Of a stretch of DNA of 64,000 nucleotides, positions 1-64,000 are shown piece after piece. This DNA is from Terriglobia bacterium (GTDB taxonomy: Bacteria > Acidobacteriota > Terriglobia > Terriglobales > Acidobacteriaceae). Positions within the stretch are counted from its first letter, which is position 1, and the number at the start of each line of letters is the position of its first letter. The stretch spans positions 62,001 through 126,000 of the forward strand of contig JAIQGK010000001.1 in the NCBI GenBank assembly GCA_020072645.1. Direction: 5' to 3'. A program made the position numbers and the translations under genes. The notes under the pieces are model-generated. The model was not told where the DNA came from and ran no database searches. It saw only the letters and a list, made by a program, of their open reading frames with translations.

Positions 1-9
1 TAGGTGCAT

Positions 10-62
10 TCTAGGAAGTCTTTCTCGTATTTCTTTGCGTCCTTCGCGTCCTTTGCGGTAAA
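10..62. repeat. Interspersed repeat remnant (family F)
   Basis: Low-complexity string of the type ttgcgtccttcgcgtcc ending in ttgcggtaaaa. Related strings (cctcagtgtctccgtggtgg, cacagaggacgcagaggaac, cctctgtggttaa) recur at about 39497-39562, 55466-55500 and 55688-55735, and a variant forms the F arms of the nested repeat near the window end. It lies directly before the GTG start of the ArsA-like gene. Confidence 0.5.
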
Positions 63-70
63 ACCCATCT

Positions 71-2011
71 GTGGCCAAGCTGACATTTGTCGTGGGAAAA
101 GGCGGCGTAGGCAAGACGACCGTCTCCTGCGCGCTCGCGCTGCATCTGGCCGCGCGCCAACCCAGGCAATCGACGCTGCTCATGTCCACCGATCCCGCAC
201 ATTCGCTGGCCGACATGCTGGAAATTAAAGATAAAGCTGGGCCGCACCGACTTACCGGCATCAAGGGCAAAGTTTCCGTCTGGCAGATTGACAGTGACCG
301 CGAGTTCAAGAAGTTTCTTGAGGGCAACCGGGAAGGCATCCTCAACATTGTTGAGAATGGTACATTTTTCAATCGCGAAGAAATCGCGCCGCTGCTGGAT
401 ACCACGCTGCCCGGAATGTCAGAGGTGGCTGGCCTGCTTGCGCTGCGTGACATGCTGGAAAGCGGCGAGCATGATCACATTGTGGTTGATACGGCCCCGT
501 TCGGCCACACGTTGCGCCTCTTTGAGCTGCCAGGACATTTTCAGCGCTTCCTGAATTTTCTTGAGGTCGCCTCCAGCCGCGATGACCTGCTGGCGCAACG
601 CTTCGGCGGACGAACGTCCGGCCCGGCCCATGGCTTTCTGGAAAAGTGGCAGGCCACCGTCAGGCAGGTGAAAGAAGCTTTTAGTGCGGAGCAGGCAGAG
701 GTTCTGCTGGTCACATCGGCGGAAACCTTCTCTCTCAATGAAGCCGTGCGCTGCGTGGATGCGCTCCGGGAGTCGGCAGCAGAGATGCGTCTGGGCGGTA
801 TCGTCCTGAACCGCGTAGTCATGTCAGCAGGGAAGTGCCCACGCTGCCGCGCCCGCTCGCTTCAGGGCAAAAAGGCTGTCCAGTTCCTGAAGCAAAAATT
901 TCCGCGCGTGCCCAGGCTGATCGGCCCCGATCCGGGCAATCCTCTTCTTGGCCCGCGCCAGTTGCAGCGCTTTGGCGAGACGATCTTTGCTGGAGGTCAC
1001 GCCAACCTCGCCGCTCCGCCTCCAGGAACATCCAAAATCAAACTCAAGTTCGCAAAGACCAAATGGCCTGCCGCCAAAACTCGTCTCTCCTTCACTCTGG
1101 GCAAAGGCGGCGTGGGCAAGACAACGGTCACGGCCGCGCTGGCCTTCCATGAACGGTCGCTGGATAAAGATGTTCACGTCACTGTGTGCTCCACTGACCC
1201 TGCGCCGTCGCTCGATGACATTTTCCAGAAAGAAATCGGCGACCAGATGGTTTCTGTCCTTGGCGATGCCGGTCTTGCCGCCATGGAAATGGACGCGGTC
1301 TTTGAGTTTCGCCGCTGGGCGGCCCGCATCAAGCAGCAGCTTTCCGCCGGAACCAGCATGCAATCGGGCGGCCTGCATGTTGATCTCACTTTTGAAAAAG
1401 AAGTCTTCGCCGCGCTTATGGACGTGGTCCCGCCCGGCGTGGATGAAGTATTTGCCATCTTCCGCATCCTTGACCTGCTGGAAGCAAAGCACGGCAGCGT
1501 ATTCATTGATATGGCGCCCACAGGCCACGCGCTGGAATTGTTGCGCATGCCGGACCGCATTTTGCTGTGGTCGCGCCTTTTATTGAAAAGCCTGGCGGCG
1601 CACCGTACACTAGCCCTCGCGCAGGATGTTGCTGTGGAACTGGCCGGACTGGGGCAGCGAGTGCGGAAACTGCTGGAGCTCATGCGTGATCCCCGGCAGA
1701 GCCGCGCATGGGCGGTGATGTTGCCGGAGCCTGTGCCTGATCGGCAGACGCAACGCCTTCTGGCCGCGATCAAGGAAATTGGCGTTGCCATAGATTCTTT
1801 GTTCGTGAACCGGGTCCTGCTTGGGCCGGATTCCGGCTGTAAAACTTGCCGTCGCGCGCAGAACTGGCAGGCAGCAACATTGCAGTCATTGCAAAAGAAA
1901 TACGGCGGCCATCGTTTGTATCTGGTGCGGGATTTTCCCGCGGAAATTACGGGCGCGGCAAAGCTGAAGAAATTTACCGGCGAGTTATGGCAAATTCAAA
2001 CCGAAAAATAG
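71..2011 (+). CDS. Tandem ArsA-like (GET3/ArsA family) ATPase of the gas vesicle cluster
   Basis: This 646-residue protein has two ArsA-type halves. Each has a deviant Walker A, GKGGVGKTT, at about residues 9-17 and 344-352. Each also has a switch II motif, DTAPFGHTLRL near 140 and DMAPTGHALELL in the second half. Each half ends with a CxxC pair (CPRC at 256-259; CKTC near the C-terminus). The start is GTG at 71. Known ArsA proteins energise arsenite efflux, and Get3 relatives chaperone hydrophobic proteins. No arsR, arsB or arsC lies nearby. The 3' end overlaps the gvpF/L start, so the gene is translationally coupled to gas vesicle genes. A role in handling hydrophobic Gvp proteins is my inference. 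The family call is secure and the function is not. Confidence 0.85.
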   Translation: MAKLTFVVGKGGVGKTTVSCALALHLAARQPRQSTLLMSTDPAHSLADMLEIKDKAGPHRLTGIKGKVSVWQIDSDREFKKFLEGNREGILNIVENGTFFNREEIAPLLDTTLPGMSEVAGLLALRDMLESGEHDHIVVDTAPFGHTLRLFELPGHFQRFLNFLEVASSRDDLLAQRFGGRTSGPAHGFLEKWQATVRQVKEAFSAEQAEVLLVTSAETFSLNEAVRCVDALRESAAEMRLGGIVLNRVVMSAGKCPRCRARSLQGKKAVQFLKQKFPRVPRLIGPDPGNPLLGPRQLQRFGETIFAGGHANLAAPPPGTSKIKLKFAKTKWPAAKTRLSFTLGKGGVGKTTVTAALAFHERSLDKDVHVTVCSTDPAPSLDDIFQKEIGDQMVSVLGDAGLAAMEMDAVFEFRRWAARIKQQLSAGTSMQSGGLHVDLTFEKEVFAALMDVVPPGVDEVFAIFRILDLLEAKHGSVFIDMAPTGHALELLRMPDRILLWSRLLLKSLAAHRTLALAQDVAVELAGLGQRVRKLLELMRDPRQSRAWAVMLPEPVPDRQTQRLLAAIKEIGVAIDSLFVNRVLLGPDSGCKTCRRAQNWQAATLQSLQKKYGGHRLYLVRDFPAEITGAAKLKKFTGELWQIQTEK

Positions 2012-2757
2012 CGGCCAGCGGCGCACTCTATCTTTATGGGATTTCTGAAGCGCCTGCGTCTGCCGCCAGGAAACCTGCAAAACTCGGCAGCGTTGGCATT
2101 GACGGCTTGCATCCCGTACAGCCTCTGGCCTGCGGTGATTTTCTTTGTTGGGTGTGTGAGGTTGATCAGGCCAGCTTTGCCGATGCCGTTGAGCGCAACA
2201 TGGAAAATCTTGAATGGCTGGCGCTGCATGGCGTACGCCACCAGCAGGTAGTAGGCGAAGTGGCGGAGCAGATGACGATTGTTCCAGCCCGCTTTGGTAC
2301 CGTATTTTCTGGCGAGCCAGCGCTTCTCAAGGACGTACTGGGAAGAAAAGCCGCGCTCAAGAAAGTCTTTGCTCGCGTTTCCGGCGGCGACGAATGGGGT
2401 GTAAAGGTATTTGCCGAGCGGCAGGTTGCCGCGGTTCCCGTAACCGAAGCTCGCTCAGGCAAGGAGTATTTGCAGCAGAAAGCGGCACGGTTGAAGAAGC
2501 GTCCCGAGCGCAATGACCAGGAATTGCAGGAGCTGGCAACGGCGCTGGGCAAGATTGCCACGCATTCCGCGCCCAGCGGCAAGGTAAGTGGAGCGCAGCC
2601 CAACTTGCTCTGGCAGGCAACTTTTCTTGTTCCGCGCACCAAGCGCAAACAATGGGACCAGGCGCTGAAAAATTTTGTGGAGAGGTGGGATGGGCAGCGG
2701 CGCATCGAAGTAAATGGGCCATGGCCGCCGTACTCTTTTGTCTCTGATGCCAAATGA
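1987..2757 (+). CDS. gvpF: Gas vesicle protein GvpF/GvpL (copy 1)
   Basis: The product is a 256-residue GvpL/GvpF family protein. It starts LYLYGI and contains the FGTVF motif in the middle and GPWPPYSF at the C-terminus, all family hallmarks. GvpF/L proteins are minor gas vesicle components or assembly chaperones that bind GvpA. I chose ATG 1987, inside the end of the ArsA-like gene (25-nt overlap), because homology begins right after it; an upstream in-frame start at 1846 would add 47 residues that look like out-of-frame ArsA sequence. It overlaps the next gene by 11 nt. Three F/L paralogues in one cluster fits known gvp clusters, where F and L are diverged copies; F versus L is not decided here. 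Confidence 0.9.
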   Translation: MANSNRKIAASGALYLYGISEAPASAARKPAKLGSVGIDGLHPVQPLACGDFLCWVCEVDQASFADAVERNMENLEWLALHGVRHQQVVGEVAEQMTIVPARFGTVFSGEPALLKDVLGRKAALKKVFARVSGGDEWGVKVFAERQVAAVPVTEARSGKEYLQQKAARLKKRPERNDQELQELATALGKIATHSAPSGKVSGAQPNLLWQATFLVPRTKRKQWDQALKNFVERWDGQRRIEVNGPWPPYSFVSDAK

Positions 2758-2971
2758 TTTTGAAACTTTAGAAACGCTGGGCGGAGAAGATGAAGTTTCG
2801 CTTCTCGAAATCCTGGATCACGTGCTGAACTCCGGCGTCGTGATCCATGGATCGCTGGTGATCTCTCTGGCCGGGGTTGACCTGGTCTATCTCGGCCTCA
2901 ATGTTGTGCTGACGTCGGTTGAAACGGCGCTGAACAATCTGCAAATAGAGGAGAAGCGGAGGCAGAAGTGA
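2747..2971 (+). CDS. Gas vesicle protein of the GvpA/GvpJ family (GvpS/J-like)
   Basis: This 74-residue protein has a GvpA/J core: SLLEILDHVLNSGVVIHG, then the beta-strand segments LVISLAGVDLVYLGL and VVLTSVETAL. Such GvpA paralogues are minor shell proteins thought to act at the conical caps or in nucleation. The ATG at 2747 overlaps the preceding gvpF/L stop by 11 nt; an upstream in-frame start at 2714 would only add residues read from the preceding gene. The stop overlaps the next GTG by 4 nt. It lacks the C-terminal extension seen in the 4259 paralogue. Family membership is clear; the exact letter (J, M or S) is uncertain. Confidence 0.85.
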   Translation: MPNDFETLETLGGEDEVSLLEILDHVLNSGVVIHGSLVISLAGVDLVYLGLNVVLTSVETALNNLQIEEKRRQK

Positions 2972-3651
2972 GCCGCGTGCTGGTTTACTGCGGCTTTCGC
3001 CATGCGCCGGAACTCGCTTTGCCCGCGCTGGGCGTCAACGCCGCGCCGGTCCAGCTGGCGGCTTCGGATGACCTTGGCCTGCTCTGGTCAGAAGTAGAGT
3101 GGCCGTTTGATCCAGAGCGAATGCAGAAAAGCGCGGTTGAGTTTCATGAGGTCGTCCATAAGGTGTTTAAGCAGACTGCAGTAATTCCGTTCCGTCTCCT
3201 GTCCGTCTTTGATGACCAGCAGGCGTTCACCGCCTTTGCCGCCGAAAATCGCCAGCGCTTTCTGCAAGACTTAAGCCGTCTCAAGGACTTTGTGCAGATG
3301 GAGTGCGTCATCTATCCCGCGCCTTCACAGGTTCAAATCGACCGCAGTTCCGGCAAAGCCTATCTTCAGCAGAAAGCCGTGGCCTTGCGATCTTCAGAAG
3401 GATTTGCGCAGGCCACGCGGGATGCTCTGGCTCATTTGAGCAGGGACGTTCGCGTCCGCGAAGGCAAGAACGGGACGCGCATCTTTGCGCTGGTGGAGCG
3501 AGGGCGCGAGAATGATTTTCGCCGGGCGGTGACTGCCGTGCCCATCCCAACACACCTGTCGCGGCGCATGAGTGGCCCCTGGCCGGCCGCTGAGTTCCTG
3601 AGCGAACAGGTCAAAATGCCTCAGATAAACGGGACTGCCGGAGCGCAATGA
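2968..3651 (+). CDS. gvpL: Gas vesicle protein GvpF/GvpL (copy 2)
   Basis: This 227-residue GvpL/F family protein is more divergent than copies 1 and 3. Conserved parts are VIPFRLLSVF (the FGTVF-equivalent region), the segment SSGKAYLQQKAVAL also present in copy 1, and a C-terminal MSGPWPAAEFL matching the family GPWPPY motif. It starts at GTG 2968, overlapping the previous stop by 4 nt (gtga), and ends overlapping gvpK by 4 nt. This indicates tight translational coupling in one operon. Its likely role is as an assembly accessory protein interacting with GvpA. Confidence 0.85.
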   Translation: MSRVLVYCGFRHAPELALPALGVNAAPVQLAASDDLGLLWSEVEWPFDPERMQKSAVEFHEVVHKVFKQTAVIPFRLLSVFDDQQAFTAFAAENRQRFLQDLSRLKDFVQMECVIYPAPSQVQIDRSSGKAYLQQKAVALRSSEGFAQATRDALAHLSRDVRVREGKNGTRIFALVERGRENDFRRAVTAVPIPTHLSRRMSGPWPAAEFLSEQVKMPQINGTAGAQ

Positions 3652-4007
3652 CAGACATTCGCAAGATCACGCCAGAGGAAATTGCCGCTGCGGTCTCTGA
3701 GATGAACCGCGAGCTAAAGGCCGTGGGCGAGGGCGCAATCGACCGGATTGATTGTTCTCCGGAAAACATTGAGCAAGGGCTTGCGCGGCTTGTGCTCAGT
3801 TTAATTGAGCTGTTGCGGCGTCTGCTGGAGCGCCAGGCTATCCGTCGCATGGAAGGTGGATCGTTAGGCGATACAAAGGTGGAAGAGATGGGGCAGGCGC
3901 TGATGCGCCTGGAAGCCAAGGTCAACGAGCTTGCCGCCGCCTTTGGACTTAAGCCGGAAGACCTGAACCTTGAGCTGGGCCCTCTGGGAAATCTTCTGGA
4001 CAAATAA
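3648..4007 (+). CDS. gvpK: Gas vesicle protein GvpK
   Basis: This 119-residue protein matches the GvpK family along its length: IDCSPENIEQGLARLVLSLI, then IELLRRLLERQAIRRME and a C-terminal LGPLGNLL. GvpK is an essential accessory protein for gas vesicle formation in several bacteria. The start overlaps the preceding gvpF/L stop by 4 nt (atga). It is the last gene of the first sub-operon; a 251-nt gap with a clear promoter follows. Confidence 0.93.
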   Translation: MTDIRKITPEEIAAAVSEMNRELKAVGEGAIDRIDCSPENIEQGLARLVLSLIELLRRLLERQAIRRMEGGSLGDTKVEEMGQALMRLEAKVNELAAAFGLKPEDLNLELGPLGNLLDK

Positions 4008-4161
4008 AGCGCCGCGGGCTCAAACCCATCAATCAGACGCATAAAATGCGGGTTTTGCGTATGCAGGCAACCAATTTCGGGAATGTGAGCATCTCAAAAT
4101 CACGCGCTGGCTCCTCCCCCTTCCGGATTGTTCGTAGGCCAGTTAAAAAAGCTATCAAAGG

Positions 4162-4191
4162 TTGACAGTTTGTAGTGAGGCTGGTTAGGAT
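4162..4191 (+). promoter_or_regulatory. Predicted sigma70-type promoter for gvpJ-gvpA
   Basis: TTGACA at 4162-4167, an 18-bp spacer and TAGGAT at 4186-4191. This is a near-consensus housekeeping promoter in the 251-bp gap between gvpK and gvpJ. The predicted transcript start near 4198 gives a roughly 60-nt leader before the gvpJ ATG. It would let the structural genes be expressed separately from the upstream accessory genes. Confidence 0.6.
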
Positions 4192-4258
4192 GCGGTGACA
4201 CGAGTCGCGTGGATTCTCCCAGTCCCCGGCGATCTCTTCTGTTTTTTCCTGAGATATT

Positions 4259-4579
4259 ATGCAAAGAGTTCCTACGGTTTCCGGAACAGCAAACCTGCTG
4301 GACATCCTTGATCGAGTACTCGATAAAGGGCTTGTGATTGCGGGTGACATCCGCGTTTCGCTTGCCAACGTGGAGTTGCTCACGATCCGTATCCGGCTGC
4401 TTGTTTGTTCTGTCGATAAAGCTGAGGCCATAGGTCTCAATTGGTGGAAGTACGATCCTAATCTCACGGCTCCTGTGCCTGAGAACGTTGTGCGGAGGAC
4501 CCAGTTACCCGGTGCGCCACCGGCGTCCCAGACGCCGAACCGGAAGAGGCCCGCTGTCCGCGCAAAAAGAGTGAAGTGA
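4259..4579 (+). CDS. gvpJ: Gas vesicle protein GvpJ (GvpA paralogue with basic tail)
   Basis: This 106-residue protein has the GvpA-type core [20 protein letters not shown], then [20 protein letters not shown]. An extended C-terminus follows, with NWWKYDPN and a Pro/Arg/Lys-rich tail. The LNWW extension after the core is typical of GvpJ-like minor shell proteins. It is the first gene after the predicted promoter and lies 31 nt upstream of gvpA. It differs from GvpA at the residues after the first helix (AGDIRVSL rather than DAWVRISL). Confidence 0.9.
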
Positions 4580-4610
4580 GCCGATCGATCTTAATGAAGG
4601 AGGCCCTCGA

Positions 4611-4901
4611 ATGGCCGTTGAAAGAGTTTCCGGCGGATCAAGTTTAATCGATGTTCTGGATCGAGTGCTCGACAAAGGTATCGTCATTGATGCCTGGGTT
4701 CGCATTTCGCTGGTCGGCATTGACTTGATCACGGTAGAAGCCCGCGTCGTCGTTGCGTCCATTGATACCTACCTCAAGTACGCTGACGCTGTGGGTCTCA
4801 CGGGTCTGGTTTCCCGTCCCACGTTGACTGAAGGCGGCGCTGAAGGTGAAGAAGGAGAACTGGGTGAAGTCAGTCCTCGTACACCCCGCCGGCGGCGGTA
4901 A
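4611..4901 (+). CDS. gvpA: Gas vesicle structural protein GvpA
   Basis: This is the main shell protein candidate. The core [40 protein letters not shown] and [14 protein letters not shown] is nearly canonical GvpA. GvpA forms the amyloid-like ribbed wall of the hollow gas vesicle. The protein is 96 residues, longer than the usual ~70, because of an acidic then Arg-rich C-terminal tail (GEEGELGE to RTPRRRR). A strong ribosome site, aaggagg, precedes the ATG, which suits a highly expressed structural protein. The histidine kinase gene follows after 21 nt. Confidence 0.95.
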
Positions 4902-4922
4902 GGCCTGGACTCGGGGACACGC

Positions 4923-7040
4923 ATGGCTACGGCCGAAATCCGGATGCAACCGGCGCGCATGAATGGACGGCGTACAGCCCAACCTCGCCGTCCTGCCGTT
5001 CTTCGTCTGTTGCAGGCGGAACGCTCGGAGGAGATCTTCCCGCTTTTGCTGGAAGAGATCATCGCTCTCGGCAATCCGCGCGCGCTTGTTGTTGACGTGA
5101 ATCTCGACAGTGGTGAAATCACGCCGGCTGCGGCGCTGAAATGGCCTCGTGCGCAGATGGAAAAATTTACCAGCGCGCTCTGGATGCAGGACCATCCTCT
5201 TACCAGCGTTCTGCACTCCGTGCGGCCGGAGGTGCTGGAAAAAAGCAACCTGCACAACCGCCCCATTTACGTCCATCCCATTCTTTATTCCAACCGCAAT
5301 CTTTGCTGGGAAGCGGACCGTATTCGCGCCTCAAGCTGTCTGGCGGTGCAGAACTCGCGCCGGGAAAAACGTGTCCGCCTGGAAGACCAGGTGTGTTCCA
5401 CCTGTGAGATGCGCGCCTATGCCGCGGTAGTGGTGGTGGAACTGCCCAGGAACCACTCTGCCCAGGCCATTGCCGAGCTAGGCGAGTTGATTGACCTGGC
5501 CAACCGCTATCTTTCGCGCCTGTTCAAGGTTGAGCATTATTACAACCGCATGCGTGATATGGAAATCACCATCGCGCAAATGGGCACTGTAATGCAGAGC
5601 ATGGCTGACCCGGTCATTCTCACTGACACGCAGCATCGCGTCATCATGCAGAACAAGGCCGCAGAGCGCTTCTTCCGAGTGCCGGAAGAGATGACAGAAG
5701 GTTTGGTGCGCGCGGTTGAGTTCAACAACCTGCTTTTCTCCGCGGCGCTCTCTTCCATGCTGGTTTCCGGCAGCGATTCCCATCGTGATCTCACGCTGGT
5801 GGACGCCATTGAGGGCGAAGAAATGCTGTTTGAAGCCGTTTCTGCGCCCACTTTCGGCCCGGACGGCATTCAGCTCGGCACTGTAACCGTGATGCGTGAC
5901 GTGACCGATCTCCGTCGCGCTGACCAGGAATTGCGCCTGAATTATGAACGGCTCAGCGAAGCTGAAGAAGTTGTGCGGCAGGACCGTGACCGCCTGAACC
6001 TGATTATTGAAAACGTCGGCGACCCAATTGTGGTGTGCGATGGCAAAGCCAAGATCGTGCTGGTGGACCCGCTGGCCCAGGAGCTTTTCGGCACAGAGGT
6101 GGACGTGGTGCGCGACACCGTCCAGTTTCAGAACCAGACCAAGCTCACGGCTTTTATTGACGCGTTTACCTCTTCTTTCGCCGATCGCGAAACGGCGCCA
6201 TTGCGTTTGTACAATCCCACGCTGCGGCAGGAAATCGATTACGATGCCCGCTCCGGCAAGATCTATGGTGAGCGCGGTCAGGTTGCATATACCGTCACAG
6301 TCCTGCGCGACCTCACGGCCTTGCGCAAAGTGGAGCAGCTCAAGGTAGAGCGGCGCATGCTGGAAATTGAAAAGTTTGCCGCCACCGGCCGGCTGGCCGC
6401 CACCATCGCCCATGAGGTCAACAACCCCATGGAGGCCATCAAGAACGCGATCTACCTTTTGGCCAGCGCCATTCCAGATAATGCCGCGCCCGTTTACAAC
6501 ATTTTGAAGTCGGAAACTGAGCGCGTTGCGCGCATCGTGCGGCAGATGCTTGGTCTCTACCGCAACACGGAACAGGTCAAGCCGGTCAACGTCAATACCA
6601 TTATCGAAGATACACTGCTGCTGCTGAATCGCCAGCTTCAGCGCGCCAATGTGGAAGTCCAGACGCAACTGGACGTGCTTCCGGACGCCGTGATCGCCGC
6701 CGACCAGATTCGCCAGGTGCTATCCAACCTGGTCATTAACGCCCGTGACGCCATGCCGAACGGAGGCAAGCTGCGCATACGCAGCCGCCATATTCCTGGC
6801 TATGACGACCTGCATGGCTGGGTGCGCATCTTAATCGCTGATACCGGCTCGGGAATTCCCCCGGAAATGATTCGCACCATCTTTGAGCCGTTTGTTACCA
6901 CCAAGGGCGAACGCGGCACCGGGCTGGGCCTCTGGATCGTGAAAGGAATCATCCAGAACCATGCAGGCAAGCTTTCCGTCAGGAGCCGTTTGGGGCGCGG
7001 CACGACTTTCAAGATTGATTTGCCAGTCGTAAAATTGTGA
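4923..7040 (+). CDS. PAS-domain sensor histidine kinase in the gas vesicle cluster
   Basis: The 705-residue kinase appears cytoplasmic; no membrane segments are seen. Residues about 25-170 form a GAF-like N-terminal region carrying Cys128, Cys139 and CSTC at 158-161. Two PAS-like domains follow (about 215-330 and 355-470). A HisKA domain has H-box AHEVNNPMEAI with His497. The HATPase region has N-box NLVINARDAMPNGG, then DTGSGIP and GTGLGLWIVKG. The layout resembles NtrB-type kinases. It starts 21 nt after gvpA and overlaps the response regulator by 4 nt, so it probably controls gas vesicle production or reports its trigger. The cysteine set could bind a metal, Fe-S cluster or redox signal; that is inference. 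Confidence 0.88.
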   Translation: MATAEIRMQPARMNGRRTAQPRRPAVLRLLQAERSEEIFPLLLEEIIALGNPRALVVDVNLDSGEITPAAALKWPRAQMEKFTSALWMQDHPLTSVLHSVRPEVLEKSNLHNRPIYVHPILYSNRNLCWEADRIRASSCLAVQNSRREKRVRLEDQVCSTCEMRAYAAVVVVELPRNHSAQAIAELGELIDLANRYLSRLFKVEHYYNRMRDMEITIAQMGTVMQSMADPVILTDTQHRVIMQNKAAERFFRVPEEMTEGLVRAVEFNNLLFSAALSSMLVSGSDSHRDLTLVDAIEGEEMLFEAVSAPTFGPDGIQLGTVTVMRDVTDLRRADQELRLNYERLSEAEEVVRQDRDRLNLIIENVGDPIVVCDGKAKIVLVDPLAQELFGTEVDVVRDTVQFQNQTKLTAFIDAFTSSFADRETAPLRLYNPTLRQEIDYDARSGKIYGERGQVAYTVTVLRDLTALRKVEQLKVERRMLEIEKFAATGRLAATIAHEVNNPMEAIKNAIYLLASAIPDNAAPVYNILKSETERVARIVRQMLGLYRNTEQVKPVNVNTIIEDTLLLLNRQLQRANVEVQTQLDVLPDAVIAADQIRQVLSNLVINARDAMPNGGKLRIRSRHIPGYDDLHGWVRILIADTGSGIPPEMIRTIFEPFVTTKGERGTGLGLWIVKGIIQNHAGKLSVRSRLGRGTTFKIDLPVVKL

Positions 7041-7477
7041 GTGCCGATCAAAAATACCGCGTGCTGGTGGTGGACGACGAAGCGGCCGTCCTGCTCACCT
7101 ATCGTCTTATTCTTGAGCGGCAGGGCTATGAAGTTGTGGCGTGCGGCACCTCCAAGGCCGCGATTGAGGCCATGGAGAGGCAGCAGTTTGATGTGGTTCT
7201 GTGCGATTATTCACTGGAAGAGCAACATACAGGGTTTGAAGTAATCTCTGCGGCAAGAAAAATTAACGCCGCCATTCCCGCGGCCCTGCTTACGGGGTAT
7301 GCCACCAAGGAAACCGCGGATGAAGCAGCCAGCCGTGGCATTGGCGTAATGTTCAAGCCGATTGAGATTGAAGAATTTTTGGCGACAACCTCCAACATGT
7401 TGAGGAGAGACAATGAGTCCAAGCAAGAAGGCAGGCAAGAAGACAACCGCGGTCCGCAAAGCGACCATCAAGGCTGA
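7037..7477 (+). CDS. Single-domain response regulator (REC)
   Basis: This 146-residue CheY-like receiver has acidic residues D13/D14 in VLVVDDEAAV, phospho-acceptor Asp57 in VVLCDYSL, the switch Thr in ALLTGYA and the conserved Lys in MFKPIE. No DNA-binding output domain follows. It is the probable partner of the upstream kinase: its GTG start overlaps the kinase stop (gtga). The last 20 or so residues are polar, and their reading frame overlaps the start of the third gvpF/L by 65 nt. The output route is unknown. Confidence 0.88.
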   Translation: MSADQKYRVLVVDDEAAVLLTYRLILERQGYEVVACGTSKAAIEAMERQQFDVVLCDYSLEEQHTGFEVISAARKINAAIPAALLTGYATKETADEAASRGIGVMFKPIEIEEFLATTSNMLRRDNESKQEGRQEDNRGPQSDHQG

Positions 7478-8312
7478 ACCGGCGACAGCGGTCCTGGATC
7501 TTGTGCCTCCGCCGGCGAGCCTGAAGATGGAGCCGCGAAGCGGACAACAGCAGGAAGGCCGCTACGTTTATGGCGTGATTGAATCGCGCGCCCCTGTCGG
7601 CTTTGGCCGCAGCAGCATCGGCGGCGTGAATGAAGACGTGTATACGGTGCATTATGGCGATATCGCTGCCGTCGTGAGCCGCACGCCTGTTTTCATCTTT
7701 GATCCGACGCGTGACAACGCGCTGGCCCATGAGCACGTCATCGAATCCGTGATGAAGAATTACACCATCATTCCCATGAGCTTTGGCACGGTGTTCCGCA
7801 CAGACGACGATATACGTGAAGTGCTGAAGAGCATTTATTCGTCGCTGAAAGACGTTCTCAAGCAGATGACCGGCAAGCTTGAGTTCGGCCTGAAAGTTAC
7901 CTGGGACCGCGACCGCATTATCGAGGAACTTCAGCGTGAGCATGATGAAATCCATCGCTTCCACCAGGAATTAACGCGCAAGCACCTGCAATCCACGTAC
8001 TTCGCGCGCATGCAGCTGGGCCGCATGATCGATAAGGCGCTGGCCGAGCTCGCTGCAAACTACGTCCGTGAAATTTATGACGGACTGCGCGCCGTCTGCG
8101 TGGCTTCACGCGACAACAAACCAATTGGCGACAAGATGATCATGAACGCCGCGTTCCTGATCCAGAAGGCCCGTGAGGCGGAGTTTGACGCCGCTGTAAA
8201 CAAAGTCGCGCAGAAATTTGGCGACCGCCTGAATTTCAAGTACACCGGCCCGTGGCCGCCTTACAACTTTGTGAATATCCGCCTGAAATTGGAGCGCGGC
8301 GGACAGGGGTAA
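7413..8312 (+). CDS. gvpF: Gas vesicle protein GvpF/GvpL (copy 3) with Lys/Ala-rich N-terminal extension
   Basis: This 299-residue GvpF/L protein is the most canonical of the three copies: YVYGVIESRAP near residue 51, IPMSFGTVFRTDDDI in the middle and YTGPWPPYNFVNIRL at the C-terminus. The first 45 or so residues are a Lys/Ala/Pro-rich extension not usual for the family. I keep ATG 7413 because a ribosome site (gaggagag) stands just before it; ATG 7527 is the alternative that would remove the extension. The first 65 nt overlap the response-regulator gene in another frame. Confidence 0.9.
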   Translation: MSPSKKAGKKTTAVRKATIKAEPATAVLDLVPPPASLKMEPRSGQQQEGRYVYGVIESRAPVGFGRSSIGGVNEDVYTVHYGDIAAVVSRTPVFIFDPTRDNALAHEHVIESVMKNYTIIPMSFGTVFRTDDDIREVLKSIYSSLKDVLKQMTGKLEFGLKVTWDRDRIIEELQREHDEIHRFHQELTRKHLQSTYFARMQLGRMIDKALAELAANYVREIYDGLRAVCVASRDNKPIGDKMIMNAAFLIQKAREAEFDAAVNKVAQKFGDRLNFKYTGPWPPYNFVNIRLKLERGGQG

Positions 8313-8325
8313 GCTTTTGTTTTTG

Positions 8326-8440
8326 GATCCCGAGCGTAGCGAGGGAACTCTATAGCCATAAAGGCTCATACGGATCGGTTCATATTTCCAAAATGTATTG
8401 ATAACGATAGGGACCCCTCGCTTCGCTCGGGGTCGCAGAA
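8326..8440. repeat. Palindromic intergenic repeat pair (family B) between gvpF/L and gvpG
   Basis: The left arm tcccgagcgtagcgaggga (about 8328-8346) and right arm cccctcgcttcgctcgggg (about 8415-8433) are inverted copies enclosing about 70 bp. The same arm sequence recurs in gaps near 31120, 34635, 38060, 53170, 55665 and 63260. In mRNA it would fold into a long stem inside the gvp operon. Confidence 0.7.
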
Positions 8441-8455
8441 AAGAAACGGCACACT

Positions 8456-8797
8456 ATGCTCTTAATCGACGATCTGCTCTTCGCGCCCTTTTCCGGCTGG
8501 AACTTCATCATGCGCACCTTGCTGAAGGTAGCGGAAGAGCAGTGGACGGACGACGCTCCTCTCAAAGAGCAACTCCTGCACCTGCAGGTCGAGTTGGAAG
8601 AAGGCTCCATCACAGAAGAGCAATATCTTGAAGCCGAAGCGGCCATCCTGCGTGAAATCCGTGAGGTCCAGCGCCGCAAGATCGAGCTAGCCGGTGGCGA
8701 TCCTGACCAGTTTGAAGGCGGTATTTCCGGCTCTGCCGTCCAGGAAGGTTCTGGGGCTTCAATTACCTGGGACCCCAACGAGAGCGGCGAAGAATAA
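8456..8797 (+). CDS. gvpG: Gas vesicle protein GvpG
   Basis: This 113-residue protein begins MLLIDDLLFAPFSGW, the GvpG family opening in which a hydrophobic N-terminus is followed by charged helices (VELEEGSITEEQYLEAEAAI). GvpG is a small accessory protein that interacts with GvpF/L and is needed for assembly in many clusters. It is longer than typical GvpG (about 80-90 residues) because of a Gly/Ser/Asp-rich C-terminal tail. It is the last gvp gene and is separated from gvpF/L copy 3 by a palindromic repeat. Confidence 0.88.
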   Translation: MLLIDDLLFAPFSGWNFIMRTLLKVAEEQWTDDAPLKEQLLHLQVELEEGSITEEQYLEAEAAILREIREVQRRKIELAGGDPDQFEGGISGSAVQEGSGASITWDPNESGEE

Positions 8798-8890
8798 TCT
8801 TAGCGAGCTCCCGCGGAAAATGTCTGCTTTGAGGCACGTCACGCTTGTCTTGCATCCCGCAATCATCTTCAAATCGCGCCCAATAAAAAT

Positions 8891-8912
8891 GGGCCGGCAT
8901 TTCTGCCGGCCC
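8891..8912 (-). terminator. Rho-independent terminator of the TonB-dependent receptor
   Basis: A perfect 9-bp stem, GGGCCGGCA/TGCCGGCCC, with a 4-nt loop, followed on the minus strand by ATTTTTATTG. It lies about 25 nt past the receptor stop codon. It may also stop transcripts from gvpG in the other direction. Confidence 0.8.
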
Positions 8913-8935
8913 AAGGTTAGGTAACGTTCAAGATT

Positions 8936-11900
8936 TTAGAAGGTGAACCTTGCTCCAAATTCACCCGTGAAAGCCCGCGGCAGTGTGCTGCTCGTGGGGT
9001 TAATAAAGTCGCTAGGTGTATTGAAGTTGGTACCAACTGTGTTAAAGAAATCATTTCCATAGTTGGCATGGTTGAACAGGTTGAACCCCTGGAACGCAAG
9101 TTGCAGGTTGCGGTTTTCACCCAGTTTAATGTTCTTCGCCACGCGGGCATCCATGTTGAAGTATGGGTCGCCGCGCAAGGAGTTGTAGGGAGCAAGGTGG
9201 CAGTTGCCTGAGTAGTAGCACTGCACCTCCGGCAAGGTTGGGTTGGCGGGATTCAGGGCCTTCGCAGCGTTAAGCTCAGAGGCCAAATTGTTCGGATCGC
9301 TATTCGTCACGATCAGAGCCCCAGCGTCGCTGCCGCCGCCCAGGTTCAGCATATTGTTCCCCGCAATAGCGTTAAATGGACGGGACGATCCCGCCTGAAG
9401 AATTGGAGAGAATTCCATATTCCAGGGCAGGTGTGCTGTTGCAGCCAATGTGAAATGATGCCGTTCGTCATTGAACGCAGGTCCGAACTCGGCAGGAGAG
9501 AGCGGGTGCTGCGGATCACGAGGATAGTAGCGGAAAGAGCCGCCATCCTGGTTATACCCAACGGCGCGGGCCAGCGTGTAATTGGCGATCAGGTCCATCT
9601 TGTGGAAACCACGCTGACGGAAGCTGATGTTCATGCCGTCGTAGCGCGAACGCCCGCCAGAAGTTTCATCGCGGACGCTGCCCAGCACCGGTACACCCGC
9701 CGCTGTGAACGCGGCGTCGAGAGGACGGAAAAACCCGCCGGGAGCGCCGGTTCTTTTTGTAGTGGTAATGTTATTCGGGTCGACGGGAATATTGGGATCG
9801 AGGTTGATCGTCTTGTTCTGGTGCAGACCAAGCACGTGTACGTACTCGGCTTCAAACACTGTCTTGGAGTTGATCGACCAGGTATATCCGCCGTTGAACT
9901 CCTCGGTCACGGGGTTGCGATAGTTCGGGTCCATGATTCTGCCTGTTGCACCGGCAGCCAGCGTTCCAGAGGGCGCCGGAATTGTTGGCAGAGGATCAAC
10001 GCCAAAACGCCAACTGCTCAGCGGAATGCCTGTGCCGGGCACGATGTCCGTGCCGGAAATGGCGAATGCCGTCTGGAAGATGGTGGCATTGGCCTGCTGC
10101 TCCATGAACAACGGGATGTTCTGGAAAGTGTTGCCATAGTACATTCCGAATCCACCGCGGACAATGTGCTTGCCTTGGCCGTTGAGATCGTATGCGAAGC
10201 CGAAGCGCGGGCTGAAGTTCTTGCCGTAATCAGTCGCCTTTTTGGCCACCAGTGACGCTGCCAGAGGGCTGAAAGGCGCGGCCGCCTGCAGTTCCTGGAA
10301 GGTGCGGCTGTCGGAAATCTTTGAGCCGCCGATGAAGTCGAAGTCCTTGTCATAACGAAGACCAAGGTTCAGGGTTAGACGCGAGGTCGCCTTCCAGTCG
10401 TCCTGTAAGTATAAGCCGAGCTGTTTCGCATCCTTGATGATGAAGGTCGGATCGCCCACAGCGATGCTCATTCCGCCACCAATGCCATTGCCGGAGATGA
10501 GACCCGGAGTTGAAAATCCTTGCGGGAAGAAAGCCGGACCGCAACCAGGCTGGCCGGCGCCTGGTCCAACACCGAGAATACAGCTGGGGTCCTGGCCGAA
10601 ATCGATCTCCAAAGTTGGATTGAATTCGAAAAAGCCACCCATAAAGGGCGTAAAGATGTAGTCGATTCCAGTCTTCAAAGTGTGCCGCCCAATTGTCTTG
10701 CTCAGGTCGTCTTTGAATTGGTATTTGCGCTGAATCGAGTTTTGCGGAACGTTGGTATTGGTGCCAAACTGCTCACCGCTAAGGAATGTCACAAGAGGAA
10801 CACGTTGATTGCTGTCAATCAGGTTATTCCAATACTGGAAACCAATCGTAGCTTGGTTGATCAACGTCGGCGTAATTGAAGAGTTTAGGGTGACGTTGGC
10901 AATCTGCATGTGGTTTTTTGTGAAGTTGCCGGCCGTCAGGTCCAGCGTGCCGTCGCTCTGGTCGTTCAGGCTGTTGTTCGCCTGCGTAGCCACAGAGAGG
11001 TAGGCGCTGTTTTTCGTATTGATCGTCCAATCCATTTTTCCCGCAATACGGTTTTCAAAGAACGGCGTCGGAATAATTGCGGCTGCCTGCGCTCCTATCG
11101 GGGCTGCCAGAGTCAACTCAGTAAATGCGAACGGAGCCTCAGATTTCGAAGTATGCTCGCGTTGACGCTCCATGGCGAAAAAGACGAACAATTTGTCTTT
11201 TTTGATTGGTCCGCCAATGGATCCGCCAAACCATTGCCGCGAATAAGGCGGATTTGAAGACTTAAAGCCACTGGGAGACGTGGTATCGGGCTGCGTCTGG
11301 TCCGCGTTGAGGGCCTGGTCGCGGAAGAATCCGAATGCCGATCCATGGATGCTGTTCGACCCAGATTTTGTGATCACATTGATGGCGGCGCCTTCGGAGC
11401 GGCCATTCACTGCGGAGAACCTCTGTGTCGAAATCTGGAACTCCTGTACTGCTTCAGCCGGAAGCTGCATTACAGGTCCACCGACCGTATTATCTTTGTT
11501 GTCAATGCCGTTGACGGTGACGTTTACGTTGCGTCCACCTTCGCCATTCACTGACAGAATTGCATAACGGTTCTTGGTTGGATCATAGGAGTCTGCGGCC
11601 TTCACTCCGGGAGAAAGATATGCAAGGTCGGCGATATCGCGGCCGATCAGCGGCAGGTCCGTAATCTGTTCCGGGGTGATGTTCGTGCTTACGTCAGTTT
11701 TTGTCTGGTCAACCAGCGGCGCGGCTGCTGTCACTTCCACTGTCTCGCTTACCCCGCCTGGGACGAGCGAGAAGTTCTGCGTCAACGTCCTGCCGACAAA
11801 GACTTCCAGGTCCTTCGTTTCCGCCGCCGAGAATCCATTTGCCTTGGCTTTCACGGTGTAGATGCCGGGCTGCAAATCCGCGCGGTACTCGCCCACGTCA

Positions 11901-12094
11901 TTGGTGTTCACGGTGCGGACTGCACCGGTCGCCTTATTGGTGATTGTTACTTCAGCAGATTTGATCACGGCCTGGTTCTTGTCCGTGACCGTCCCCTGCA
12001 GTGTGGCATTGCTCGTGGCTTGTCCGAACAGGGTGGCGCTGAGCAGGACTAAGCAGCTCATGACGGCAAAACATAACCATCTTTTGCTATTCAT
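8936..12094 (-). CDS. Oar-like TonB-dependent receptor with N-terminal carboxypeptidase-regulatory domain
   Basis: This is a 1052-residue outer-membrane protein. A signal peptide (about residues 1-25, ending LFGQA) precedes a CarboxypepD_reg-like domain (about 30-110: LQGTVTDKNQAVIKSAEVTI, YTVKAKANGF). A plug-like region follows (about 130-245: DLPLIGRDIADL, RSEGAAINVITKSGSNSIHG), then a long beta-barrel ending in Phe (EFGARFTF). This architecture is greatly expanded in Acidobacteriota and is linked to uptake of large substrates, often glycans; the substrate cannot be read from sequence. The gene is monocistronic, with the ribosome site aaggagag and a terminator 25 nt downstream. Confidence 0.92.
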   Translation of the reverse strand: MNSKRWLCFAVMSCLVLLSATLFGQATSNATLQGTVTDKNQAVIKSAEVTITNKATGAVRTVNTNDVGEYRADLQPGIYTVKAKANGFSAAETKDLEVFVGRTLTQNFSLVPGGVSETVEVTAAAPLVDQTKTDVSTNITPEQITDLPLIGRDIADLAYLSPGVKAADSYDPTKNRYAILSVNGEGGRNVNVTVNGIDNKDNTVGGPVMQLPAEAVQEFQISTQRFSAVNGRSEGAAINVITKSGSNSIHGSAFGFFRDQALNADQTQPDTTSPSGFKSSNPPYSRQWFGGSIGGPIKKDKLFVFFAMERQREHTSKSEAPFAFTELTLAAPIGAQAAAIIPTPFFENRIAGKMDWTINTKNSAYLSVATQANNSLNDQSDGTLDLTAGNFTKNHMQIANVTLNSSITPTLINQATIGFQYWNNLIDSNQRVPLVTFLSGEQFGTNTNVPQNSIQRKYQFKDDLSKTIGRHTLKTGIDYIFTPFMGGFFEFNPTLEIDFGQDPSCILGVGPGAGQPGCGPAFFPQGFSTPGLISGNGIGGGMSIAVGDPTFIIKDAKQLGLYLQDDWKATSRLTLNLGLRYDKDFDFIGGSKISDSRTFQELQAAAPFSPLAASLVAKKATDYGKNFSPRFGFAYDLNGQGKHIVRGGFGMYYGNTFQNIPLFMEQQANATIFQTAFAISGTDIVPGTGIPLSSWRFGVDPLPTIPAPSGTLAAGATGRIMDPNYRNPVTEEFNGGYTWSINSKTVFEAEYVHVLGLHQNKTINLDPNIPVDPNNITTTKRTGAPGGFFRPLDAAFTAAGVPVLGSVRDETSGGRSRYDGMNISFRQRGFHKMDLIANYTLARAVGYNQDGGSFRYYPRDPQHPLSPAEFGPAFNDERHHFTLAATAHLPWNMEFSPILQAGSSRPFNAIAGNNMLNLGGGSDAGALIVTNSDPNNLASELNAAKALNPANPTLPEVQCYYSGNCHLAPYNSLRGDPYFNMDARVAKNIKLGENRNLQLAFQGFNLFNHANYGNDFFNTVGTNFNTPSDFINPTSSTLPRAFTGEFGARFTF

Positions 12095-12182
12095 TTTTCT
12101 CTCCTTGGAGAATTAGGGAATTGGGGATTGCTTGGCGCTTTTGGAGTGCCCTTTCAAATCTTTCTTTATTTAACTTTTCTGT

Positions 12183-12211
12183 ACTTTACAGACCAGCACG
12201 GCTGTTACCAA
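12183..12211 (-). promoter_or_regulatory. Possible sigma70-type promoter of the TonB-dependent receptor
   Basis: On the minus strand, TTGGTA (12206-12211), a 17-bp spacer and TAAAGT (12183-12188), about 90 nt before the start codon. The match is moderate. The rest of the roughly 500-bp space between the divergent receptor and mqnE holds no ORF I can support. Confidence 0.3.
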
Positions 12212-12567
12212 ACTCGCAGGATTTTTCCAGCCCAAAATGGGAAATTAGGTGCTCAATAAAAGGGGGAAGCAAGCCTTAATGCCGCGGCTATCCGGAAAGA
12301 AAAATTTAATCAACATTCGGATTTCCCTCTGGAATCTGGCATTTGTAAAGTTCGCCGGGCAATTGAAGTTGGGCCCGATATTGAAACGCCATGAATCGCC
12401 GTCCCACAAGATCGCACAAGCAGAAGAACGAAGCCAAGAAACATACCATTTTCTGTATCCTGCAATATGGTTTGTCATCTTCTTGATCGGGCAAAGACGT
12501 GACGGTAGCAATCTATGATTGCTAAAAGGGCGTTGGATGGAGGGAATTGCGTCCATTGTCGCAGCAA

Positions 12568-12597
12568 TTGAAGCCACCCTCAAAAACAAGGTATTAT
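12568..12597 (+). promoter_or_regulatory. Possible mqnE promoter giving a leaderless mRNA
   Basis: TTGAAG (12568-12573), an 18-bp spacer and TATTAT (12592-12597). The mqnE ATG starts 7 nt after the -10 box, so transcription would begin at or next to the A of the start codon. No ribosome site is positioned in the short space before ATG. Confidence 0.4.
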
Positions 12598-12604
12598 TTT
12601 GTTT

Positions 12605-13753
12605 ATGGCCACAACTGTTCCCACCCAGGCAAGACATGGGTTTCAGACGGACGACAGCACCCTTCAACCCATTGCCAATAAAGTCTTTGCGCGCGAGCGG
12701 CTCACATTTGATGATGCGGTCGCCCTCTATCGCTCACCGGACATTCTGGCCATCGGCTGGCTGGCTAACCATGTTCGTGAGCGCCTGCACGGCAATGTGG
12801 CTTATTTCAACGTCAACCGCCACATCAATCCGACTAATGTCTGCGTGGCCGCCTGCCGTCTCTGCGCCTTTGGCCGCAAGAAGGACGCTCCCGGCGCGTA
12901 CACCATGGCCCTTGACGAGGCTTTCCAGACCGCGGCTTCGGGCTACTCTGAAGCCATTACGGAGTTTCATATCGTCGGCGGCCTGCACCCCGACTTGCCA
13001 TTCCAGTATTACCTTGACCTGATTTCAGGATTAAAAGAGCGTTTTCCCCAGGTACACCTGAAGGCCCTGACCATGGTTGAGATCGCTTTCCTGGCCAAGC
13101 GCGCCAAATTATCGATTGAAGAAACTTTGCGGCAGCTCAAGAATGCCGGCCTGGACTCACTGCCCGGCGGCGGCGCTGAGATCTTCAATGAGCGTGTGCG
13201 CCGTGTGATCTGCGACCATAAAATTGACGGCGACCAATGGCTTGACACGGCGCGCACAGCGCACAAGATCGGCCTCAAATCGAATGCGACCATGCTCTAT
13301 GGCCACATTGAAAACGAAGAAGATCGCGCCGACCATCTGATCCGCCTGCGCACCCTTCAGGACGAGACTCACGGCTTCCAGACATTTATCCCGCTGGCTT
13401 TCCATCCAGCGAACACGCCGTTGCAGCACCTGTTTGTGACCACCGGAATGCTCGACCTGAAACAGATCGCCATCGGTCGCCTGGTGCTCGATAACTTCCC
13501 GCATATCAAGGCTTATTGGCAGATGCTTTCGCCCAAGATTGCCCAGATTTCACTACGCTTTGGCGCCGACGATATTGACGGCACTGTGATTGAAGAAAAA
13601 ATCTATCACGACGCCGGCGCAACCACGCCGCAAGGTATGGTCCGCAAGGAACTGGAGCGCCTGATCCGCGAAGCCGGCCGGGAACCTGTCGAGCGCGACA
13701 CCATGTATCGTCCGGTGACCAGGACTGAGACGTCGTTCACCATTTCCGTCTAA
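12605..13753 (+). CDS. mqnE: Aminofutalosine synthase MqnE (radical SAM)
   Basis: This 382-residue radical SAM enzyme of the futalosine menaquinone pathway joins the SAM adenosyl group to the chorismate-derived enol ether to make aminofutalosine. The [4Fe-4S] motif CxxxCxxC is at Cys80, Cys84 and Cys87 (NVCVAACRLCAF). GGLHPDLPFQYY and GGGAEIF are typical of the MqnE/MqnC/CofH group, and PLAFHPANTPL favours MqnE. ATG 12605 was chosen; a TTG two codons upstream is the alternative. No other menaquinone gene is adjacent. A possible promoter overlaps the start region and predicts a leaderless transcript. Confidence 0.9.
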   Translation: MATTVPTQARHGFQTDDSTLQPIANKVFARERLTFDDAVALYRSPDILAIGWLANHVRERLHGNVAYFNVNRHINPTNVCVAACRLCAFGRKKDAPGAYTMALDEAFQTAASGYSEAITEFHIVGGLHPDLPFQYYLDLISGLKERFPQVHLKALTMVEIAFLAKRAKLSIEETLRQLKNAGLDSLPGGGAEIFNERVRRVICDHKIDGDQWLDTARTAHKIGLKSNATMLYGHIENEEDRADHLIRLRTLQDETHGFQTFIPLAFHPANTPLQHLFVTTGMLDLKQIAIGRLVLDNFPHIKAYWQMLSPKIAQISLRFGADDIDGTVIEEKIYHDAGATTPQGMVRKELERLIREAGREPVERDTMYRPVTRTETSFTISV

Positions 13754-13762
13754 AAAGCCTAG

Positions 13763-13960
13763 CCGCGAATTTCGCGAATAAACACGAATCAAAAAGAATT
13801 ATGTATATTCTCGTTTATTCGCGGCTGAATCATTTGATCCGCATTCATCCGCGAAAATCCATAGTAAGGTTTTTACCTTTCAAACCTGATGTTGATTCGC
13901 GTATTTTCGCGTTGATTCGCGGCTAAATTTCTTGATCTGCGTCCATCTGCGAAATCTGCG
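13763..13960. repeat. Palindromic repeats, family A (two units)
   Basis: The first unit (13763-13828) has arms agccgcgaa...aataaac and gtttattcgcggct. A second set of ttcgcg/gattcgcggcta strings covers about 13886-13960. The same family occurs at 28810-28866 and 34681-34756. It lies between the convergent mqnE and purB and could act as a transcription barrier. No gene is seen in the gap. Confidence 0.7.
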
Positions 13961-13961
13961 G

Positions 13962-15263
13962 CTAACTGGTTTTCCCAAACACCCTCTTAAAAATCTTGTC
14001 CACGTTCCTCAACTGCCGCTCGATTGAAAACGCCTGTTCAATCTGCTTTGCCGGAACCCGCGACGTAATCTCCGCGTCGTTCATCACCAGTTCGCGGAAG
14101 TTGAGATCTTCTTTCCATGCGCGCATTGCGTGCTTCTGCACCAGGCGATAAGCGTCTTCACGCGCCATGCCATGCTCAGAAAGATCCAGCAGCAGCTGCC
14201 CGCTAAAGACCAGCCCACCGGTTGATTCCAGGTTCTTGAGCATGCGGTTGGGATAGACCATCAACGTGTCAATCAAATGGATGGTCTTGGTCAGCAGATA
14301 GTCCACAAGAATAGTGGAATCCGGCAAGATCACGCGTTCGACCGATGAATGTGAGATATCGCGTTCATGCCAGAGCGCCACGTTTTCAAACGCGGCTTGC
14401 GCGTTGGCCCGCACCACGCGCGCGAGTCCGCTGATCTGCTCGCAGGTGATCGGGTTGCGCTTGTGCGGCATGGCGGAAGAGCCTTTTTGCTTCTCGCTGA
14501 AATATTCTTCAGCCTCGCGGACTTCTGTCCGCTGCAAGTGCCGTATTTCAGTGGCGATTTTGTCCAGCGTGGATGCGATTGTCGCCAGCGTGGCTACGTA
14601 ATAGGCATGGCGGTCGCGCTGGATCACCTGCGTTGAGATTGCGGCAGCGTTCAGGCCCAGGCGCTCACAAATTTTTTCTTCGAACTCCGGCTCCAGATGC
14701 GCAAATGTTCCCACAGCGCCAGAGAGTTTTCCCACGCGCATCTCTTCCGCCGTGCGCTGGAACCGCTCGATGTTGCGTACTGTCTCGGCGTACCAGTTGG
14801 CCAGCTTCAGTCCAAACGTCGTGGGCTCGGCATGGATGCCATGGGTACGGCCAATCGTTGGCGTGTGCTCAAACTCGTGCGCGCGTCGCGCCAGCACTTG
14901 CTTTAACTGCTCCAGGTCTTCCGCGATAATCCGCGATGCCTCTTTGATCTGGAGCGCCTGCGCCGTATCCACCACGTCATTCGACGTAAGGCCGTAATGC
15001 AGCCAGCGCGCCTCGGGGCCCACTTTTTCCGCCACGGCAGTGGTAAAGGCAATCACGTCATGCCGCACCTCGGCTTCAATTTCATGGATTCGTTTCAGGT
15101 CAAAGTCACCGCGCTCGGCAATCGCCCGCGCGGCATTCTCAGGGACAATCCCCGCATCGGCCAGGGTAAGGCTGGCGGCAGCTTCAACCTTTAGCCAGCA
15201 ACGGAATTTATTTTCATCACTCCAGATACGGCCCATCTCAGGACGGGTATAGCGTGGAATCAA
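13962..15263 (-). CDS. purB: Adenylosuccinate lyase PurB
   Basis: The 433-residue lyase of the fumarase/aspartase superfamily splits SAICAR and adenylosuccinate, releasing fumarate, in purine biosynthesis. The superfamily signature GSSAMPHKRNP is intact. YGLTSNDVVDTA and GRTHGIHAEPTTFG carry the catalytic and substrate-binding residues. The length matches the short bacterial PurB type (about 430 residues). It is transcribed alone, convergent with mqnE, with no other purine genes nearby. Confidence 0.95.
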   Translation of the reverse strand: MIPRYTRPEMGRIWSDENKFRCWLKVEAAASLTLADAGIVPENAARAIAERGDFDLKRIHEIEAEVRHDVIAFTTAVAEKVGPEARWLHYGLTSNDVVDTAQALQIKEASRIIAEDLEQLKQVLARRAHEFEHTPTIGRTHGIHAEPTTFGLKLANWYAETVRNIERFQRTAEEMRVGKLSGAVGTFAHLEPEFEEKICERLGLNAAAISTQVIQRDRHAYYVATLATIASTLDKIATEIRHLQRTEVREAEEYFSEKQKGSSAMPHKRNPITCEQISGLARVVRANAQAAFENVALWHERDISHSSVERVILPDSTILVDYLLTKTIHLIDTLMVYPNRMLKNLESTGGLVFSGQLLLDLSEHGMAREDAYRLVQKHAMRAWKEDLNFRELVMNDAEITSRVPAKQIEQAFSIERQLRNVDKIFKRVFGKTS

Positions 15264-15554
15264 AGGCTCTTCCTCTCAAAAAAGGGCATAAACCAGCTAC
15301 TTTGATCATAAATGGCGACGCCCTTTTTTCGCCAACTCTGGACTTTTGTCCGGGAAAGTTTAACGTGACGTTACTTTTTGGATGGGTGGCAAAGGGAAGG
15401 GCGTTTAATTATGCTTACATTTATTTACAATTCAACCAGCACTACTTCAAAGAGCGCTTAATTTAAAAGGGCCCTCAACCGGGTTTGGTAGCCGGCTGAA
15501 GGCCCAGGCTCGAATCTAGCAGAATGCTGGTATTATGTCGCGAGGCGATATAAA
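15264..15554. other. Intergenic region between purB and marR with a long hairpin
   Basis: The gap holds a near-perfect 14-bp stem (15469-15482 with 15492-15505, 9-nt loop), starting GGGCC and ending GGCCC, flanked on the left by TTTAAAA. It could be a terminator in either direction. TATTAT at 15531 and the imperfect palindrome tatgtcgcgaggcgatata just before the marR ATG may be a promoter and operator. A 70-codon ORF at 15254-15466 is not supported. Confidence 0.45.
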
Positions 15555-16049
15555 ATGTCAAAGGGAAAAAATTTGCGTCCTCTCACTGAGCCGGAATATC
15601 TGGCGTTAGGGGAATTTCGTTATCAGTTGCGCCGGTTTCTCCGGAATATGGAGGAGTCCACGCGGCTTTTGGGGGCCAATCCTCAGCAATATCAATTGAT
15701 TTTGGCCATTAAAGGGCTGCCCAAGGATATGGAGCCCACCATCACCAATCTGGCTGAGAGAATGCAGCTCAACCACAACAGCATGGTGGAACTGGCTGAC
15801 CGCTGTGAGGAGCACAACCTGCTTCGCCGCACGCGTCCCGCCACAGATCGCCGCCAGGTTTCGCTTTCCATCACTCCCGATGGCGAAACGCTGCTGCGGA
15901 AGCTTGGCGTCGCGGCTCGCCAGGAACTGCGCGATGCAGGACCGACCCTGGTGGAAGCGATCCTTCGCCTGACCGGAGACGGCCGAGCCAGAGATGCAAA
16001 GACAGAGACACGGCCACGAACAGGAGTAACCAAGAAATCTGGACAATGA
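15555..16049 (+). CDS. MarR-family transcriptional regulator
   Basis: This 164-residue winged-helix regulator has a recognition region NLAERMQLNHNSMVELADR and wing LLRRTRPATDRRQVSLSITP, both characteristic of MarR. The N- and C-terminal helices would form the dimer interface, and the last 20 residues are a polar tail. It overlaps the CLC channel gene by 4 nt (atga), so it likely regulates that gene, itself, or both. The imperfect palindrome directly before its ATG is a candidate operator. The ligand is unknown. Confidence 0.88.
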   Translation: MSKGKNLRPLTEPEYLALGEFRYQLRRFLRNMEESTRLLGANPQQYQLILAIKGLPKDMEPTITNLAERMQLNHNSMVELADRCEEHNLLRRTRPATDRRQVSLSITPDGETLLRKLGVAARQELRDAGPTLVEAILRLTGDGRARDAKTETRPRTGVTKKSGQ

Positions 16050-17920
16050 AAGAACCCACCCAGGAAAAGTCATCCCTCGCGGAAAATCTAAACATTGCAC
16101 CAGCGGGAACGCTTGGAGATTTCACCACAACATGGCGAGTACTGCCGATCTCAGGGCTTGCCCTGGTTATTGGCGTCCTGTCTGCGTATGTTGCCGTCGT
16201 GCTGCTCAAGCTGATCGCCTTCTTCACCAACGTCTTTTTCTTTCATCGCCTGAGCACTGTGCCGGCTTCACCGGGTGACTCTCACCTGGGCCTCTGGGTA
16301 ATTCTTGTGCCTGTGATTGGCGGGCTGGTTGTGGGGCTGATGGCCAAGTTTGGCTCGGACAAGATTCGTGGTCACGGCATCCCGGAGGCGATTGAGGCCA
16401 TTCTTCTGCGAGGAGCCAAGGTGGAACCGCGCCTGGCTGTGCTCAAGCCCGTCTCCACGGCTATTTCCATCGGCTCTGGAGGACCGTTCGGCGCGGAAGG
16501 CCCAATTATCATGACGGGCGGTGCATTCGGCTCTCTCATCGCCCAATTCTTCCATCTTTCATCGGCTGAGCGAAAGACGCTTCTTGTAGCCGGCGCTGCG
16601 GCCGGCATGTCTGCTACGTTTGCCGCACCCTTTGCTTCCATCATGCTCGCAGTTGAGCTGCTATTGTTCGAATGGAAGCCACGTAGCTTTATTCCGGTTG
16701 CCCTGGCCAGCATCACGGCTGCGGCTGCCCGCGTGCACTTGCTGGGTGGCGGCCCAATTTTTCCCGTTCCAGCCCATGAAGTTGTGTGGGCGCCCGCCGT
16801 TCTCTTTGGTTGTTTGCTCGCGGGGTTGCTGAGCGGCGGCCTTTCCGCGCTACTTACGCAACTGGTCTATGCCTTTGAAGATGCATTTCTTCATCTCAAA
16901 GGAATCCACTGGATGTGGTGGCCGGCAATCGGAGGTTTGGGTATCGGCATTGGCGGTTATTTTTATCCTCGCGCGCTCGGCGTTGGTTATGACGTTATCC
17001 AGCAGGTCTTGCAGGGCAATGCCACCGTCAGGCTGATTCTGGGCGTTCTCATCGTTAAGTGCCTCATCTGGAGTTTTTCCCTGGGATCAGGGACATCCGG
17101 GGGCGTACTGGCTCCATTGCTCATGATGGGCGGCGCTCTGGGTGCTGTGGATGCGCTCTTCCTGCCGCATCAGGGAGCTGGTTTCTGGCCGCTCATCAGC
17201 ATGGGCGCCATGCTGGCCGGGACGATGCGCTCACCTCTCACGGGTGTAATTTTTGCTTTCGAGCTTACCGGCGACTATCACTCCATACTGCCTCTGCTGA
17301 TCGCCTGCGTCAGCGCGCATACCTTTACCGTACTGGTCATGAAGCGGTCCATCCTTACGGAAAAGATCAGCCGTCGCGGCCATCATCTTTCCCGCGAGTA
17401 TGTGGTTGATCCTTTGGAAGCTCTCGCCGTGGAGGATGTAATGCGGACGAACATTACCGCCTTTCCGGCAGAGAGCACGATTGCTGAATTGGAAGCCGCT
17501 CTGGCCCACAATGACAATCCACGTGGCCAGCGCGTCTATCCTGTGATTAATGGCGATCAGCACCTGCTGGGCGTGATTACTCGCTATGATCTTCTCACTG
17601 CCATAGAAAACCAGCGTGATGGCCATCACGGGAATGTTCAGCTCTCGCAGGTAATAGCAAAAGCGCCAATCGTGGCATTTCCTGAAGAGCCTTTGCGTCT
17701 GGTGGTAAATCGCATGGCGGCGACAGGACTCACACGCTTTCCCGTGGTGACGAAAAATGGCGGCCCCAAGCTAGTAGGGCTGATCGGGTTGCAGGACCTG
17801 CTGAAGGCCCGCGAACTGTCCGTGGCCGATGAACTTCACCGCGAGCGCATTCTGCGCCTGCGCCTGCCTCCATCATTGCGTTGGAGACGGCCCGCGGAAA
17901 AGAAGCTGCCGCGCAATTAA
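16046..17920 (+). CDS. CLC-family chloride channel/antiporter with two CBS domains
   Basis: The 624-residue membrane protein has the three CLC selectivity-filter motifs: GHGIPEA (109-115), GSGGPFGAEGP (143-153, with the gating Glu at 151) and GSGTSGGVLAPLL. About ten hydrophobic segments are followed by two CBS domains (about 455-515 and 540-595; VEDVMRTNITAFPAE and SQVIAKAPIVAFPEE), which usually sense adenine nucleotides. The gating glutamate being present allows either channel or H+/Cl- exchange. It is translationally coupled to the upstream MarR regulator. Substrate anion (chloride, fluoride or other) is not resolved; the filter is not of the fluoride-specific type. Confidence 0.92.
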   Translation: MKEPTQEKSSLAENLNIAPAGTLGDFTTTWRVLPISGLALVIGVLSAYVAVVLLKLIAFFTNVFFFHRLSTVPASPGDSHLGLWVILVPVIGGLVVGLMAKFGSDKIRGHGIPEAIEAILLRGAKVEPRLAVLKPVSTAISIGSGGPFGAEGPIIMTGGAFGSLIAQFFHLSSAERKTLLVAGAAAGMSATFAAPFASIMLAVELLLFEWKPRSFIPVALASITAAAARVHLLGGGPIFPVPAHEVVWAPAVLFGCLLAGLLSGGLSALLTQLVYAFEDAFLHLKGIHWMWWPAIGGLGIGIGGYFYPRALGVGYDVIQQVLQGNATVRLILGVLIVKCLIWSFSLGSGTSGGVLAPLLMMGGALGAVDALFLPHQGAGFWPLISMGAMLAGTMRSPLTGVIFAFELTGDYHSILPLLIACVSAHTFTVLVMKRSILTEKISRRGHHLSREYVVDPLEALAVEDVMRTNITAFPAESTIAELEAALAHNDNPRGQRVYPVINGDQHLLGVITRYDLLTAIENQRDGHHGNVQLSQVIAKAPIVAFPEEPLRLVVNRMAATGLTRFPVVTKNGGPKLVGLIGLQDLLKARELSVADELHRERILRLRLPPSLRWRRPAEKKLPRN

Positions 17921-18235
17921 AAAGCCAGGTGGATGCAGTCGCATCCACCTGACCTGCTTTGCTTCAGAAGCGTTTTGATTTATTCGCTTACACCAAACAG
18001 CTCCGCCATTTCCCGATATTTGAAACCTTCTCCGGGGAATGTATGGCTGTACCCAGTCGCCATTGATCACAAACTGTGGAATGGCGCGTTTGCCGGTGCG
18101 CTGGATTACTTCCTCGGCGGCTCCGGGCGTCTCTTCGATATTGATTTCGTCATAGGAAATGTTGTTCTGGGCGAGCCAGCGTTTGGCGACATGGCAATCG
18201 CGGCACCAGGGGGCTGTATAGACGGTTAGCTTCAT
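17873..18235 (-). CDS. Glutaredoxin-family protein with apparent 3' frameshift
   Basis: Residues 1-66 are a normal glutaredoxin: MKLTVYTAPWCRDCHVAKRW with active-site CRDC, IPQFVINGDWVQPYIP. After that the frame becomes unrelated (RRRFQISGNGG) and runs 54 residues into the end of the CLC gene. Removing one C from the CCCC run (plus-strand GGGG at 18034-18037) restores GEGFKYREMAELFGVSE and a stop at 17980-17982. The predicted terminator at 17926-17951 sits just after that restored stop, so the natural gene was probably 17980-18235. Either the strain carries a real indel or the sequence has a homopolymer error. The active site is unaffected. Confidence 0.75.
   Translation of the reverse strand: MKLTVYTAPWCRDCHVAKRWLAQNNISYDEINIEETPGAAEEVIQRTGKRAIPQFVINGDWVQPYIPRRRFQISGNGGAVWCKRINQNASEAKQVRWMRLHPPGFLIARQLLFRGPSPTQ
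17926..17951 (-). terminator. Rho-independent terminator after the glutaredoxin gene
   Basis: An 11-bp perfect stem, CAGGTGGATGC/GCATCCACCTG, with a 4-nt loop and a minus-strand tail ggcttttt. It is close behind the restored glutaredoxin stop at 17980 and just past the CLC stop on the other strand. Confidence 0.8.
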
Positions 18236-18343
18236 ACGCAGTTATGTATTAGATGAAACGCGGGGCGGTGAAGGTGCAGAATTGCCGCTTTACTCCAGCT
18301 CTGGTCCAGAACTTGCAAACCGCCATCGACCAAGCACTGTGAT

Positions 18344-18814
18344 TCAGTCAAGTTTCGTTGCTTCCAGCTTTTCTCTCAGCTTCTTCAGGCAGCGGACCAC
18401 GTCATCGCGGTTCTTGCCCGCGATCAGCCAGCGCGGCAGAGCCGACGAAAGGCGACGGCTGGAGCGGTTCGGCATCCTTTCTTCCCGCAAATCGGCGGCA
18501 ATAAACTGCTCCATAAACTCCAGATGCGGGCGGTTCAGGATCCACAAGACATTCTTGTGGCACGGCATCCTGAGCCAGAGCGGCCCCCGCGTGAAGAGGT
18601 GAAATCCCGCGGGCATCATCCATTGATGACCGCAATGCAGGCAGCTGCATCGGCCAAAGCGCACAACCATCCCCCTGGGCTGCCGGGGAAATAGGAACTC
18701 CAGCAGGGTGGCGCATTTCTTGCATTTTTCGCACACCACCAGAATGGGATGGGCCGGCGGCATGAATGCGCTCAGTCTTAAGTCCTCGCGCACCTGCATG
18801 CGTTTTTCGGCCAT
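18344..18814 (-). CDS. Zinc-ribbon-like hypothetical protein
   Basis: The 156-residue protein has paired cysteines, CEKCKKC and CSCLHCGHQW, about 30 residues apart and suited to one zinc ribbon. The remaining part is rich in aromatic and Arg residues (LWILNRPHLEFMEQFIAADL). I do not recognise a defined function. I chose the ATG at 18814 because the 46 extra residues upstream look non-coding and the divergent DinB gene starts at 18923. It may bind nucleic acid or be structural. Confidence 0.65.
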   Translation of the reverse strand: MAEKRMQVREDLRLSAFMPPAHPILVVCEKCKKCATLLEFLFPRQPRGMVVRFGRCSCLHCGHQWMMPAGFHLFTRGPLWLRMPCHKNVLWILNRPHLEFMEQFIAADLREERMPNRSSRRLSSALPRWLIAGKNRDDVVRCLKKLREKLEATKLD

Positions 18815-18922
18815 GATGCCGCCTATTCTACAAGACGAAAGCGGATGGGGCCTGCTGCCCATCATTTGCTGAGTCGTGTGGCCCGCGAAATATATCCAAT
18901 CACCGAATCTGGAGGAGGATCG

Positions 18923-19462
18923 ATGCAGGAAACAGTTCAGGAGTACACCCAACGATTATTAAGTTACAGCGAAGGCAAAGATCCCTTGCGTTCGCAGCAG
19001 GCCGCACCCATCAAACTGGCTGCCCTGCTGAAAGGGAAGACCGGCAAACAATTGACGCGTCGGCCTGCGCCGGACAAATGGTCGGTAGCTGAAATCGTGG
19101 CCCACCTGGCCGATGCGGAACTCGCCATCGCCTGGCGGCTCCGTCAAGTCCTGACAAACAATGCGGTTCCTATCCAGCCTTATGATCAGGACTTGTGGGC
19201 GAGGACGTTTAATTATGCTCGCCGTGATCCGCGGCAATCGCTCGTGAATTTTCGTACCTTGCGCGAAGCCAACATTGCTCTGCTCAAATCAGTTCCGCGA
19301 AAGCTCTGGGAAAATTACGGCGTCCACGCGGAGCGCGGCAATGAAACCGTCAATCACGTCGTCAAGATGGTGGCAGGGCACGATCTGAACCATCTGCGGC
19401 AGGTGGAAGCAATTTTGAAGAACGGCAAAGAGAAGAACGGCAATAACAAAAAGCGCGCCTAG
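18923..19462 (+). CDS. DinB-family (DinB/YfiT-like) protein
   Basis: The 179-residue protein has the DinB-like four-helix fold pattern with the metal-binding His positions: VAEIVAHLADAE, then a C-terminal GHDLNHLRQVEAIL. Family members are putative metal-dependent hydrolases or thiol-dependent transferases; the substrate is not predictable. ATG 18923 follows a strong ribosome site, ggaggagg; an in-frame start at 18845 is less likely. It is monocistronic and convergent with the FKBP-type gene, with a terminator between them. Confidence 0.82.
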   Translation: MQETVQEYTQRLLSYSEGKDPLRSQQAAPIKLAALLKGKTGKQLTRRPAPDKWSVAEIVAHLADAELAIAWRLRQVLTNNAVPIQPYDQDLWARTFNYARRDPRQSLVNFRTLREANIALLKSVPRKLWENYGVHAERGNETVNHVVKMVAGHDLNHLRQVEAILKNGKEKNGNNKKRA

Positions 19463-19485
19463 GAAACGCATGCTGCATTGCAAAA

Positions 19486-19512
19486 GGGGCCGTCTCTTGT
19501 GCTGACGGCCCC
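19486..19512 (-). terminator. Terminator between dinB-like and FKBP-type genes
   Basis: A 9-bp stem, GGGGCCGTC/GACGGCCCC, with a 9-nt loop; the minus-strand side continues tttt. It likely ends the FKBP-type transcript and perhaps the convergent dinB-like transcript. Confidence 0.7.
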
Positions 19513-19533
19513 CTCAATGAAGCGAATGAATCT

Positions 19534-20460
19534 TTATTTCTTCGGCGTAGGTGATGCAGCCGGGGTTGGTGACGAAGTTGCACCACCTGCTGGAGTCTTG
19601 TCCGGCGCGGCTCCTGGAGCAGGAACTTTGTCAGGCGGCGGGTTCTTTTCTTTGATCGATACCAATTCCACTTCAAAGATCAGTGTGGCGTTGGGACCAA
19701 TAGGTCCTCCCGGCGTGCCGCGAGGTCCGTAAGCCAGATCAGGGGGAATGAACAGCTGCCATTTTGAACCCACGGGCATCAGTTGCAGCGCTTCCGTCCA
19801 GCCCTTGATAACGCCGGTGACCGGAAATGTTGCCGGCTCTCCGCGTTTATAGGAGCTATCAAATTCTGTGCCGTTGATCAGCGTGCCTTTATAGTTGCAT
19901 ACCACGCTGTCCGTAGCAGTCGGCTTGGGGCCGCTGCCTTCCTTCAGAATCTTGTACTGCAAGCCGCTGGGAAGCGTTACAACGCCTTGCTTGGTCTTGT
20001 TGGCGGCCAAAAACGCATCGCCTTCCTTCTTGTTGGCCTCACCCTCTTGCGCGGCTTTGGCCTGCTGCTTTTCCTGCATTTCCTTCTGCAGTTGCATGAG
20101 CGCGGAGCGCGCTTCGTCTTCCGTCAGCAATGTTTTGCCGCCAGCCAATGCATCTTTCATGCCCTGGATCAGCGCGGCGCTATCCACGTCAATTGCCTGG
20201 CGATGCAGGCCCGTGCCCCAGTTCATGCCTATTGCGTAGCTGGCTTTCTGCTTGCTGGTAGTGAGCGCAGTAACGGCCTCTTCCTTGGTCGCTGTGCCGG
20301 TTTTCTTGGCGGTGGGTGGAGATTTCTTGGCTGCAGGCGCAGCCGGCTTCTTGGCCGGCTGAGTCTGGCTTGGGGCCGCGGATGTTTGCGCTACCGCGTT
20401 TCCCAGCAGTACCACCCCAGCGGCCAACATGGTTCTTACTACGATCAAAAGTTTTTTCAT
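19534..20460 (-). CDS. FKBP-type peptidyl-prolyl isomerase, Mip/FkpA-like, exported
   Basis: This 308-residue protein has a signal peptide (MKKLLIVVRTMLAAGVVLL, cleaved near AVAQ), a Pro/Ala/Lys-rich linker and an FKBP_N dimerisation domain (KASYAIGMNWGTGLHR). The C-terminal FKBP domain carries GSGPKPTATDSVVCNYKGT, GTEFDSS and GSKWQLFIPPDLAYGPRG. Such proteins assist folding in the periplasm. A Pro/Ala/Thr-rich tail ends the protein. The ATG at 20460 was chosen because it begins a typical signal peptide; the longer reading frame from 20652 is not. It is divergent from the Pro/Thr-rich gene at 20539. Confidence 0.9.
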   Translation of the reverse strand: MKKLLIVVRTMLAAGVVLLGNAVAQTSAAPSQTQPAKKPAAPAAKKSPPTAKKTGTATKEEAVTALTTSKQKASYAIGMNWGTGLHRQAIDVDSAALIQGMKDALAGGKTLLTEDEARSALMQLQKEMQEKQQAKAAQEGEANKKEGDAFLAANKTKQGVVTLPSGLQYKILKEGSGPKPTATDSVVCNYKGTLINGTEFDSSYKRGEPATFPVTGVIKGWTEALQLMPVGSKWQLFIPPDLAYGPRGTPGGPIGPNATLIFEVELVSIKEKNPPPDKVPAPGAAPDKTPAGGATSSPTPAASPTPKK

Positions 20461-20538
20461 GGTTCTATTGTCACATTGCTCTAAAAACAGCGCAAATCCC
20501 GGGCCAACCGGCCGAGACAGGCCGGCATCCTTGTCAGT

Positions 20539-20877
20539 GTGCGATTTCAAAAGGCAAAAACGCTCCATGTTCTTGCCGTAACCGCAGCGTGCTGCTTGCT
20601 GCTTCTGATTGTTGCAGGCTTGGTTGTTCCGTCTCGCAGCGCTTTCGCGCAAAGCTCCTCGCCCACGCCGACTCCGACCGTTTCTCCGACTCCGGACTTT
20701 GCGCCGACACCCAGCCCAACTCCCACCGCGACTCCCAAAGGTCCGACCAGAATCATTTCCAGCCCTACTCCGAGTCCAACTTCAACTCCGACCGCGACTC
20801 CAACGCCGACGCCATTGTCTCCTGGCCTGAATGTTACACCAACTCCCACACCCACGCCTTTATCTGCATCTCGCTAG
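20539..20877 (+). CDS. Small exported Pro/Thr-repeat protein
   Basis: This 112-residue ORF has an N-terminal hydrophobic signal ([15 protein letters not shown], cleavage plausible after AFAQ). A low-complexity region of PTP, SPTP and TPT repeats follows from residue 42 to the end. The DNA is a degenerate ctccgac/ccaac repeat, so the length probably varies between strains. Starts with GTG 20539, 78 nt from the divergent FKBP-type start. It has no recognisable domain; it could be a cell-surface spacer or a stub of a larger protein. Being a real gene is likely but not proven. Confidence 0.5.
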
Positions 20878-20961
20878 CTGCTTTCGTATAAACGCCTCAA
20901 AATCTCTATCCGGCTGAAAGGGTCAAGCCATTGCGCGACCCATTCTTAATAAAAAGCAAAA

Positions 20962-20983
20962 CCCGCCAGTTTTTGCCGGCGGG
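20962..20983 (-). terminator. Terminator of clpC
   Basis: A hairpin CCCGCC/GGCGGG with additional pairing, followed on the minus strand by gttttgctttttatt. It is about 25 nt past the clpC stop. Confidence 0.7.
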
Positions 20984-21007
20984 CCTTGGTTAAATGCTGA
21001 CTAGCGA

Positions 21008-23464
21008 TTAGTTGCTGTAGAGCAGCACTCCATCGCTTTTCTCTGCGCCATCGCCCACAGGACGATAGAACAGCTGGTCGCCTTCAAGGTAAACCTCAAT
21101 GAACGCGGGACGCGTCGTGATGGTCCCCTGAATCAGAGCTTCAGACAGCGGGTCTTCAATATACCGCTGCAACGCCCTGCGCAGCGGACGCGCGCCGTAG
21201 CTGCGGTCCACCAGCGTCTTATCCAGAATCCACCGCTTCGCTTCCTCGGTCACCGTGATCGTGATGTGGCGCTGCGCCAGGTTTCCATTGAGCTGCTGTA
21301 CCAGCAGTTCCAAAATCTGGATCAGGTCCGCATCGGTCAGCGCCTGGAACAGAATCACTTCATCCAGACGGTTCAGGAATTCAGGATTGAACGTCTTCTT
21401 CACTTCCTGCTTGACCAGTTCTTCAACCTTGTCGTGGACGGTTTCTTCCTTGTCGAGTGAGAAACCGAGGCCTTTGCGCTTCATCAGGTGCCGCGCGCCG
21501 ATGTTTGAGGTCATCACGATGATTACGTTCTTGAAATCTACCGTGTTGCCCAGTCCATCAGTGAGCTGTCCATCTTCGAGCACTTGCAACAGGATGTTAA
21601 ATACATCCGGATGCGCTTTCTCGATTTCATCCAGCAGGACGACTGAATAGGGTGACCGCTTCACGCGCTCGGTCAACTGGCCGCCTTCTTCATAACCCAC
21701 ATATCCCGGAGGCGAGCCGATCAGCTTGCTGACTGAATGCTTCTCCATGAACTCTGACATATCGAAGCGAATCAGTGATTTCTCGCTGCCAAAGAGGAAG
21801 TGCGCCAGAGTGCGCGCGACTTCCGTCTTGCCCACGCCGGTCGGTCCCAGGAACAGGAACGAGCCGATGGGCCGGTGCGGTGACTTCAACCCGGCGCGCG
21901 AGCGGCGGATCGAGCGGGCCAGGGCGCTGATGGCCTTGTCCTGCGAGATCACGCGCTTGTGCAGCTCTTCTTCAACGCGCAGCAGCTTCTGTGTCTCTTC
22001 TTCCTTGATGGAGGTCACGGGTACGCCGGTCCAGCGGCTCACCACTTCCTCAATGTCCTCGCGGGCCACAACACCGGTGGAAGACTCATCAAGGTGATAT
22101 TTCTCGCGCAGGGCGCGCAGGTTCTCGCGCTCCTTGCGCTCTTCATCGGAGTAGAACCGCGCCTTTTCGAACTCATGGTTCGCAATGGCGTTTTCCATCC
22201 GATGAACGATGAATTTGATCCGCTTCTGGACTTCCGTAATTTCTTCAGGAAGTGAAGTCTGGCGCAGTTTCACGCGCGCTCCGGCTTCATCCAGAAGGTC
22301 GATTGCCTTGTCCGGCAGGAAGCGGTCTGGAATGTAGCGATTTGAGTGATACACCGCGAACTGGATCGCTTCATCCGTATAGCTTACGGCGTGGAATTTT
22401 TCGTAGCGCTCTTTAATGCCGTAGATGATTTTAACCGCCTGCTCTTCACCCGGCGGCGGGACCTTTACGGCCTGGAAGCGCCGTTCCAACGACCGGTCTT
22501 TTTCAATCGACTTGCGGTATTCGCCCGGCGTGGTTGCGCCGATGCATTGAATTTCTCCGCGTGAAAGCGCGGGCTTCAGGATGTTTGCGGCGTCCAGCGA
22601 ACCTTCCGCCGACCCGGCGCCTACGAGCGTGTGCAACTCATCAATAAAGATGATACAGTTCTGGCTCTCCATCAGCTCTTTCATGATGGTCTTCAGGCGC
22701 TCTTCAAACTGTCCGCGGTATTTGGTCCCGGCAACGATCAATGAAAGATCAAGGCCGAGAATTCTCTTGTCCGCCAGGAATGACGGGACGTCTCCATCGG
22801 CGATGCGCTGGGCCAGACCTTCAACGATCGCGGTCTTGCCTACGCCCGGTTCGCCGATCAGCACCGGATTATTCTTGGTGCGGCGGCACAAAATCTGGAT
22901 GACGCGCTCAACTTCGCCTTCACGGCCAACGAGCGGATCAAGCTGGCTGTCCATGGCGGCCTGGGTCAGGTCGCGGGAGAACTCCGCCAGCAGGGAAGAT
23001 TCGCGGTTGGAGCCGCGCTGGGGCTGGGCTTTTTCCTGCGTGCTGCGCGCCAGCTCTTCGCGGATAGCGCTCAGGCGCAGTCCGCGCTCGTGCAGAATTT
23101 CGGCGGCAAAGCACTTTTCTTCACGCAGCAATCCCAAGAGCAGGTGCTCCGTGCCAATGTGCTTGTGGCTGAGGCGTTCCGCCTCTTCCGCCGCGTAGGC
23201 CAATACCCGTTTGCATTCATTGCTTAAAGGCAGGTCCACTGACGTGGAGACCTTTTCACGAATCGTGGTATGCCCTTCAATCTGCTTGCGGATGGACTCT
23301 ACCGACGCATGAGAGCGCAGAAAGCGGTTAGTCAACGCCTTGTCTTCGCGCAACAAGCCCAGCAGCAGGTGCTCCGTCTCTATATACGGAGAGCCGAACT
23401 GGCTGGCCTCGTATCTTGCAAAGAAGATTACGCGCCTGGCTTTCTCTGTGTACCGCTCGAACAT
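21008..23464 (-). CDS. clpC: ClpC-type AAA+ unfoldase
   Basis: This 818-residue Hsp100 protein has two Clp_N repeats ([31 protein letters not shown] and [10 protein letters not shown]) and a first AAA domain with [13 protein letters not shown]-like coiled segment ([18 protein letters not shown]) identifies the ClpC rather than ClpA or ClpB type. The second AAA domain has GPTGVGKTE, ending in the ClpB D2-small domain. It would feed substrates to ClpP. Start ATG 23464 has the ribosome site gagggg; upstream in-frame residues to 23539 are not conserved. No mcsA, mcsB or ctsR lies nearby. Confidence 0.95.
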
Positions 23465-23670
23465 ATTCCCCTCACCCAGATGCTCCCAGTCACCTCTGCC
23501 GGAAACATCTCTCTGTCCTTCTGGCTGCGTACTGCGCACCCCACCAGAAAGAAGCCTTTCTGTCCTGCCAGCGACCCTCCGTCACGAGAGAGCGTCAAAA
23601 TGCTGCGCCGGACAAACCTACCATCTGCCAAATCGGCAGAAAAACCTTAAACTGTCCCTCACCCTCCTCG

Positions 23671-24393
23671 CTAATTCAGCGATGCGGGCGACACTTCCTC
23701 TGCCATGCCGTGATGCAACCGCAATACACGATCGCAGCGGCGCGCAAACTCAAGGTTGTGGGTGACGATAAGGGAAGTGAGCCGGTATTCTCGATGAAGT
23801 CTCTGCACCAAAGCGAATACCATCTCCGCGGTACGGTTATCCAGGTCACCTGTTGGCTCGTCCGCCATCAGGATTCCCGGGCCTGTCACCAGAGCCCTGG
23901 CCAGGGCCACCCGTTGTTGCTCACCGCCGGAAAGCTCTCCTGCACGATGATGACTGCGGCCCTCTAATCCAACTTCCCGCAACCATACGCCGGCTTTCTC
24001 CATGGCTTTACGGTATGCGGTCCCTTGCATCAAGAGCGGCATTGCAACATTCTCCTGCGCCGTGAATTCCGGCAACAGGTAGTGAAACTGCCAGACAAAA
24101 CCGATGGTCCGATTGCGAAAATCCGCTGCGGCATCATCTGTAAGTTTCGCTACGGGAATCTGGGCGCAGTATACGTCACCTGCGGAAGCACGATCAAGAG
24201 CACCAAGGATGTGCAACAAGCTGCTCTTACCGGCGCCGGACTCGCCCACGATAGCCAGCATTTCCCCCTTCCTCACCTGGAAGGACAAGTTTTCAAAGAG
24301 CACCAAATCTGTTTGACCAGACTTGTAAACCTTTTTAAGTCCACTCACGCGAACGATTTCGGGCTGCAGACCTGCTTGTTCTATTGGATGCAC
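23671..24393 (-). CDS. lolD: LolD-like ABC transporter ATPase
   Basis: This 240-residue ATPase has Walker [10 protein letters not shown], signature [15 protein letters not shown], Walker [13 protein letters not shown] and the H-loop His in VTHN. It matches the LolD/MacB-type family that drives lipoprotein release from the inner membrane to LolA. It is the last gene of a three-gene unit, lolC-like then a small ORF then lolD, and overlaps the small ORF by 13 nt. There is no peptidase domain, so it is not a GG-peptide exporter. The substrate, lipoproteins, is inferred from the partner permease. Confidence 0.88.
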
Positions 24394-24626
24394 CGGCCCG
24401 CCTCAATGGTGCAACCCTGCCTGTTTCCCAGCATTTTCACTGCCTTTTGCATCGCGTGAACTGCCTGTTCATTAGAACCCATGTGACTAAAGTTAATCTC
24501 TAAAATTTCTGGTTCGAAACTTCTTGAGATTTCATTAAACTTCTTAATTCTTCCTAACAGCAACTCCAAGCCTTTCAACATCTTCCACCCATTGCGACCA
24601 ACAAAGCAATGAGGTTTTTTACTCAT
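24381..24626 (-). CDS. Small ORF between lolC and lolD
   Basis: This 81-codon ORF (MSKKPHCFVGRNGWKMLKGL... to TIEAGRCIQ) fills the gap in the lol operon. Its ATG overlaps the lolC-like stop by 8 nt and its end overlaps the lolD start by 13 nt, a coupling pattern that supports translation. It is noticeably more AT-rich than its neighbours. No family is recognised and no membrane segment is seen. It may be a recently acquired or strain-specific coding insert, or a non-functional filler that keeps translation running to lolD. Confidence 0.5.
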   Translation of the reverse strand: MSKKPHCFVGRNGWKMLKGLELLLGRIKKFNEISRSFEPEILEINFSHMGSNEQAVHAMQKAVKMLGNRQGCTIEAGRCIQ

Positions 24627-25878
24627 AGCGTAATGCCTCCGCGGGCAAAACGCGCGCCGCTGACCAGGAGGGATATAGTGTGGCAACAAACGATATCAGC
24701 AGGGCTACCGCCGCAATCAATAGGCCATCAATCAGCCGAGGTGCAAAAGGTAGGTAGTCAATGGAATAAACTTCCGCAGACAAGGCCACAAAATGGTATT
24801 TCGCCCCGGCTATGGCCACGCCATAACCCACTATCAATCCCGCTACCGTACCGATCACTCCTATAAGCACTCCCTGGAACATGAAGATACCCCGGATTTG
24901 CCGTCGTTTGGCTCCCATGGAAATCAGCACAGCCACGTCCTTGGTTTTCTCCATGACCATCATGATCAGTGAAATCAGGATGTTCAGGGCCGCGACAAAA
25001 ATGATCAACCCGATGGTCAGGAATGTCACAACGCGCTCCAGCCGCAGCGCCCGGAACAGCGCCCGGTTTTCGTCCATCCAGCTCTTGGCCACAAAGCCGG
25101 GCCCGGCTGCTTTCTCCAGGGCATTGCCTACTTCCTCAGCTTTATACAGGTCGTCGATCTTGAACTCTATGACGGATATCACAGTGTCCGGCAGGCTAAA
25201 AAGCCGTTGTGCGTCAGAGAGGCGAATAAAGGCCCAGGCACTGTCATAGTTATAGAAACCGGAGCGAAAAATGCCGGTGACCTTGAATTGCTGGTATTTA
25301 GGCATCATGCCAACCGGCGATAGTTCACCTTGCGGGCTGATAATCATGATGGTTGAGCCCACAGTGGCCCCGATAGTCTCAGCTAAGTCCTTTCCCAGCA
25401 CTATCGGCGGAATCGCCCTGCCACTCTTGCAAGCCTCGTCTGTGTCCGCGCAAGGTTCCAGCGCGGCAGCGGAACCAAACTTTATGGTTTTCAGTAGCTC
25501 GCTCACCCGATTTTCATATTCCGGGATCACGCCTTTTACCAGCGCTCCGCTGGCCCGCGCCGCCCGTGACGCCATTACCTGCCCGTACATCGCCGGCGCG
25601 ACTCCCGTAACACGAGGTTCTTTTGCCAGGCGCGTCATCAAGGCTCGCCAGTCTTCAATGCCATCATTCTGTGCGCGAACCAGGTTGATGTGCGATTGTG
25701 AACCCAGCAACTGGTCTTGAAGATCTTTCTGGAATCCTGCGTTGATGGAAAGAGCGATTACCAGAGAAGCCACGCCCGCTGTGACGCCGATGACCGAAAT
25801 GACGGTGATAACTCCAATCACCGCCTGCCGGCGCTTGGCCCGGAGATATCGCGCGGCAACAAATAGCTCAAATCTCAT
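24619..25878 (-). CDS. lolC: LolC/LolE-family lipoprotein-releasing permease
   Basis: This 419-residue permease has the MacB_PCD/FtsX layout: one N-terminal membrane segment (VIGVITVISVIGVTAGVASLV), a large periplasmic domain (about residues 45-260) and three C-terminal membrane segments with the cytoplasmic coupling helix MEKTKDVAVLISMGAKRRQI. It begins MRFELFVAARYLRAKR, the LolC/E start. With LolD it would extract lipoproteins for transfer to LolA. A single permease gene suggests a homodimer (LolF-like), as in many non-enteric bacteria. Confidence 0.9.
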   Translation of the reverse strand: MRFELFVAARYLRAKRRQAVIGVITVISVIGVTAGVASLVIALSINAGFQKDLQDQLLGSQSHINLVRAQNDGIEDWRALMTRLAKEPRVTGVAPAMYGQVMASRAARASGALVKGVIPEYENRVSELLKTIKFGSAAALEPCADTDEACKSGRAIPPIVLGKDLAETIGATVGSTIMIISPQGELSPVGMMPKYQQFKVTGIFRSGFYNYDSAWAFIRLSDAQRLFSLPDTVISVIEFKIDDLYKAEEVGNALEKAAGPGFVAKSWMDENRALFRALRLERVVTFLTIGLIIFVAALNILISLIMMVMEKTKDVAVLISMGAKRRQIRGIFMFQGVLIGVIGTVAGLIVGYGVAIAGAKYHFVALSAEVYSIDYLPFAPRLIDGLLIAAVALLISFVATLYPSWSAARVLPAEALRYE

Positions 25879-25906
25879 CCCGCCCTCTCAGACCACGTTC
25901 GGCGGT

Positions 25907-26503
25907 TCATGCGGACACCCTTTGGAATGGCAAGGGGATCAGAGGCACGCGGGCTTTGTACTCGCGAAAGCGCTGCCCAAATCTTTTTTCCAATTCATTT
26001 TCCTCAATCCAGACCATCAATGGAAACGTTCCGAGCGCGCTGATTGCCAACAGAACAAAGCTGACTACAAGGCCGCTGCCAATCGCCCAGCCCGCAAGAT
26101 TCAGCAGGTGGGCGACATATATAGGATGGCGCATGCGGGCGTGCAATCCAGTGGTGACCAATTCCTGCGCGTGTTCCTGCGGACGCAACTCGGCTTCACC
26201 GCTGAGCTTATGCGCTCCAAAGCCGGAGCGTATGTCCCTGTATGTCCTGAGACCAAAGAACAAAAGAAGCGCCGCCGGTGCCCACGTCCACAGAGAAGAG
26301 TAGAGCCGTTCCGAATGCCACGGCCATGTAGCCCAGGCGAGCGCGGAGATGATCGCTGCCCAGATCGGCAGCAACAGCCAGTATGGTGAGCGGTGCATTC
26401 CGCGCCAGAAATCGGCAAACGGATGGATGGCAAACCAGAAAAGCGGAATACTGCTGTAGAGCACACTCACCAGCCATGGGATGTGCAGCAGCTTCGCCTC
26501 CAT
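25907..26503 (-). CDS. Isoprenylcysteine carboxyl methyltransferase (ICMT/PEMT)-like membrane protein
   Basis: The 198-residue protein has about five hydrophobic segments and the C-terminal SAM-binding signature of the ICMT/PEMT superfamily: GLHARMRHPIYVAHLLNLAGW (positions about 124-144) and EENELEKRFGQRFREYKARV. Such bacterial proteins are predicted membrane methyltransferases of unknown substrate. ATG 26503 is preferred; an upstream in-frame stretch reads a poly-Phe string antisense to the Lys run of the HAD gene and is not coding. It lies 28 nt upstream of the lolC-like start, same strand, so could be in the same transcript. Confidence 0.82.
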   Translation of the reverse strand: MEAKLLHIPWLVSVLYSSIPLFWFAIHPFADFWRGMHRSPYWLLLPIWAAIISALAWATWPWHSERLYSSLWTWAPAALLLFFGLRTYRDIRSGFGAHKLSGEAELRPQEHAQELVTTGLHARMRHPIYVAHLLNLAGWAIGSGLVVSFVLLAISALGTFPLMVWIEENELEKRFGQRFREYKARVPLIPLPFQRVSA

Positions 26504-26552
26504 GTTTTCGATTGTAGCAGTGATTAGAATGAATATTGCAGTATCCGGAGAG

Positions 26553-27359
26553 ATGCCGCTGCCTGCCCAGACAAAAAAGACAAAAAAGAAGAAGAAGAAT
26601 TTGGTCTCGCAACCACGCGTAAAGAATCGCCCAGTGCGCCAGCACGCGAAGCAGCTCATCCGCTGCGTGATCTTTGACCTGGACGATACGCTTTATGACT
26701 GCTTTGGCCAGCGCGTCCGCGTGGCCCACCGTTACGCCGCGCAAGCCATGGTGGCGGCCGGGCTCAAAGCAGATTCTGAAGCCGTTTATCGTGCCCGCAT
26801 GCGCGCTTTCCGCACGGACCCGATGCTGCGCCATATCGATGCCGAGGTTTCGCGCCACTTCGGCGCGGAGAATCCCGAAGAAATAAGCCGCGCGGCGCGC
26901 GAGGCCTACTTCAATTGCCCTGTCGGCAAGCTCACGCTCTTTCCCGGATCATTGCCGCTGCTGCGCTTTCTGGCGAAACGAGGCGTTAGAAATTTCGTCG
27001 TCAGCTTTGGCGAACCCAGGACCCAGCACGCCAAAGTGAAAGCTCTGGGGCTCGACTGCGAGCCTTCCGTCGAAAAAATTTATTTTGCCGACCGTAGCAA
27101 CCTACTCACCAAAGAAGCAGCCTTCCGCAAAATCCAGAAGAGGACACGACTGAAGCCGAGTGAGATTCTTGTTGTCGGCGACAGGCCGATGCGTGAAATC
27201 CGCGCAGGCAAAGAACTGGGAATGCACACGGTTCGCCTGCGTCACGGAGAGTTCAAGTCGCAGATGCCCGCAGGGCGGGAAGAAGAGCCGGATTACGTGA
27301 TCGAAAATATTTCTGAGGTCAGGAATCTGCCGTATCACTGGGGCGACACAAAGAAATAA
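26553..27359 (+). CDS. HAD-superfamily hydrolase
   Basis: This 268-residue HAD phosphatase-like protein has motif I IFDLDDTLYD (nucleophile and acid Asp), a motif II Ser/Thr in FVVSFGEP, and motif IV VGDRPMREIRAGKELGM. A helical cap lies between motifs I and II. The N-terminus carries a Lys-rich run (KKTKKKKK). ATG 26553 was chosen (gagag before it); ATG 26529 is possible. It is divergent from the ICMT-like gene. The substrate is unknown; phosphoglycolate- or sugar-phosphate-type activities are possible. Confidence 0.82.
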   Translation: MPLPAQTKKTKKKKKNLVSQPRVKNRPVRQHAKQLIRCVIFDLDDTLYDCFGQRVRVAHRYAAQAMVAAGLKADSEAVYRARMRAFRTDPMLRHIDAEVSRHFGAENPEEISRAAREAYFNCPVGKLTLFPGSLPLLRFLAKRGVRNFVVSFGEPRTQHAKVKALGLDCEPSVEKIYFADRSNLLTKEAAFRKIQKRTRLKPSEILVVGDRPMREIRAGKELGMHTVRLRHGEFKSQMPAGREEEPDYVIENISEVRNLPYHWGDTKK

Positions 27360-27371
27360 AGGTTCGAAAAA

Positions 27372-27398
27372 GCGGGGACCGCAGCTTGTTGTCCCCGC
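27372..27398 (+). terminator. Hairpin after the HAD hydrolase gene
   Basis: An 8-bp perfect stem, GCGGGGAC/GTCCCCGC, with an 11-nt loop, 12 nt after the stop. There is no T-run on the + strand, so it may be a weak or mRNA-protecting structure. Confidence 0.45.
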
Positions 27399-27499
27399 CG
27401 CTGCTCAGTCCGGTTGTTCCGCAACGATAGAGGCAGCAGGGGGCAGATTAAGAGCGAAGAAGCGTGCGCAGAGGGAGCGTGGCAGCGAGAAAAATAAAT

Positions 27500-27525
27500 C
27501 GGGCCATCCGTGGGTGGATGGCCCG
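27500..27525 (-). terminator. Terminator of the beta-propeller lipoprotein gene
   Basis: A 10-bp perfect stem, CGGGCCATCC/GGATGGCCCG, with a 6-nt loop and a minus-strand tail gatttatttttc. It is about 30 nt past the stop codon at 27555. Confidence 0.8.
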
Positions 27526-27554
27526 GACTTGCTTCCAAAGCTCAGTTTGCCCGC

Positions 27555-28697
27555 CTAGCGCGTGATGATCACTATGCCGGGTGGCGTCGGCTGCGGAAGA
27601 ACTTGCAGCTTCTTCATCGCTCCGCTGCCCGGATCGAAGCTGTACTCTGTGATCTGGTTTGTTGAGCCGGGAAAATTGGGATTGGCGCCCTGCGCCACAA
27701 ACACAAAACGCCCACTGGGATCCATGACCAGTCCGCCCGTGCCGTTCCCGGCGGCTTCTGAAGTCCCAATCTGACTGAAAGCTCCGGTAGCGGGATCGAT
27801 GCTGAAGACGTGCACCACTCCGGACAGGTCAGGCACCAACAGGAACTTGTTTGAAGTGTGAACCACGACCTGCTGCGGGTTATCGAGGAAGAGCTGCGCT
27901 CCGGGCGTTGCTTTTCCTGATGCGCTGATCGTGTATTCCTGCAAGCTGAAATCGCTGGTGTCCAGCCCGTAGGCAAACGAGCCCGGATGCTGGATAGCAA
28001 CCGATTCCTGGGCGTTGGTGCCCAGGATTTGTGCCGGGCCCAGAACGCCGCCAGGGCCGCGCGCATAGACGGTGAAGTCGCCCACGCCGTGGAACCCCTC
28101 GCCGCCCACGATCAGGAAGTTATCGTTCAGGGCCAGGCTTCCCGGAACATCGCAAAAGTCGCAGGCTTGGCCGAATGGGAACGGCGATCCTGCCAGTGGC
28201 GTGAGCATGCCGCCGGCACTGATGGCGAAGCCATAGAATCCAATCAAATTCCCGCTAGGGATATTGCCTTCCACGTAAAGGTTGTGTGCGTCAGCTGTGC
28301 CGCCGCTGGCGCCGGGAACGTTTACGCTGGAGACAAAGCTGGGAGCGCCGGAAGCCGGATCCACCTGATACGTGGAAACTGAGGTTCCGGAAAAAACCAG
28401 CAGAAAGCTTCCCGCCGTGCGGATGAATCCCTGAATGGCAAAGGGAGAGCCGGCCAATTGGCTGAGAGTGCCGTCAGGATTAAGTCGGAAACCGGTGATG
28501 GTGGTGGTATTGCTCAAATATACAAATGTCCCATGGGCAGCCGGAGTAGGCGTGGGGCCGGGACCGGGCGGTGTTGGCATTGGCGTTGGTGTGGGTGTAG
28601 GTCTTGGATTTGCACTCACGCCACCACATCCGGCGAGAGAAAGAACCAATAACAGAGCCAAGACAGGCACACTCCAGGTAGAGACGAAGTTTTTCAT
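27555..28697 (-). CDS. Beta-propeller lipoprotein (lactonase/YVTN-like)
   Basis: This 380-residue lipoprotein has signal sequence VLALLLVLSLAGCGG with lipobox LAGC, so Cys24 is probably lipidated. A TPTPTPMPTPPGPGPTPTP spacer follows. The body carries repeated propeller-blade motifs (YLSNTTTITGFRLNPDGTL, IDPATGAFSQIG, MDPSGRFVFVAQGA, YSFDPGSGAMKKL). This pattern is common in 7-bladed 6-phosphogluconolactonase-like proteins of Acidobacteriota. An enzymatic role is not shown, and a binding or scaffolding role is equally possible. Own terminator downstream. Confidence 0.82.
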   Translation of the reverse strand: MKNFVSTWSVPVLALLLVLSLAGCGGVSANPRPTPTPTPMPTPPGPGPTPTPAAHGTFVYLSNTTTITGFRLNPDGTLSQLAGSPFAIQGFIRTAGSFLLVFSGTSVSTYQVDPASGAPSFVSSVNVPGASGGTADAHNLYVEGNIPSGNLIGFYGFAISAGGMLTPLAGSPFPFGQACDFCDVPGSLALNDNFLIVGGEGFHGVGDFTVYARGPGGVLGPAQILGTNAQESVAIQHPGSFAYGLDTSDFSLQEYTISASGKATPGAQLFLDNPQQVVVHTSNKFLLVPDLSGVVHVFSIDPATGAFSQIGTSEAAGNGTGGLVMDPSGRFVFVAQGANPNFPGSTNQITEYSFDPGSGAMKKLQVLPQPTPPGIVIITR

Positions 28698-28809
28698 AGA
28701 CTCTCCACCAGGGGAAGGTAGGTTGCTGCTGGATAAGAACGCACAAGTGAGCAGCAGGTTGGCTGATTATGTGAATTAGTAAGCGGTCGGCTCTTGTCAG
28801 AGAGATCAA

Positions 28810-28866
28810 GGCCGCGAATTAACGCGAATGAACACGAGTTAGCTCGATTCGCGCGGATTCGCGGCC
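28810..28866. repeat. Palindromic repeat, family A
   Basis: Outer arms GGCCGCGAAT and ATTCGCGGCC at 28810-28819 and 28857-28866 enclose a second inverted pair, cgcgaat and attcgcg. It is a strongly self-complementary unit between two minus-strand genes and could act as a transcription barrier. Confidence 0.75.
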
Positions 28867-28876
28867 AGTTTCCGAA

Positions 28877-31090
28877 CTATTTCGTAACGTACTTCGCCGT
28901 CGCAACATTGTCCGCGCGATCATAAACCCGCACGACCACTACATGTTCCGCTGCCGGTGCAGGCGCTGCCACAGGAGCAGGCTTGCCTTTCTTGCGTTTC
29001 TGCTCCACCGGTTCTTCCGGTGCGGGAGGAGCATTGCTCAGCAGTACCGTGTAATCATAGTTCTCGCTCTTTGCATCAGAGAGCGCGCCCACGGGCTCAA
29101 CATACTGCCAATCGCCCGCGTCAATGGAGTACTCAGCCCGCTTGATTGGAGAGCCATCATCGGCGGCATGGAAGGTGATGTGCAAATCCTGGCCTTCCAC
29201 GCGGGCAGCCAGATTTTCAATGCGGGGCGCGGTATTATCTACTTCAAAACGCAAGCTCTGCTTTTCATCAGACAGCGCGTCTTCAGGGCTGTGTGAAGGC
29301 GCATCGCTGGCCGTCACCTTCACGGTGTAACCGCCATCGGGCAGCAGGCCGGATTCAAAGGAATAAAACTTGTCGGTCAGGTCGGATTTCAAGAGCTTCC
29401 ATTCGCGCTCGTTATCGCCACGGTAATAAACTGAGTAAACCAGGTTGTCATCATTCTCATCATGTGCGGCCCAGCGGACGGCAATGGAACCCCGGTCTTT
29501 ATTGGCAGTCGGCGGATTGTCCATGCGGTTGTTGCCAAACTGCTGTGGCGGCGGTCCCAGGTTTACGGCAACTGTTTCTGGCCCTGACATTTTTGGTTGC
29601 GGCTGAAAGCGCGCGCCCACCACGACCGCTACCTCGTCCACTACCGGCGCAACGTTCTTGGAAAGATAGTTAATTGCCACGTCATCGATTTGCGTTGGAG
29701 GATTGGCCGGCTTCAACACGGCGCGCCACTGAATAAATCGAGCTGCCGGGACTTCTGTGCGTGCATCTTTGGCCAGGTCAATGCGCGCCCACGAGCTCCA
29801 GTTGCGATCAGGATTATCCACGTTGCCGCTGCGCGCAAACAGTTCAAAGTTACCGCGCCCGCGGACCTCAGCTCGACCCCAGCGCGAGAAGATCTGTGCA
29901 TCTTTCACGTCACTTTCAAACGTGCCTTCCGGTTCCGTGCCATTGCTCATCAGAAAGATCTTGCCCAGATTGCTGGTGGAACAATAAAGACCGCCGTTAG
30001 GCGCTTTGCTGAATGCGCTCACCTGGTTTGCCGTGGCCCGCAGCAGATCGGTATAGTCACCGTTTTTCTCAATCGCATACACACGGCCTTTGTTTCCCGT
30101 GCCTGCAATCAATCTCCCGGATGAATCAAATGCCAGCGCATAGACAATGTCATCATGCGAAGACCATATCTTTTTTGGAGAGCCGTCCGGCGCGATGCTG
30201 TACACATCTGATCCGGACAGGCTCACGTTGCCGCCAAGTGGGGCGGTTGCGGGCGGAGCGCCCGGCGCTGAAGGCGGCGCTACAGGGCCAGGCACACTTT
30301 GCTGCCCGCCAGAGCGCTTCTCACCGGTTCCGGCGGCGTAAATATTGCCGGCCGCATCCACGGCCAGCGCCGTGATTTCTTTCTTTGCCGCGCTGTAAAG
30401 CACAAATCCCTCACCTGTTGGCGAGATGCGATACACCAGACCGCTGCCGTCAGACCCGGCGATCAGGTTGCCCTTGGGATCAAACGCGAGCACACGCATG
30501 TGCGCTTCATCCGACTTAAAGAAGACAGCGCCCTGACCGTTTTTTTCGACGCGAAAAATTTCGCCGTTATCTCCCGTGGCGATGTACAAGCGGCCTTGCG
30601 CGTCGAACTCCATGTCCCATATGTATTTGGTTTTTGGATCAAAGAACGTTTCCGCTACGAATTCCGGGGCCGCCGCCGCGCTGCCCGGTTTGCGCGTGAT
30701 TCGATATACCTTGCCATCGGGCGATGTGGCCGCGTAAACAGCGCCGTCCTGGCCCAGCGCAATGGATTGAACCTGCAATTCCTTGGGTTCAAAGATCACG
30801 CTGGATTTGCCATCGGGCGTTACGCGATAAACTCGCGCAGGCGCTCCGGTGGCGGCGTACACTACGCCGTCTTTATCCGCAGCTATGCTCCAGATAAAAG
30901 ATGAAGGGCTGGTGTAGATGGCCTTGAATGCCGGAGCGAGTTCAATTTGTCCGGTGCTGCGGATGGCGATGCCGCGGGCCGTGCCTTTTTCAAATTCGTC
31001 GTAGCCGGTTTCTTTCCATTGGCGTGTGCCTTCAGCAACGGCCAGACTAACAAGAGCAATAACAATGAATACAGGAAGAAGTTTTTTCAT
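28877..31090 (-). CDS. Exported NHL/WD-like beta-propeller protein
   Basis: This 737-residue protein begins with a signal peptide (MKKLLPVFIVIALVSLAVA). Six or more propeller-like repeats follow, of the form AxDxxGxxYAATG with YRVTPDGK (about residues 65-390). A C-terminal half has Ig/fibronectin-like strands (VDNTAPRIENLAARVEGQDL, AEYSIDAGDWQYVEPVG). It contains a Pro/Gly-rich linker near residues 265-285 and a short basic Pro/Ala stretch near the end. It is probably periplasmic or surface-bound; no catalytic motif is recognised. The ATG at 31090 begins the signal peptide; GTG directly before it is the alternative. Confidence 0.78.
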   Translation of the reverse strand: MKKLLPVFIVIALVSLAVAEGTRQWKETGYDEFEKGTARGIAIRSTGQIELAPAFKAIYTSPSSFIWSIAADKDGVVYAATGAPARVYRVTPDGKSSVIFEPKELQVQSIALGQDGAVYAATSPDGKVYRITRKPGSAAAAPEFVAETFFDPKTKYIWDMEFDAQGRLYIATGDNGEIFRVEKNGQGAVFFKSDEAHMRVLAFDPKGNLIAGSDGSGLVYRISPTGEGFVLYSAAKKEITALAVDAAGNIYAAGTGEKRSGGQQSVPGPVAPPSAPGAPPATAPLGGNVSLSGSDVYSIAPDGSPKKIWSSHDDIVYALAFDSSGRLIAGTGNKGRVYAIEKNGDYTDLLRATANQVSAFSKAPNGGLYCSTSNLGKIFLMSNGTEPEGTFESDVKDAQIFSRWGRAEVRGRGNFELFARSGNVDNPDRNWSSWARIDLAKDARTEVPAARFIQWRAVLKPANPPTQIDDVAINYLSKNVAPVVDEVAVVVGARFQPQPKMSGPETVAVNLGPPPQQFGNNRMDNPPTANKDRGSIAVRWAAHDENDDNLVYSVYYRGDNEREWKLLKSDLTDKFYSFESGLLPDGGYTVKVTASDAPSHSPEDALSDEKQSLRFEVDNTAPRIENLAARVEGQDLHITFHAADDGSPIKRAEYSIDAGDWQYVEPVGALSDAKSENYDYTVLLSNAPPAPEEPVEQKRKKGKPAPVAAPAPAAEHVVVVRVYDRADNVATAKYVTK

Positions 31091-31114
31091 CACTAATAAG
31101 GGTAACAGTTTCTA

Positions 31115-31435
31115 AAATCCCGAGTTTTCCTGAAATCCCGAGCGAAGGGAGGGATCGCTATTGTTATGAGAGATTCCAGGTCTCAATTCTGAAAGTTTTT
31201 ATGCGTCATCCTGGGAACAAAGACCATTGGCGTTATAGGGTTCCCTCGCTGCGCTCGGGATTACAGAAAAAACGCAGACACAGCGACGGAGGTATCCCAT
31301 CAGGAGATACCTCATCGATACAAGATAATTAAAAACAAAAGACATTACGCTTCACTCGGGATTCTCAAGTTTCTTCACAGCTATGTCCGGCAGGATCCCT
31401 CGCTACGCTTGGGACTTCAGAAAAAGCTGCGCTGC
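31115..31435. repeat. Cluster of family B palindromic repeats
   Basis: The 355-bp gap between two minus-strand genes holds several B arms: tcccgagcgaagggaggga near 31136-31154, ttccctcgctgcgctcggga near 31242-31261, ttcactcggga near 31351 and tccctcgctacgcttggga near 31397-31415. The first two form an inverted pair about 90 bp apart. No gene is seen. Confidence 0.65.
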
Positions 31436-31445
31436 GGGATTTCAG

Positions 31446-33254
31446 TTACTTAATGCTGACGCTGATAATCTGTGCGCCGCTCACCACGTAGCCGACTGGC
31501 GTTGAAGCTTCGTTCACCGCCGACTCATTGAACACCACCATCTCCTGCGTGGCCCGCATGCCTTCCATCACGTTCATCACGGAAAGAGGTACTGCCGGCA
31601 TGACCTTGTCTTCCACCGTGGCTTGCGGATTGGCCTCAAGCAAAGAAACATACAAGTGATCATTCAAATGTTCTTTGTTGATAATTTCGATGGTGGAATT
31701 CAAGTCCATCCGCCGACCCATGGCTGGAGTGGAGCGCCGCGCGCGATCCAGCGTTTCCGCGTCACTTACCAGGATGCGCAGAGAACCTTTAGGCGCTGAA
31801 GTCGGGACGCGGACAGGAATGCGCCGCACAATGCGGTCGCCGCGATAAGGCCGCAGAACGGCCTCAATCGTGATCTCGTCGCCGGGACGCGCTTCGGTTA
31901 CGTCTGTGCGCGCGCTTTCCAGCACGGCAGCGCGACGTTCCGGCTCCAGGTCGAACTCAAGATTTACGCCGCTGACCGTAGGCGCTTCGAAAGGATTGTC
32001 ATAGATGCGGCCAAAATGCTCACCCAGGGACATGGCCACAGAGTACGCCGTGGGATTTGCGTCCACGGGAGAGAACATATTGGTCAGCCGAACATCGGAA
32101 AATCCATTTACGTGGATGCGGCCATTCATGCGGTAGGTCGTCTCTTCACCGTATTGGTTCATGCCCATCAGAGCGTTGTAAACCGTGGTCATCATCATCA
32201 CGGGCGTGAGCTTGGGATTGTTGAGGACCTCGTAGTGATACTCGCGCGGGCCGCTAGGGCCGTGAATGCTCAGCGTTACCGGAATCATCTTTGGATCGCG
32301 ATCAAAGCGCCCCAGAATTCCGGTGTGGCGGTCCTGCACAAACGCACCAACAGCTTCAGTGGTATTGATGATCTTGAAAGCATTCAGCGGAGAAGAGAGA
32401 GTTGCCACCACATTGGCTTTCGTCATCGGCATATCCACCATGCCGAATTGCATGAGCGGATGGCCACAAGCCAAAAGATGGTCTTTATCCATGTATGTGA
32501 CTGTGCAGGTTGCGGCCACGTCCATATCGCCCCGGACCATGATGGCGCTCACGGCAGAGCCCGGTACCAAAGGCTCAGGCTGCTTATCTTTGCTGGCGGA
32601 GCCGACGCCCATCACCGGCGTAATGCCGACCGCGGACAAAGCCGGCGCAAACTGCTTGATCGCGGCTTCATTAAATCCGTTGAAGACGAACGGTGCCTCG
32701 ATGGGCGTCAGATACTGCGCATAGCTCTGGATCGGATTGCCGTCATCTTTGCCGGGCGTGCTGGTCCTTGATGCGCCAGAGAGACGCGCCGAGGTAGCTG
32801 CGCCACCCTGCGGGATGCTCTGATCAAACTCGTTGATCTCAAGCATCTGCTCAATGGGAGTCACGCCGGCGATCGGCTCTTTGGAGAACTGGCCGATGCG
32901 GTAGGCAATTGCGCCCAGCAACTTGCCGTCAATATAAACCGGGCTGCCGCTCATACCCGCGACCACGCCGGTGAACTCGGGCTTCTCGCCAACGAGCTTT
33001 ACCAGCACCACGTCACTCTTGGGGCCGTTCAGGTTGCGAAGCACGCCAAGCACTTCCACTCCCATGGGTTCCGGCTGGGTCCCCTGGAAAACGGTGTAGC
33101 CAACCCCCTTCATGCCCGGACGCACGTCGTCCACCTTCATAATCTTTGTGGGGGCAGGATCTTTCTGGGCGGGCAGGCTGGCGGCGCGTGTCTGGGCATG
33201 GCCCAGGCTCATAAAGACGAAGAAGACGTTCAGCAATACAGCGGCTTTTTTCAT
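31446..33254 (-). CDS. SpoIVB/S55-like exported protein
   Basis: This 602-residue protein has a signal peptide (KKAAVLLNVFFVFMSLGHA) and an S55-like domain: VRPGMKGVGYTVFQGTQPEPM, then GVVAGMSGSPVYIDGKLLGA, with the candidate catalytic Ser in the GMSGSP motif (residues 100-105). A second conserved segment, HLLACGHPLMQFG, follows. Family S55 proteins are serine peptidases first known from SpoIVB of Bacillus; acidobacterial homologues are not sporulation genes. I infer a periplasmic protein; peptidase activity is uncertain. ATG 33254 was chosen because it starts the signal peptide. Confidence 0.85.
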   Translation of the reverse strand: MKKAAVLLNVFFVFMSLGHAQTRAASLPAQKDPAPTKIMKVDDVRPGMKGVGYTVFQGTQPEPMGVEVLGVLRNLNGPKSDVVLVKLVGEKPEFTGVVAGMSGSPVYIDGKLLGAIAYRIGQFSKEPIAGVTPIEQMLEINEFDQSIPQGGAATSARLSGASRTSTPGKDDGNPIQSYAQYLTPIEAPFVFNGFNEAAIKQFAPALSAVGITPVMGVGSASKDKQPEPLVPGSAVSAIMVRGDMDVAATCTVTYMDKDHLLACGHPLMQFGMVDMPMTKANVVATLSSPLNAFKIINTTEAVGAFVQDRHTGILGRFDRDPKMIPVTLSIHGPSGPREYHYEVLNNPKLTPVMMMTTVYNALMGMNQYGEETTYRMNGRIHVNGFSDVRLTNMFSPVDANPTAYSVAMSLGEHFGRIYDNPFEAPTVSGVNLEFDLEPERRAAVLESARTDVTEARPGDEITIEAVLRPYRGDRIVRRIPVRVPTSAPKGSLRILVSDAETLDRARRSTPAMGRRMDLNSTIEIINKEHLNDHLYVSLLEANPQATVEDKVMPAVPLSVMNVMEGMRATQEMVVFNESAVNEASTPVGYVVSGAQIISVSIK

Positions 33255-33380
33255 ACAACAAACCAGTGCTGCGAATACAATCTTACGAACTGGCCCTGCA
33301 GCGCGGGGAAAAATGGCTTCTAAAAAGCTGAGTTCGTGCATCTATACTAATGTACAAACTCATAAAAAGGCACCTGTCAA

Positions 33381-34622
33381 ATGCGCTTAATACAATCATT
33401 TTGCTCCTCTCTGATTTCTAAGGTAAACGCCTGCCTGCGTGTCCCTGCAGTACTTATGTTGGTCTCCGGTTTGTGGCTGGCCAGCCCTGTAGCGCAGGCC
33501 CAAAGCGGGCAGGAACAGGCCAGTCCCACCCCCACACCCAAAGCCAACGCACCGGCTGAAGCAGGAGGGCCGCAGGGCGACATTGGCCCAATCGCTGTGC
33601 CCAAAAAGAAAGACGAGCCGCCGCCAAAAGACGATGCTCCCAAAGCCCCCAAGAAAGTCGAAGGGCTGGATAACTTCTCCATGCGCGTGGCTTCTCAGCT
33701 CGTCACCTTGGACGTGGGAGTTCTATCCAAAGACGGCAGCTTTATCCCCGGCCTGAAAAAGGAATATTTCAGAGTGCTGGAAGATAATGTCCCCCAGACC
33801 ATTAGCAGCTTCACCCAGATCCAGGCCCCGATCACGGCAGTGATGCTGGTGGAATTTTCCAACAACCAGTACTTCTATAGCTTCCAGATCGATTCCATAA
33901 AATCGGCATATGTTTTTGCCCAGACGCTCAAAAAAGACGACTGGATCGCTATGATCTCCTATGATCTTAAGGCGCATATCCTTGAAGACTTCACGCAGGA
34001 CAAGCGGGCGATCCTGGGAGCGGTGAACAGCTTGCAGCCCGGCATGGCCATGAGCCAGGAGACGAACCTTTTTGATTCGCTCTATGACACGATTGACCGG
34101 CTGGAGAATGTGGAAGGACGCAAGTACATCATTCTTATCAGCAGCGGACGTGACAGCTTCAGCAAGCACACCCTGGACCAGACCCTGAAGAAAGTCCAGG
34201 CTTCAAAGGACATTGCCATCTATACCGTGAGCACCGGCAAGGCCCTGCTGAACTATGCCGAGACGCACGGCCTGATGAGGTACCTGTGCCCCATCACTGA
34301 ATTCAGCTGCAACATGACGTTTCTCCAGGCCGATAACCAGATGAAGACGTTTTCCAAGATGACTGGCGGAAAATGGTTTGAGCCGATTTTCGATGGCCAG
34401 CTACCTGAAGTGTTCAACGATATCGGCCAGACCATCCGGAACCAGTATGCGATTTCCTACCATCCCACCAATCACGCGCAAGATGGTTCTTTCCGCAAGA
34501 TCAAGGTGGAACTGGTGGATGAAACCGGTCACCCGTTGAAGATGAAAGACGAGAAAGGCAAGGACGTTAAATACCAGATCATCGCGCGCGAGGGCTACAA
34601 GGCGAAGCAGCAGGTGGAGTGA
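33381..34622 (+). CDS. VWFA-related secreted protein (acidobacterial type)
   Basis: This 413-residue protein has a signal peptide (VLMLVSGLWLASPVAQAQ), a Pro/Lys-rich linker (about residues 45-95), then the VWFA-related domain typical of Acidobacteriota: LVTLDVGVLSKDGSFIPGL, FRVLEDNVPQTISSF, VMLVEFSNNQ and ILISSGRDSFSKHTLDQ. The MIDAS-type DxSxS motif is replaced by EFSNN, so metal binding may differ. Family members are exported and of unknown function. It is divergent from the S55-like gene, with a possible promoter in the 126-bp gap. Confidence 0.85.
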   Translation: MRLIQSFCSSLISKVNACLRVPAVLMLVSGLWLASPVAQAQSGQEQASPTPTPKANAPAEAGGPQGDIGPIAVPKKKDEPPPKDDAPKAPKKVEGLDNFSMRVASQLVTLDVGVLSKDGSFIPGLKKEYFRVLEDNVPQTISSFTQIQAPITAVMLVEFSNNQYFYSFQIDSIKSAYVFAQTLKKDDWIAMISYDLKAHILEDFTQDKRAILGAVNSLQPGMAMSQETNLFDSLYDTIDRLENVEGRKYIILISSGRDSFSKHTLDQTLKKVQASKDIAIYTVSTGKALLNYAETHGLMRYLCPITEFSCNMTFLQADNQMKTFSKMTGGKWFEPIFDGQLPEVFNDIGQTIRNQYAISYHPTNHAQDGSFRKIKVELVDETGHPLKMKDEKGKDVKYQIIAREGYKAKQQVE

Positions 34623-34629
34623 TTTTGTT

Positions 34630-34815
34630 TTAATCCCGAGCGCAGTGAGGGATCGCTACCCGTTCAAAAAAATATTGGGCCGCGAATGAACACGAAGTGC
34701 GCGAATCATCTGAGTTAGGCAGCTTTTGATTCGTGTCTTTGCGTGAATTCGCGGCTAGTTTTTTGTGCTGATAGGGTTCCCTCCCCGTTCGCTTCGCTCA
34801 GGGTCGGGATTTTCA
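34630..34815. repeat. Composite repeat region (families B and A nested)
   Basis: A B arm (tcccgagcgcagtgaggga, about 34634-34652) and a degenerate right arm (ttccctccccgttcgcttcg..., about 34768-34815) enclose a complete family A palindrome (gccgcgaatgaacacgaa to gattcgtg...gaattcgcggc, 34681-34756). It covers the whole gap between the convergent VWA and ZIP genes. No gene is seen. Confidence 0.7.
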
Positions 34816-34820
34816 AAAAA

Positions 34821-35546
34821 CTAGTGGAAGTAGTGCCGCAACATCACCAGAAGTCCCACTCCCAGAAAAACGACCAGGGCAGTGCGAATTCCGGGGTCTT
34901 TGTTCACTTCAGGGATCAGGTCAGAAGCCGCAACGTAAAAGGTAACGCCGGCGGCAAGAGGTAACCCCGCAGTGAGGGTGCGGCTAAAAATGGTCATGGT
35001 GAGCACGCCCGCGACTGTTGCAAGACCTAAAATTCCAGAAGCCGCCCAGGCCACGGCCCTGCTGCGTCCGCTGGCAAGCATGATCGAGGAAGCGGTGAAT
35101 CCTTCCGGGACTTTATGCAGGATGACGGCCAGAAAGATGATCCAGCCCAGCCAGCCGGAGATCAAAAAGCCGGATGCGATGGCGATACCGTCAAAAAACG
35201 TGTGGATCACTAATCCGAAAAGCACTGAATAGCTGCGCCGCCGATGGGCAAACTCTTCCGCGTGCGTTTCTTCTCCGAAATGGAAATGGCCGGTAACGGT
35301 ATGTTCAAAGAAGTGGACCAGAAAATATCCCACCAGCATCAGCAGCGGCGCGTTTGCTCCGGCGATGGACATACTTTCCGGCAGCATTTCCAGAAATACC
35401 GTGCCCAGCATGAAACCCGCGCCCAGCGCCACGAAATAGCGCAGATAGCGGCGTTCCCAGTCTTTTTGGACGATGACGGCACCGCCCAGGCCATTGGCCA
35501 GAGCAGCAGTCAGGCCCAGCAGGATGCTAGTAGTGATTGGGTTCAT
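34821..35546 (-). CDS. ZIP-family metal transporter
   Basis: The 241-residue protein has eight predicted hydrophobic segments and the ZIP metal-site motifs HTFFDGIAIASGF (segment 4) and HKVPEGF (segment 5). A His/Glu-rich loop, HFHFGEETHAEE, lies between segments 3 and 4 and may bind metal. Such transporters bring zinc, iron or other divalent metals into the cytoplasm. No metal regulator is adjacent. Specificity is not predictable from sequence. Confidence 0.9.
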   Translation of the reverse strand: MNPITTSILLGLTAALANGLGGAVIVQKDWERRYLRYFVALGAGFMLGTVFLEMLPESMSIAGANAPLLMLVGYFLVHFFEHTVTGHFHFGEETHAEEFAHRRRSYSVLFGLVIHTFFDGIAIASGFLISGWLGWIIFLAVILHKVPEGFTASSIMLASGRSRAVAWAASGILGLATVAGVLTMTIFSRTLTAGLPLAAGVTFYVAASDLIPEVNKDPGIRTALVVFLGVGLLVMLRHYFH

Positions 35547-35711
35547 GGATGCAATTCACCAGAATAGCAGAGTCGCACCGAGCCTCGTGGTTAGGAAATC
35601 CCTGGCGGCTGCCTTGACAGGTGTTGCCGCGAAAATTGTGTCCTGTTCCAAAACGGGCCAGCGGGAAAACCGCTTTGGCATCTGGGTAACATTACCGCAA
35701 TTCTTGAGAGT

Positions 35712-35717
35712 TATAAT
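35712..35717 (+). promoter_or_regulatory. Consensus -10 box before the small double-glycine peptide gene
   Basis: TATAAT, a perfect -10 hexamer, about 54 nt before the peptide ATG. No good -35 is found at 16-18 bp; TTGGCA at 35675 is too far. It suggests a dedicated transcript. Confidence 0.45.
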
Positions 35718-35770
35718 TTCGCCAGCCCGGGTCATTTGGAGCGGTTGAATCTTTTCGAGAGAGGACCGTT

Positions 35771-35932
35771 ATGACCGAACAGAGTAATAGAGTTCTTGCC
35801 CGCACGGGGGCGCGCATACTGACGCAAGAAGAAATGGCTCAAGTTGCAGGTGGCTTTTCAACTCCGATCATCACCACCGATCTTGTCACCAATTTCGGAA
35901 CAGACTTTTCCGTTGACCAGATAGCAAATTAG
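35771..35932 (+). CDS. Small peptide with double-glycine-type leader (candidate secreted peptide precursor)
   Basis: A 53-residue ORF too short for usual gene finding. The N-terminal half is MTEQSNRVLARTGARILTQEEMAQVAGG, then a 25-residue core FSTPIITTDLVTNFGTDFSVDQIAN without Cys. The LTxEEMxxVxGG pattern matches the leaders of double-glycine peptides (class II bacteriocins, some RiPPs and signalling peptides), which are cut after GG by C39-peptidase ABC exporters. A purine-rich ribosome site (gagagagga) precedes the ATG, a TATAAT lies upstream and a hairpin terminator follows, so it looks like a complete monocistronic gene. No C39 exporter, modification enzyme or immunity gene is visible in the window. 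Reading frame quality is good; function is inferred. Confidence 0.65.
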   Translation: MTEQSNRVLARTGARILTQEEMAQVAGGFSTPIITTDLVTNFGTDFSVDQIAN

Positions 35933-35954
35933 TAATACCGCGATTGAACGCCCT

Positions 35955-35979
35955 ATCCCCGACCCTGGAGGCCGGGGAT
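35955..35979 (+). terminator. Terminator of the small peptide gene
   Basis: Stem ATCCCCG/CGGGGAT (35955-35961 and 35973-35979), with extra inner pairing possible, followed by ttctatt. It begins 23 nt after the peptide stop. Confidence 0.6.
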
Positions 35980-35989
35980 TTCTATTGAT

Positions 35990-36100
35990 TCTGTCGCTTT
36001 CGCTCCACACCGCTAGCGAGTTTCAAATGTGGGAAGTTCGCTTATGCTCCAGGTGAAGGGCGGCTCGACTTGCACGGGTCTCGCCGCCATTGCAACGGCA
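35990..36100. repeat. Interspersed repeat, family C
   Basis: A copy of the element beginning tgtcgctttcgctccacaccgct and ending with a ggcggctcgacttg...ctcgccgcc segment. Related copies occur at 37226-37425 and 56183-56405 and, inverted, at 61995-62140. It lies between the peptide terminator and the end of the ychF-like gene. No gene is seen. Confidence 0.55.
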
Positions 36101-36135
36101 GTTTCAGAGTCGGCTTGAATAGATACAGGGGTGGC

Positions 36136-37221
36136 CTATCCGCTGTGGCGGATATGCATCACGTCGCCGTCCTGAACGATGTACTCTTTGCCTTCCAGCC
36201 GCAGCTGGCCTTTGGCGCGAGCATTGGCTTCAGAGCCCGCTTCCAGCAAGGTGTCCCAGTGAATGGTTTCCGCGCGGATGAAATGCTTTTCCAGATCGGA
36301 ATGGATTGCGCCCGCGGCGTTCTGCGCGCGCGATCCCCGCGGCACGGTCCAGGCGCGGCACTCATCTTCACCAATGGTGAAGAATGAAATCACGCCCAGC
36401 AATTCGTAGGTCTTGCGGATCAGGCGTGTCAGGCCGCTCTCTTTGAGTCCGTAACTGGAAAGAAATTCCTGCGCTTCCTCGTCGCTCATGTCTGCGAGTT
36501 CGGCTTCGACTTTGCCGCAGATAGCCGTAGCGCCAGCGTTTTTGCGCGACGAGATTTCCTGTAGCCCGAATTTACTGACAGCTTTTTCCAGATCGTCGCC
36601 CAGGGTCTGCGATTCATTGACGTTCAGCACGTAGAGAATCGGTTTCTGGCTCAGGAACATGAAGCCGCGGATGCGCTTCTCGTCGTCGGCGGTGATTTCC
36701 ATTTCGCGCAGGGGCAGCTCTTTTTCCAGATGCGCCTTGGCGCGCAGGATCAAGTCATTTTCCCGCTCAAGCTCCGCGTTCTTCATCTTCTTTAAATCTT
36801 TTTCCAGGCGCTCCAGACGTTTTTCCACCTGGCCCAGGTCGCTTACGATTAGGTCAAAGTCCACGGTCTTGGCGTCGCGCAGCGGGTTGATGTCACCTAC
36901 GTGAGGGATGGAAGGATCGTCAAAGGCGCGCAGAACGTGGGCCAGCGCGTCCACGGTGCGCAGGGCTGTGAGGAAAGCCGTTTCCTTCAATGCTTCCTGG
37001 CCGATGGCGGCCACGTCAGCGTATTCCACCACCGCATGCGTCAGCTTCTTGGGGTTGTATTGGGCCGCAAGACGGTCGAGACGGTCGTCGGGGACTTTGG
37101 CGATCCCCAAATGCGCTTCACGGGGATTCGAGTGGCCGCGGGTTGATACGTCCACTTTGGTCAGAATTTTAAACAGCGATGTCTTGCCCACCTGCGGCAG
37201 GCCGATGATACCTGTTTTCAT
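36136..37221 (-). CDS. YchF-related GTPase/ATPase
   Basis: This 361-residue protein of the YchF/Obg group has a G1-type P-loop GLPQVGKTSLF, a G4-like segment NVNES (YchF has NxxE rather than NKxD, which favours ATP), a central coiled coil (VEKRLERLEKDLKKMKNAELE) and a C-terminal TGS-like domain (YIVQDGDVMHIRHSG). YchF binds ribosomes and is linked to stress and redox control. The P-loop differs from the standard GLPNVGKS, so it may be a diverged subfamily. It is flanked by family C repeats. Confidence 0.85.
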   Translation of the reverse strand: MKTGIIGLPQVGKTSLFKILTKVDVSTRGHSNPREAHLGIAKVPDDRLDRLAAQYNPKKLTHAVVEYADVAAIGQEALKETAFLTALRTVDALAHVLRAFDDPSIPHVGDINPLRDAKTVDFDLIVSDLGQVEKRLERLEKDLKKMKNAELERENDLILRAKAHLEKELPLREMEITADDEKRIRGFMFLSQKPILYVLNVNESQTLGDDLEKAVSKFGLQEISSRKNAGATAICGKVEAELADMSDEEAQEFLSSYGLKESGLTRLIRKTYELLGVISFFTIGEDECRAWTVPRGSRAQNAAGAIHSDLEKHFIRAETIHWDTLLEAGSEANARAKGQLRLEGKEYIVQDGDVMHIRHSG

Positions 37222-37225
37222 TTAT

Positions 37226-37425
37226 TTGTCGCTTCGCTCCAAACCGCTATGCGGATTCGTGTTCTATAAGCTTTGTTTTGCGCCTGTTGCAGCGGGCTCA
37301 GCGCGTGGTCGGCTTCGCCCTCAATCTTGTCGCTTCGCTCCAAACCGCCAATGTGACTCGTGTTGGTAAACTCTGTTCTGCGCTTGTTGCAGCGGGCTCG
37401 GCGCGTGGTCGGCCTCGCCCTTATA
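37226..37425. repeat. Two tandem copies of family C repeat
   Basis: Two direct copies, about 37226-37320 and 37325-37422, each begin ttgtcgcttcgctccaaaccgc and end gcagcgggctc(a/g)gcgcgtggtcgg(c/t)(t/c)tcgccct. Strong similarity between the copies points to recent duplication. The rest of the gap to 37555 shows nothing else. Confidence 0.75.
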
Positions 37426-37555
37426 TGTTTCTGTTGTTAGAAATTTGACGCCAGGGAGTGTGTTGAGGCCCTATCAAGATTGTATCAAGTCGCGATGACG
37501 GGACTAAGGTTGAGCGAGCCAAAAGCCAATGGCCAAGAGCTGATTTTCCCATTTG

Positions 37556-38029
37556 CTAATTGCTCGAGTCGAACCGTCGCGCAGTCAAAATGACGATGCC
37601 AAGACCGAGGAAGAGAACGCCGCCTTCAAGGCGGGTGGACCATGCATGAAGACTGTCGAATTCGGCCCGGCCGAGAGACGATTCCATCATTGAAGGGCTT
37701 GATCGCAGCTCACGCATCCGTGGCGTGATCCCGAATTGCGAGACCATCGTGAAAGCAAGCATCAGCACAATAAAAATATGGCTCAAGGCAAACGGCCGGA
37801 GTTGAACATATTTCTGCCAGTTATAAACGAGTGAGCAAACCAGGAAAACCACGCCGGATATCAATCCCATCCAGTGAAGCTTACCCAGCGTCGCGTTCAC
37901 AACGTCGCCCGCCAATTTAGTTGTTGGCAGGACGCCAAAAAGAGTCGGCGCCAGCACGAACGCAAAAAAGATAATCCCGCCGATCCACACGATTAGCGCC
38001 AGCAGCATGAGAAATCGAAGAAAGGACAT
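37556..38029 (-). CDS. DUF4149-family membrane protein
   Basis: The 157-residue protein has four hydrophobic segments (starting MSFLRFLMLLALIVWIGGI, then IFFAFVLAPTLFGVLP) and the central segment LHWMGLISGVVFLV. It matches the DUF4149/TMEM205-like family of unknown function. Conserved arginines and FGITPRMRELR lie between segments 3 and 4. It stands alone between repeat blocks; no partner is obvious. Confidence 0.8.
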   Translation of the reverse strand: MSFLRFLMLLALIVWIGGIIFFAFVLAPTLFGVLPTTKLAGDVVNATLGKLHWMGLISGVVFLVCSLVYNWQKYVQLRPFALSHIFIVLMLAFTMVSQFGITPRMRELRSSPSMMESSLGRAEFDSLHAWSTRLEGGVLFLGLGIVILTARRFDSSN

Positions 38030-38054
38030 GTTGGGAAAGTATAGCTGCTGTTCT

Positions 38055-38228
38055 GAAATCCCGAACGTAGTGAGGGACCCATATGGCCAATAGGATTTTG
38101 AGATGAAAAAATAAGAAGCGTCGCGGTTGCGCTCCAGAGCATTTCTGGCTATAGGGCTCCCTCACTGCGTTCGGGATTTCAGCAGCACATCTGGCTATAG
38201 GGCTCCCTCACTGCGTTCGGGATTTCAA
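38055..38228. repeat. Family B repeat cluster with a tandem duplication
   Basis: A B arm tcccgaacgtagtgaggga (about 38060-38078) faces two directly repeated inverse arms, each part of ctggctatagggctccctcac followed by tgcgttcgggatttcag, at about 38145-38180 and 38190-38226. The duplicated block touches the stop codon of the moxR-like gene. No gene is seen in the gap. Confidence 0.75.
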
Positions 38229-39200
38229 CTAAACCGGCACAGGCACCGACTGAACAATGTCGCGGAGAATATTGTCGCCCTGGTCGGATTTCTTCAGCGT
38301 GGAAGAATAACGGGCATTCACCACAACGCGATGCGAGAAGACCGGCACGACGAGCTGCTTAAAGTCGGCGGGCGTGGCGAAGCGGCGCCCTTCAAGATAG
38401 GCCATGGCCTGCGCGGCGCGATAGAGCATGAGCGATCCGCGGGGCGAGACGCCGAGCGAAAGCGTTTCAATCTCGCGGGTCTTTTTGACGATTTCCAGCG
38501 CGTAGTCGACGAGCGAATCGTCCACCTTCACCTGTGTGACTTCATCCTGCATGGCGATGATGTCCGCGCCGGTGGCGACGGGCTTCACGGAATCCAAGCG
38601 GGCTGCGCCAGCTTCAGAGCGCAGAATCTCGCGTTCGTTATCGCCTTGCGGATAGCCCATGCGGACGCGCAGCAGAAAACGGTCAAGCTGCGATTCCGGC
38701 AGCGGATACGTGCCGTGATGTTCAATCGGGTTCTGCGTGGCGATCACCAGAAAAGGCTGCGGCAATGGATGCGAATTGCCGTCCATGGTGACCTGGCCTT
38801 CATTCATCGCTTCCAGAAGGGCGGACTGCGTTTTGGGCGTGGTGCGATTGATTTCATCGGCCAGCAAGACATTGGTAAAAATCGGGCCGGCCTTGAATTC
38901 GAACTGGCTTTCTGACGCCGAGAAGACTGAGATGCCCAGCACGTCCGACGGCAGCATGTCACTGGTGAACTGGATCCGCTGAAAGCTGCAATCAAGCGCC
39001 CGTGAAAGAGCGTGGGCCAGCGTGGTTTTGCCGACGCCGGGTACGCCTTCAATCAGCAGGTGGCCGCGCGCGAGCACCGAGACCAGGGCCAGGCGCAACA
39101 CTTCATCGTTGCCGCGGATGATGGTGCGCAGCGATTGCTCAATAGCCGCCGCTCGGGCGCTGGTGCTGGTGGTGGAAGACTTAATTTCAGTGGAAGCCAT
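38229..39200 (-). CDS. MoxR-family AAA+ ATPase
   Basis: This 323-residue ATPase has Walker A GVPGVGKTT, Walker B VLLADEINRT, sensor VIATQNPIEHHGTYPLPESQ and DRFLLRVRMGYP, as in the MoxR family. MoxR proteins act as chaperones for complex assembly, often beside DUF58 and VWA genes; none of these is adjacent here. ATG 39200 (MASTEIKSS) was chosen over an in-frame start at 39233. The GvpN gas vesicle ATPase belongs to the same superfamily, but this gene lies 30 kb from the gvp cluster and looks like generic MoxR. Confidence 0.9.
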   Translation of the reverse strand: MASTEIKSSTTSTSARAAAIEQSLRTIIRGNDEVLRLALVSVLARGHLLIEGVPGVGKTTLAHALSRALDCSFQRIQFTSDMLPSDVLGISVFSASESQFEFKAGPIFTNVLLADEINRTTPKTQSALLEAMNEGQVTMDGNSHPLPQPFLVIATQNPIEHHGTYPLPESQLDRFLLRVRMGYPQGDNEREILRSEAGAARLDSVKPVATGADIIAMQDEVTQVKVDDSLVDYALEIVKKTREIETLSLGVSPRGSLMLYRAAQAMAYLEGRRFATPADFKQLVVPVFSHRVVVNARYSSTLKKSDQGDNILRDIVQSVPVPV

Positions 39201-39564
39201 CGACTTGGGTTCTATTGTATCGCTGTATCGCACGCTAAGGAGTCCGTTTCCTTACCACTATGCGGTGATTCTCCCGGTTGCTCAAGCAACGAAAGGGCTG
39301 ATACTTATGCCCAAAGTAACCTGAGAGCGGTCCTAAGTAGATCGCACGAGCGCGGGAAAATTGCGCGGTTTATGAGGGCGAGCAGTGTAGACGCGGAAGA
39401 GGATTTTTTGCGCGCGCTTCGCTGCATTGCGTCCCAGCAAGCCAAAATCGGGCCTGATGGGAGCAGCTGCGCGCGGGCCTGCGGCGCAAGGAAAGGTTTC
39501 CTTCGTGTCCTTGTGGTTAAAATCTTTTGGTTTTCTCCCTGCCTCAGTGTCTCCGTGGTGGATG
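39201..39564. other. Intergenic region upstream of the moxR-like gene
   Basis: No gene is supported here. The part 39497-39562 (tccttcgtgtccttgtggtt to cctcagtgtctccgtggtgg) is a family F repeat remnant lying directly behind truA. The remainder shows no clear element. Confidence 0.4.
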
Positions 39565-40374
39565 TTAGTACTCAACGCTCACCAGGAACAGTCCGCTCGC
39601 TGGGGCGGTGGCTGCGGCGGCGGAGCGGTCACGGAGTTCAAGAATGCGCCGGACATCGGCGACTGAGAGGCTGCCTTTGCCGACCATGAGAAATGTTCCG
39701 ACGAGGTTGCGCACCATGTGGTGAAGAAATCCGTTGCCGCGGACGGTATAGATCAATTCGTCGGCGTGGCGCTGCCATTGGGAGAGAAAGATGGTGCGGA
39801 CGTTGTTGGGTTCAAGTCCGGCATTTGCCGCGAGAGTCTCTTGATCGGCTGCAAGAGTTTCTTTGCGTTTTTCTGGATCGACGGCGGCGAAGCTGGTGAA
39901 GTCATGCTCGCCTTCAACGAGGGCGGCGGCCTGGATCATGAGCGATTCGTTGAGCGGATAAGGATGGTGGTAAACATAGCGCGCCTGGAATGGAGAGCAA
40001 ATTGCTCCACGATAGATGTGGTATCGGTAAGTTTTGGCGATAGCCGAGCGGCGCGCGTGGAATTCAGGCGGCATTTCTTCCGCGGCAAGAACGCGTATGG
40101 AGCGGGGAAGAATGTCATTTAAAGCGCGAACCAGGTTGTCGACCGGAATGGGAGAATTAGTGGTTACGGTGGCGACTTGAGCGAGCGCGTGGACGCCTGC
40201 ATCGGTGCGGCCAGAGCCTTGCGGGAGAGTTTTTTCGCCCGTGAGGTGTTCGAAAGCGGACACCAGTGTCCCCTGAACGGACAGTCGGTCGGGCTGGACC
40301 TGCCATCCGGCGAAGTCGTGACCATCGTAAGCGAGCGTGAGTTTGAGATTTCGCAAGCCGGGTTCCCCCAACAC
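39565..40374 (-). CDS. truA: tRNA pseudouridine(38-40) synthase TruA
   Basis: The 269-residue enzyme makes pseudouridine in the anticodon arm of tRNAs. Signature blocks: LTLAYDGHDFAGWQVQP, GSGRTDAGVHALAQVA with the catalytic Asp, KTYRYHIYRG and GNGFLHHMVRNLVG. A short insert with a KETLAADQETLAA repeat (about residues 170-185) is unusual for the family and reads as a small internal duplication. Starts with GTG 40374. It is monocistronic and divergent from the TolC-like gene. Confidence 0.94.
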   Translation of the reverse strand: MLGEPGLRNLKLTLAYDGHDFAGWQVQPDRLSVQGTLVSAFEHLTGEKTLPQGSGRTDAGVHALAQVATVTTNSPIPVDNLVRALNDILPRSIRVLAAEEMPPEFHARRSAIAKTYRYHIYRGAICSPFQARYVYHHPYPLNESLMIQAAALVEGEHDFTSFAAVDPEKRKETLAADQETLAANAGLEPNNVRTIFLSQWQRHADELIYTVRGNGFLHHMVRNLVGTFLMVGKGSLSVADVRRILELRDRSAAAATAPASGLFLVSVEY

Positions 40375-40558
40375 TTTTTAACGCCTAAAGCAGCACTGAG
40401 CCGATATACTAACGGGTTTCCGCAACACTGACAGTTTCAGTCTGGAACCGCAAAGGGGGTTCCCGCGTATCTTGAGTGAGCAAAGGTGACGGAACCTGAA
40501 AATTACAGTCTCTATAAATTTATCAATCAGCCAGCTACATGAGATCTGGAGAAAAAGA

Positions 40559-42679
40559 ATGTCTGTAGGATTTATCCGCAGTAATGCTAGAAAAGTAGTC
40601 TCGGTGGTGTGTTTATTGACGTTCCCGGCAGTCGCACAACAGGCGAATACCGGACTGACGATGCAGGCCATGCCGGTGGCGGGACAACAGTCCGGAAGCC
40701 AACAACCTGGCACTGCGACGCCGAATGCTCCCGAGCCAAAGAAGCTGCCGCAGCCAACGCATGTCGACTACTCCAGGCCGTCGCCGCTGCTTCCGAATCC
40801 ATTCGCACGCTATATTCCGCGCGAGGTACCACCGCCATCGTTTACGAACGCGCCGAAGATCGAGCAGTTGATCCAAAACGGCAAGCTGCTGCTGTCATTG
40901 AATGACGCGATCGCCATTGCTCTGGCAGACAACCTTGATATCGCGGTGCAACGCTACAATTTGCCCATTGCCGATACTGACATCCTGCGCACCAAAGCAG
41001 GACAATCATTCCTGGGCACCAATACAGGCGTCGTACAAAATACTCCAGGCGGAGGTGTTGGTGGGGTAGGGTCCGGTGTCACGGGCGCCGGCGCGGGCGG
41101 CACAACAGCAGGTTCCGGTGGAGCAGGCGTCGGTGCGGGCGGTTTCGTCGGAAGCACCAGTGGCGCAGGCCCGCAGCCCGATAGCTTTGATCCTGTCATC
41201 AGCGGGACGCTCAGTTTTGAGCGTGCGGTCTTCCCTCTGTCCAACGCAGTTACCACAGGCACTGCCGTTCTCAACCAGAATACGACGACCGGCAACGTCA
41301 GCTACTCCCAGGGTTTTTCTCCCGGCACCGCTCTGACCGTGGGTTTCAATAACCAGCGTTTTACCTCCAACAGCGCGCGCAATTTTACCAACCCGGATTT
41401 GCAATCGAGCTTCCGGGCGCAGATTCGGCAACATCTTCTGCAAGGCTTTGGTCCATCGCTCAACACTCGTTTGATCCGGCAGGCAAAGAACAATAAGAAG
41501 ATTACAGAAGAAGGCTTCCGGCAGCAGGTAATCGTTACGGTAAGCCAGATTCAGAACATCTATTGGGACCTGGTAAACGCCTACGAAGATTTCAAGGTAA
41601 AAGAGCGTTCGCTTGGACTGGCGCAAAAGACGCTTTCAGACAACCAGAAACAGGTGGAAATCGGCACGTTGGCGCCGCTTGACGTTGTCCGCGCTCAGAG
41701 TAGCGTGGCTACAGCGGAGCAGGACCTGATCATTTCCAGGACCAATCTGCAACTTCAGCAACTGGTAATCAAGAATGCCCTCACTCGCAGCCTGGCCGGC
41801 AATTCCCCGGTAGTGCAGGCTGACGTAATTCCCACGGACACAATTCAGATTCCGGCACAGGAGAACCTTCCGCCAGTCGATGATTTGATTCAACAGGCGC
41901 TGGCGAACCGTCCTGACTACAACCAGCAAAAAATCAACTTGAAGAATGGTGAAATCAATATCAAGGGCGCGAATAATGGACTTCTGCCCGTGATTGATCT
42001 TGTCGGTTTTTACGGCGCATCGTCGATTGCCGGCGTGCAAAACCCGCTGGGAACCTGCGCCGCGGGTCAAAATCCCGCTGTCAATCAGTGCCTTCTGCCC
42101 GGCACTGTTCCCACCACGGGATTCGGAGACGCCTTCACTAATCTCTTCAATTCCAGCGCGCCAGATAAAGGTGTCGCCATCAACATCCAGATTCCGTTGG
42201 GAAATCGTGCGGCGCAGGCCACGCAGGTCCGTTCCCGTTTGGAATTCAGGCAGTCTCAGTTGGCCTTGAAGTCGCTGGAAAACCAGATTGCGTTCACTGT
42301 CCGCAATGACGCTTTCACGGTCGAACAGAACCGGGCTCGCGTCGCGGCGGCGCAAAAGGCGCGTGAACTCGCCTCCCAGACTCTTGATGCTGAGCAGAAG
42401 AAGTACAATCTGGGCGCGTCAACGTATCTGGCAGTTTTGCAGGATGAGCGCGATCTTGCGGCGTCAGAATCCGCCCTTGTAGCGGCCATGACCAACTACG
42501 CAAAGTCCAAGGTCCTTCTGGATAGGGACACTGCCCAGACCCTTGAACGCAACAATATTAAGCTCGATGAGGCTGTCACGGGAGAGATCCACACAGAGCC
42601 AAATGTACCAGGCATTATTCCTAACAAGACCGCTCTTCAGGAAACCAACACTCCGGCGCAGCAGCAACCGCCGAAATAA
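40559..42679 (+). CDS. TolC-family outer-membrane efflux protein
   Basis: This 706-residue protein is an outer-membrane channel of the TolC/OEP type. It has a signal peptide (VVSVVCLLTFPAVAQ), a Pro-rich N-terminal region, and two OEP halves (LSLNDAIAIALADNLDIAVQ; NDAFTVEQNRARVAAAQKAR). Residues about 162-204 are a Gly/Ala/Thr-rich insert (GGGVGGVGSGVTGAGAGG and onwards) not found in standard TolC; it could be a periplasmic or extracellular loop. A ribosome site, ggagaaaaag, precedes the ATG. No MFP or inner-membrane pump gene is adjacent, so its partner is encoded elsewhere. A hairpin terminator follows. Confidence 0.88.
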   Translation: MSVGFIRSNARKVVSVVCLLTFPAVAQQANTGLTMQAMPVAGQQSGSQQPGTATPNAPEPKKLPQPTHVDYSRPSPLLPNPFARYIPREVPPPSFTNAPKIEQLIQNGKLLLSLNDAIAIALADNLDIAVQRYNLPIADTDILRTKAGQSFLGTNTGVVQNTPGGGVGGVGSGVTGAGAGGTTAGSGGAGVGAGGFVGSTSGAGPQPDSFDPVISGTLSFERAVFPLSNAVTTGTAVLNQNTTTGNVSYSQGFSPGTALTVGFNNQRFTSNSARNFTNPDLQSSFRAQIRQHLLQGFGPSLNTRLIRQAKNNKKITEEGFRQQVIVTVSQIQNIYWDLVNAYEDFKVKERSLGLAQKTLSDNQKQVEIGTLAPLDVVRAQSSVATAEQDLIISRTNLQLQQLVIKNALTRSLAGNSPVVQADVIPTDTIQIPAQENLPPVDDLIQQALANRPDYNQQKINLKNGEINIKGANNGLLPVIDLVGFYGASSIAGVQNPLGTCAAGQNPAVNQCLLPGTVPTTGFGDAFTNLFNSSAPDKGVAINIQIPLGNRAAQATQVRSRLEFRQSQLALKSLENQIAFTVRNDAFTVEQNRARVAAAQKARELASQTLDAEQKKYNLGASTYLAVLQDERDLAASESALVAAMTNYAKSKVLLDRDTAQTLERNNIKLDEAVTGEIHTEPNVPGIIPNKTALQETNTPAQQQPPK

Positions 42680-42741
42680 TATTTTTAGGTAATGGGTCTC
42701 TTAAAATTGCCCACTACCTACTTTTAAATCGTTGAACACCG

Positions 42742-42775
42742 CCGGCTGGCCTTTTTAGGCTGGCCGGTTTTATTT
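42742..42775 (+). terminator. Terminator of the TolC-like gene
   Basis: Stem CCGGCTGGCC (42742-42751) with GGCTGGCCGG (42758-42767), 10 pairs including two G-U, followed by ttttattt. A second imperfect hairpin, aggtaatggg/cccactacct, lies just before it at about 42686-42721. Confidence 0.75.
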
Positions 42776-42819
42776 GTCGATCTTTACGTTGAAGATCCGC
42801 TCGCTTTCTCGTCGGTAAA

Positions 42820-42869
42820 ACTCTGGAATTTGTGCAACAACCTGATATATATTCTTCCAACCCCCTTGT
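42820..42869 (+). promoter_or_regulatory. Conserved promoter-like block before DUF3857 paralogue 1
   Basis: ACTCTGG (42820-42826), 19 nt, TATATA (42846-42851), then CCCCCTTGT (42861-42869). The same order and spacing precede paralogues 2 and 3. TATATA is a plausible -10 element and ACTCTGG lies near the -35 position. Confidence 0.55.
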
Positions 42870-42903
42870 AACCCCCACCCAAGCTTTTGATGGAGCTGAA
42901 TCC

Positions 42904-44892
42904 ATGTCACGCCAGCAAGCCTTCGTGTTGCTTCTCCTGATCTCAGGATTGAGTGTCTTCGCTAAATCTAATGACAAGGGATATCCGGAAGGATGGTTGC
43001 CAATCACCCAGCAGGACCTATCGATTAAGGAGGTCCCTAATGACCGGGGTGCAGATGCTATCCAGCTCTACATGAGCTATTACAAGGATGATGACGCCAA
43101 ATTCATTTCTGTTTACAAGCGCATCAAAATCTTGCGTGAAGGGGCGCTGCAACCGGGGAAGAGCCTGGTGGATGTGGAGATCACTCTTCAACCTGGACAA
43201 TCGCTCAAAGAACTAGCGGCGCGGACCATTCACCCAGACCAGACGATTGTAGATTTTACCGGCAAGCCCTTTGAAAAAGTCATCATCAAGACTCGGGGAG
43301 TAAAGTTGGTAGCTCGGGCATTCACATTGCCGGATGTCACCGTAGGTAGCATCATCGAATATCGATATGTGATTGCATTGCCTCCTCGCGTAGTTAGTCC
43401 CATCTCAGCGTGGCCGATCCAGGGGGATCTGTTTACCCTGAAGGAGAATCTCCGCTTTCGTGCTTACCAGGGGCTTGTGATGGTGCCCAGTGAATGGAGA
43501 AGCGTCATCCCCAGGTCGAAGGTTTCTTATTCCTACCTGAACCAGATTGATCCTAATGTGCCGGAGAGAAAAGAAGGGAACCTGATGGAGCTTGAACTCC
43601 AGAATGTTCCCAAATTTGATGCCGAGGAATACATGCCGCCAGAGGACGATTTCCGGCCCGTCCTGTTGTTCTACTATGGCGGACGGGAAATGTCCTCTCC
43701 TGATAGCTTCTGGGATGAATGGCAGAAGTCGACCACAGAATACGTGGATAAATTCATCGGTAACGCTCGCCAAATCCACGACGCTGTCACGCAGGCCACA
43801 AGCGGTGAAACCGATCCCGAAAAAAAGCTGCGCCGGCTGTACACGCGCGCCCAGCAAATCCGGAATCTTACCTTCGAGCGGAAGCGAACAGACCAGGAGA
43901 ATAAAGAAGAACATCTCAAACGCCATTCCAGCGCGCAGGAAGTTCTGCAACAGGGCTATGGCACGTCGTGGGAAGTCAATGCCACCTTTGCGGCCCTGGC
44001 TCGAGCAGCTGGTTTTGACGCCAATATGCTTGGTGTGTCGGACCGCGGGGAGCGTTCGTTCAATAAGGTCATCCTTTGGGCAGGACAGCTTGATTCCAGT
44101 GCGGTTATGGTCAGTTCGGGCGGAAAGGACTTCGTTCTGGATCCGGGGACCATGTTTTGTCCATTTGGACTTCTGCGATGGCGGAACAGCGGAACGAGCG
44201 CGCTGAAATATAGTACGAGTAATGGCGGTTTCATTACCACGCCGCAGGCCCAAAGTTCAGTATTGCGCCGAACAGCCCATGTTACGGTGGATAGCAATGG
44301 CAGCTTAAATGGTGAACTCTCCGTGGAGTTCAAGGGAGCAGACGCGCTGGAACACCGGCTGGAAGCGCTGAATCAGGACGATGCTGGGCGTCGCAAGGGC
44401 CTGGAGGATGAAGTGAAAGGATGGCTTCCCCAGGCGGCTGTAGTCAAGTTGCACGATTCCAAAGGCTGGGATTCGATTGACGATCCATTGGTGGCGCGAT
44501 TTAAGATTGAAATCCCATCCTTCGCGTCACTGACCGGAAAGCGCTTGTTGTTGCCGGCATTTTCCTTTTCTACTCTCCAGAAGAATATGTTTCTCAGCCA
44601 ATTTCGCCGCTACCCCATCAGCTTTCCTTCTCCATTTACTGAAGAGGATGAGCTGACAATGGAACTGCCTGAAGCTTACGCAGTGGAAGAGCCCCCTTAT
44701 CGGCGCAAAATAGGTCTTTCCTATGCTGGATACGAAATTTCTTCTGAAGTGAAGGACCATGAGCTAACCACCGAGCGCGAGTTGAATTTCAAGGAAACCG
44801 AGTTACCGCCGGATAAGTATGAGGAGCTTAAAAACTTTTTCACCGTGGTCCAAAAAGGAGACGAGGGCCAGGCCGTCCTGCGGCGCGACTAG
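42904..44892 (+). CDS. DUF3857/transglutaminase-like exported protein, paralogue 1 (catalytic residues lost)
   Basis: The 662-residue protein has a signal peptide (AFVLLLLISGLSVFA), an N-terminal DUF3857 domain (about 40-230: TIHPDQTIVDFTGKPFEKVI, VTVGSIIEYRYVI), a transglutaminase-like core (about 270-430) and a C-terminal beta domain. The GDC motif of active enzymes is replaced by GTS and the downstream His region by DSSAVMV, so it is probably a pseudoenzyme. A conserved PGTMFCPFGLLRW block near residue 415 is shared with paralogues 2 and 3. ATG 42904 has a ggag ribosome site. It may act as a periplasmic binding or scaffold protein; the function is unknown. Confidence 0.85.
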   Translation: MSRQQAFVLLLLISGLSVFAKSNDKGYPEGWLPITQQDLSIKEVPNDRGADAIQLYMSYYKDDDAKFISVYKRIKILREGALQPGKSLVDVEITLQPGQSLKELAARTIHPDQTIVDFTGKPFEKVIIKTRGVKLVARAFTLPDVTVGSIIEYRYVIALPPRVVSPISAWPIQGDLFTLKENLRFRAYQGLVMVPSEWRSVIPRSKVSYSYLNQIDPNVPERKEGNLMELELQNVPKFDAEEYMPPEDDFRPVLLFYYGGREMSSPDSFWDEWQKSTTEYVDKFIGNARQIHDAVTQATSGETDPEKKLRRLYTRAQQIRNLTFERKRTDQENKEEHLKRHSSAQEVLQQGYGTSWEVNATFAALARAAGFDANMLGVSDRGERSFNKVILWAGQLDSSAVMVSSGGKDFVLDPGTMFCPFGLLRWRNSGTSALKYSTSNGGFITTPQAQSSVLRRTAHVTVDSNGSLNGELSVEFKGADALEHRLEALNQDDAGRRKGLEDEVKGWLPQAAVVKLHDSKGWDSIDDPLVARFKIEIPSFASLTGKRLLLPAFSFSTLQKNMFLSQFRRYPISFPSPFTEEDELTMELPEAYAVEEPPYRRKIGLSYAGYEISSEVKDHELTTERELNFKETELPPDKYEELKNFFTVVQKGDEGQAVLRRD

Positions 44893-44960
44893 ATCAAAAA
44901 TTCCAGCATACGGAAATGACCGGAGAACCATTCTGGGCCGGCTCAAAAAATGGGCCAGAG

Positions 44961-45014
44961 ACTCTGGTCAGATTGCCTTTCTTGTTATATAGTTTGCAAA
45001 CAAAATCCCCCCTT
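44961..45014 (+). promoter_or_regulatory. Conserved promoter-like block before DUF3857 paralogue 2
   Basis: ACTCTGG (44961-44967), 18 nt, TATATA (44986-44991), then CCCCCCTT (45007-45014). It matches the blocks before paralogues 1 and 3, although the surrounding sequence differs. Confidence 0.55.
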
Positions 45015-45036
45015 AAACAGTGCTGAGGTGCTTGCG

Positions 45037-47025
45037 TTGAATCCTGTCCGGCTATGTCTATTATTTGTTCTTTTCACGGTTTTCGTGGCGCCCGCTCGGG
45101 CCCAGAAAGAAGACTGGCAACCCATTACTAAGCAGGATCTGGAGCTAAAACAGGTTCCCGGCAATCCCGGTGCGGATGCCGTCCAGCTTTACTATGCTGA
45201 TTTCATCAATGATGAGCAGCAGACCGAATTCTTCTATGTCCGCATTAAGGTATTGAATGAAAAAGGAAAAGGCCATGCTGACGTGGAGCTGGTGGTACCG
45301 CCCGATGGATCAATTTCCAGCTTGAAGGCGCGCACCATACAGCCAGACGGAAGAATCACGGACTTTACCGGAAAACCGTTTCAAAAAATCGTAATCAAAA
45401 CGCGGGGCGTAAAGGTTTTGGCCAAGGCATTTACCATGCCGGAGGTCAGCGTAGGCAGCATCATCGAATATAAGTATCACGTCGATTGGCCCGGCATCAT
45501 TATCGACAACTCCTGGACCATCCAGCACGAACTCTATACCGTGAAAGAAAGCTTCCGCATGAAACCTTATTCCGGGGGGCTGGAAGGATTTGAAAATGGA
45601 TATCAGGTAGCGGCTCTCTACTCGCACATGCCCAATAACATCAAGCCAGTACAGAAGAGCGGAGGCTATGAACTGGATGTTGAGAACATGCCGGCTTTTG
45701 AGTCTGAGGGGTATATGCCGCCGGAAGAAGATCTCAAGCCGCAAATGCGATTTTTTTATATCAGCTTGGCAAGTTCCACGCCGGATAAATTCTGGCAGGA
45801 TGCCGGACGGCGATGGAATGATGAAGCGGAACGGTTCATTGGTAATCGCAAAGAGATTAGCCAGGCTGCTGCTCAGGCCATTGGCAATGAAACCGATCCC
45901 GAGCAGAAACTCCGCAAGCTCTATGCGCGAGCGCAGCAGATCAGGAACCTGACCTATGAGCGGGAACGGACCGAAGAGGAACAAAAGAAGGAAAAGCTGA
46001 AGTTAAACCAGAATGCAGGCGATGTTCTCGCCCGGGGCACCGGCTATCGCGACGACATAACGCGCTTGTTTGTGGCGCTGGCCCGCTCTGCCGGTTTTGA
46101 AGCCTCCATTGTGCGTGTGGGCGACCGCAAGAGCAAATTCTTTGATAAAGGGCTGCTTTCCAGGCGGCAGCTCGATACGGAGATTGCGGTCGTCAATCTG
46201 GCGGGTAAAGACATTTATCTTGATCCCGGAACCAGGTTTTGCTCTTACGGGTACCTGCGCTGGATTCGTACTTCTACCCAGGGCCTCAAGCTGGATAAAA
46301 AAGGCGGCGTTTTTGTCACAGCTCCAGCCGCAAGTTATGACAAAGCCACAACCCGGCGCAATGCGGAAATGGCGCTCGATAGAGATGGTAATTTGACGGG
46401 AACAATCACCGTGAAGTTTGAAGGCGGGGAAGCGCTGGAGCACCGTCTGGACGAACTGGATACAGACGAAGCGGGAAGGAAGGCAGACCTGGAAGATGAG
46501 CTGCAGGGCTGGCTTCCTACCGGGGCCATCATTAAGCTGACAAAATCGGAAGGTTGGGAAACCAGCGATGGCCCACTCATGGCAAACTTCAGCGTTGAAA
46601 TGCCGGGGTACGCCTCCGCCGCAGGCAAGCGTTTTCTGGTCCCAGCTTATCTCTTTCAGGCCAGACAAATGGACGCTTTTAAGCATGTGGATCGTAAATA
46701 CCCCGTCTATTTTCCGTACGCGTTTGGTGAAGTTGACCGGGTTAACATCAAGCTTCCGGATGGCTACACTCTGGAAAACACGCCGCAGGCGCAAACCGCC
46801 CGTTTAGGCTATGCGGGCTATCAGAATGTGGCGCAGTTTGATGGCAAACAGCTGGTCACCCAGCGGATATTGCAGGTGAATGGTATTTTCTTCAAGCTGG
46901 AACTCTATCCTGAAGTTAAGGATTTCTTTAGCAAGGTCCAGGCCGGCGACGAACAGCAAGCTGTACTGATCGGAGGCAGCGCTAGCCATGAAAGTGGGAT
47001 ACCTTCCCATTCCAACGCCCCATAG
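45037..47025 (+). CDS. DUF3857/transglutaminase-like exported protein, paralogue 2 (catalytic residues lost)
   Basis: This 662-residue protein is the same length as paralogue 1 when read from TTG 45037, which has the ribosome site gaggtg 6 nt upstream and starts a signal peptide (LCLLFVLFTVFVAPARA). GTG 45028 is the alternative start. DUF3857 (KARTIQPDGRITDFTGKPFQ, VSVGSIIEYKYHV) is followed by the degenerate transglutaminase-like core: the GDC motif is GYR here and no Cys is near. The block PGTRFCSYGYLRW is conserved. QIRNLTYERERTEEE matches the other copies. An exported protein of unknown role, expressed from its own promoter block. Confidence 0.85.
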   Translation: MNPVRLCLLFVLFTVFVAPARAQKEDWQPITKQDLELKQVPGNPGADAVQLYYADFINDEQQTEFFYVRIKVLNEKGKGHADVELVVPPDGSISSLKARTIQPDGRITDFTGKPFQKIVIKTRGVKVLAKAFTMPEVSVGSIIEYKYHVDWPGIIIDNSWTIQHELYTVKESFRMKPYSGGLEGFENGYQVAALYSHMPNNIKPVQKSGGYELDVENMPAFESEGYMPPEEDLKPQMRFFYISLASSTPDKFWQDAGRRWNDEAERFIGNRKEISQAAAQAIGNETDPEQKLRKLYARAQQIRNLTYERERTEEEQKKEKLKLNQNAGDVLARGTGYRDDITRLFVALARSAGFEASIVRVGDRKSKFFDKGLLSRRQLDTEIAVVNLAGKDIYLDPGTRFCSYGYLRWIRTSTQGLKLDKKGGVFVTAPAASYDKATTRRNAEMALDRDGNLTGTITVKFEGGEALEHRLDELDTDEAGRKADLEDELQGWLPTGAIIKLTKSEGWETSDGPLMANFSVEMPGYASAAGKRFLVPAYLFQARQMDAFKHVDRKYPVYFPYAFGEVDRVNIKLPDGYTLENTPQAQTARLGYAGYQNVAQFDGKQLVTQRILQVNGIFFKLELYPEVKDFFSKVQAGDEQQAVLIGGSASHESGIPSHSNAP

Positions 47026-47082
47026 CAATATCATGTGAAGGGCCTTAAGTTTTAGAAGAACTTAACGCTAGACTGATGAGGA

Positions 47083-47136
47083 ACTCTGGTAAAACCGGCA
47101 GTTTTGGTGTATATATCTTTACACTTCCCCCCTTGT
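47083..47136 (+). promoter_or_regulatory. Conserved promoter-like block before DUF3857 paralogue 3
   Basis: ACTCTGG (47083-47089), 20 nt, TATATA (47110-47115), then CCCCCCTTGT (47127-47136). It is the third copy of the block and probably drives paralogues 3 and 4 together. Confidence 0.55.
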
Positions 47137-47183
47137 GCCAATGGTGCTGCGCCCATTGAATTCAGTCTATTTGAGGTTTCAGG

Positions 47184-49220
47184 ATGCGAATTGTACGTCC
47201 TTGTCTGCTGGTTCTTTGCTTTGTTGTTTCCCTTGCTTCTTTTGCCCAAAAAGAAGACTGGCTTCCAATCACTCCACAGGACCTGCAGTATAAAGAGGTT
47301 CCCGGAAACAAAGGCGCTTCAGCGGTAAGGCTTTACCATGCGCAGTACATCAATGACAACACAGCTTCGTGTTTTTTTTACGAGCGCATTAAGATCCTGA
47401 ATGAAAAGGCGATCGCTGGCGGCAGTAGCTACGCGGATGTGGAGATCCCCATTCTTACGTTCGGAGACTTTGTAGAGGAGATCAGCGACCTCAAGGCGCG
47501 CACCATCAAGCCGGACGGTTCCATCGTGGAATTCAACGGTAAGGTGTTCGAGAAAGTTAGGTTTAAGGGACGCGGAATCAAAGACTCTGTCAAAGCTTTC
47601 AGTATGCCCGAGGTGAGCGTAGGCAGCATTATCGAATACAAGTACCGCGCCACCCTGAACATACCTGTTCTTGTCGATCTCAAGATTCCTGTGCGCGATG
47701 CGTGGGATATCCAGAGCGAACTCTTCACCGTGAAAGAGAGCCTCTACTATCAGCCCGATACAGGAACGCGCTACCAGAGCCCCACTCGGCCCAGTTTTGA
47801 TTCCGGGGGCGAGCGCCTCAGCCAGATCATGCTCAACATGAAAGACTTCAGGGAAAAACTGCGTGAGAATGGCGCCGACAGAGGTTTGGAGTTGACCAAT
47901 ATCCCGCCGTTTGAATCTGAAGAGTTCATGCCGCCGGAGAACAATTTCAAGCCCAGCGTCATTTTCTTTACTGGGCGCGTAGGGAAAGTGGACGTCGACA
48001 AGGAATGGCTTGACTTAGGAAAACTGTATTACGAAGCGTACGAAAGATATATGGCCGCGGATAAAGGCGTGAAAGAAGCTGCCCTGAAGGCCATCGGTAG
48101 CGAGACCGAGCCCGGCATGAAGCTGCGCAAAATCTATGAGCGCGTGCAGCAGCTGCGCAATTTGACTTTCGAGCGGCCCCGCACCACTGAAGAACGGAAG
48201 GCGGAGCACATCCAGAGAAACAACAATGTTGGAGATGTCCTGGCCCATGGTTATGGTACTTTCGAAGACCTTACTCTTCTATTTGTCGCCATGGCGCGTT
48301 CCGGCGGTTTTGACGCTACTCCAGTGATGGTGCCCGACCGCAAACGCCGGTTCTTTGTCCGCGATTGGACCTCACAACGTCAGATTGACAGCGTAATTGC
48401 TGCCGTCAATCTCAACGGCAAGAGCATGTATCTGGAGCCGGGCACGCGTTTTTGCCCCTATGGCTTCGTCCGCTGGAACCATACCGAGATTGATGCGCTG
48501 AAGCTCGACCGAAAGGGCGGCACATTCATCAAGGCGCCTTCCATGGGCTATGACAAATCGGTCACCAGGCGAAACGCGAATATGACCCTGAGCGAAGACG
48601 GCGCCCTCAAAGGCACTGTCGTCCTTCAATTCACGGGCGCGGAAGCTCTGGAGCACCGCCTGGACGCAATTGATCGCGATGAAGCCGGCCGCAAGAAAGA
48701 CCTGGAAGATGAAGTCAAGCAGTGGCTCCCCGGCGGTTCGCTGGTGAAGATGGACGCGGCCCAGGGATGGGAAGACGGTGACGCTCCAATCACAGCGAGC
48801 TTCAATGTGGAAGTGCCGAATTACGCCAGTTTGGCGGGCAAGCGGCTCCTGATCCCGGCATTTCTCTTCCAATCAAAGCAGAATCAGGCCTTTGCTCATG
48901 GCCAGCGCAAGTATCCAATCTATTTCCCGTATCCCTTCACCGAGAATGATACTGTCACCTTGCAGGTTCCAGCGGGATTTACGCTGGAGAGCATTCCGCA
49001 GAAGGAAGATGCTCAGCTGCCGTTTGCCCGGTACCAGAATGTGAGCAATTTTGACGGCATTAAATTTGTCAGTCAACGGCAGCTCGCCTTCAATGGGATT
49101 TTTTTCCCGGTGGAGAAATATTCAGAATTGAAAACGTTCTTTGGTAAGGTCCAGGCCGGCGACGAACAGCAGGCTGTATTGCACGTAGGAGGCAGCACCA
49201 GTGCTCAAAAAGGCAATTAG
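47184..49220 (+). CDS. DUF3857/transglutaminase-like exported protein, paralogue 3 (catalytic residues lost)
   Basis: The 678-residue protein has a signal peptide (PCLLVLCFVVSLASFAQ), DUF3857 domain (KARTIKPDGSIVEFNGKVFE, VSVGSIIEYKYRA) and degenerate core with GTF in place of GDC. The block PGTRFCPYGFVRW is kept. It is about 16 residues longer than copies 1 and 2, through insertions near residues 78-95 and 190-225. It overlaps the fourth paralogue by 20 nt, so those two are co-translated. The C-terminus KVQAGDEQQAVL is nearly identical to copy 2, showing they are recent duplicates relative to copy 4. Confidence 0.85.
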   Translation: MRIVRPCLLVLCFVVSLASFAQKEDWLPITPQDLQYKEVPGNKGASAVRLYHAQYINDNTASCFFYERIKILNEKAIAGGSSYADVEIPILTFGDFVEEISDLKARTIKPDGSIVEFNGKVFEKVRFKGRGIKDSVKAFSMPEVSVGSIIEYKYRATLNIPVLVDLKIPVRDAWDIQSELFTVKESLYYQPDTGTRYQSPTRPSFDSGGERLSQIMLNMKDFREKLRENGADRGLELTNIPPFESEEFMPPENNFKPSVIFFTGRVGKVDVDKEWLDLGKLYYEAYERYMAADKGVKEAALKAIGSETEPGMKLRKIYERVQQLRNLTFERPRTTEERKAEHIQRNNNVGDVLAHGYGTFEDLTLLFVAMARSGGFDATPVMVPDRKRRFFVRDWTSQRQIDSVIAAVNLNGKSMYLEPGTRFCPYGFVRWNHTEIDALKLDRKGGTFIKAPSMGYDKSVTRRNANMTLSEDGALKGTVVLQFTGAEALEHRLDAIDRDEAGRKKDLEDEVKQWLPGGSLVKMDAAQGWEDGDAPITASFNVEVPNYASLAGKRLLIPAFLFQSKQNQAFAHGQRKYPIYFPYPFTENDTVTLQVPAGFTLESIPQKEDAQLPFARYQNVSNFDGIKFVSQRQLAFNGIFFPVEKYSELKTFFGKVQAGDEQQAVLHVGGSTSAQKGN

Positions 49221-51162
49221 CGCAGCGTTTTTCTTTGCTCTCTTTTCATTTTCCAACGGCTTTGTTCAGGCTGAGGTCCCGGAATGGCTTCGTTCATTGT
49301 CTAGACAGCCGGCCAAGACCTACGCGGACGACGTAAATGCAGTGATTCTGCTGGACGATAATGTCACCACTGTAAAGGAAAATGGCGATATTGTGCGGCA
49401 CGGCCGGCGCGTGATCAGGATTCTGCGGCCCGAAGGGCGGGACCAGGGCGCTTATGCCCGCTCTTACAATGGCGACTCCAAGGTCAACTATCTCCGCGGT
49501 TGGAGCATCACCAGCAAAGGCCAGGAGTACGAAACCAAGGGCTCTGATGTCTTCGAGTCGAACGTCAGCAGTTATGAGATCTATTCCGACGCCAAGGTCA
49601 AGGCCCTCCGCGTTCCGGGAACTGATGTGGGCACTGTGGTCGGCTTCGAGTATGAAGAGGCGGAGCATCCGTACACCTTCCATGACACCTGGTATTTTCA
49701 GGAAAGTGACCCGGTGGAGCGATCGCATTACGAACTGCACCTCGCCTCAGGTTGGCGCTTCCAGTCGCAGTGGATGAATCACAAGGAAGAAAAGCCGATT
49801 GAGGAGAATGGCGCGGTGCAGTGGCAGCTTACTGATATCCCACGCATCGAAAAGGAGCCACGGCAGCCGCCTCACATGGGCCTTGCCGGAGGCGCTGTAT
49901 TCACCTTCTTCAACGATAAGATCCCAGGCAAGAGCTTCCGTAACTGGAGTGACATCGGGACTTGGTACACCGGGCTTTCTTCCGACGTTCGCAGCGCAAG
50001 CCCCGCCCTGTCGCAAAAAGTCCAGGAACTGGCGCCTGCCAGCATGCCGCTGATACAGCGTATCAAGGCTCTGGCCGGCTTCGCCCAGCATGATGTCCGC
50101 TATGTGGCCATTGAAATCGGAGTTGGCGGCTACAAACCGCACAGCGCGTCGGATATCTTTGCCCACCGCTATGGCGATTGCAAAGACAAGGCCACCGTGC
50201 TCAGCACCATGCTGGCCCAGATCGGCGTAAAATCCTATTACATTATTGTGAATGCCACCCGCGGTGTGGTCACTGGGAAGACTCCGGCAAATCCCGGGGC
50301 CTTCAATCACATGATCCTGGCTATAGCCCTGCCCGAAGCAAGCTATTCCATGCCGTTGTCTGCGCTCTATGAACATCCCAAGCTCGGGCACCTGCTAATC
50401 TTCGATCCCACCAATGACGTGGTGCCTTTCGGACAGATTCCGTATTACGAGCAGGACAACTATGGGCTTCTGGTGGGTGAGCAGGGCGGCGAGCTAATTC
50501 ACATGCCGCTGAGCCCTCCGGAGGCAAATGGGGTCTTTCGCAGCGCCAAGCTCAAGCTCGTGCCTGACGGAACCCTGCAGGGTGAAATCGAGGAGCGCTA
50601 CACCGGCTTCAACGCCATGATCGGCCGCGCATTTTTCCAGCACGAAACCGAAAATGATCGCAAGAAGATCATTGAGCGCCTGGTCGCGAATTCGCTCGGC
50701 AATTTCCAGCTCGACAAATACGAGCTGGTCAATGCCGATGACCTCGATAAGGATTTGATCATCCGGTTCAACTTCAGCGCGGCGCATTATGCCAAGAACG
50801 CAGGCTCCATGCTGCTGGTGCGCCCGCGCGTGCTCGGCGAACTGGCTGGGCCGTGGGACGCCAACAAGCCCCGGCACTACGCCTATGAGTTCCGTGGGCC
50901 TTTTCTCGATCGCGACACCGTGGAGATCTCGCTGCCGGAAGGCTTCAAGGTCGACGAGTTGCCCGATCCGGCGAAGGTCACGTTCCCGTTTGCCGAGTAC
51001 GTCAGCAAGACTGAGAGCGGTGAGGGCGTGCTGAAATATACGCGTGAATACAAGCAGACGGCCAGCGAGGTCTCTCTGGAGCACATTGACGAACTCAAGA
51101 AATTTTTCAGCCAGATCAACCTGGATGAAAAAAACATGGCTGTGCTGAAAAAAGTGAACTGA
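49201..51162 (+). CDS. DUF3857/transglutaminase-like exported protein, paralogue 4 (catalytic triad intact)
   Basis: This 653-residue protein has a signal peptide (AAFFFALFSFSNGFVQA), DUF3857 (NAVILLDDNVTTVKENGDIV, VGTVVGFEYEEAE) and a transglutaminase-like core with the full triad: Cys327 in HRYGDCKDKA, His370 in GAFNHMIL and Asp402 in LIFDPTND. A C-terminal DUF3858-like beta domain follows. It could be an active cysteine peptidase or acyltransferase of the periplasm. The GTG start at 49201 overlaps paralogue 3 by 20 nt and no separate promoter block is seen. A strong terminator ends the array. Confidence 0.87.
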   Translation: MLKKAISAAFFFALFSFSNGFVQAEVPEWLRSLSRQPAKTYADDVNAVILLDDNVTTVKENGDIVRHGRRVIRILRPEGRDQGAYARSYNGDSKVNYLRGWSITSKGQEYETKGSDVFESNVSSYEIYSDAKVKALRVPGTDVGTVVGFEYEEAEHPYTFHDTWYFQESDPVERSHYELHLASGWRFQSQWMNHKEEKPIEENGAVQWQLTDIPRIEKEPRQPPHMGLAGGAVFTFFNDKIPGKSFRNWSDIGTWYTGLSSDVRSASPALSQKVQELAPASMPLIQRIKALAGFAQHDVRYVAIEIGVGGYKPHSASDIFAHRYGDCKDKATVLSTMLAQIGVKSYYIIVNATRGVVTGKTPANPGAFNHMILAIALPEASYSMPLSALYEHPKLGHLLIFDPTNDVVPFGQIPYYEQDNYGLLVGEQGGELIHMPLSPPEANGVFRSAKLKLVPDGTLQGEIEERYTGFNAMIGRAFFQHETENDRKKIIERLVANSLGNFQLDKYELVNADDLDKDLIIRFNFSAAHYAKNAGSMLLVRPRVLGELAGPWDANKPRHYAYEFRGPFLDRDTVEISLPEGFKVDELPDPAKVTFPFAEYVSKTESGEGVLKYTREYKQTASEVSLEHIDELKKFFSQINLDEKNMAVLKKVN

Positions 51163-51190
51163 GCTGGAACGGCGATAAATCTAAAATCAA

Positions 51191-51218
51191 TTGGCAGCCG
51201 GCGAGGCTGCCAATTTTT
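51191..51218 (+). terminator. Terminator ending the DUF3857 array
   Basis: A 9-bp perfect stem, TTGGCAGCC/GGCTGCCAA, with a 5-nt loop and a run of six T. It lies 28 nt after the stop of paralogue 4. Confidence 0.92.
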
Positions 51219-51331
51219 TGCCGCGACCAGACAATCTTTTGGTTTTGTAAAGTTTCCGTCCCTGACTGAAGTAATCTTTTGCTCCTTGCCCCGCCTTTTC
51301 CGCATCTTCTATGATGGAGCAGGAATTCTCT

Positions 51332-53137
51332 ATGGCAGATCACAACAAGAAGAAAGACCCCAGCGGCATTGCTGAAAGCCCCATCGCGGACGTTTTTGAA
51401 GGCCGCCACCCCTCTGAATCTGAAAAGCGCTGGGCTGAGACCACGCTGGCCAAGACGCTGGAGAAGTCGCCGGAAAAACCGATTGGCGCAGCCAGCGGCG
51501 TCAACCTGGACGAAAGTGGCCACGCGCAATTCACCACCATCAGCGGTGTTCCCATCCGCCGGCTTTATACCCAGGCCGATCTGCCCGAGGACTGGAGTTA
51601 CGAGAAATACCTTGGCTATCCCGGCCAGGCGCCGTACACGCGCGGCATTCATTCCAGCGGTTACCGCGGCCGGCTATGGACCATGCGGCAGTTTTCCGGC
51701 TTTGCCTCTCCGGAAGAAACCAACGAGCGCTACAAATACCTGATGGCCAGCGGAGGCGGCGGCCTGTCCGTCGCATTTGACCTGCCTACGCTGATGGGCT
51801 ATGACTCTGACCATGCAGCCAGTGAAGGCGAAGTCGGCAAGTGCGGTGTCGCCATTGACTCGCTGGAAGACATGGAGATCCTCTTCAACGGAATCGACTT
51901 GGAGAAGACCACCGTCTCCATGACGATCAATTCTCCGGCGTCCGTCCTGTGGGCCATGTATCTGGTGGTGGCGGAAAAGCAGGGCGCAGATTGGAAGAAA
52001 GTTTCCGGCACGCTGCAGAATGACATCCTGAAGGAATACATCGCGCAGAAGGAATATATCTATCCGCCCGCGCCTTCGATGCGCCTGGTGATCGACACTT
52101 TTGAGTTCGGATCGAAATTTACACCCAAATTTAATTCAATCTCCATCAGCGGATACCACATCCGCGAAGCAGGCTCCACGGCTCTACAGGAATTGGCGTT
52201 CACAATTTATGACGGCGTTGAGTACGTGGAGTGGGCACGCCGTCGCGGGCTCGACGTGGACGACTTTGGCCCGCGCCTGAGCTATTTCTTCAATTCGCAT
52301 AGCGACTTCTTTGAAGAGATCGCCAAATTCCGCGCCGCACGCAAGATCTGGTATCGCCTGATGAAAGACCGCTTTGGCGCAAAGCAGGAGCGCACATGGC
52401 TGATGCGCTTCCACACGCAGACTGCCGGAGTGTCGCTGACCGCCCAGCAGCCTCTTAATAACATCGCCCGCGTGGCCCTGCAGGGACTGGCGGCCGTGCT
52501 GGGCGGAACGCAATCTCTGCATACCGACTCCTACGATGAAGCGTTGGCGCTGCCCACGCAGGAAGCCGCGCGCATCGCGCTGCGCACCCAGCAGATCATT
52601 GCGTATGAGTCCGGCGTGGCCCAGACCGTGGACCCGCTGGCCGGCTCTTACTTCCTGGAAAAGCTCACGCTCGACATGGAGAAAGGCGCGTTCGACTACT
52701 TTGAGCGCCTCGACGCCATGGGCGGCATGGTCAAGGCCATTGAGAACGGCTTCCCGCAAAAAGAAATTGCTGAAGCTTCTTACCAGTACCAGCGCGCCGT
52801 CGAGGCAAAAGAAAAGATTGTGGTTGGCGTAAACGATTTTGACGTCGAAGAAAAGCAGATGGATACGCTCTACATTGACGAATCCGTGGCCCGCCACCAG
52901 ACGGCAAAGCTTAAAGCCTTGCGCGCCCGCCGCAACAATGACGATGTCCGTCGTACCCTGGACGCGCTAAAGAAGGCCGCAGCCCAGGAGCCAGTTGTCC
53001 GTTCCGATGGCCGCATCAGCAACGCGAACACCATGCCGTTCATTATCGACTGCGTTCGTGCCTACGCTACCGGGGGAGAAATTTGTCAGGCGTTGCGCGA
53101 GGTGTATGGGACGTATGAAGAGGTGAGCATTACGTAG
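51332..53137 (+). CDS. Methylmalonyl-CoA mutase-type large (catalytic) subunit
   Basis: This 601-residue TIM-barrel subunit has mutase motifs [53 protein letters not shown] and [15 protein letters not shown]. The B12-binding domain is absent and is supplied by the gene at 55755. The enzyme interconverts methylmalonyl-CoA and succinyl-CoA, or related acyl-CoAs; substrate-deciding residues were not analysed, so isobutyryl-CoA-type mutase is possible. ATG 51332 (MADHNKKK) follows agga; ATG 51311 is the in-frame alternative. It is separated from its small subunit by about 2.6 kb. No meaB is adjacent. Confidence 0.9.
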
Positions 53138-53218
53138 GATCGGGTGATCTGGTGATCGGATTTTTTCTGAAATCCCGAATCCCGCGTAGCGCGCTGAGGG
53201 ATCCCTGCAACACCCACG
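53138..53218. repeat. Repeat block (families E and B) after the mutase large subunit
   Basis: gatcgggtgatctggtgatcgg (starting about 53139) belongs to the same family as the inverted repeats around the four-helix-bundle gene. It is joined to a B-type string, gaaatcccgaatcccgcgta through gcgctgagggatccctg. Confidence 0.6.
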
Positions 53219-53220
53219 TT

Positions 53221-53754
53221 CTAGACGTCACAAAGGAATTCCTTGACCAAGTACTCGTGCATCGAGTTTGAATAAACGATGGCGTCTCTGCCGTGAATCG
53301 ATAAAACAACGCTGTTGGCGGGATTCGATTCACATGCTATATAGCGATGGAAATAAATTGGAACCAGCTTTGTTTCCGCACGAAGCGTGAATCCTTGTTC
53401 AGATAGCTCTGTAGTAATTGCAGTACGATCTGCTTCAACTTCTGCAATCCTTTGCAGCACAGCTTTTAAGTCCCGCGGGTAGGAATATAGTCCAAAGACC
53501 TCTTTCGGTGAGCCGTGTACGTTTACTAACGGCAAATCTGTTCCATTCGCACACTGCAGGAAAGTCCGTAGATCACTGGGGACAACGATGCCCAGAGCCT
53601 GTTCATACTTTGCAATCTCGTTGATAGAAAGGCCTGGCAGCCATCGCGTACCAGATTGAACTTGAAATCCAAAGATATCCTGATGGATGGCAGCATTCTT
53701 CCATCTCAACTCAGTGAGCCGTTTAAATTCAGCCAGGAACTCGCCGTCTAACAC
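53221..53754 (-). CDS. SMI1/KNR4 (SUKH) family protein
   Basis: This 177-residue protein matches the SUKH fold: ISINEIAKYEQALGIVVPSDLRTF at 43-66 (the helix and IP/VPxDLR motif), GTDLPLVNV, then VPIYFHRYIACESNP and SIHGRDAIVYS with the final EYLVKEFL. SUKH proteins in bacteria are often immunity proteins against contact-dependent or polymorphic toxins, but no toxin gene is near. It is more AT-rich than its neighbours, suggesting acquisition. Its start overlaps the methyltransferase end by 7 nt on the same strand. Confidence 0.8.
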   Translation of the reverse strand: MLDGEFLAEFKRLTELRWKNAAIHQDIFGFQVQSGTRWLPGLSINEIAKYEQALGIVVPSDLRTFLQCANGTDLPLVNVHGSPKEVFGLYSYPRDLKAVLQRIAEVEADRTAITTELSEQGFTLRAETKLVPIYFHRYIACESNPANSVVLSIHGRDAIVYSNSMHEYLVKEFLCDV

Positions 53755-54746
53755 AGATCAGTCTCCCTTTGCACCTTCGCACCCCCTGTGGTGAAGATCC
53801 GACGACGGAGATGTTCGGACGATCGCGAGCGATCTCGGTGATTCTGATAGATCGCCCATTGCTCGGTCCCTGCAGTTTTTTCCAGCCATCCTGCTTCAGC
53901 CAAAAGCTTTTCATGCTCGGTGAATCGATACGCGATGCAAACCGGCCGCGGCGCATGTTCAATAGACTTTCGTAAATTCTCCAGGACAGTCACAAACGTC
54001 GCTTCAGAAAACGGATTGAACAGATAGACCACCAGCGGGGCGGCGGGAAATTCGAAATCGAGCGCGTCCATACAGAAACTTTCGATGGATGCAGCTTTTG
54101 TGGCACAGACACTCTTGTCTGTGCCTTCATCCCTCACCATTTCAGCAGCACAGGCAGGAGTGCCTGTGCCACACAAATGATCAGGAGATGCTTCAGTGCG
54201 GTGCGCCGTGTATTTGCGGATATTTTCCTGGGCTACCCGATGCAACTCCGGCATGAACTCCACGCCGATAATCCTTTTAAATCCGTACTGCGCGGCCATC
54301 AGCAATGCACGTCCCTTGCCCGAACCGAGATCGATAAAGGTGAAGTCTTGCAACGCGGCTGGGACAACGTTTCCCTGGCTGATTGCCGATTGCTGAATGC
54401 TGAGCGCTAATGCCTGCATGATCTGCCGGAACAGCCACGGTTCCGTCGCAAAATAAGGACGCGCCATCACGCCTGCCAGGAACTGCGTGCCCACGCCGAC
54501 ATTGGAGCGCGTGGTGTCCATGGAATGCTCCCAGTCGTAGTCGAGATCGCCGAAGCGCGCCTTGCGGCGCGACGGCAGCAACTCAAGCAAGGCGTCCCAT
54601 GTTGCTCTGGCCATCTCAAGCAAAGACCGCCACCAGCCGAAGTAACGCACGCTTTCCCGCCAGTGGCGTGCGAAGGCGTTCCTGAGGTGGAACGCAGCAT
54701 CGGCTGAAGAGTCAGGCGGGCCGCCTTGTTTAAGATTGGCAGTCAT
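53748..54746 (-). CDS. Class I SAM-dependent methyltransferase with in-frame repeat insertion
   Basis: The 332-residue protein has methyltransferase motif I FIDLGSGKGRALLMAA, then IIGVEFMPEL and LVVYLFNPFSEATFV. Between post-I and motif II the segment CGTGTPACAAEMVRDEGTDK (and 8 further residues) is encoded by an interspersed palindromic repeat (54098-54174) inserted in frame. The substrate is unknown. ATG 54746 (MTANLKQGG) is preferred over 54860, because the extra N-terminus reads a family D repeat. It is upstream of the SUKH gene in a probable two-gene operon. Confidence 0.8.
   Translation of the reverse strand: MTANLKQGGPPDSSADAAFHLRNAFARHWRESVRYFGWWRSLLEMARATWDALLELLPSRRKARFGDLDYDWEHSMDTTRSNVGVGTQFLAGVMARPYFATEPWLFRQIMQALALSIQQSAISQGNVVPAALQDFTFIDLGSGKGRALLMAAQYGFKRIIGVEFMPELHRVAQENIRKYTAHRTEASPDHLCGTGTPACAAEMVRDEGTDKSVCATKAASIESFCMDALDFEFPAAPLVVYLFNPFSEATFVTVLENLRKSIEHAPRPVCIAYRFTEHEKLLAEAGWLEKTAGTEQWAIYQNHRDRSRSSEHLRRRIFTTGGAKVQRETDLC
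54098..54174. repeat. Palindromic repeat inside the methyltransferase gene
   Basis: Outer arms tttgtggcacag and ctgtgccacacaaa enclose two smaller palindromes: ggcacagacact...gtctgtgcc (54102-54125) and gcacaggcaggagtgcctgtgc at 54148-54169. Its length of about 77 nt keeps the reading frame open. Confidence 0.75.
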
Positions 54747-54794
54747 TTGAACAAGTAGTATCAATTTTCCGCATTTCTGCGTTTTCGTTGACGG

Positions 54795-54850
54795 TTTCCG
54801 ATTTCGGCGATTACGCGCGATGACGGCGATTTCGGCGATGATAAAATCAC
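54795..54850. repeat. Family D repeat between divergent methyltransferase and glycosylase genes
   Basis: Contains reiterated cgattt/cggcgat strings (gatttcggcgat, acggcgatttcggcgat). Related strings occur at 61990-62030 and in the nested block 63171-63454. It ends 9 bp before the glycosylase ATG, so it occupies the promoter region of both genes. Confidence 0.55.
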
Positions 54851-54858
54851 GATCATCC

Positions 54859-55518
54859 ATGAAAAAGGCCCTTGATCATCTCAAGAAATCCGACGCAATC
54901 CTTGCCTCTATTATTGCCCGCGTTGGGCCTTGCAAGATGGCCTATCGCGATCCAACGTTTGAAATGCTGGCGCGGGCCATTGTGTTCCAGCAGTTGAGCA
55001 CCAAAGCCGCGCGGACGATCTATGGCCGTCTTGAAGAAGCCGCCGGCGGCGCGCTCACGCCTGAATCGATCCAGAACCTGAGTGTGGGTGAGATGCGGCG
55101 GGCCGGGCTTTCGCGGCAGAAGCTCGGCTACATCCGTGACCTCGCAGAGCACGCTCTCAGCGGCAAAGTGGATTTTGCCAAGCTTCCCGCCATGAGTGAC
55201 GAAGAAGTGATTGCGTCGCTGACCGATATCAAAGGCGTGGGCGTGTGGACGGCGCACATGTTCCTGCTGTTTTCCTTGCGGCGGCCCAATGTGCTTCCCA
55301 TCGGCGATCTGGGAGTGCGCATGGCGATACAAAAAGCTTATAGAAAACGCAAGATGCCAACGCCCAAGCAAGTGGAGCAGATCGCTAAAGGCTGGCACCC
55401 GTATTGCAGCTTTGCTGCGTGGTATTTATGGCGGAGCCTGGAGCTGCCGAAAGACGAAAATCTCAACCACAGAGGACGCAGAGGAACACGGAGGGTTCTG
55501 AAGTCCAGAACCAAGTGA
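54859..55518 (+). CDS. DNA-3-methyladenine glycosylase II (AlkA-like, HhH-GPD)
   Basis: This 219-residue base-excision glycosylase has IVFQQLSTKAARTI, the helix-hairpin-helix LTDIKGVGVWTAHMFLLF and the catalytic Asp150 in LPIGDLGVRMAI. It removes alkylated purines and lacks the Fe-S cysteines of the EndoIII branch. Start ATG 54859 (MKKALDHL) was chosen over 54820, whose extra residues come from a family D repeat. The last 18 or so residues (ENLNHRGRRGTRRVLKSRTK) are encoded by a cacagaggacgcagaggaac repeat and look like an added, non-conserved tail. Confidence 0.88.
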   Translation: MKKALDHLKKSDAILASIIARVGPCKMAYRDPTFEMLARAIVFQQLSTKAARTIYGRLEEAAGGALTPESIQNLSVGEMRRAGLSRQKLGYIRDLAEHALSGKVDFAKLPAMSDEEVIASLTDIKGVGVWTAHMFLLFSLRRPNVLPIGDLGVRMAIQKAYRKRKMPTPKQVEQIAKGWHPYCSFAAWYLWRSLELPKDENLNHRGRRGTRRVLKSRTK

Positions 55519-55754
55519 GGGATCCCTGCAGCCTTGAACAAGATTGGTATCGATATAGCCTACTGCGCTGTGCCTATTGAAAGAGTTCGATGGAAAGCAA
55601 TGCTTTTCTTTTTCTCAATTTCTATGTTCCGGAGTTTGATTTCTTTCATAGGTTATCGTTGCCATAGGGATCCCTTGCTGCGCTCGGGATGTTAACCCCT
55701 CTGTGATCCTCAGTGCCCCTCTGTGGTTAATCTGTTTTGATAGAATCAGAGAAG
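55519..55754. repeat. Intergenic repeats (B and F) upstream of the mutase small subunit
   Basis: tgagggatccctgcag (55514-55529) and atagggatcccttgctgcgctcggga (about 55663-55688) are B-type arms. cccctctgtgatcctcagtg and cctctgtggttaatct (55695-55735) are F-type strings. The middle part is AT-rich with no gene seen. Confidence 0.55.
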
Positions 55755-56174
55755 ATGTCATCTGACCGCAAAATCCGTGTGCTTGTTGCCAAACCCGGTC
55801 TTGATGGGCATGATCGCGGCGCTAAGGTTATTGCCCGCGCACTGCGCGACGCCGGCATGGAAGTGATCTATACCGGGCTGCGGCAGACCCCGGAAATGAT
55901 TGTCAACTCGGCATTGCAGGAAGACGTGGACGTGATTGGCTTGTCCATTCTTTCCGGCGCACACAACGCCATCGTTCCGCGTGTGTCTGATCTGCTCAAG
56001 CAAAACAAAATGGATGACGTGCTGTTCGTGATCGGCGGCATCATTCCAGAACAGGATTTCGATTTTCTAAAAAAATCCGGCGTCAGCGCTATCTTCAACC
56101 CTGGTACGCCGATGGATGACATTGCAGAGTTCATCCGCAAAAACGTAAAACCGCGCGGTCTCATCACAGCCTGA
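55755..56174 (+). CDS. Methylmalonyl-CoA mutase-type small (B12-binding) subunit
   Basis: This 139-residue cobalamin-binding domain has the DxHxxG motif DGHDRG at 17-22, with His19 as lower axial cobalt ligand, followed by [10 protein letters not shown] and [11 protein letters not shown] and [14 protein letters not shown]. It complements the large subunit at 51332. ATG 55755 fits the domain start; an in-frame start at 55737 adds six residues. Two-subunit mutases of this kind are common outside enterics. It stands 2.6 kb from its partner after three unrelated genes. Confidence 0.92.
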
Positions 56175-56179
56175 TCTTC

Positions 56180-56405
56180 TTTTTTTGTCGCTGCGCTCCA
56201 CACCGCTTGAGTGCTTCGATTCCATCAAAGCCGTTTATGCTCCTGATGCGCGCGACTCGGCGCGCAAGCCGGCCGAGCCGCCGTAAATCGCGTCTTCTTT
56301 TTTGTCGCTGCGCTCCAAACCGCTTGAGTAACTCGCTTAGAGATAAGGATCATCTGCTCCTGAGGCAGGCGACTCGGCACGCAAGTCGGCCGAGCCGATT
56401 CAATC
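56180..56405. repeat. Two copies of family C repeat
   Basis: Direct copies at about 56183-56290 and 56298-56405. Each starts tttttgtcgctgcgctcca and contains ctcctga(t/g)g...cgactcggc(g/a)cgcaag(c/t)cggccgagccg. They fill most of the 350-bp gap; the remainder up to the DUF4097 gene shows no other element. Confidence 0.75.
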
Positions 56406-56524
56406 ACGCAATCGCTATACCCCAGCCTTGGGATGAAGTGCACTTCCCCTTGATCGTCCGCTCAAAATTAAGCTAACCGCTCTTCAAGATCGCGGTCTAA
56501 CCTCTCGAATTGCGAGGTAGACAA

Positions 56525-57445
56525 ATGAGAAAGCTGATCGTTTTGGGCCTTACATTGCCATTGTGTATGGTTCTGGCTCGCGCTGGAGAGCACCCCAACT
56601 GGCACAGTTCAACCGTCACTATGAATGATGACTCCGCCAGTGACGATTGCCGCGAGCATCTGCGCGTTGGAAATGACGAGTATCGCTCGAATGTGCGCGA
56701 CGAAGAGATCAAGACCATTCCCAATCAACCGCTGACCATTACGGCAGAGCACAATGGCGGCATCCAGGTCACTACCTGGGACAAGCCGGAAGTCAGTCTC
56801 AAACTGTGCAAGCAGGTTGCTGTTGACGATGAAAATGAAGGACGCCGGATCCTGGCAGATACGCGGCTGGAAATCAATGGAGCAAAAATCTCCATACACA
56901 CGCCGGAAGAGAATCATCATTCTCTGGGAACGCTGCTTTTGGTTAAAGCTCCCAGAAACGCGGACTTGAATCTCAACGTCCACAACGGCGGGGTTTCCTT
57001 GACCAACTTTACGGGAACGGCGGAAGCTCACGCTGAAAACGGCGGCATCTCCTTCCGGCGCAGCACCGGAAAATTAACAGCACAGGCACAGAATGGCGGC
57101 ATCTCTATTAAAGATTGTGGGGGAGATGTGACGGCCAAAGTGGAAAACGGTGGACTATCGCTCGCTTTGGCTGACCGCTGGGAAGGCAAGGGGCTGGAAG
57201 CGCATGCCCGCAACGGCGGCCTGGTGGTTTCCGTGCCCAAGACCTTTAATGGCGGGTTGGAAGTCGTGGCATCAGAGCACACTTCCATCATCTGCAAGGA
57301 CAATGCCTGCGATGCCGGTGAGCGTACATGGGACAGCGGACACAAATTGTTCCGCATGGGCGGCACAAACCCGCAGGTGAGGGCCACCACGGAAAACGGC
57401 GGCATTGTGATTGAAGACCGTTCCCGCACACGCGGCGAATTATAG
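56525..57445 (+). CDS. DUF4097-family exported beta-strand repeat protein
   Basis: The 306-residue protein has a signal peptide (KLIVLGLTLPLCMVLARA). A right-handed beta-repeat body has NGG turns at about 20-residue spacing (HNGGIQ, HNGGVS, ENGGIS, QNGGIS, ENGGLS, RNGGL, NGGL, ENGGI). DUF4097 proteins are common in Acidobacteriota and often accompany anti-sigma systems; none is here. Three Cys pairs may form disulphides. ATG 56525 has a gaggt ribosome site. The function is unknown. Confidence 0.82.
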   Translation: MRKLIVLGLTLPLCMVLARAGEHPNWHSSTVTMNDDSASDDCREHLRVGNDEYRSNVRDEEIKTIPNQPLTITAEHNGGIQVTTWDKPEVSLKLCKQVAVDDENEGRRILADTRLEINGAKISIHTPEENHHSLGTLLLVKAPRNADLNLNVHNGGVSLTNFTGTAEAHAENGGISFRRSTGKLTAQAQNGGISIKDCGGDVTAKVENGGLSLALADRWEGKGLEAHARNGGLVVSVPKTFNGGLEVVASEHTSIICKDNACDAGERTWDSGHKLFRMGGTNPQVRATTENGGIVIEDRSRTRGEL

Positions 57446-57462
57446 CTTTTACTCGGCCAAAC

Positions 57463-57603
57463 ATGGGGCCGCCCAGGGAACGCCTTAGTTCGAAATGGCC
57501 TGAGCTTTATCTCTGTTCCATTTCGGATTTTCGCTGGCCGGGCGGCTTTTCTCCTTCGATTTCTTCCGGCAAAGCCATATACTTGAATCTGCCGCTGCCA
57601 TGA
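57463..57603 (+). CDS. Possible 46-codon leader ORF coupled to trpC
   Basis: An ATG at 57463 opens 46 codons (MGPPRERLSSKWPELYLCSI...) ending TGA at 57601-57603, which overlaps the trpC ATG (atga). It holds two separated Trp codons, at positions 12 and 25, not a tandem run. No convincing ribosome site precedes it. It spans a structured hairpin ending in TTTT. It could be a trp leader peptide or chance; I consider it speculative. Confidence 0.25.
   Translation: MGPPRERLSSKWPELYLCSISDFRWPGGFSPSISSGKAIYLNLPLP
57468..57550 (+). promoter_or_regulatory. Structured hairpin with T-run before trpC (terminator or attenuator)
   Basis: The outer stem GCCGCCC (57468-57474) pairs with GGGCGGC (57540-57546) and is followed by TTTT. 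The inner perfect 8-bp stem CGAAATGG (57491-57498) pairs with CCATTTCG (57518-57525). TATACT at 57578-57583, after the hairpin, could be a -10 box for trpC. It may simply end the DUF4097 transcript or attenuate read-through into trp. Confidence 0.45.
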
Positions 57604-58439
57604 CCACTCTGGACCAGATTCTTGCCGCTACCCGTGAACGCGTTGACCGCGCCAAGGAACAGGCACAGCTGCGTCCTTTGGAAAAGGCGGCCGCGGCGCA
57701 CATACCGCGCGGCTTTCGCAAGCGGCTGGCTGCCATGTCCCAGTTGGGACCGGCAGTGATTGGCGAGTTAAAAAAAGCCTCTCCATCCAAAGGAACGATT
57801 CGCGGAACTTTTCCCGTGGGAACGCTGGCCAACCAGCTTGCTCGTGGCGGAGCGTCTGCATTGTCAGTGCTTACCGATGAAGAATTTTTTCATGGATCGC
57901 TGGCGAATTTGCTGGAGGCTTCTGCCGCTACCAATCTGCCTTGCCTGCGCAAGGATTTTATTATCGATGAATTTCAAATCACTGAAGCCCGCGCTCATCA
58001 CGCTGACGCCATCCTCTTAATTCTGGCGGCGCTGGATGATGCTACGTTCCGCCGGCTTCTGGATTACGCCCGCGCGCTGGACCTGGATGCCCTGTGTGAA
58101 GTCCACGACGAAGAGGAGTTGAAGCGCGCGATTGAGGGCGGCGCGGATATCATCGGCGTGAATAGCCGCAATCTCAAGACGTTTCAGGTCAGTATGGATA
58201 CGCTGATTGATCTGGCGGAGAGCATTCCCAATCACGTGCTTCGCGTGGCCGAAAGCGGAATTGATAGCGGTTCTGAAATCCGCGAGTTGCACGGCGCCGG
58301 GTACCAGGCATTCCTGATTGGTGAAACGCTCATGCGCGCTGACGATCCCGGGCAGAAACTGCAACAGCTATTACAGGATGCAGGATGGTATTCGCCATCC
58401 ACCTCGACTTCTCCACATTGGCGTGGCACAGTCCAGTAA
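57600..58439 (+). CDS. trpC: Indole-3-glycerol phosphate synthase TrpC
   Basis: The 279-residue TIM-barrel enzyme closes the indole ring in tryptophan synthesis. Motifs: VIGELKKASPSKG (catalytic Lys and substrate phosphate loop), LRKDFIIDEFQI, GVNSRNLKTFQV and VAESGIDSGSEI. The ATG at 57600 is in a TATACT-containing region and may follow a leader ORF. The last 20 or so residues (WYSPSTSTSPHWRGTVQ) are non-conserved. It is the first gene of the trpC-trpF-trpB-trpA-aroQ-aroF set; trpE, trpG and trpD are not in the window. Confidence 0.94.
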   Translation: MTTLDQILAATRERVDRAKEQAQLRPLEKAAAAHIPRGFRKRLAAMSQLGPAVIGELKKASPSKGTIRGTFPVGTLANQLARGGASALSVLTDEEFFHGSLANLLEASAATNLPCLRKDFIIDEFQITEARAHHADAILLILAALDDATFRRLLDYARALDLDALCEVHDEEELKRAIEGGADIIGVNSRNLKTFQVSMDTLIDLAESIPNHVLRVAESGIDSGSEIRELHGAGYQAFLIGETLMRADDPGQKLQQLLQDAGWYSPSTSTSPHWRGTVQ

Positions 58440-58475
58440 GAAGTCCGAGCAGCTTTCCCTACAAAAACAAATTGC

Positions 58476-59117
58476 ATGCGTACATGGATCAAAATCTGTG
58501 GGACTACCTCTCTTGAAGACGCGCTCAGCTCGATCGCAGCCGGCGCGGACGCTCTGGGCTTTATCTTTGCGCCCAGCAAGCGGCGCGTCACTCCAGGGCA
58601 GGCGCAGGAGATTATCAGCCAGTTGCCTGTGAAAGTAGAAAAGATCGGCGTGTTTATGAACAATTCAGCGGCAGAAATTTGTGGCGTGGTCAATGCAGTG
58701 GACTTAACGGGATTGCAGATGCATGGGGAGGAATCGCCGGCGACTGTGTATGAGTGTCTTCCACCCGACAGGCGGGACTCAATGCGTAAGATCAAAACCA
58801 TCCACGTAAAGACCGGCCATGAGCTTCGGCTTGATCATGTTGGTTTGTCGGGCATGGTCGATACCTGGTTGCTGGATTCGGGAGCAGGCAGCGGTCAGAC
58901 CTTTGACTGGCAATCGGCGCGGACGCAATTGGGCGAGCGGCAGGGCCAATTTGTTGTTGCCGGAGGGCTGAATCCGGAGAATGTTGGCGACGCGATTCGA
59001 ACTTTCAGGCCCTGGGGCGTTGACGTTGTGACCGGAGTGGAGCGCGAACCGGGACGGAAAGATCCAGAAAAACTTAAAGCATTTGTCGCGGCGGTGCGGA
59101 GGGCGGAACAGATATGA
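58476..59117 (+). CDS. trpF: Phosphoribosylanthranilate isomerase TrpF
   Basis: The 213-residue TIM-barrel isomerase converts N-(5-phosphoribosyl)anthranilate to CdRP. It has the start [15 protein letters not shown] with catalytic Cys (KICG), [28 protein letters not shown] with the catalytic Asp near its start, and [10 protein letters not shown]. There is a short insertion, [16 protein letters not shown], in the middle. It overlaps trpB by 4 nt (atga). The protein matches the usual length (about 200-215). Confidence 0.94.
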
Positions 59118-60319
59118 GAACAAGCGCATTAAAAAAAGAGAAACATGTAGCCGGAAGGTTTGGCCTCTATGGCGGCCGCTATGTGCCTGAAACGCTGATG
59201 GCGGCGCTGGAGCAATTGGAGCGCGAGTATGACAAGGCAAAGCGCGACAAAAAATTTCGCGCCGAATTTGAGCGCCTGTTAAAGGACTATGCGGGCCGTC
59301 CAACAGCGTTGTTTCATGCGGCCCGGCTGACGAAGGAACTGGGCGGCGCGAAGATTTATCTCAAGCGCGAAGACCTGCTGCACACCGGCGCGCACAAGAT
59401 CAATAACTGCCTGGGCCAGGCATTGCTGGCTGTGCGCATGGGCAAGAAGCGCATCATCGCGGAAACAGGCGCGGGCCAGCACGGCGTCGCCACCGCAACC
59501 GTGTGCGCGCTGTTCGGACTGCAATGCGTTGTCTATATGGGAACGGAAGACATGCGGCGGCAGGAATTGAATGTCTTCCGCATGCGCCTGCTGGGCGCGG
59601 AGGTGCGCGGCGTGGAGTCAGGTTCGCGCACACTGAAAGATGCGATCAACGAGGCCATGCGTGACTGGGTCACCAACGTCCGCGACACGCATTACCTGCT
59701 GGGCAGCGTGCTGGGCGCTCATCCTTATCCCACCATGGTGCGCGATTTTCATTCTGTGATTGGCCGCGAAGCCCGCGCGCAAATCCTGAAAGCTGAAGGC
59801 AAGTTGCCCGCGGCGATTATTGCCTGCGTGGGCGGCGGGTCCAACGCGATTGGAATCTTTCATGAATTCCTCAAGGATAAAAAGGTCAAGCTGATCGGCG
59901 TCGAAGCCGGCGGGCGTGGCCATGAGTTGGGCGACCATGCGGCGCGTTTTCGCGGCGGACTGCCCGGAGTGCTTCAGGGAACTTTTTCTTACGTCCTGCA
60001 GGACGCGCATGGCCAGATTGGGCTTACGCATTCCATCTCTGCCGGGCTGGATTATCCTTCCATCGGGCCGGAACACGCTGCGCTGGCAGATTCAAAGCGC
60101 GCCGAATACGTGGCTGCTTCCGATACCGAAGCACTGGAGGCATGTACCTGGCTGGCTCGGACTGAAGGAATCATTCCGGCGCTGGAGTCGTCTCACGCCG
60201 TGGCGGAATGCATTAAGCGAGCTCCAAAGATGAAGAAATCTGAGATTGTGATTGTGAATATTTCCGGGCGGGGCGACAAAGATATTGGAATTCTGCGCGA
60301 AAATTTAAAGATCGGATGA
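59114..60319 (+). CDS. trpB: Tryptophan synthase beta subunit TrpB
   Basis: This 401-residue PLP enzyme condenses indole and serine. The N-terminus [19 protein letters not shown]-Lys motif [28 protein letters not shown] with the catalytic Glu, and phosphate-binding GGGSNAIG are all intact. It is TrpB1-type. The gene overlaps trpF by 4 nt. Its normal partner trpA is displaced by a four-helix-bundle gene flanked by inverted repeats. Confidence 0.96.
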
Positions 60320-60325
60320 AGAAGC

Positions 60326-60813
60326 AAAGATCGGGTGATCGGGTGATCCGTTGATCGGGTGATCTGAACACGGAGGAAAGATTCATATGGGAATAGACAA
60401 GCATCTTGAACTGCGAACCAGAACCAAGGCGTTTGCGCTGAGAATCATAAGGATGTCGCAGGTTTTACCGAAAACGCGCGAGGCCAATGTCATTGCTCAG
60501 CAGATTCTTCGCTCAGCGACCTCTATGGCCGCCAACTACAGAGCGGTGGGCCGTGCGCGTTCACAGGCTGAATTTATTGCGAAATTGGGCATTGTCGTTG
60601 AAGAGTCTGACGAAACTGTGTTTTGGCTTGAGATGCTGGGCGATAGCGGGATGGTAGCAGCAAGCAAGCTCACTGACTTAAGCAACGAGGCGAATCAACT
60701 ATTGTCAATTTTCTCCGCATCGAGAAGGACGGCAAAAGCATGATGGATAAAAGACAGCCTCAATCACAGGTTCCGATCACTGGATCACCAGATCACCGGA
60801 TCACCCGATCTTT
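60326..60813. mobile_element. Inverted-repeat-flanked cassette with a four-helix-bundle gene
   Basis: The left repeat 60326-60369 and right repeat 60770-60813 are 44-bp inverted copies with 38 matching positions, made of gatcgggtgatc-type units. They bracket the gene 60387-60743 between trpB and trpA. The right repeat lies inside the trpA coding region. The same unit occurs alone at 53139. No transposase is encoded; any movement would need one in trans. Confidence 0.6.
60387..60743 (+). CDS. Four-helix-bundle protein (S23/IVP family)
   Basis: The 118-residue all-helical protein matches the four helix bundle/23S rRNA intervening-sequence protein family: FALRIIRMSQVLPKTREANV, ILRSATSMAANYRAVGRARS, FIAKLGIVVEESDETVFWLE, and a final helix. 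The family includes DGR accessory (bAvd-like) and rRNA-insert proteins; no retroelement or rRNA is near. A strong ribosome site, ggaggaaag, is used. The stop overlaps the trpA ATG (atga), coupling trpA translation to this inserted gene. Confidence 0.85.
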   Translation: MGIDKHLELRTRTKAFALRIIRMSQVLPKTREANVIAQQILRSATSMAANYRAVGRARSQAEFIAKLGIVVEESDETVFWLEMLGDSGMVAASKLTDLSNEANQLLSIFSASRRTAKA

Positions 60814-61585
60814 CAACGCGCGTCCCGCTCTCGTCGCCTATGTCACCTGCGGTGATCCGGACATCGCTACCACGCGGGAGATCATTCTGGCTGCGTGCCG
60901 CGGCGGCGCCGACATTATTGAACTGGGCGTGCCGTTCAGCGATCCTGTGGCGGATGGGCCAGTGATCCAGCGGGCCAGCGAGCGTGCGCTAAAGAATGGC
61001 ACGTCGCTGGAAGACGTTGTGCGGCTTGCGAGTGATGTACGCAAACAAACGGACGCCGGGTTAATCGTTTTTACCTACTTGAATCCCATGTTGCGTTTTG
61101 GCATGGAGCGTTTTTGTGCCGAAGCAGCAAAAGCCGGCGTGGACGGAGCGCTGATTACCGATCTGACGGTTGAAGAAGCAGACGAATATCGCCGCGCAAT
61201 GGCTGCGCATAATCTCGATACGGTTTTTCTTGCTGCTCCCACCAGTACTGACACGCGGCTCAAAGCCATCGCAGAGGCGTGCAAAGGTTTTGTCTATGCG
61301 GTTTCGCGCACCGGAATCACCGGAACGCAAAAACAGGTGGCGGCAGATGTGCAGGGCCTGGTGAAACGTATCCGCAAGTTCACCAAGCTGCCGGTTGCCG
61401 TGGGGTTTGGCATTTCCAACGCTCAGCAGTTTGCAGAAGTGGGGCAATTTGCCGATGGCGTTGCGGTTGGCAGCGCGATTGTGCAACTCATCGAGCAAAA
61501 TCCGGGAAGAGAAGCACAGGCGGTTGAGGGCTTTGTGCGCGGATTGAAGTCAGGCGGCAAGAGCGCGGCCTCTTCACAAAGTTAA
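60740..61585 (+). CDS. trpA: Tryptophan synthase alpha subunit TrpA with repeat-derived N-terminus
   Basis: The 281-residue enzyme cleaves indole-3-glycerol phosphate. Catalytic Glu61 (IIELGVPFSDP) and Asp72 (VADGP) are present, as are VSRTGITG and GFGISNAQQ. The first 25 or so residues (MMDKRQPQSQVPITGSPDHR and onward) are unlike the family start and are read through the right inverted repeat of the inserted cassette; the family-like part begins at ARPALVAYVTCGDPD. No later in-frame start codon exists before that point, so the repeat-derived N-terminus must be translated. It overlaps the four-helix-bundle stop by 4 nt. Confidence 0.93.
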   Translation: MMDKRQPQSQVPITGSPDHRITRSFNARPALVAYVTCGDPDIATTREIILAACRGGADIIELGVPFSDPVADGPVIQRASERALKNGTSLEDVVRLASDVRKQTDAGLIVFTYLNPMLRFGMERFCAEAAKAGVDGALITDLTVEEADEYRRAMAAHNLDTVFLAAPTSTDTRLKAIAEACKGFVYAVSRTGITGTQKQVAADVQGLVKRIRKFTKLPVAVGFGISNAQQFAEVGQFADGVAVGSAIVQLIEQNPGREAQAVEGFVRGLKSGGKSAASSQS

Positions 61586-61586
61586 T

Positions 61587-61632
61587 ATAATTAAGTTATT
61601 CTATTAGAGCATTAACTTAGTTAAGTTTATGC
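61587..61632. promoter_or_regulatory. AT-rich palindromic operator-like region before aroQ
   Basis: The stretch between trpA and aroQ is unusually AT-rich for this genome and holds the perfect inverted repeat AACTTA-GT-TAAGTT (61614-61627), plus ttaagtta at 61591. It is a candidate repressor site or promoter for aroQ and aroF; which regulator would bind is unknown. Confidence 0.4.
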
Positions 61633-61669
61633 GGCCTTTAATGGCTGTATATCAGGATCCCGAGACTTT

Positions 61670-61990
61670 ATGGACATCGCCGACTGGCGCGTAAAAATCG
61701 ACGAGCTTGACCGCCGCCTGGTGGAATTACTGAACGAACGCGCGCAGGCAGCGCATGAAATCGGCAAGCTGAAACGCAATACCAGTATGCCGATCTACGA
61801 ACCGGAGCGCGAAAAAAAGATTTTTGAGAACGTGCATCGCGCCAACCACGGACCTTTGCCGCACAGCGAACTGCGGCAAGTGTATGAAAGAATTATCGAC
61901 GTGATGCGGAATATCCAGAAGAATGAAATCGCGCCGAAAGTGGTTGCCGGCGACGGTCGCACAGAATTTGATACAGAAGTGAACGATTGA
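61670..61990 (+). CDS. aroQ: Chorismate mutase, AroQ type
   Basis: The 106-residue AroQ-fold enzyme converts chorismate to prephenate for Phe and Tyr synthesis. Helix 1 WRVKIDELDRRLVELLNERA carries the conserved Arg/Asp residues, followed by EIGKLKR with the active-site Lys and REKKIFENV. The length fits monofunctional bacterial chorismate mutases. It lies 84 nt after trpA and upstream of the DAHP synthase gene, so chorismate entry and a branch enzyme share one locus. A weak ribosome site precedes the ATG. Confidence 0.9.
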   Translation: MDIADWRVKIDELDRRLVELLNERAQAAHEIGKLKRNTSMPIYEPEREKKIFENVHRANHGPLPHSELRQVYERIIDVMRNIQKNEIAPKVVAGDGRTEFDTEVND

Positions 61991-61994
61991 ATCG

Positions 61995-62140
61995 CGCGTA
62001 ATCGCCGTAATCGCGCGTAATCGCCGTAATCGGAAAGCACGTAGCGAGCCCGGCTAGCGCGGCGAGCTGCTTGCAGCAGGAGCAGAGGAATGACGGCATA
62101 CAGGAGAGTCTTGAGCGGTTTGGAGCGGAGCGACAAAAAT
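61995..62140. repeat. Repeats (families D and inverted C) between aroQ and aroF
   Basis: Two direct copies of aatcgcgcgtaatcgccgt (about 61991-62030) are followed by an inverted family C element that ends gagcggtttggagcggagcg at about 62113-62132. The element runs to 3 nt before the aroF ATG, so a longer in-frame ORF from 62071 would translate repeat sequence. Confidence 0.7.
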
Positions 62141-62142
62141 CA

Positions 62143-63162
62143 ATGATCGTAGCAATGCAGGAAAAAGCCAGCGAAGAACAGATCCAGCACGTGATCGAGC
62201 GCCTGATCGACATGGGTTTTGAAGTCCACCGCTCCACCGGAGAACGGCAGACGGTGCTGGGCGCGGTAGGCGCGCGCCATGAGTTCGATATTCGCGACAT
62301 CGAGGTGCTGCCCGGTGTGGGCGAAGCGCACCGCATCAGCTCGCCTTATAAGCTGGTGGCCCGCAGTTTTCGTCCTGAAGGAACAGTGGTCAAGTTCAAG
62401 CGCGGCGTGAGCATTGGCGGCGACGAAGTGGTGTTGATGGCCGGGCCATGCTCGATTGAATCGCGCGACCAGATTTTTGCTGTCGCTGAATCGGTGGCGC
62501 GTTCCGGGGCCAAGTTCCTGCGCGGCGGCGCGTTCAAACCTCGCAGCTCGCCTTATAGCTTTCAAGGCATGGGTGAAGACGGGCTGAAGCTGATGCGCGA
62601 AGCGGCAGACCAATTTGGCATGCTGGTGGTTAGCGAGGTCATGGAAATCTCGCAGATTCCAGTAATGCTGCCTTATGTTGACCTGCTGCAGGTGGGCGCG
62701 CGCAACATGCAGAATTTCAACCTGTTGCGCGAACTGGGCAAGGTCCGCAAGCCGGTGCTATTGAAGCGCGGCATCGCCGCAACCATTGAAGAGCTTCTGC
62801 TTTCCGCTGAATACCTGATGGCCGGCGGCAACTATGACGTCATCGTATGTGAACGCGGCATCCGGACTTTTGAGACTTACACCCGCAACACCATGGATAT
62901 TTCCGCCATACCCATCGTCAAGAAGCTTTCTCATCTTCCTATCCTTGCCGATCCATCGCACGGGACTGGCCGCCGGGAAAAGGTTTCTCCTATGGGCCGC
63001 GCCGCGATCGCGGCCGGCGCTGATGGCCTGCTGATTGAAGTCCACAACTGTCCTGATAAAGCTCTTTCCGACGGCGCTCAGTCGCTGTATCCCGAGCAGT
63101 TCGCCCAACTCGTGGGACAGTTGCGAGTTATTGCGCCTGCGGTGGGAAGAAAGATGGCGTAG
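62143..63162 (+). CDS. aroF: 3-deoxy-7-phosphoheptulonate synthase (AroF/AroA(G) type)
   Basis: The 339-residue enzyme joins PEP and erythrose 4-phosphate in the first step of the shikimate pathway. An N-terminal ferredoxin-like domain (MIVAMQEKASEEQI to AHRISSPYKLVAR, about 1-90), probably the regulatory part, precedes the catalytic barrel: VLMAGPCSIES, GAKFLRGGAFKPRSSPYSFQ, QVGARNMQNFNLL, LADPSHGTGRRE. This is the type Ibeta DAHP synthase form. ATG 62143 starts the conserved N-terminus; an upstream start at 62071 reads a repeat. It is the last gene in the aromatic set. Confidence 0.94.
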   Translation: MIVAMQEKASEEQIQHVIERLIDMGFEVHRSTGERQTVLGAVGARHEFDIRDIEVLPGVGEAHRISSPYKLVARSFRPEGTVVKFKRGVSIGGDEVVLMAGPCSIESRDQIFAVAESVARSGAKFLRGGAFKPRSSPYSFQGMGEDGLKLMREAADQFGMLVVSEVMEISQIPVMLPYVDLLQVGARNMQNFNLLRELGKVRKPVLLKRGIAATIEELLLSAEYLMAGGNYDVIVCERGIRTFETYTRNTMDISAIPIVKKLSHLPILADPSHGTGRREKVSPMGRAAIAAGADGLLIEVHNCPDKALSDGAQSLYPEQFAQLVGQLRVIAPAVGRKMA

Positions 63163-63170
63163 TTGACCCG

Positions 63171-63454
63171 GATCGCCGAGATCGCCGTGATCGGAAAAGC
63201 AAAAAAAAACAACACCTTTGAAACACGGAGGAAAGGAGGAACCGGAGGGGAATCTTTCTGAAATCCCGAGCGGAGCAAGGGATTGCTATCCCACGATATG
63301 TTCAGTTTATTTTCGCGAAATGTATACATTTCATTATGAATAGGGGTTCATCGCTACGCTTGGGATACAACCCAATTTCCTCCGTTTTCTCCTGTCCTCC
63401 GTATTTCAAAGATGTTGCTTCCGATTCCGGCGATGAATCGCGATGACGGCGATC
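63171..63454. repeat. Nested inverted repeats of three families (D, F, B)
   Basis: The outer arms are family D (63171-63194 and 63421-63454). The middle arms are family F (63211-63248 and 63379-63417, 33 of 38 positions complementary). The inner arms are family B (about 63261-63281 and 63343-63366). The centre is an AT-rich loop with gtatacat. Each family sits inside the next. No gene is seen in the whole 440-bp gap. Confidence 0.75.
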
Positions 63455-63604
63455 GGTCGATCAGATGAATTCTCCAAAGTTAATTTATGACAGTCCAGGC
63501 TGTTCCCGTTTTCTCCGATTCGCGCTACGCCAACCAATCGACGAGTTTCAAATTGAATTAGAATGTCGGCCAAATTTCATTTTTCTCAAGAAAGAGTTCA
63601 AACT

Positions 63605-64000
63605 GTGGCCGATGAACAGCTAATTAAGCGTTTGAAAAAAGATGTTCAAAATTGGAATCAGTGGCGTAAGGCGAACTTTGGTGAAAGCATTGACCTTACG
63701 GGAGCGGATTTGACGGATGCGATTCTCATTGGAGCAGACCTTAGTAATGCCGAACTCACTGGAGCTCGATTCGAGAATGCCGACTTGAATGATGCCGATC
63801 TAAGTGACGCAATCCTTACTGAAACGCACTTTGATGGAGCGAACTTGAGTGGGGCGAACCTGAGCAGGGCGTTTCTTCAAAGGGCGAATCTCTATCAGAC
63901 AAACCTCACTGGATCTGACCTCCGCGAGGCACGGCTCGTATCGGCGAGTCTTGTTGCAGCGAATCTAAGCCGTGCGGTACTCAATAATGCTGACCTTAGC
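63605..64000 (+). CDS. Pentapeptide-repeat protein (truncated by window end)
   Basis: The reading frame is open to the window end. After an N-terminal helix (ADEQLIKRLKKDVQNWNQWR), tandem pentapeptide repeats of A(D/N)LxxA type begin: LTGADLTDAILIGADLSNAE, then LTGARFENADLNDADLSDA and onwards. Such proteins form a right-handed quadrilateral beta-helix; roles include gyrase protection and scaffolding. GTG 63605 is preferred because family homology starts there and a purine-rich site precedes it; ATG 63563 is the longer option. The 3' end is missing. It is AT-richer than its neighbours. Confidence 0.8.
   Translation, partial: MADEQLIKRLKKDVQNWNQWRKANFGESIDLTGADLTDAILIGADLSNAELTGARFENADLNDADLSDAILTETHFDGANLSGANLSRAFLQRANLYQTNLTGSDLREARLVSASLVAANLSRAVLNNADLS

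What the first reader, a model, noticed from the sequence alone, without database searches (positions are those of the whole stretch)
35705..35985. Stand-alone gene for a double-glycine leader peptide
The 53-codon ORF has the LTxEEMxxVxGG leader pattern of exported small peptides and a 25-residue Thr-rich core without Cys. It has its own -10 box, ribosome site and terminator. It would be missed by standard gene calling, and no processing or export gene lies near, so it may belong to a dispersed peptide system.
Basis: partly seen in the sequence, partly recalled or inferred. Interest (0 to 1): 0.75.

Follow-up and report, generated by a model that had tools for sequence, protein, structure and literature searches.

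The report
Stray precursor of a cyclised peptide
A soil acidobacterium keeps a large family of small peptide genes whose products are probably tied into rings by enzymes encoded far away, and this window holds one lone member inserted between two unrelated genes, much like the scattered peptide libraries known from ocean cyanobacteria.

Summary
The 53-codon ORF (35771-35932 +) is real: a leader model built without it finds it at 46.1 bits, against at most 14.5 in 20 shuffled windows. It is one of 34 paralogs in this genome with leader NRVLxRxGARxLTxxE..VxGG. Twenty-six sit in four arrays, each beside an ATP-grasp ligase of the graspetide (microviridin-like) clan; eight, this one included, stand away from any ligase. 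The largest array adjoins a C39-peptidase ABC exporter. The window core has the pattern [ST]x3T[GN]..Dx3D, seen in 8 of 34 cores: the seven of the C3 array and this one. In five same-genus genomes the ychF-ZIP junction is closed; here a 563-bp segment (against the nearest relative) carrying the gene lies in it. Best reading: an orphan graspetide precursor, ring-closed in trans by a distant ligase (most likely C3's), then cut at GG and exported by the C2 exporter. New variant of a known kind: a graspetide counterpart of the scattered prochlorosins. Modification, export and activity are inferred, not shown.

The parts
35575..36137 (.). 563-bp segment carrying the gene, absent between ychF and the ZIP gene in the nearest relative (G006), where window bases 35574 and 36138 are adjacent
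   Evidence: G004, G007, G002 and G008 also have the two genes almost touching
35712..35717 (+). TATAAT, possible -10 box; no matching -35 found
   Evidence: by eye; one search found 0 promoter-like pairs
35759..35765 (+). GAGAGGA ribosome-binding site, 5 bases before ATG
   Evidence: by eye; 33 of 34 paralogs have such a site
35771..35932 (+). graspetide-type precursor gene, 53 codons plus TAG
35771..35854 (+). leader MTEQSNRVLARTGARILTQEEMAQVAGG, with the family motif NRVLxRxGARxLTxxE..VxGG and a GG cut site
35855..35929 (+). core FSTPIITTDLVTNFGTDFSVDQIAN: Ser/Thr as possible donors, the Dx3D pair (residues 45 and 49) as possible acceptors
35955..35979 (+). terminator-like hairpin followed by a T-rich tail
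34821..35546 (-). neighbour, ZIP metal transporter; next to ychF in relatives
36136..37221 (-). neighbour, ychF GTPase

Best explanation
The ORF encodes an orphan precursor of a graspetide-type RiPP. Proposed working: (1) the peptide is made from its own short transcript; (2) its leader, shared by 34 paralogs, docks onto one of four ATP-grasp ligases encoded elsewhere, most likely the one of the C3 array, which uses ATP to join Thr/Ser hydroxyls of the core to the two Asp of the Dx3D pair (side-chain ester rings); (3) the C39 domain of the ABC exporter on contig C2 cuts behind GG and the ringed peptide of up to 25 residues leaves the cell. The gene reached its place as a single-gene segment inserted between ychF and the ZIP gene in this lineage. 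Shown by sequence: the ORF, the paralog family, the ligases and exporter with their families, the core pattern, the closed junction in relatives. Inferred: expression, docking, ring formation, which ligase, cleavage, export and any activity. The most likely role is a secreted effector against, or signal to, other microbes; that last step is a guess.
For: Leader homology: matches down to E 1.8e-6 with the peptide alone; 34 ORFs; model without this leader. Array-ligase linkage: 26 precursors within 5 kb of a ligase in this genome; a leader match in 13 of 13 acidobacterial ligase loci, L054-L064, L105, L129. Ligase identity: TIGR04187 4.5e-47, MvdD 4e-38; CdnC 7mgv 4e-27, MdnC 5ig9 5e-23; model of the C3 ligase's relative in L061, pLDDT 85.4; the 30 best PDB chains are all graspetide ligases, RimK follows. 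Co-occurrence: precursors in 7 of 200 genomes of the family, ligase in 12 of 200, all 7 among the 12. Selection: dN/dS 0.11 over 14 ortholog pairs (leader 0.10, core 0.12), 0.31 over 5 orphan pairs. Core: [ST]x3T[GN]x2-8Dx3D in 8 of 34 cores, seven of the C3 array plus this one. Exporter: and (a C39 ABC exporter beside the array in 9 of 13 relatives' loci).
Against: No ligase or exporter lies on the 484-kb contig. No ortholog of this very gene was found in 40 relatives, and against its paralogs the synonymous changes are saturated, so selection on this copy could not be measured; it may be young and idle. The core fits the C3 pattern imperfectly: shorter loop before the Asp pair and an IAN tail; the loop range in the pattern was widened to admit it, so its shuffle frequency of 0.0057 is post hoc. 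By leader its best match over a short span is another orphan (C3:121522, 63% over 27 residues), not the C3 array. No -35 box. Only 22 of 34 leaders end in GG (by eye). Co-occurrence counts are not independent: six of the seven genomes are one genus. In the phylum sample three weak precursor matches (E 0.002-0.009) lie in genomes without the ligase at E 1e-20. The peptide model is uninformative (pLDDT 59.4).
Confidence: 0.75

Rival explanations
1. A dead or idle copy: a precursor gene that landed between ychF and the ZIP gene by chance and is neither expressed nor modified, on its way to decay.
For: Absent at this place in five relatives and without ortholog. A decayed relic of a precursor lies beside another single member (L018:5301-5480), so such copies do decay.
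Against: The frame, the leader residues, ribosome site, Asp pair and terminator-like hairpin are all intact. Other single members persist between species under constraint, dN/dS 0.31.
Confidence: 0.15
2. An unmodified exported double-glycine peptide (bacteriocin- or pheromone-like), cut and exported by the C39 transporter without any ring closure.
For: Double-glycine leader and a C39 exporter in the genome. The only NCBIfam match is a weak class IIb bacteriocin leader (E 0.056).
Against: The same leader sits beside a graspetide-type ligase in each of the four arrays and in 13 of 13 acidobacterial ligase loci; cores keep Thr/Ser before an Asp pair.
Confidence: 0.07
3. A chance ORF that only looks like a leader peptide.
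For: It is short, and the promoter scan found nothing.
Against: 46.1 bits with its own leader left out of the model, against at most 14.5 in 20 shuffled windows; 33 relatives in the genome.
Confidence: 0.01

Closest known systems
Graspetides (omega-ester-containing peptides; microviridin, plesiocin, chryseoviridin)
   Same: Leader plus core with Ser/Thr donors and Asp acceptors; ATP-grasp ligases matching CdnC, MdnB, MdnC, PsnB and PruB by sequence and fold; GG cut site and C39 ABC exporter as often seen in graspetide loci (PMC8939145, passages and section 5 read).
   Different: This precursor has no ligase near it. The leader lacks both PFFARFL and the Phhx(1,2)h motif described in PMC8939145. 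The ligases fall below NCBIfam cut-offs for MvdC, MvdD and SAV_5884.
Gra-7, Legionella pneumophila graspetide called group 8 (PMC9576775, section 11 read)
   Same: Ligases of other Legionella species are about 30% identical to the acidobacterial ones, and the ORFs before several carry a similar leader RVLAYxLAKExSxEEL..GG with Asp pairs. Gra-7 precursors were found dehydrated three times, and precursor A was cut by a C39 protease domain.
   Different: Different leader wording and core; in Legionella loci seen here the precursor stands beside the ligase. That the loci and Gra-7 are one family was not tested.
Prochlorosins / synechococsins (ProcM, SyncM lanthipeptides)
   Same: Many precursors with a kept leader and varied cores; some scattered as single genes away from the enzyme and believed to be modified in trans (PMC10783134, passages read).
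   Different: The enzyme there is a lanthipeptide synthetase acting on Cys and Ser/Thr; here ATP-grasp ligases, four of them, and the window core has no Cys.
Bacteroides graspetide loci with many cores per ligase (PMC8939145, abstract)
   Same: Several different precursors predicted to share one ligase.
   Different: There they lie in the same locus; here eight stand away from any ligase.

Membership tests
graspetide (broad sense) | ATP-grasp ligase of the MvdC/MvdD/PsnB clan for the precursor | tested here: met
   Four in the genome (fold), beside 26 paralogs; not beside this one
graspetide (broad sense) | Leader shared with precursors that neighbour such a ligase | tested here: met
graspetide (broad sense) | Core with conserved Ser/Thr/Lys donors and Asp/Glu acceptors | tested here: met
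   loop length and tail differ from the C3 array
graspetide (broad sense) | Side-chain ester or amide rings in the product | not testable with these tools
   needs mass spectrometry
microviridin (MvdC/MvdD type) | Ligase above the curated MvdC or MvdD cut-off | tested here: not met
   at most 131.2 bits against 475 (MvdD), at most 110.7 against 425 (MvdC)
microviridin (MvdC/MvdD type) | PFFARFL leader motif | tested here: not met
   leader read by eye; motif as given in PMC8939145, section 5
C39 (PCAT) exporter substrate | Double-glycine cut site and a C39 ABC exporter in the genome | tested here: met
C39 (PCAT) exporter substrate | Actual cleavage behind GG and export | not testable with these tools
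   needs a protease assay
graspetide group 8 (Gra-7 type) | Published group 8 core motif and ligase clade | not tested
   Defining papers not held; only about 30% ligase identity to Legionella and leader likeness seen

The most novel reading that the evidence does not exclude
This genus runs a scattered graspetide library: four ligases with overlapping substrate range and one C39 exporter serve more than 30 precursors, and the library grows by single-gene segments that land in unrelated neighbourhoods and are served in trans. The window gene is a fresh, lineage-specific addition with a core of its own, so a new ringed peptide arises by moving one short gene.
Probability: 0.55. Interest if true: 0.7.

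Novelty: new variant of a known kind. Interest (0 to 1): 0.55.

Why it matters
Searches that look for precursors beside the modifying enzyme would not see orphan graspetide genes like this one. If trans-modification is real, these ligases choose by leader and tolerate very different cores, which would make them useful for making ringed peptide libraries, and the genus offers a natural record of how such a library grows: arrays with and without exporter, single copies shared between species, and a copy with closed junctions in five relatives.

Tried and rejected
Chance ORF: rejected by the model with its own leader left out. Pfam gave no family and NCBIfam one weak match (E 0.056, class IIb bacteriocin leader) for the peptide. 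The C39 domain nearest on the contig (C1:329561) was considered as partner; it belongs to a locus with a lantibiotic dehydratase and an unlike leader and was set aside. Two of the 36 matches (C23:14611, C30:15184) were dropped as unrelated frames, leaving 34. Two weak ATP-grasp matches (C3:628130, with an in-frame stop, and C12:285433) were not counted as ligases of this system. dN/dS of the window gene against seven paralogs was useless, synonymous sites saturated. Ends of the inserted segment: no direct repeats at all and three short inverted repeat pairs in 35540-36150, no sign of a transposase; how it moved is unknown. Structure of the peptide: pLDDT 59.4, uninformative. Upstream stretches of the eight single members were printed and show no common element that I could see by eye; no motif finder was run. 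Literature: nine searches showed no description of these acidobacterial precursors; the library lacks most subscription papers, and supplements were not read. One review says a few of the group 13 graspetide clusters are from Acidobacteria (PMC13001092, passage). The paper on the genus Ca. Angelobacter and its gene clusters mentions one shared ribosomal peptide family, with no detail in the passage seen (PMC9723581).

Full report
What is there. The window is bases 62001-126000 of contig C1 (484,190 bases) of a genome of 6.4 Mb in 42 contigs, 99% complete. The ORF at 35771-35932 (+) encodes MTEQSNRVLARTGARILTQEEMAQVAGG-FSTPIITTDLVTNFGTDFSVDQIAN. It lies between a ZIP transporter gene and ychF, both on the minus strand. 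It has a TATAAT 54 bases before the ATG, a ribosome site and a terminator-like hairpin, but no -35 box was found.

It is one of a large family. Searching the genome with the peptide gave 36 matches; two were dropped as unrelated frames, 34 remain. All 34 ORFs carry the leader NRVLxRxGARxLTxxE..VxGG in some form, and 33 of 34 have a ribosome site by a simple pattern. With the window leader left out of the model it still scores 46.1 bits, E 1.9e-13. Fourteen lie in an array on C2, seven on C3, three on C19, two on C10; the other eight stand alone: C1 (window), C3:121.5k, C3:212.1k, C5, C6, C7, C19:62.7k and C29. One search counted 26 within 5 kb of a ligase and 7 further off; the eighth, on C5, was not among the matches (33 of its candidates were scored for this genome) but is, and one search shows no ligase match on C5.

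What makes the rings. Beside each array is an ORF of about 365 aa. All four match graspetide ligases: NCBIfam TIGR04187 at 3e-42 or better, MvdD at 2e-34 or better, all below the curated cut-offs. The C2 one matches CdnC (7mgv, 4e-27) and MdnC (5ig9, 5e-23) in the PDB. A model of the relative in L061 (85% identical to the C3 ligase) has pLDDT 85.4, and the 30 best PDB chains by fold are all graspetide ligases, with RimK next. The four are the only strong ligase matches in the genome; two weak ones were not counted.

What cuts and exports. C2 also has a 716-aa protein with C39 peptidase, membrane and ATPase domains just before the precursor array; its Cys, His and Asp are in place by eye. A 212-aa protein before it is only weakly HlyD-like (E 0.029). 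In relatives a C39 exporter sits beside the ligase in 9 of 13 acidobacterial loci (L054-L064, L105, L129), a relative of the 212-aa protein in 6 of 13; one further locus, L062, matched only over an ABC part and was not counted. The C3, C10 and C19 loci of this genome gave no exporter match.

Related places. A scan of 84,980 species with the ligase alignment gave 79 loci: 13 acidobacterial at 35-97% identity, and 66 others, many of Legionella at about 30%. The leader model (cut at 12 bits) hit in 13 of 13 acidobacterial loci and in 21 of the 66 others by my count, weakly. Over 47 peptides of both kinds the two Asp that align with residues 45 and 49 of the window peptide are each kept in 90% or more. 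In the ligase tree the C3 ligase pairs with L061 (100/100), and 7 of the 8 ORFs beside L061's ligase have Dx3D by eye; the eighth is cut short.

Which ligase. The pattern [ST]x3T[GN]x2-8Dx3D is in 8 of 34 cores: all seven of the C3 array and the window one; it turns up in 0.57% of shuffles of the window core. The pattern came from the C3 cores and its loop range was widened to admit the window core, so this is support, not proof. By DNA the one coding match of the segment among the own-genome loci searched is the leader of L013:8021-8176, a C3 member (39 bases, 79%). Against this, by peptide the leader's best short match is an orphan, C3:121522 (63% over 27 residues).

Where the gene came from. 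The DNA around it was searched in 9 genomes of the genus, this one included. In G006, 91-95% identical, window bases 35574 and 36138 are adjacent; in G004, G007, G002 and G008 the two genes are also almost touching (12, 42, 42 and about 92 bases between aligned ends). G001 has 336 other bases there without a precursor; G003 aligned at ychF only; G005 did not match. So five of eight relatives show the closed junction. Insertion in this lineage is the simplest reading; a clean loss in several lineages is not excluded. No repeat marks the ends.

Distribution and selection. In 200 genomes of the family, precursors were found in 7 (E 0.01) and the ligase in 12 (E 1e-10); all seven are among the twelve (3.5e-10 if genomes were independent, which they are not: six of the seven are one genus). 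In 396 of the phylum, 6 matched the precursor model: three with the ligase (G000, G007, G150) and three weak, partial ones without it at E 1e-20. Away-from-ligase members appear also in G001 (2 of 9), G004 (2 of 7) and G006 (3 of 26, fragments counted), none in G007, G008, G150; these are draft assemblies. Orthologs between this genome and G006 have dN/dS 0.11 over 14 array pairs; five orphan pairs from three genes give 0.31. The window gene has no ortholog found, so this could not be done for it.

How it compares. Graspetide surveys define the class by ATP-grasp ligases and note GG motifs and C39 exporters (PMC8939145, passages and section 5; its main text does not hold the word-start 'acidobacter'). 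A Legionella graspetide, Gra-7, was shown dehydrated three times, and precursor A was cut by a C39 protease domain (PMC9576775, section 11); it is the nearest worked example I found, by kinship of host and leader, not by a direct test. Scattered precursors served by one enzyme are known from prochlorosins (PMC10783134, passages). I found no account of such scatter for graspetides in nine searches, which cover open-licence papers only. The genus is probably Ca. Angelobacter: precursors of same-genus genome G001 are letter-identical to those of a record so named (L056).

Verdict. It is most likely an orphan graspetide precursor acting in trans with distant enzymes. The family and the enzymes are shown by sequence; the chemistry, export and role are not.

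Noticed in passing
L021 (own genome C1:322000-337000), 354-8848: Another RiPP-like locus: a lantibiotic dehydratase (904 aa, Pfam 4.6e-22), short ORFs with a different leader (..EILEAVLGGIGDEDGISNSCS..), an ABC transporter and a 508-aa protein with a C39 domain near its N-terminus.
   Followed up: partly
L018:5301-5480: Decayed remnant of a precursor beside the single precursor on C6.
   Followed up: no
L014:13445-13600 and 13783-13938: Two precursors on C19 whose cores differ by one residue, probably a recent duplication.
   Followed up: no
L065-L117, several Legionella and other gammaproteobacterial loci: ORFs before related ligases carry a leader RVLAYxLAKExSxEEL..GG and cores with repeated Dx3D, a likely distant branch of the same precursor family.
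   Followed up: partly
window 35989-36016: A stretch of about 28 bases behind the terminator recurs imperfectly elsewhere in the window (37216-37249, 56183-56207) and in relatives near ychF; perhaps a short dispersed repeat.
   Followed up: partly
L030 (own genome C3:628130-628750): A weak ATP-grasp-like match with one in-frame TAG.
   Followed up: no
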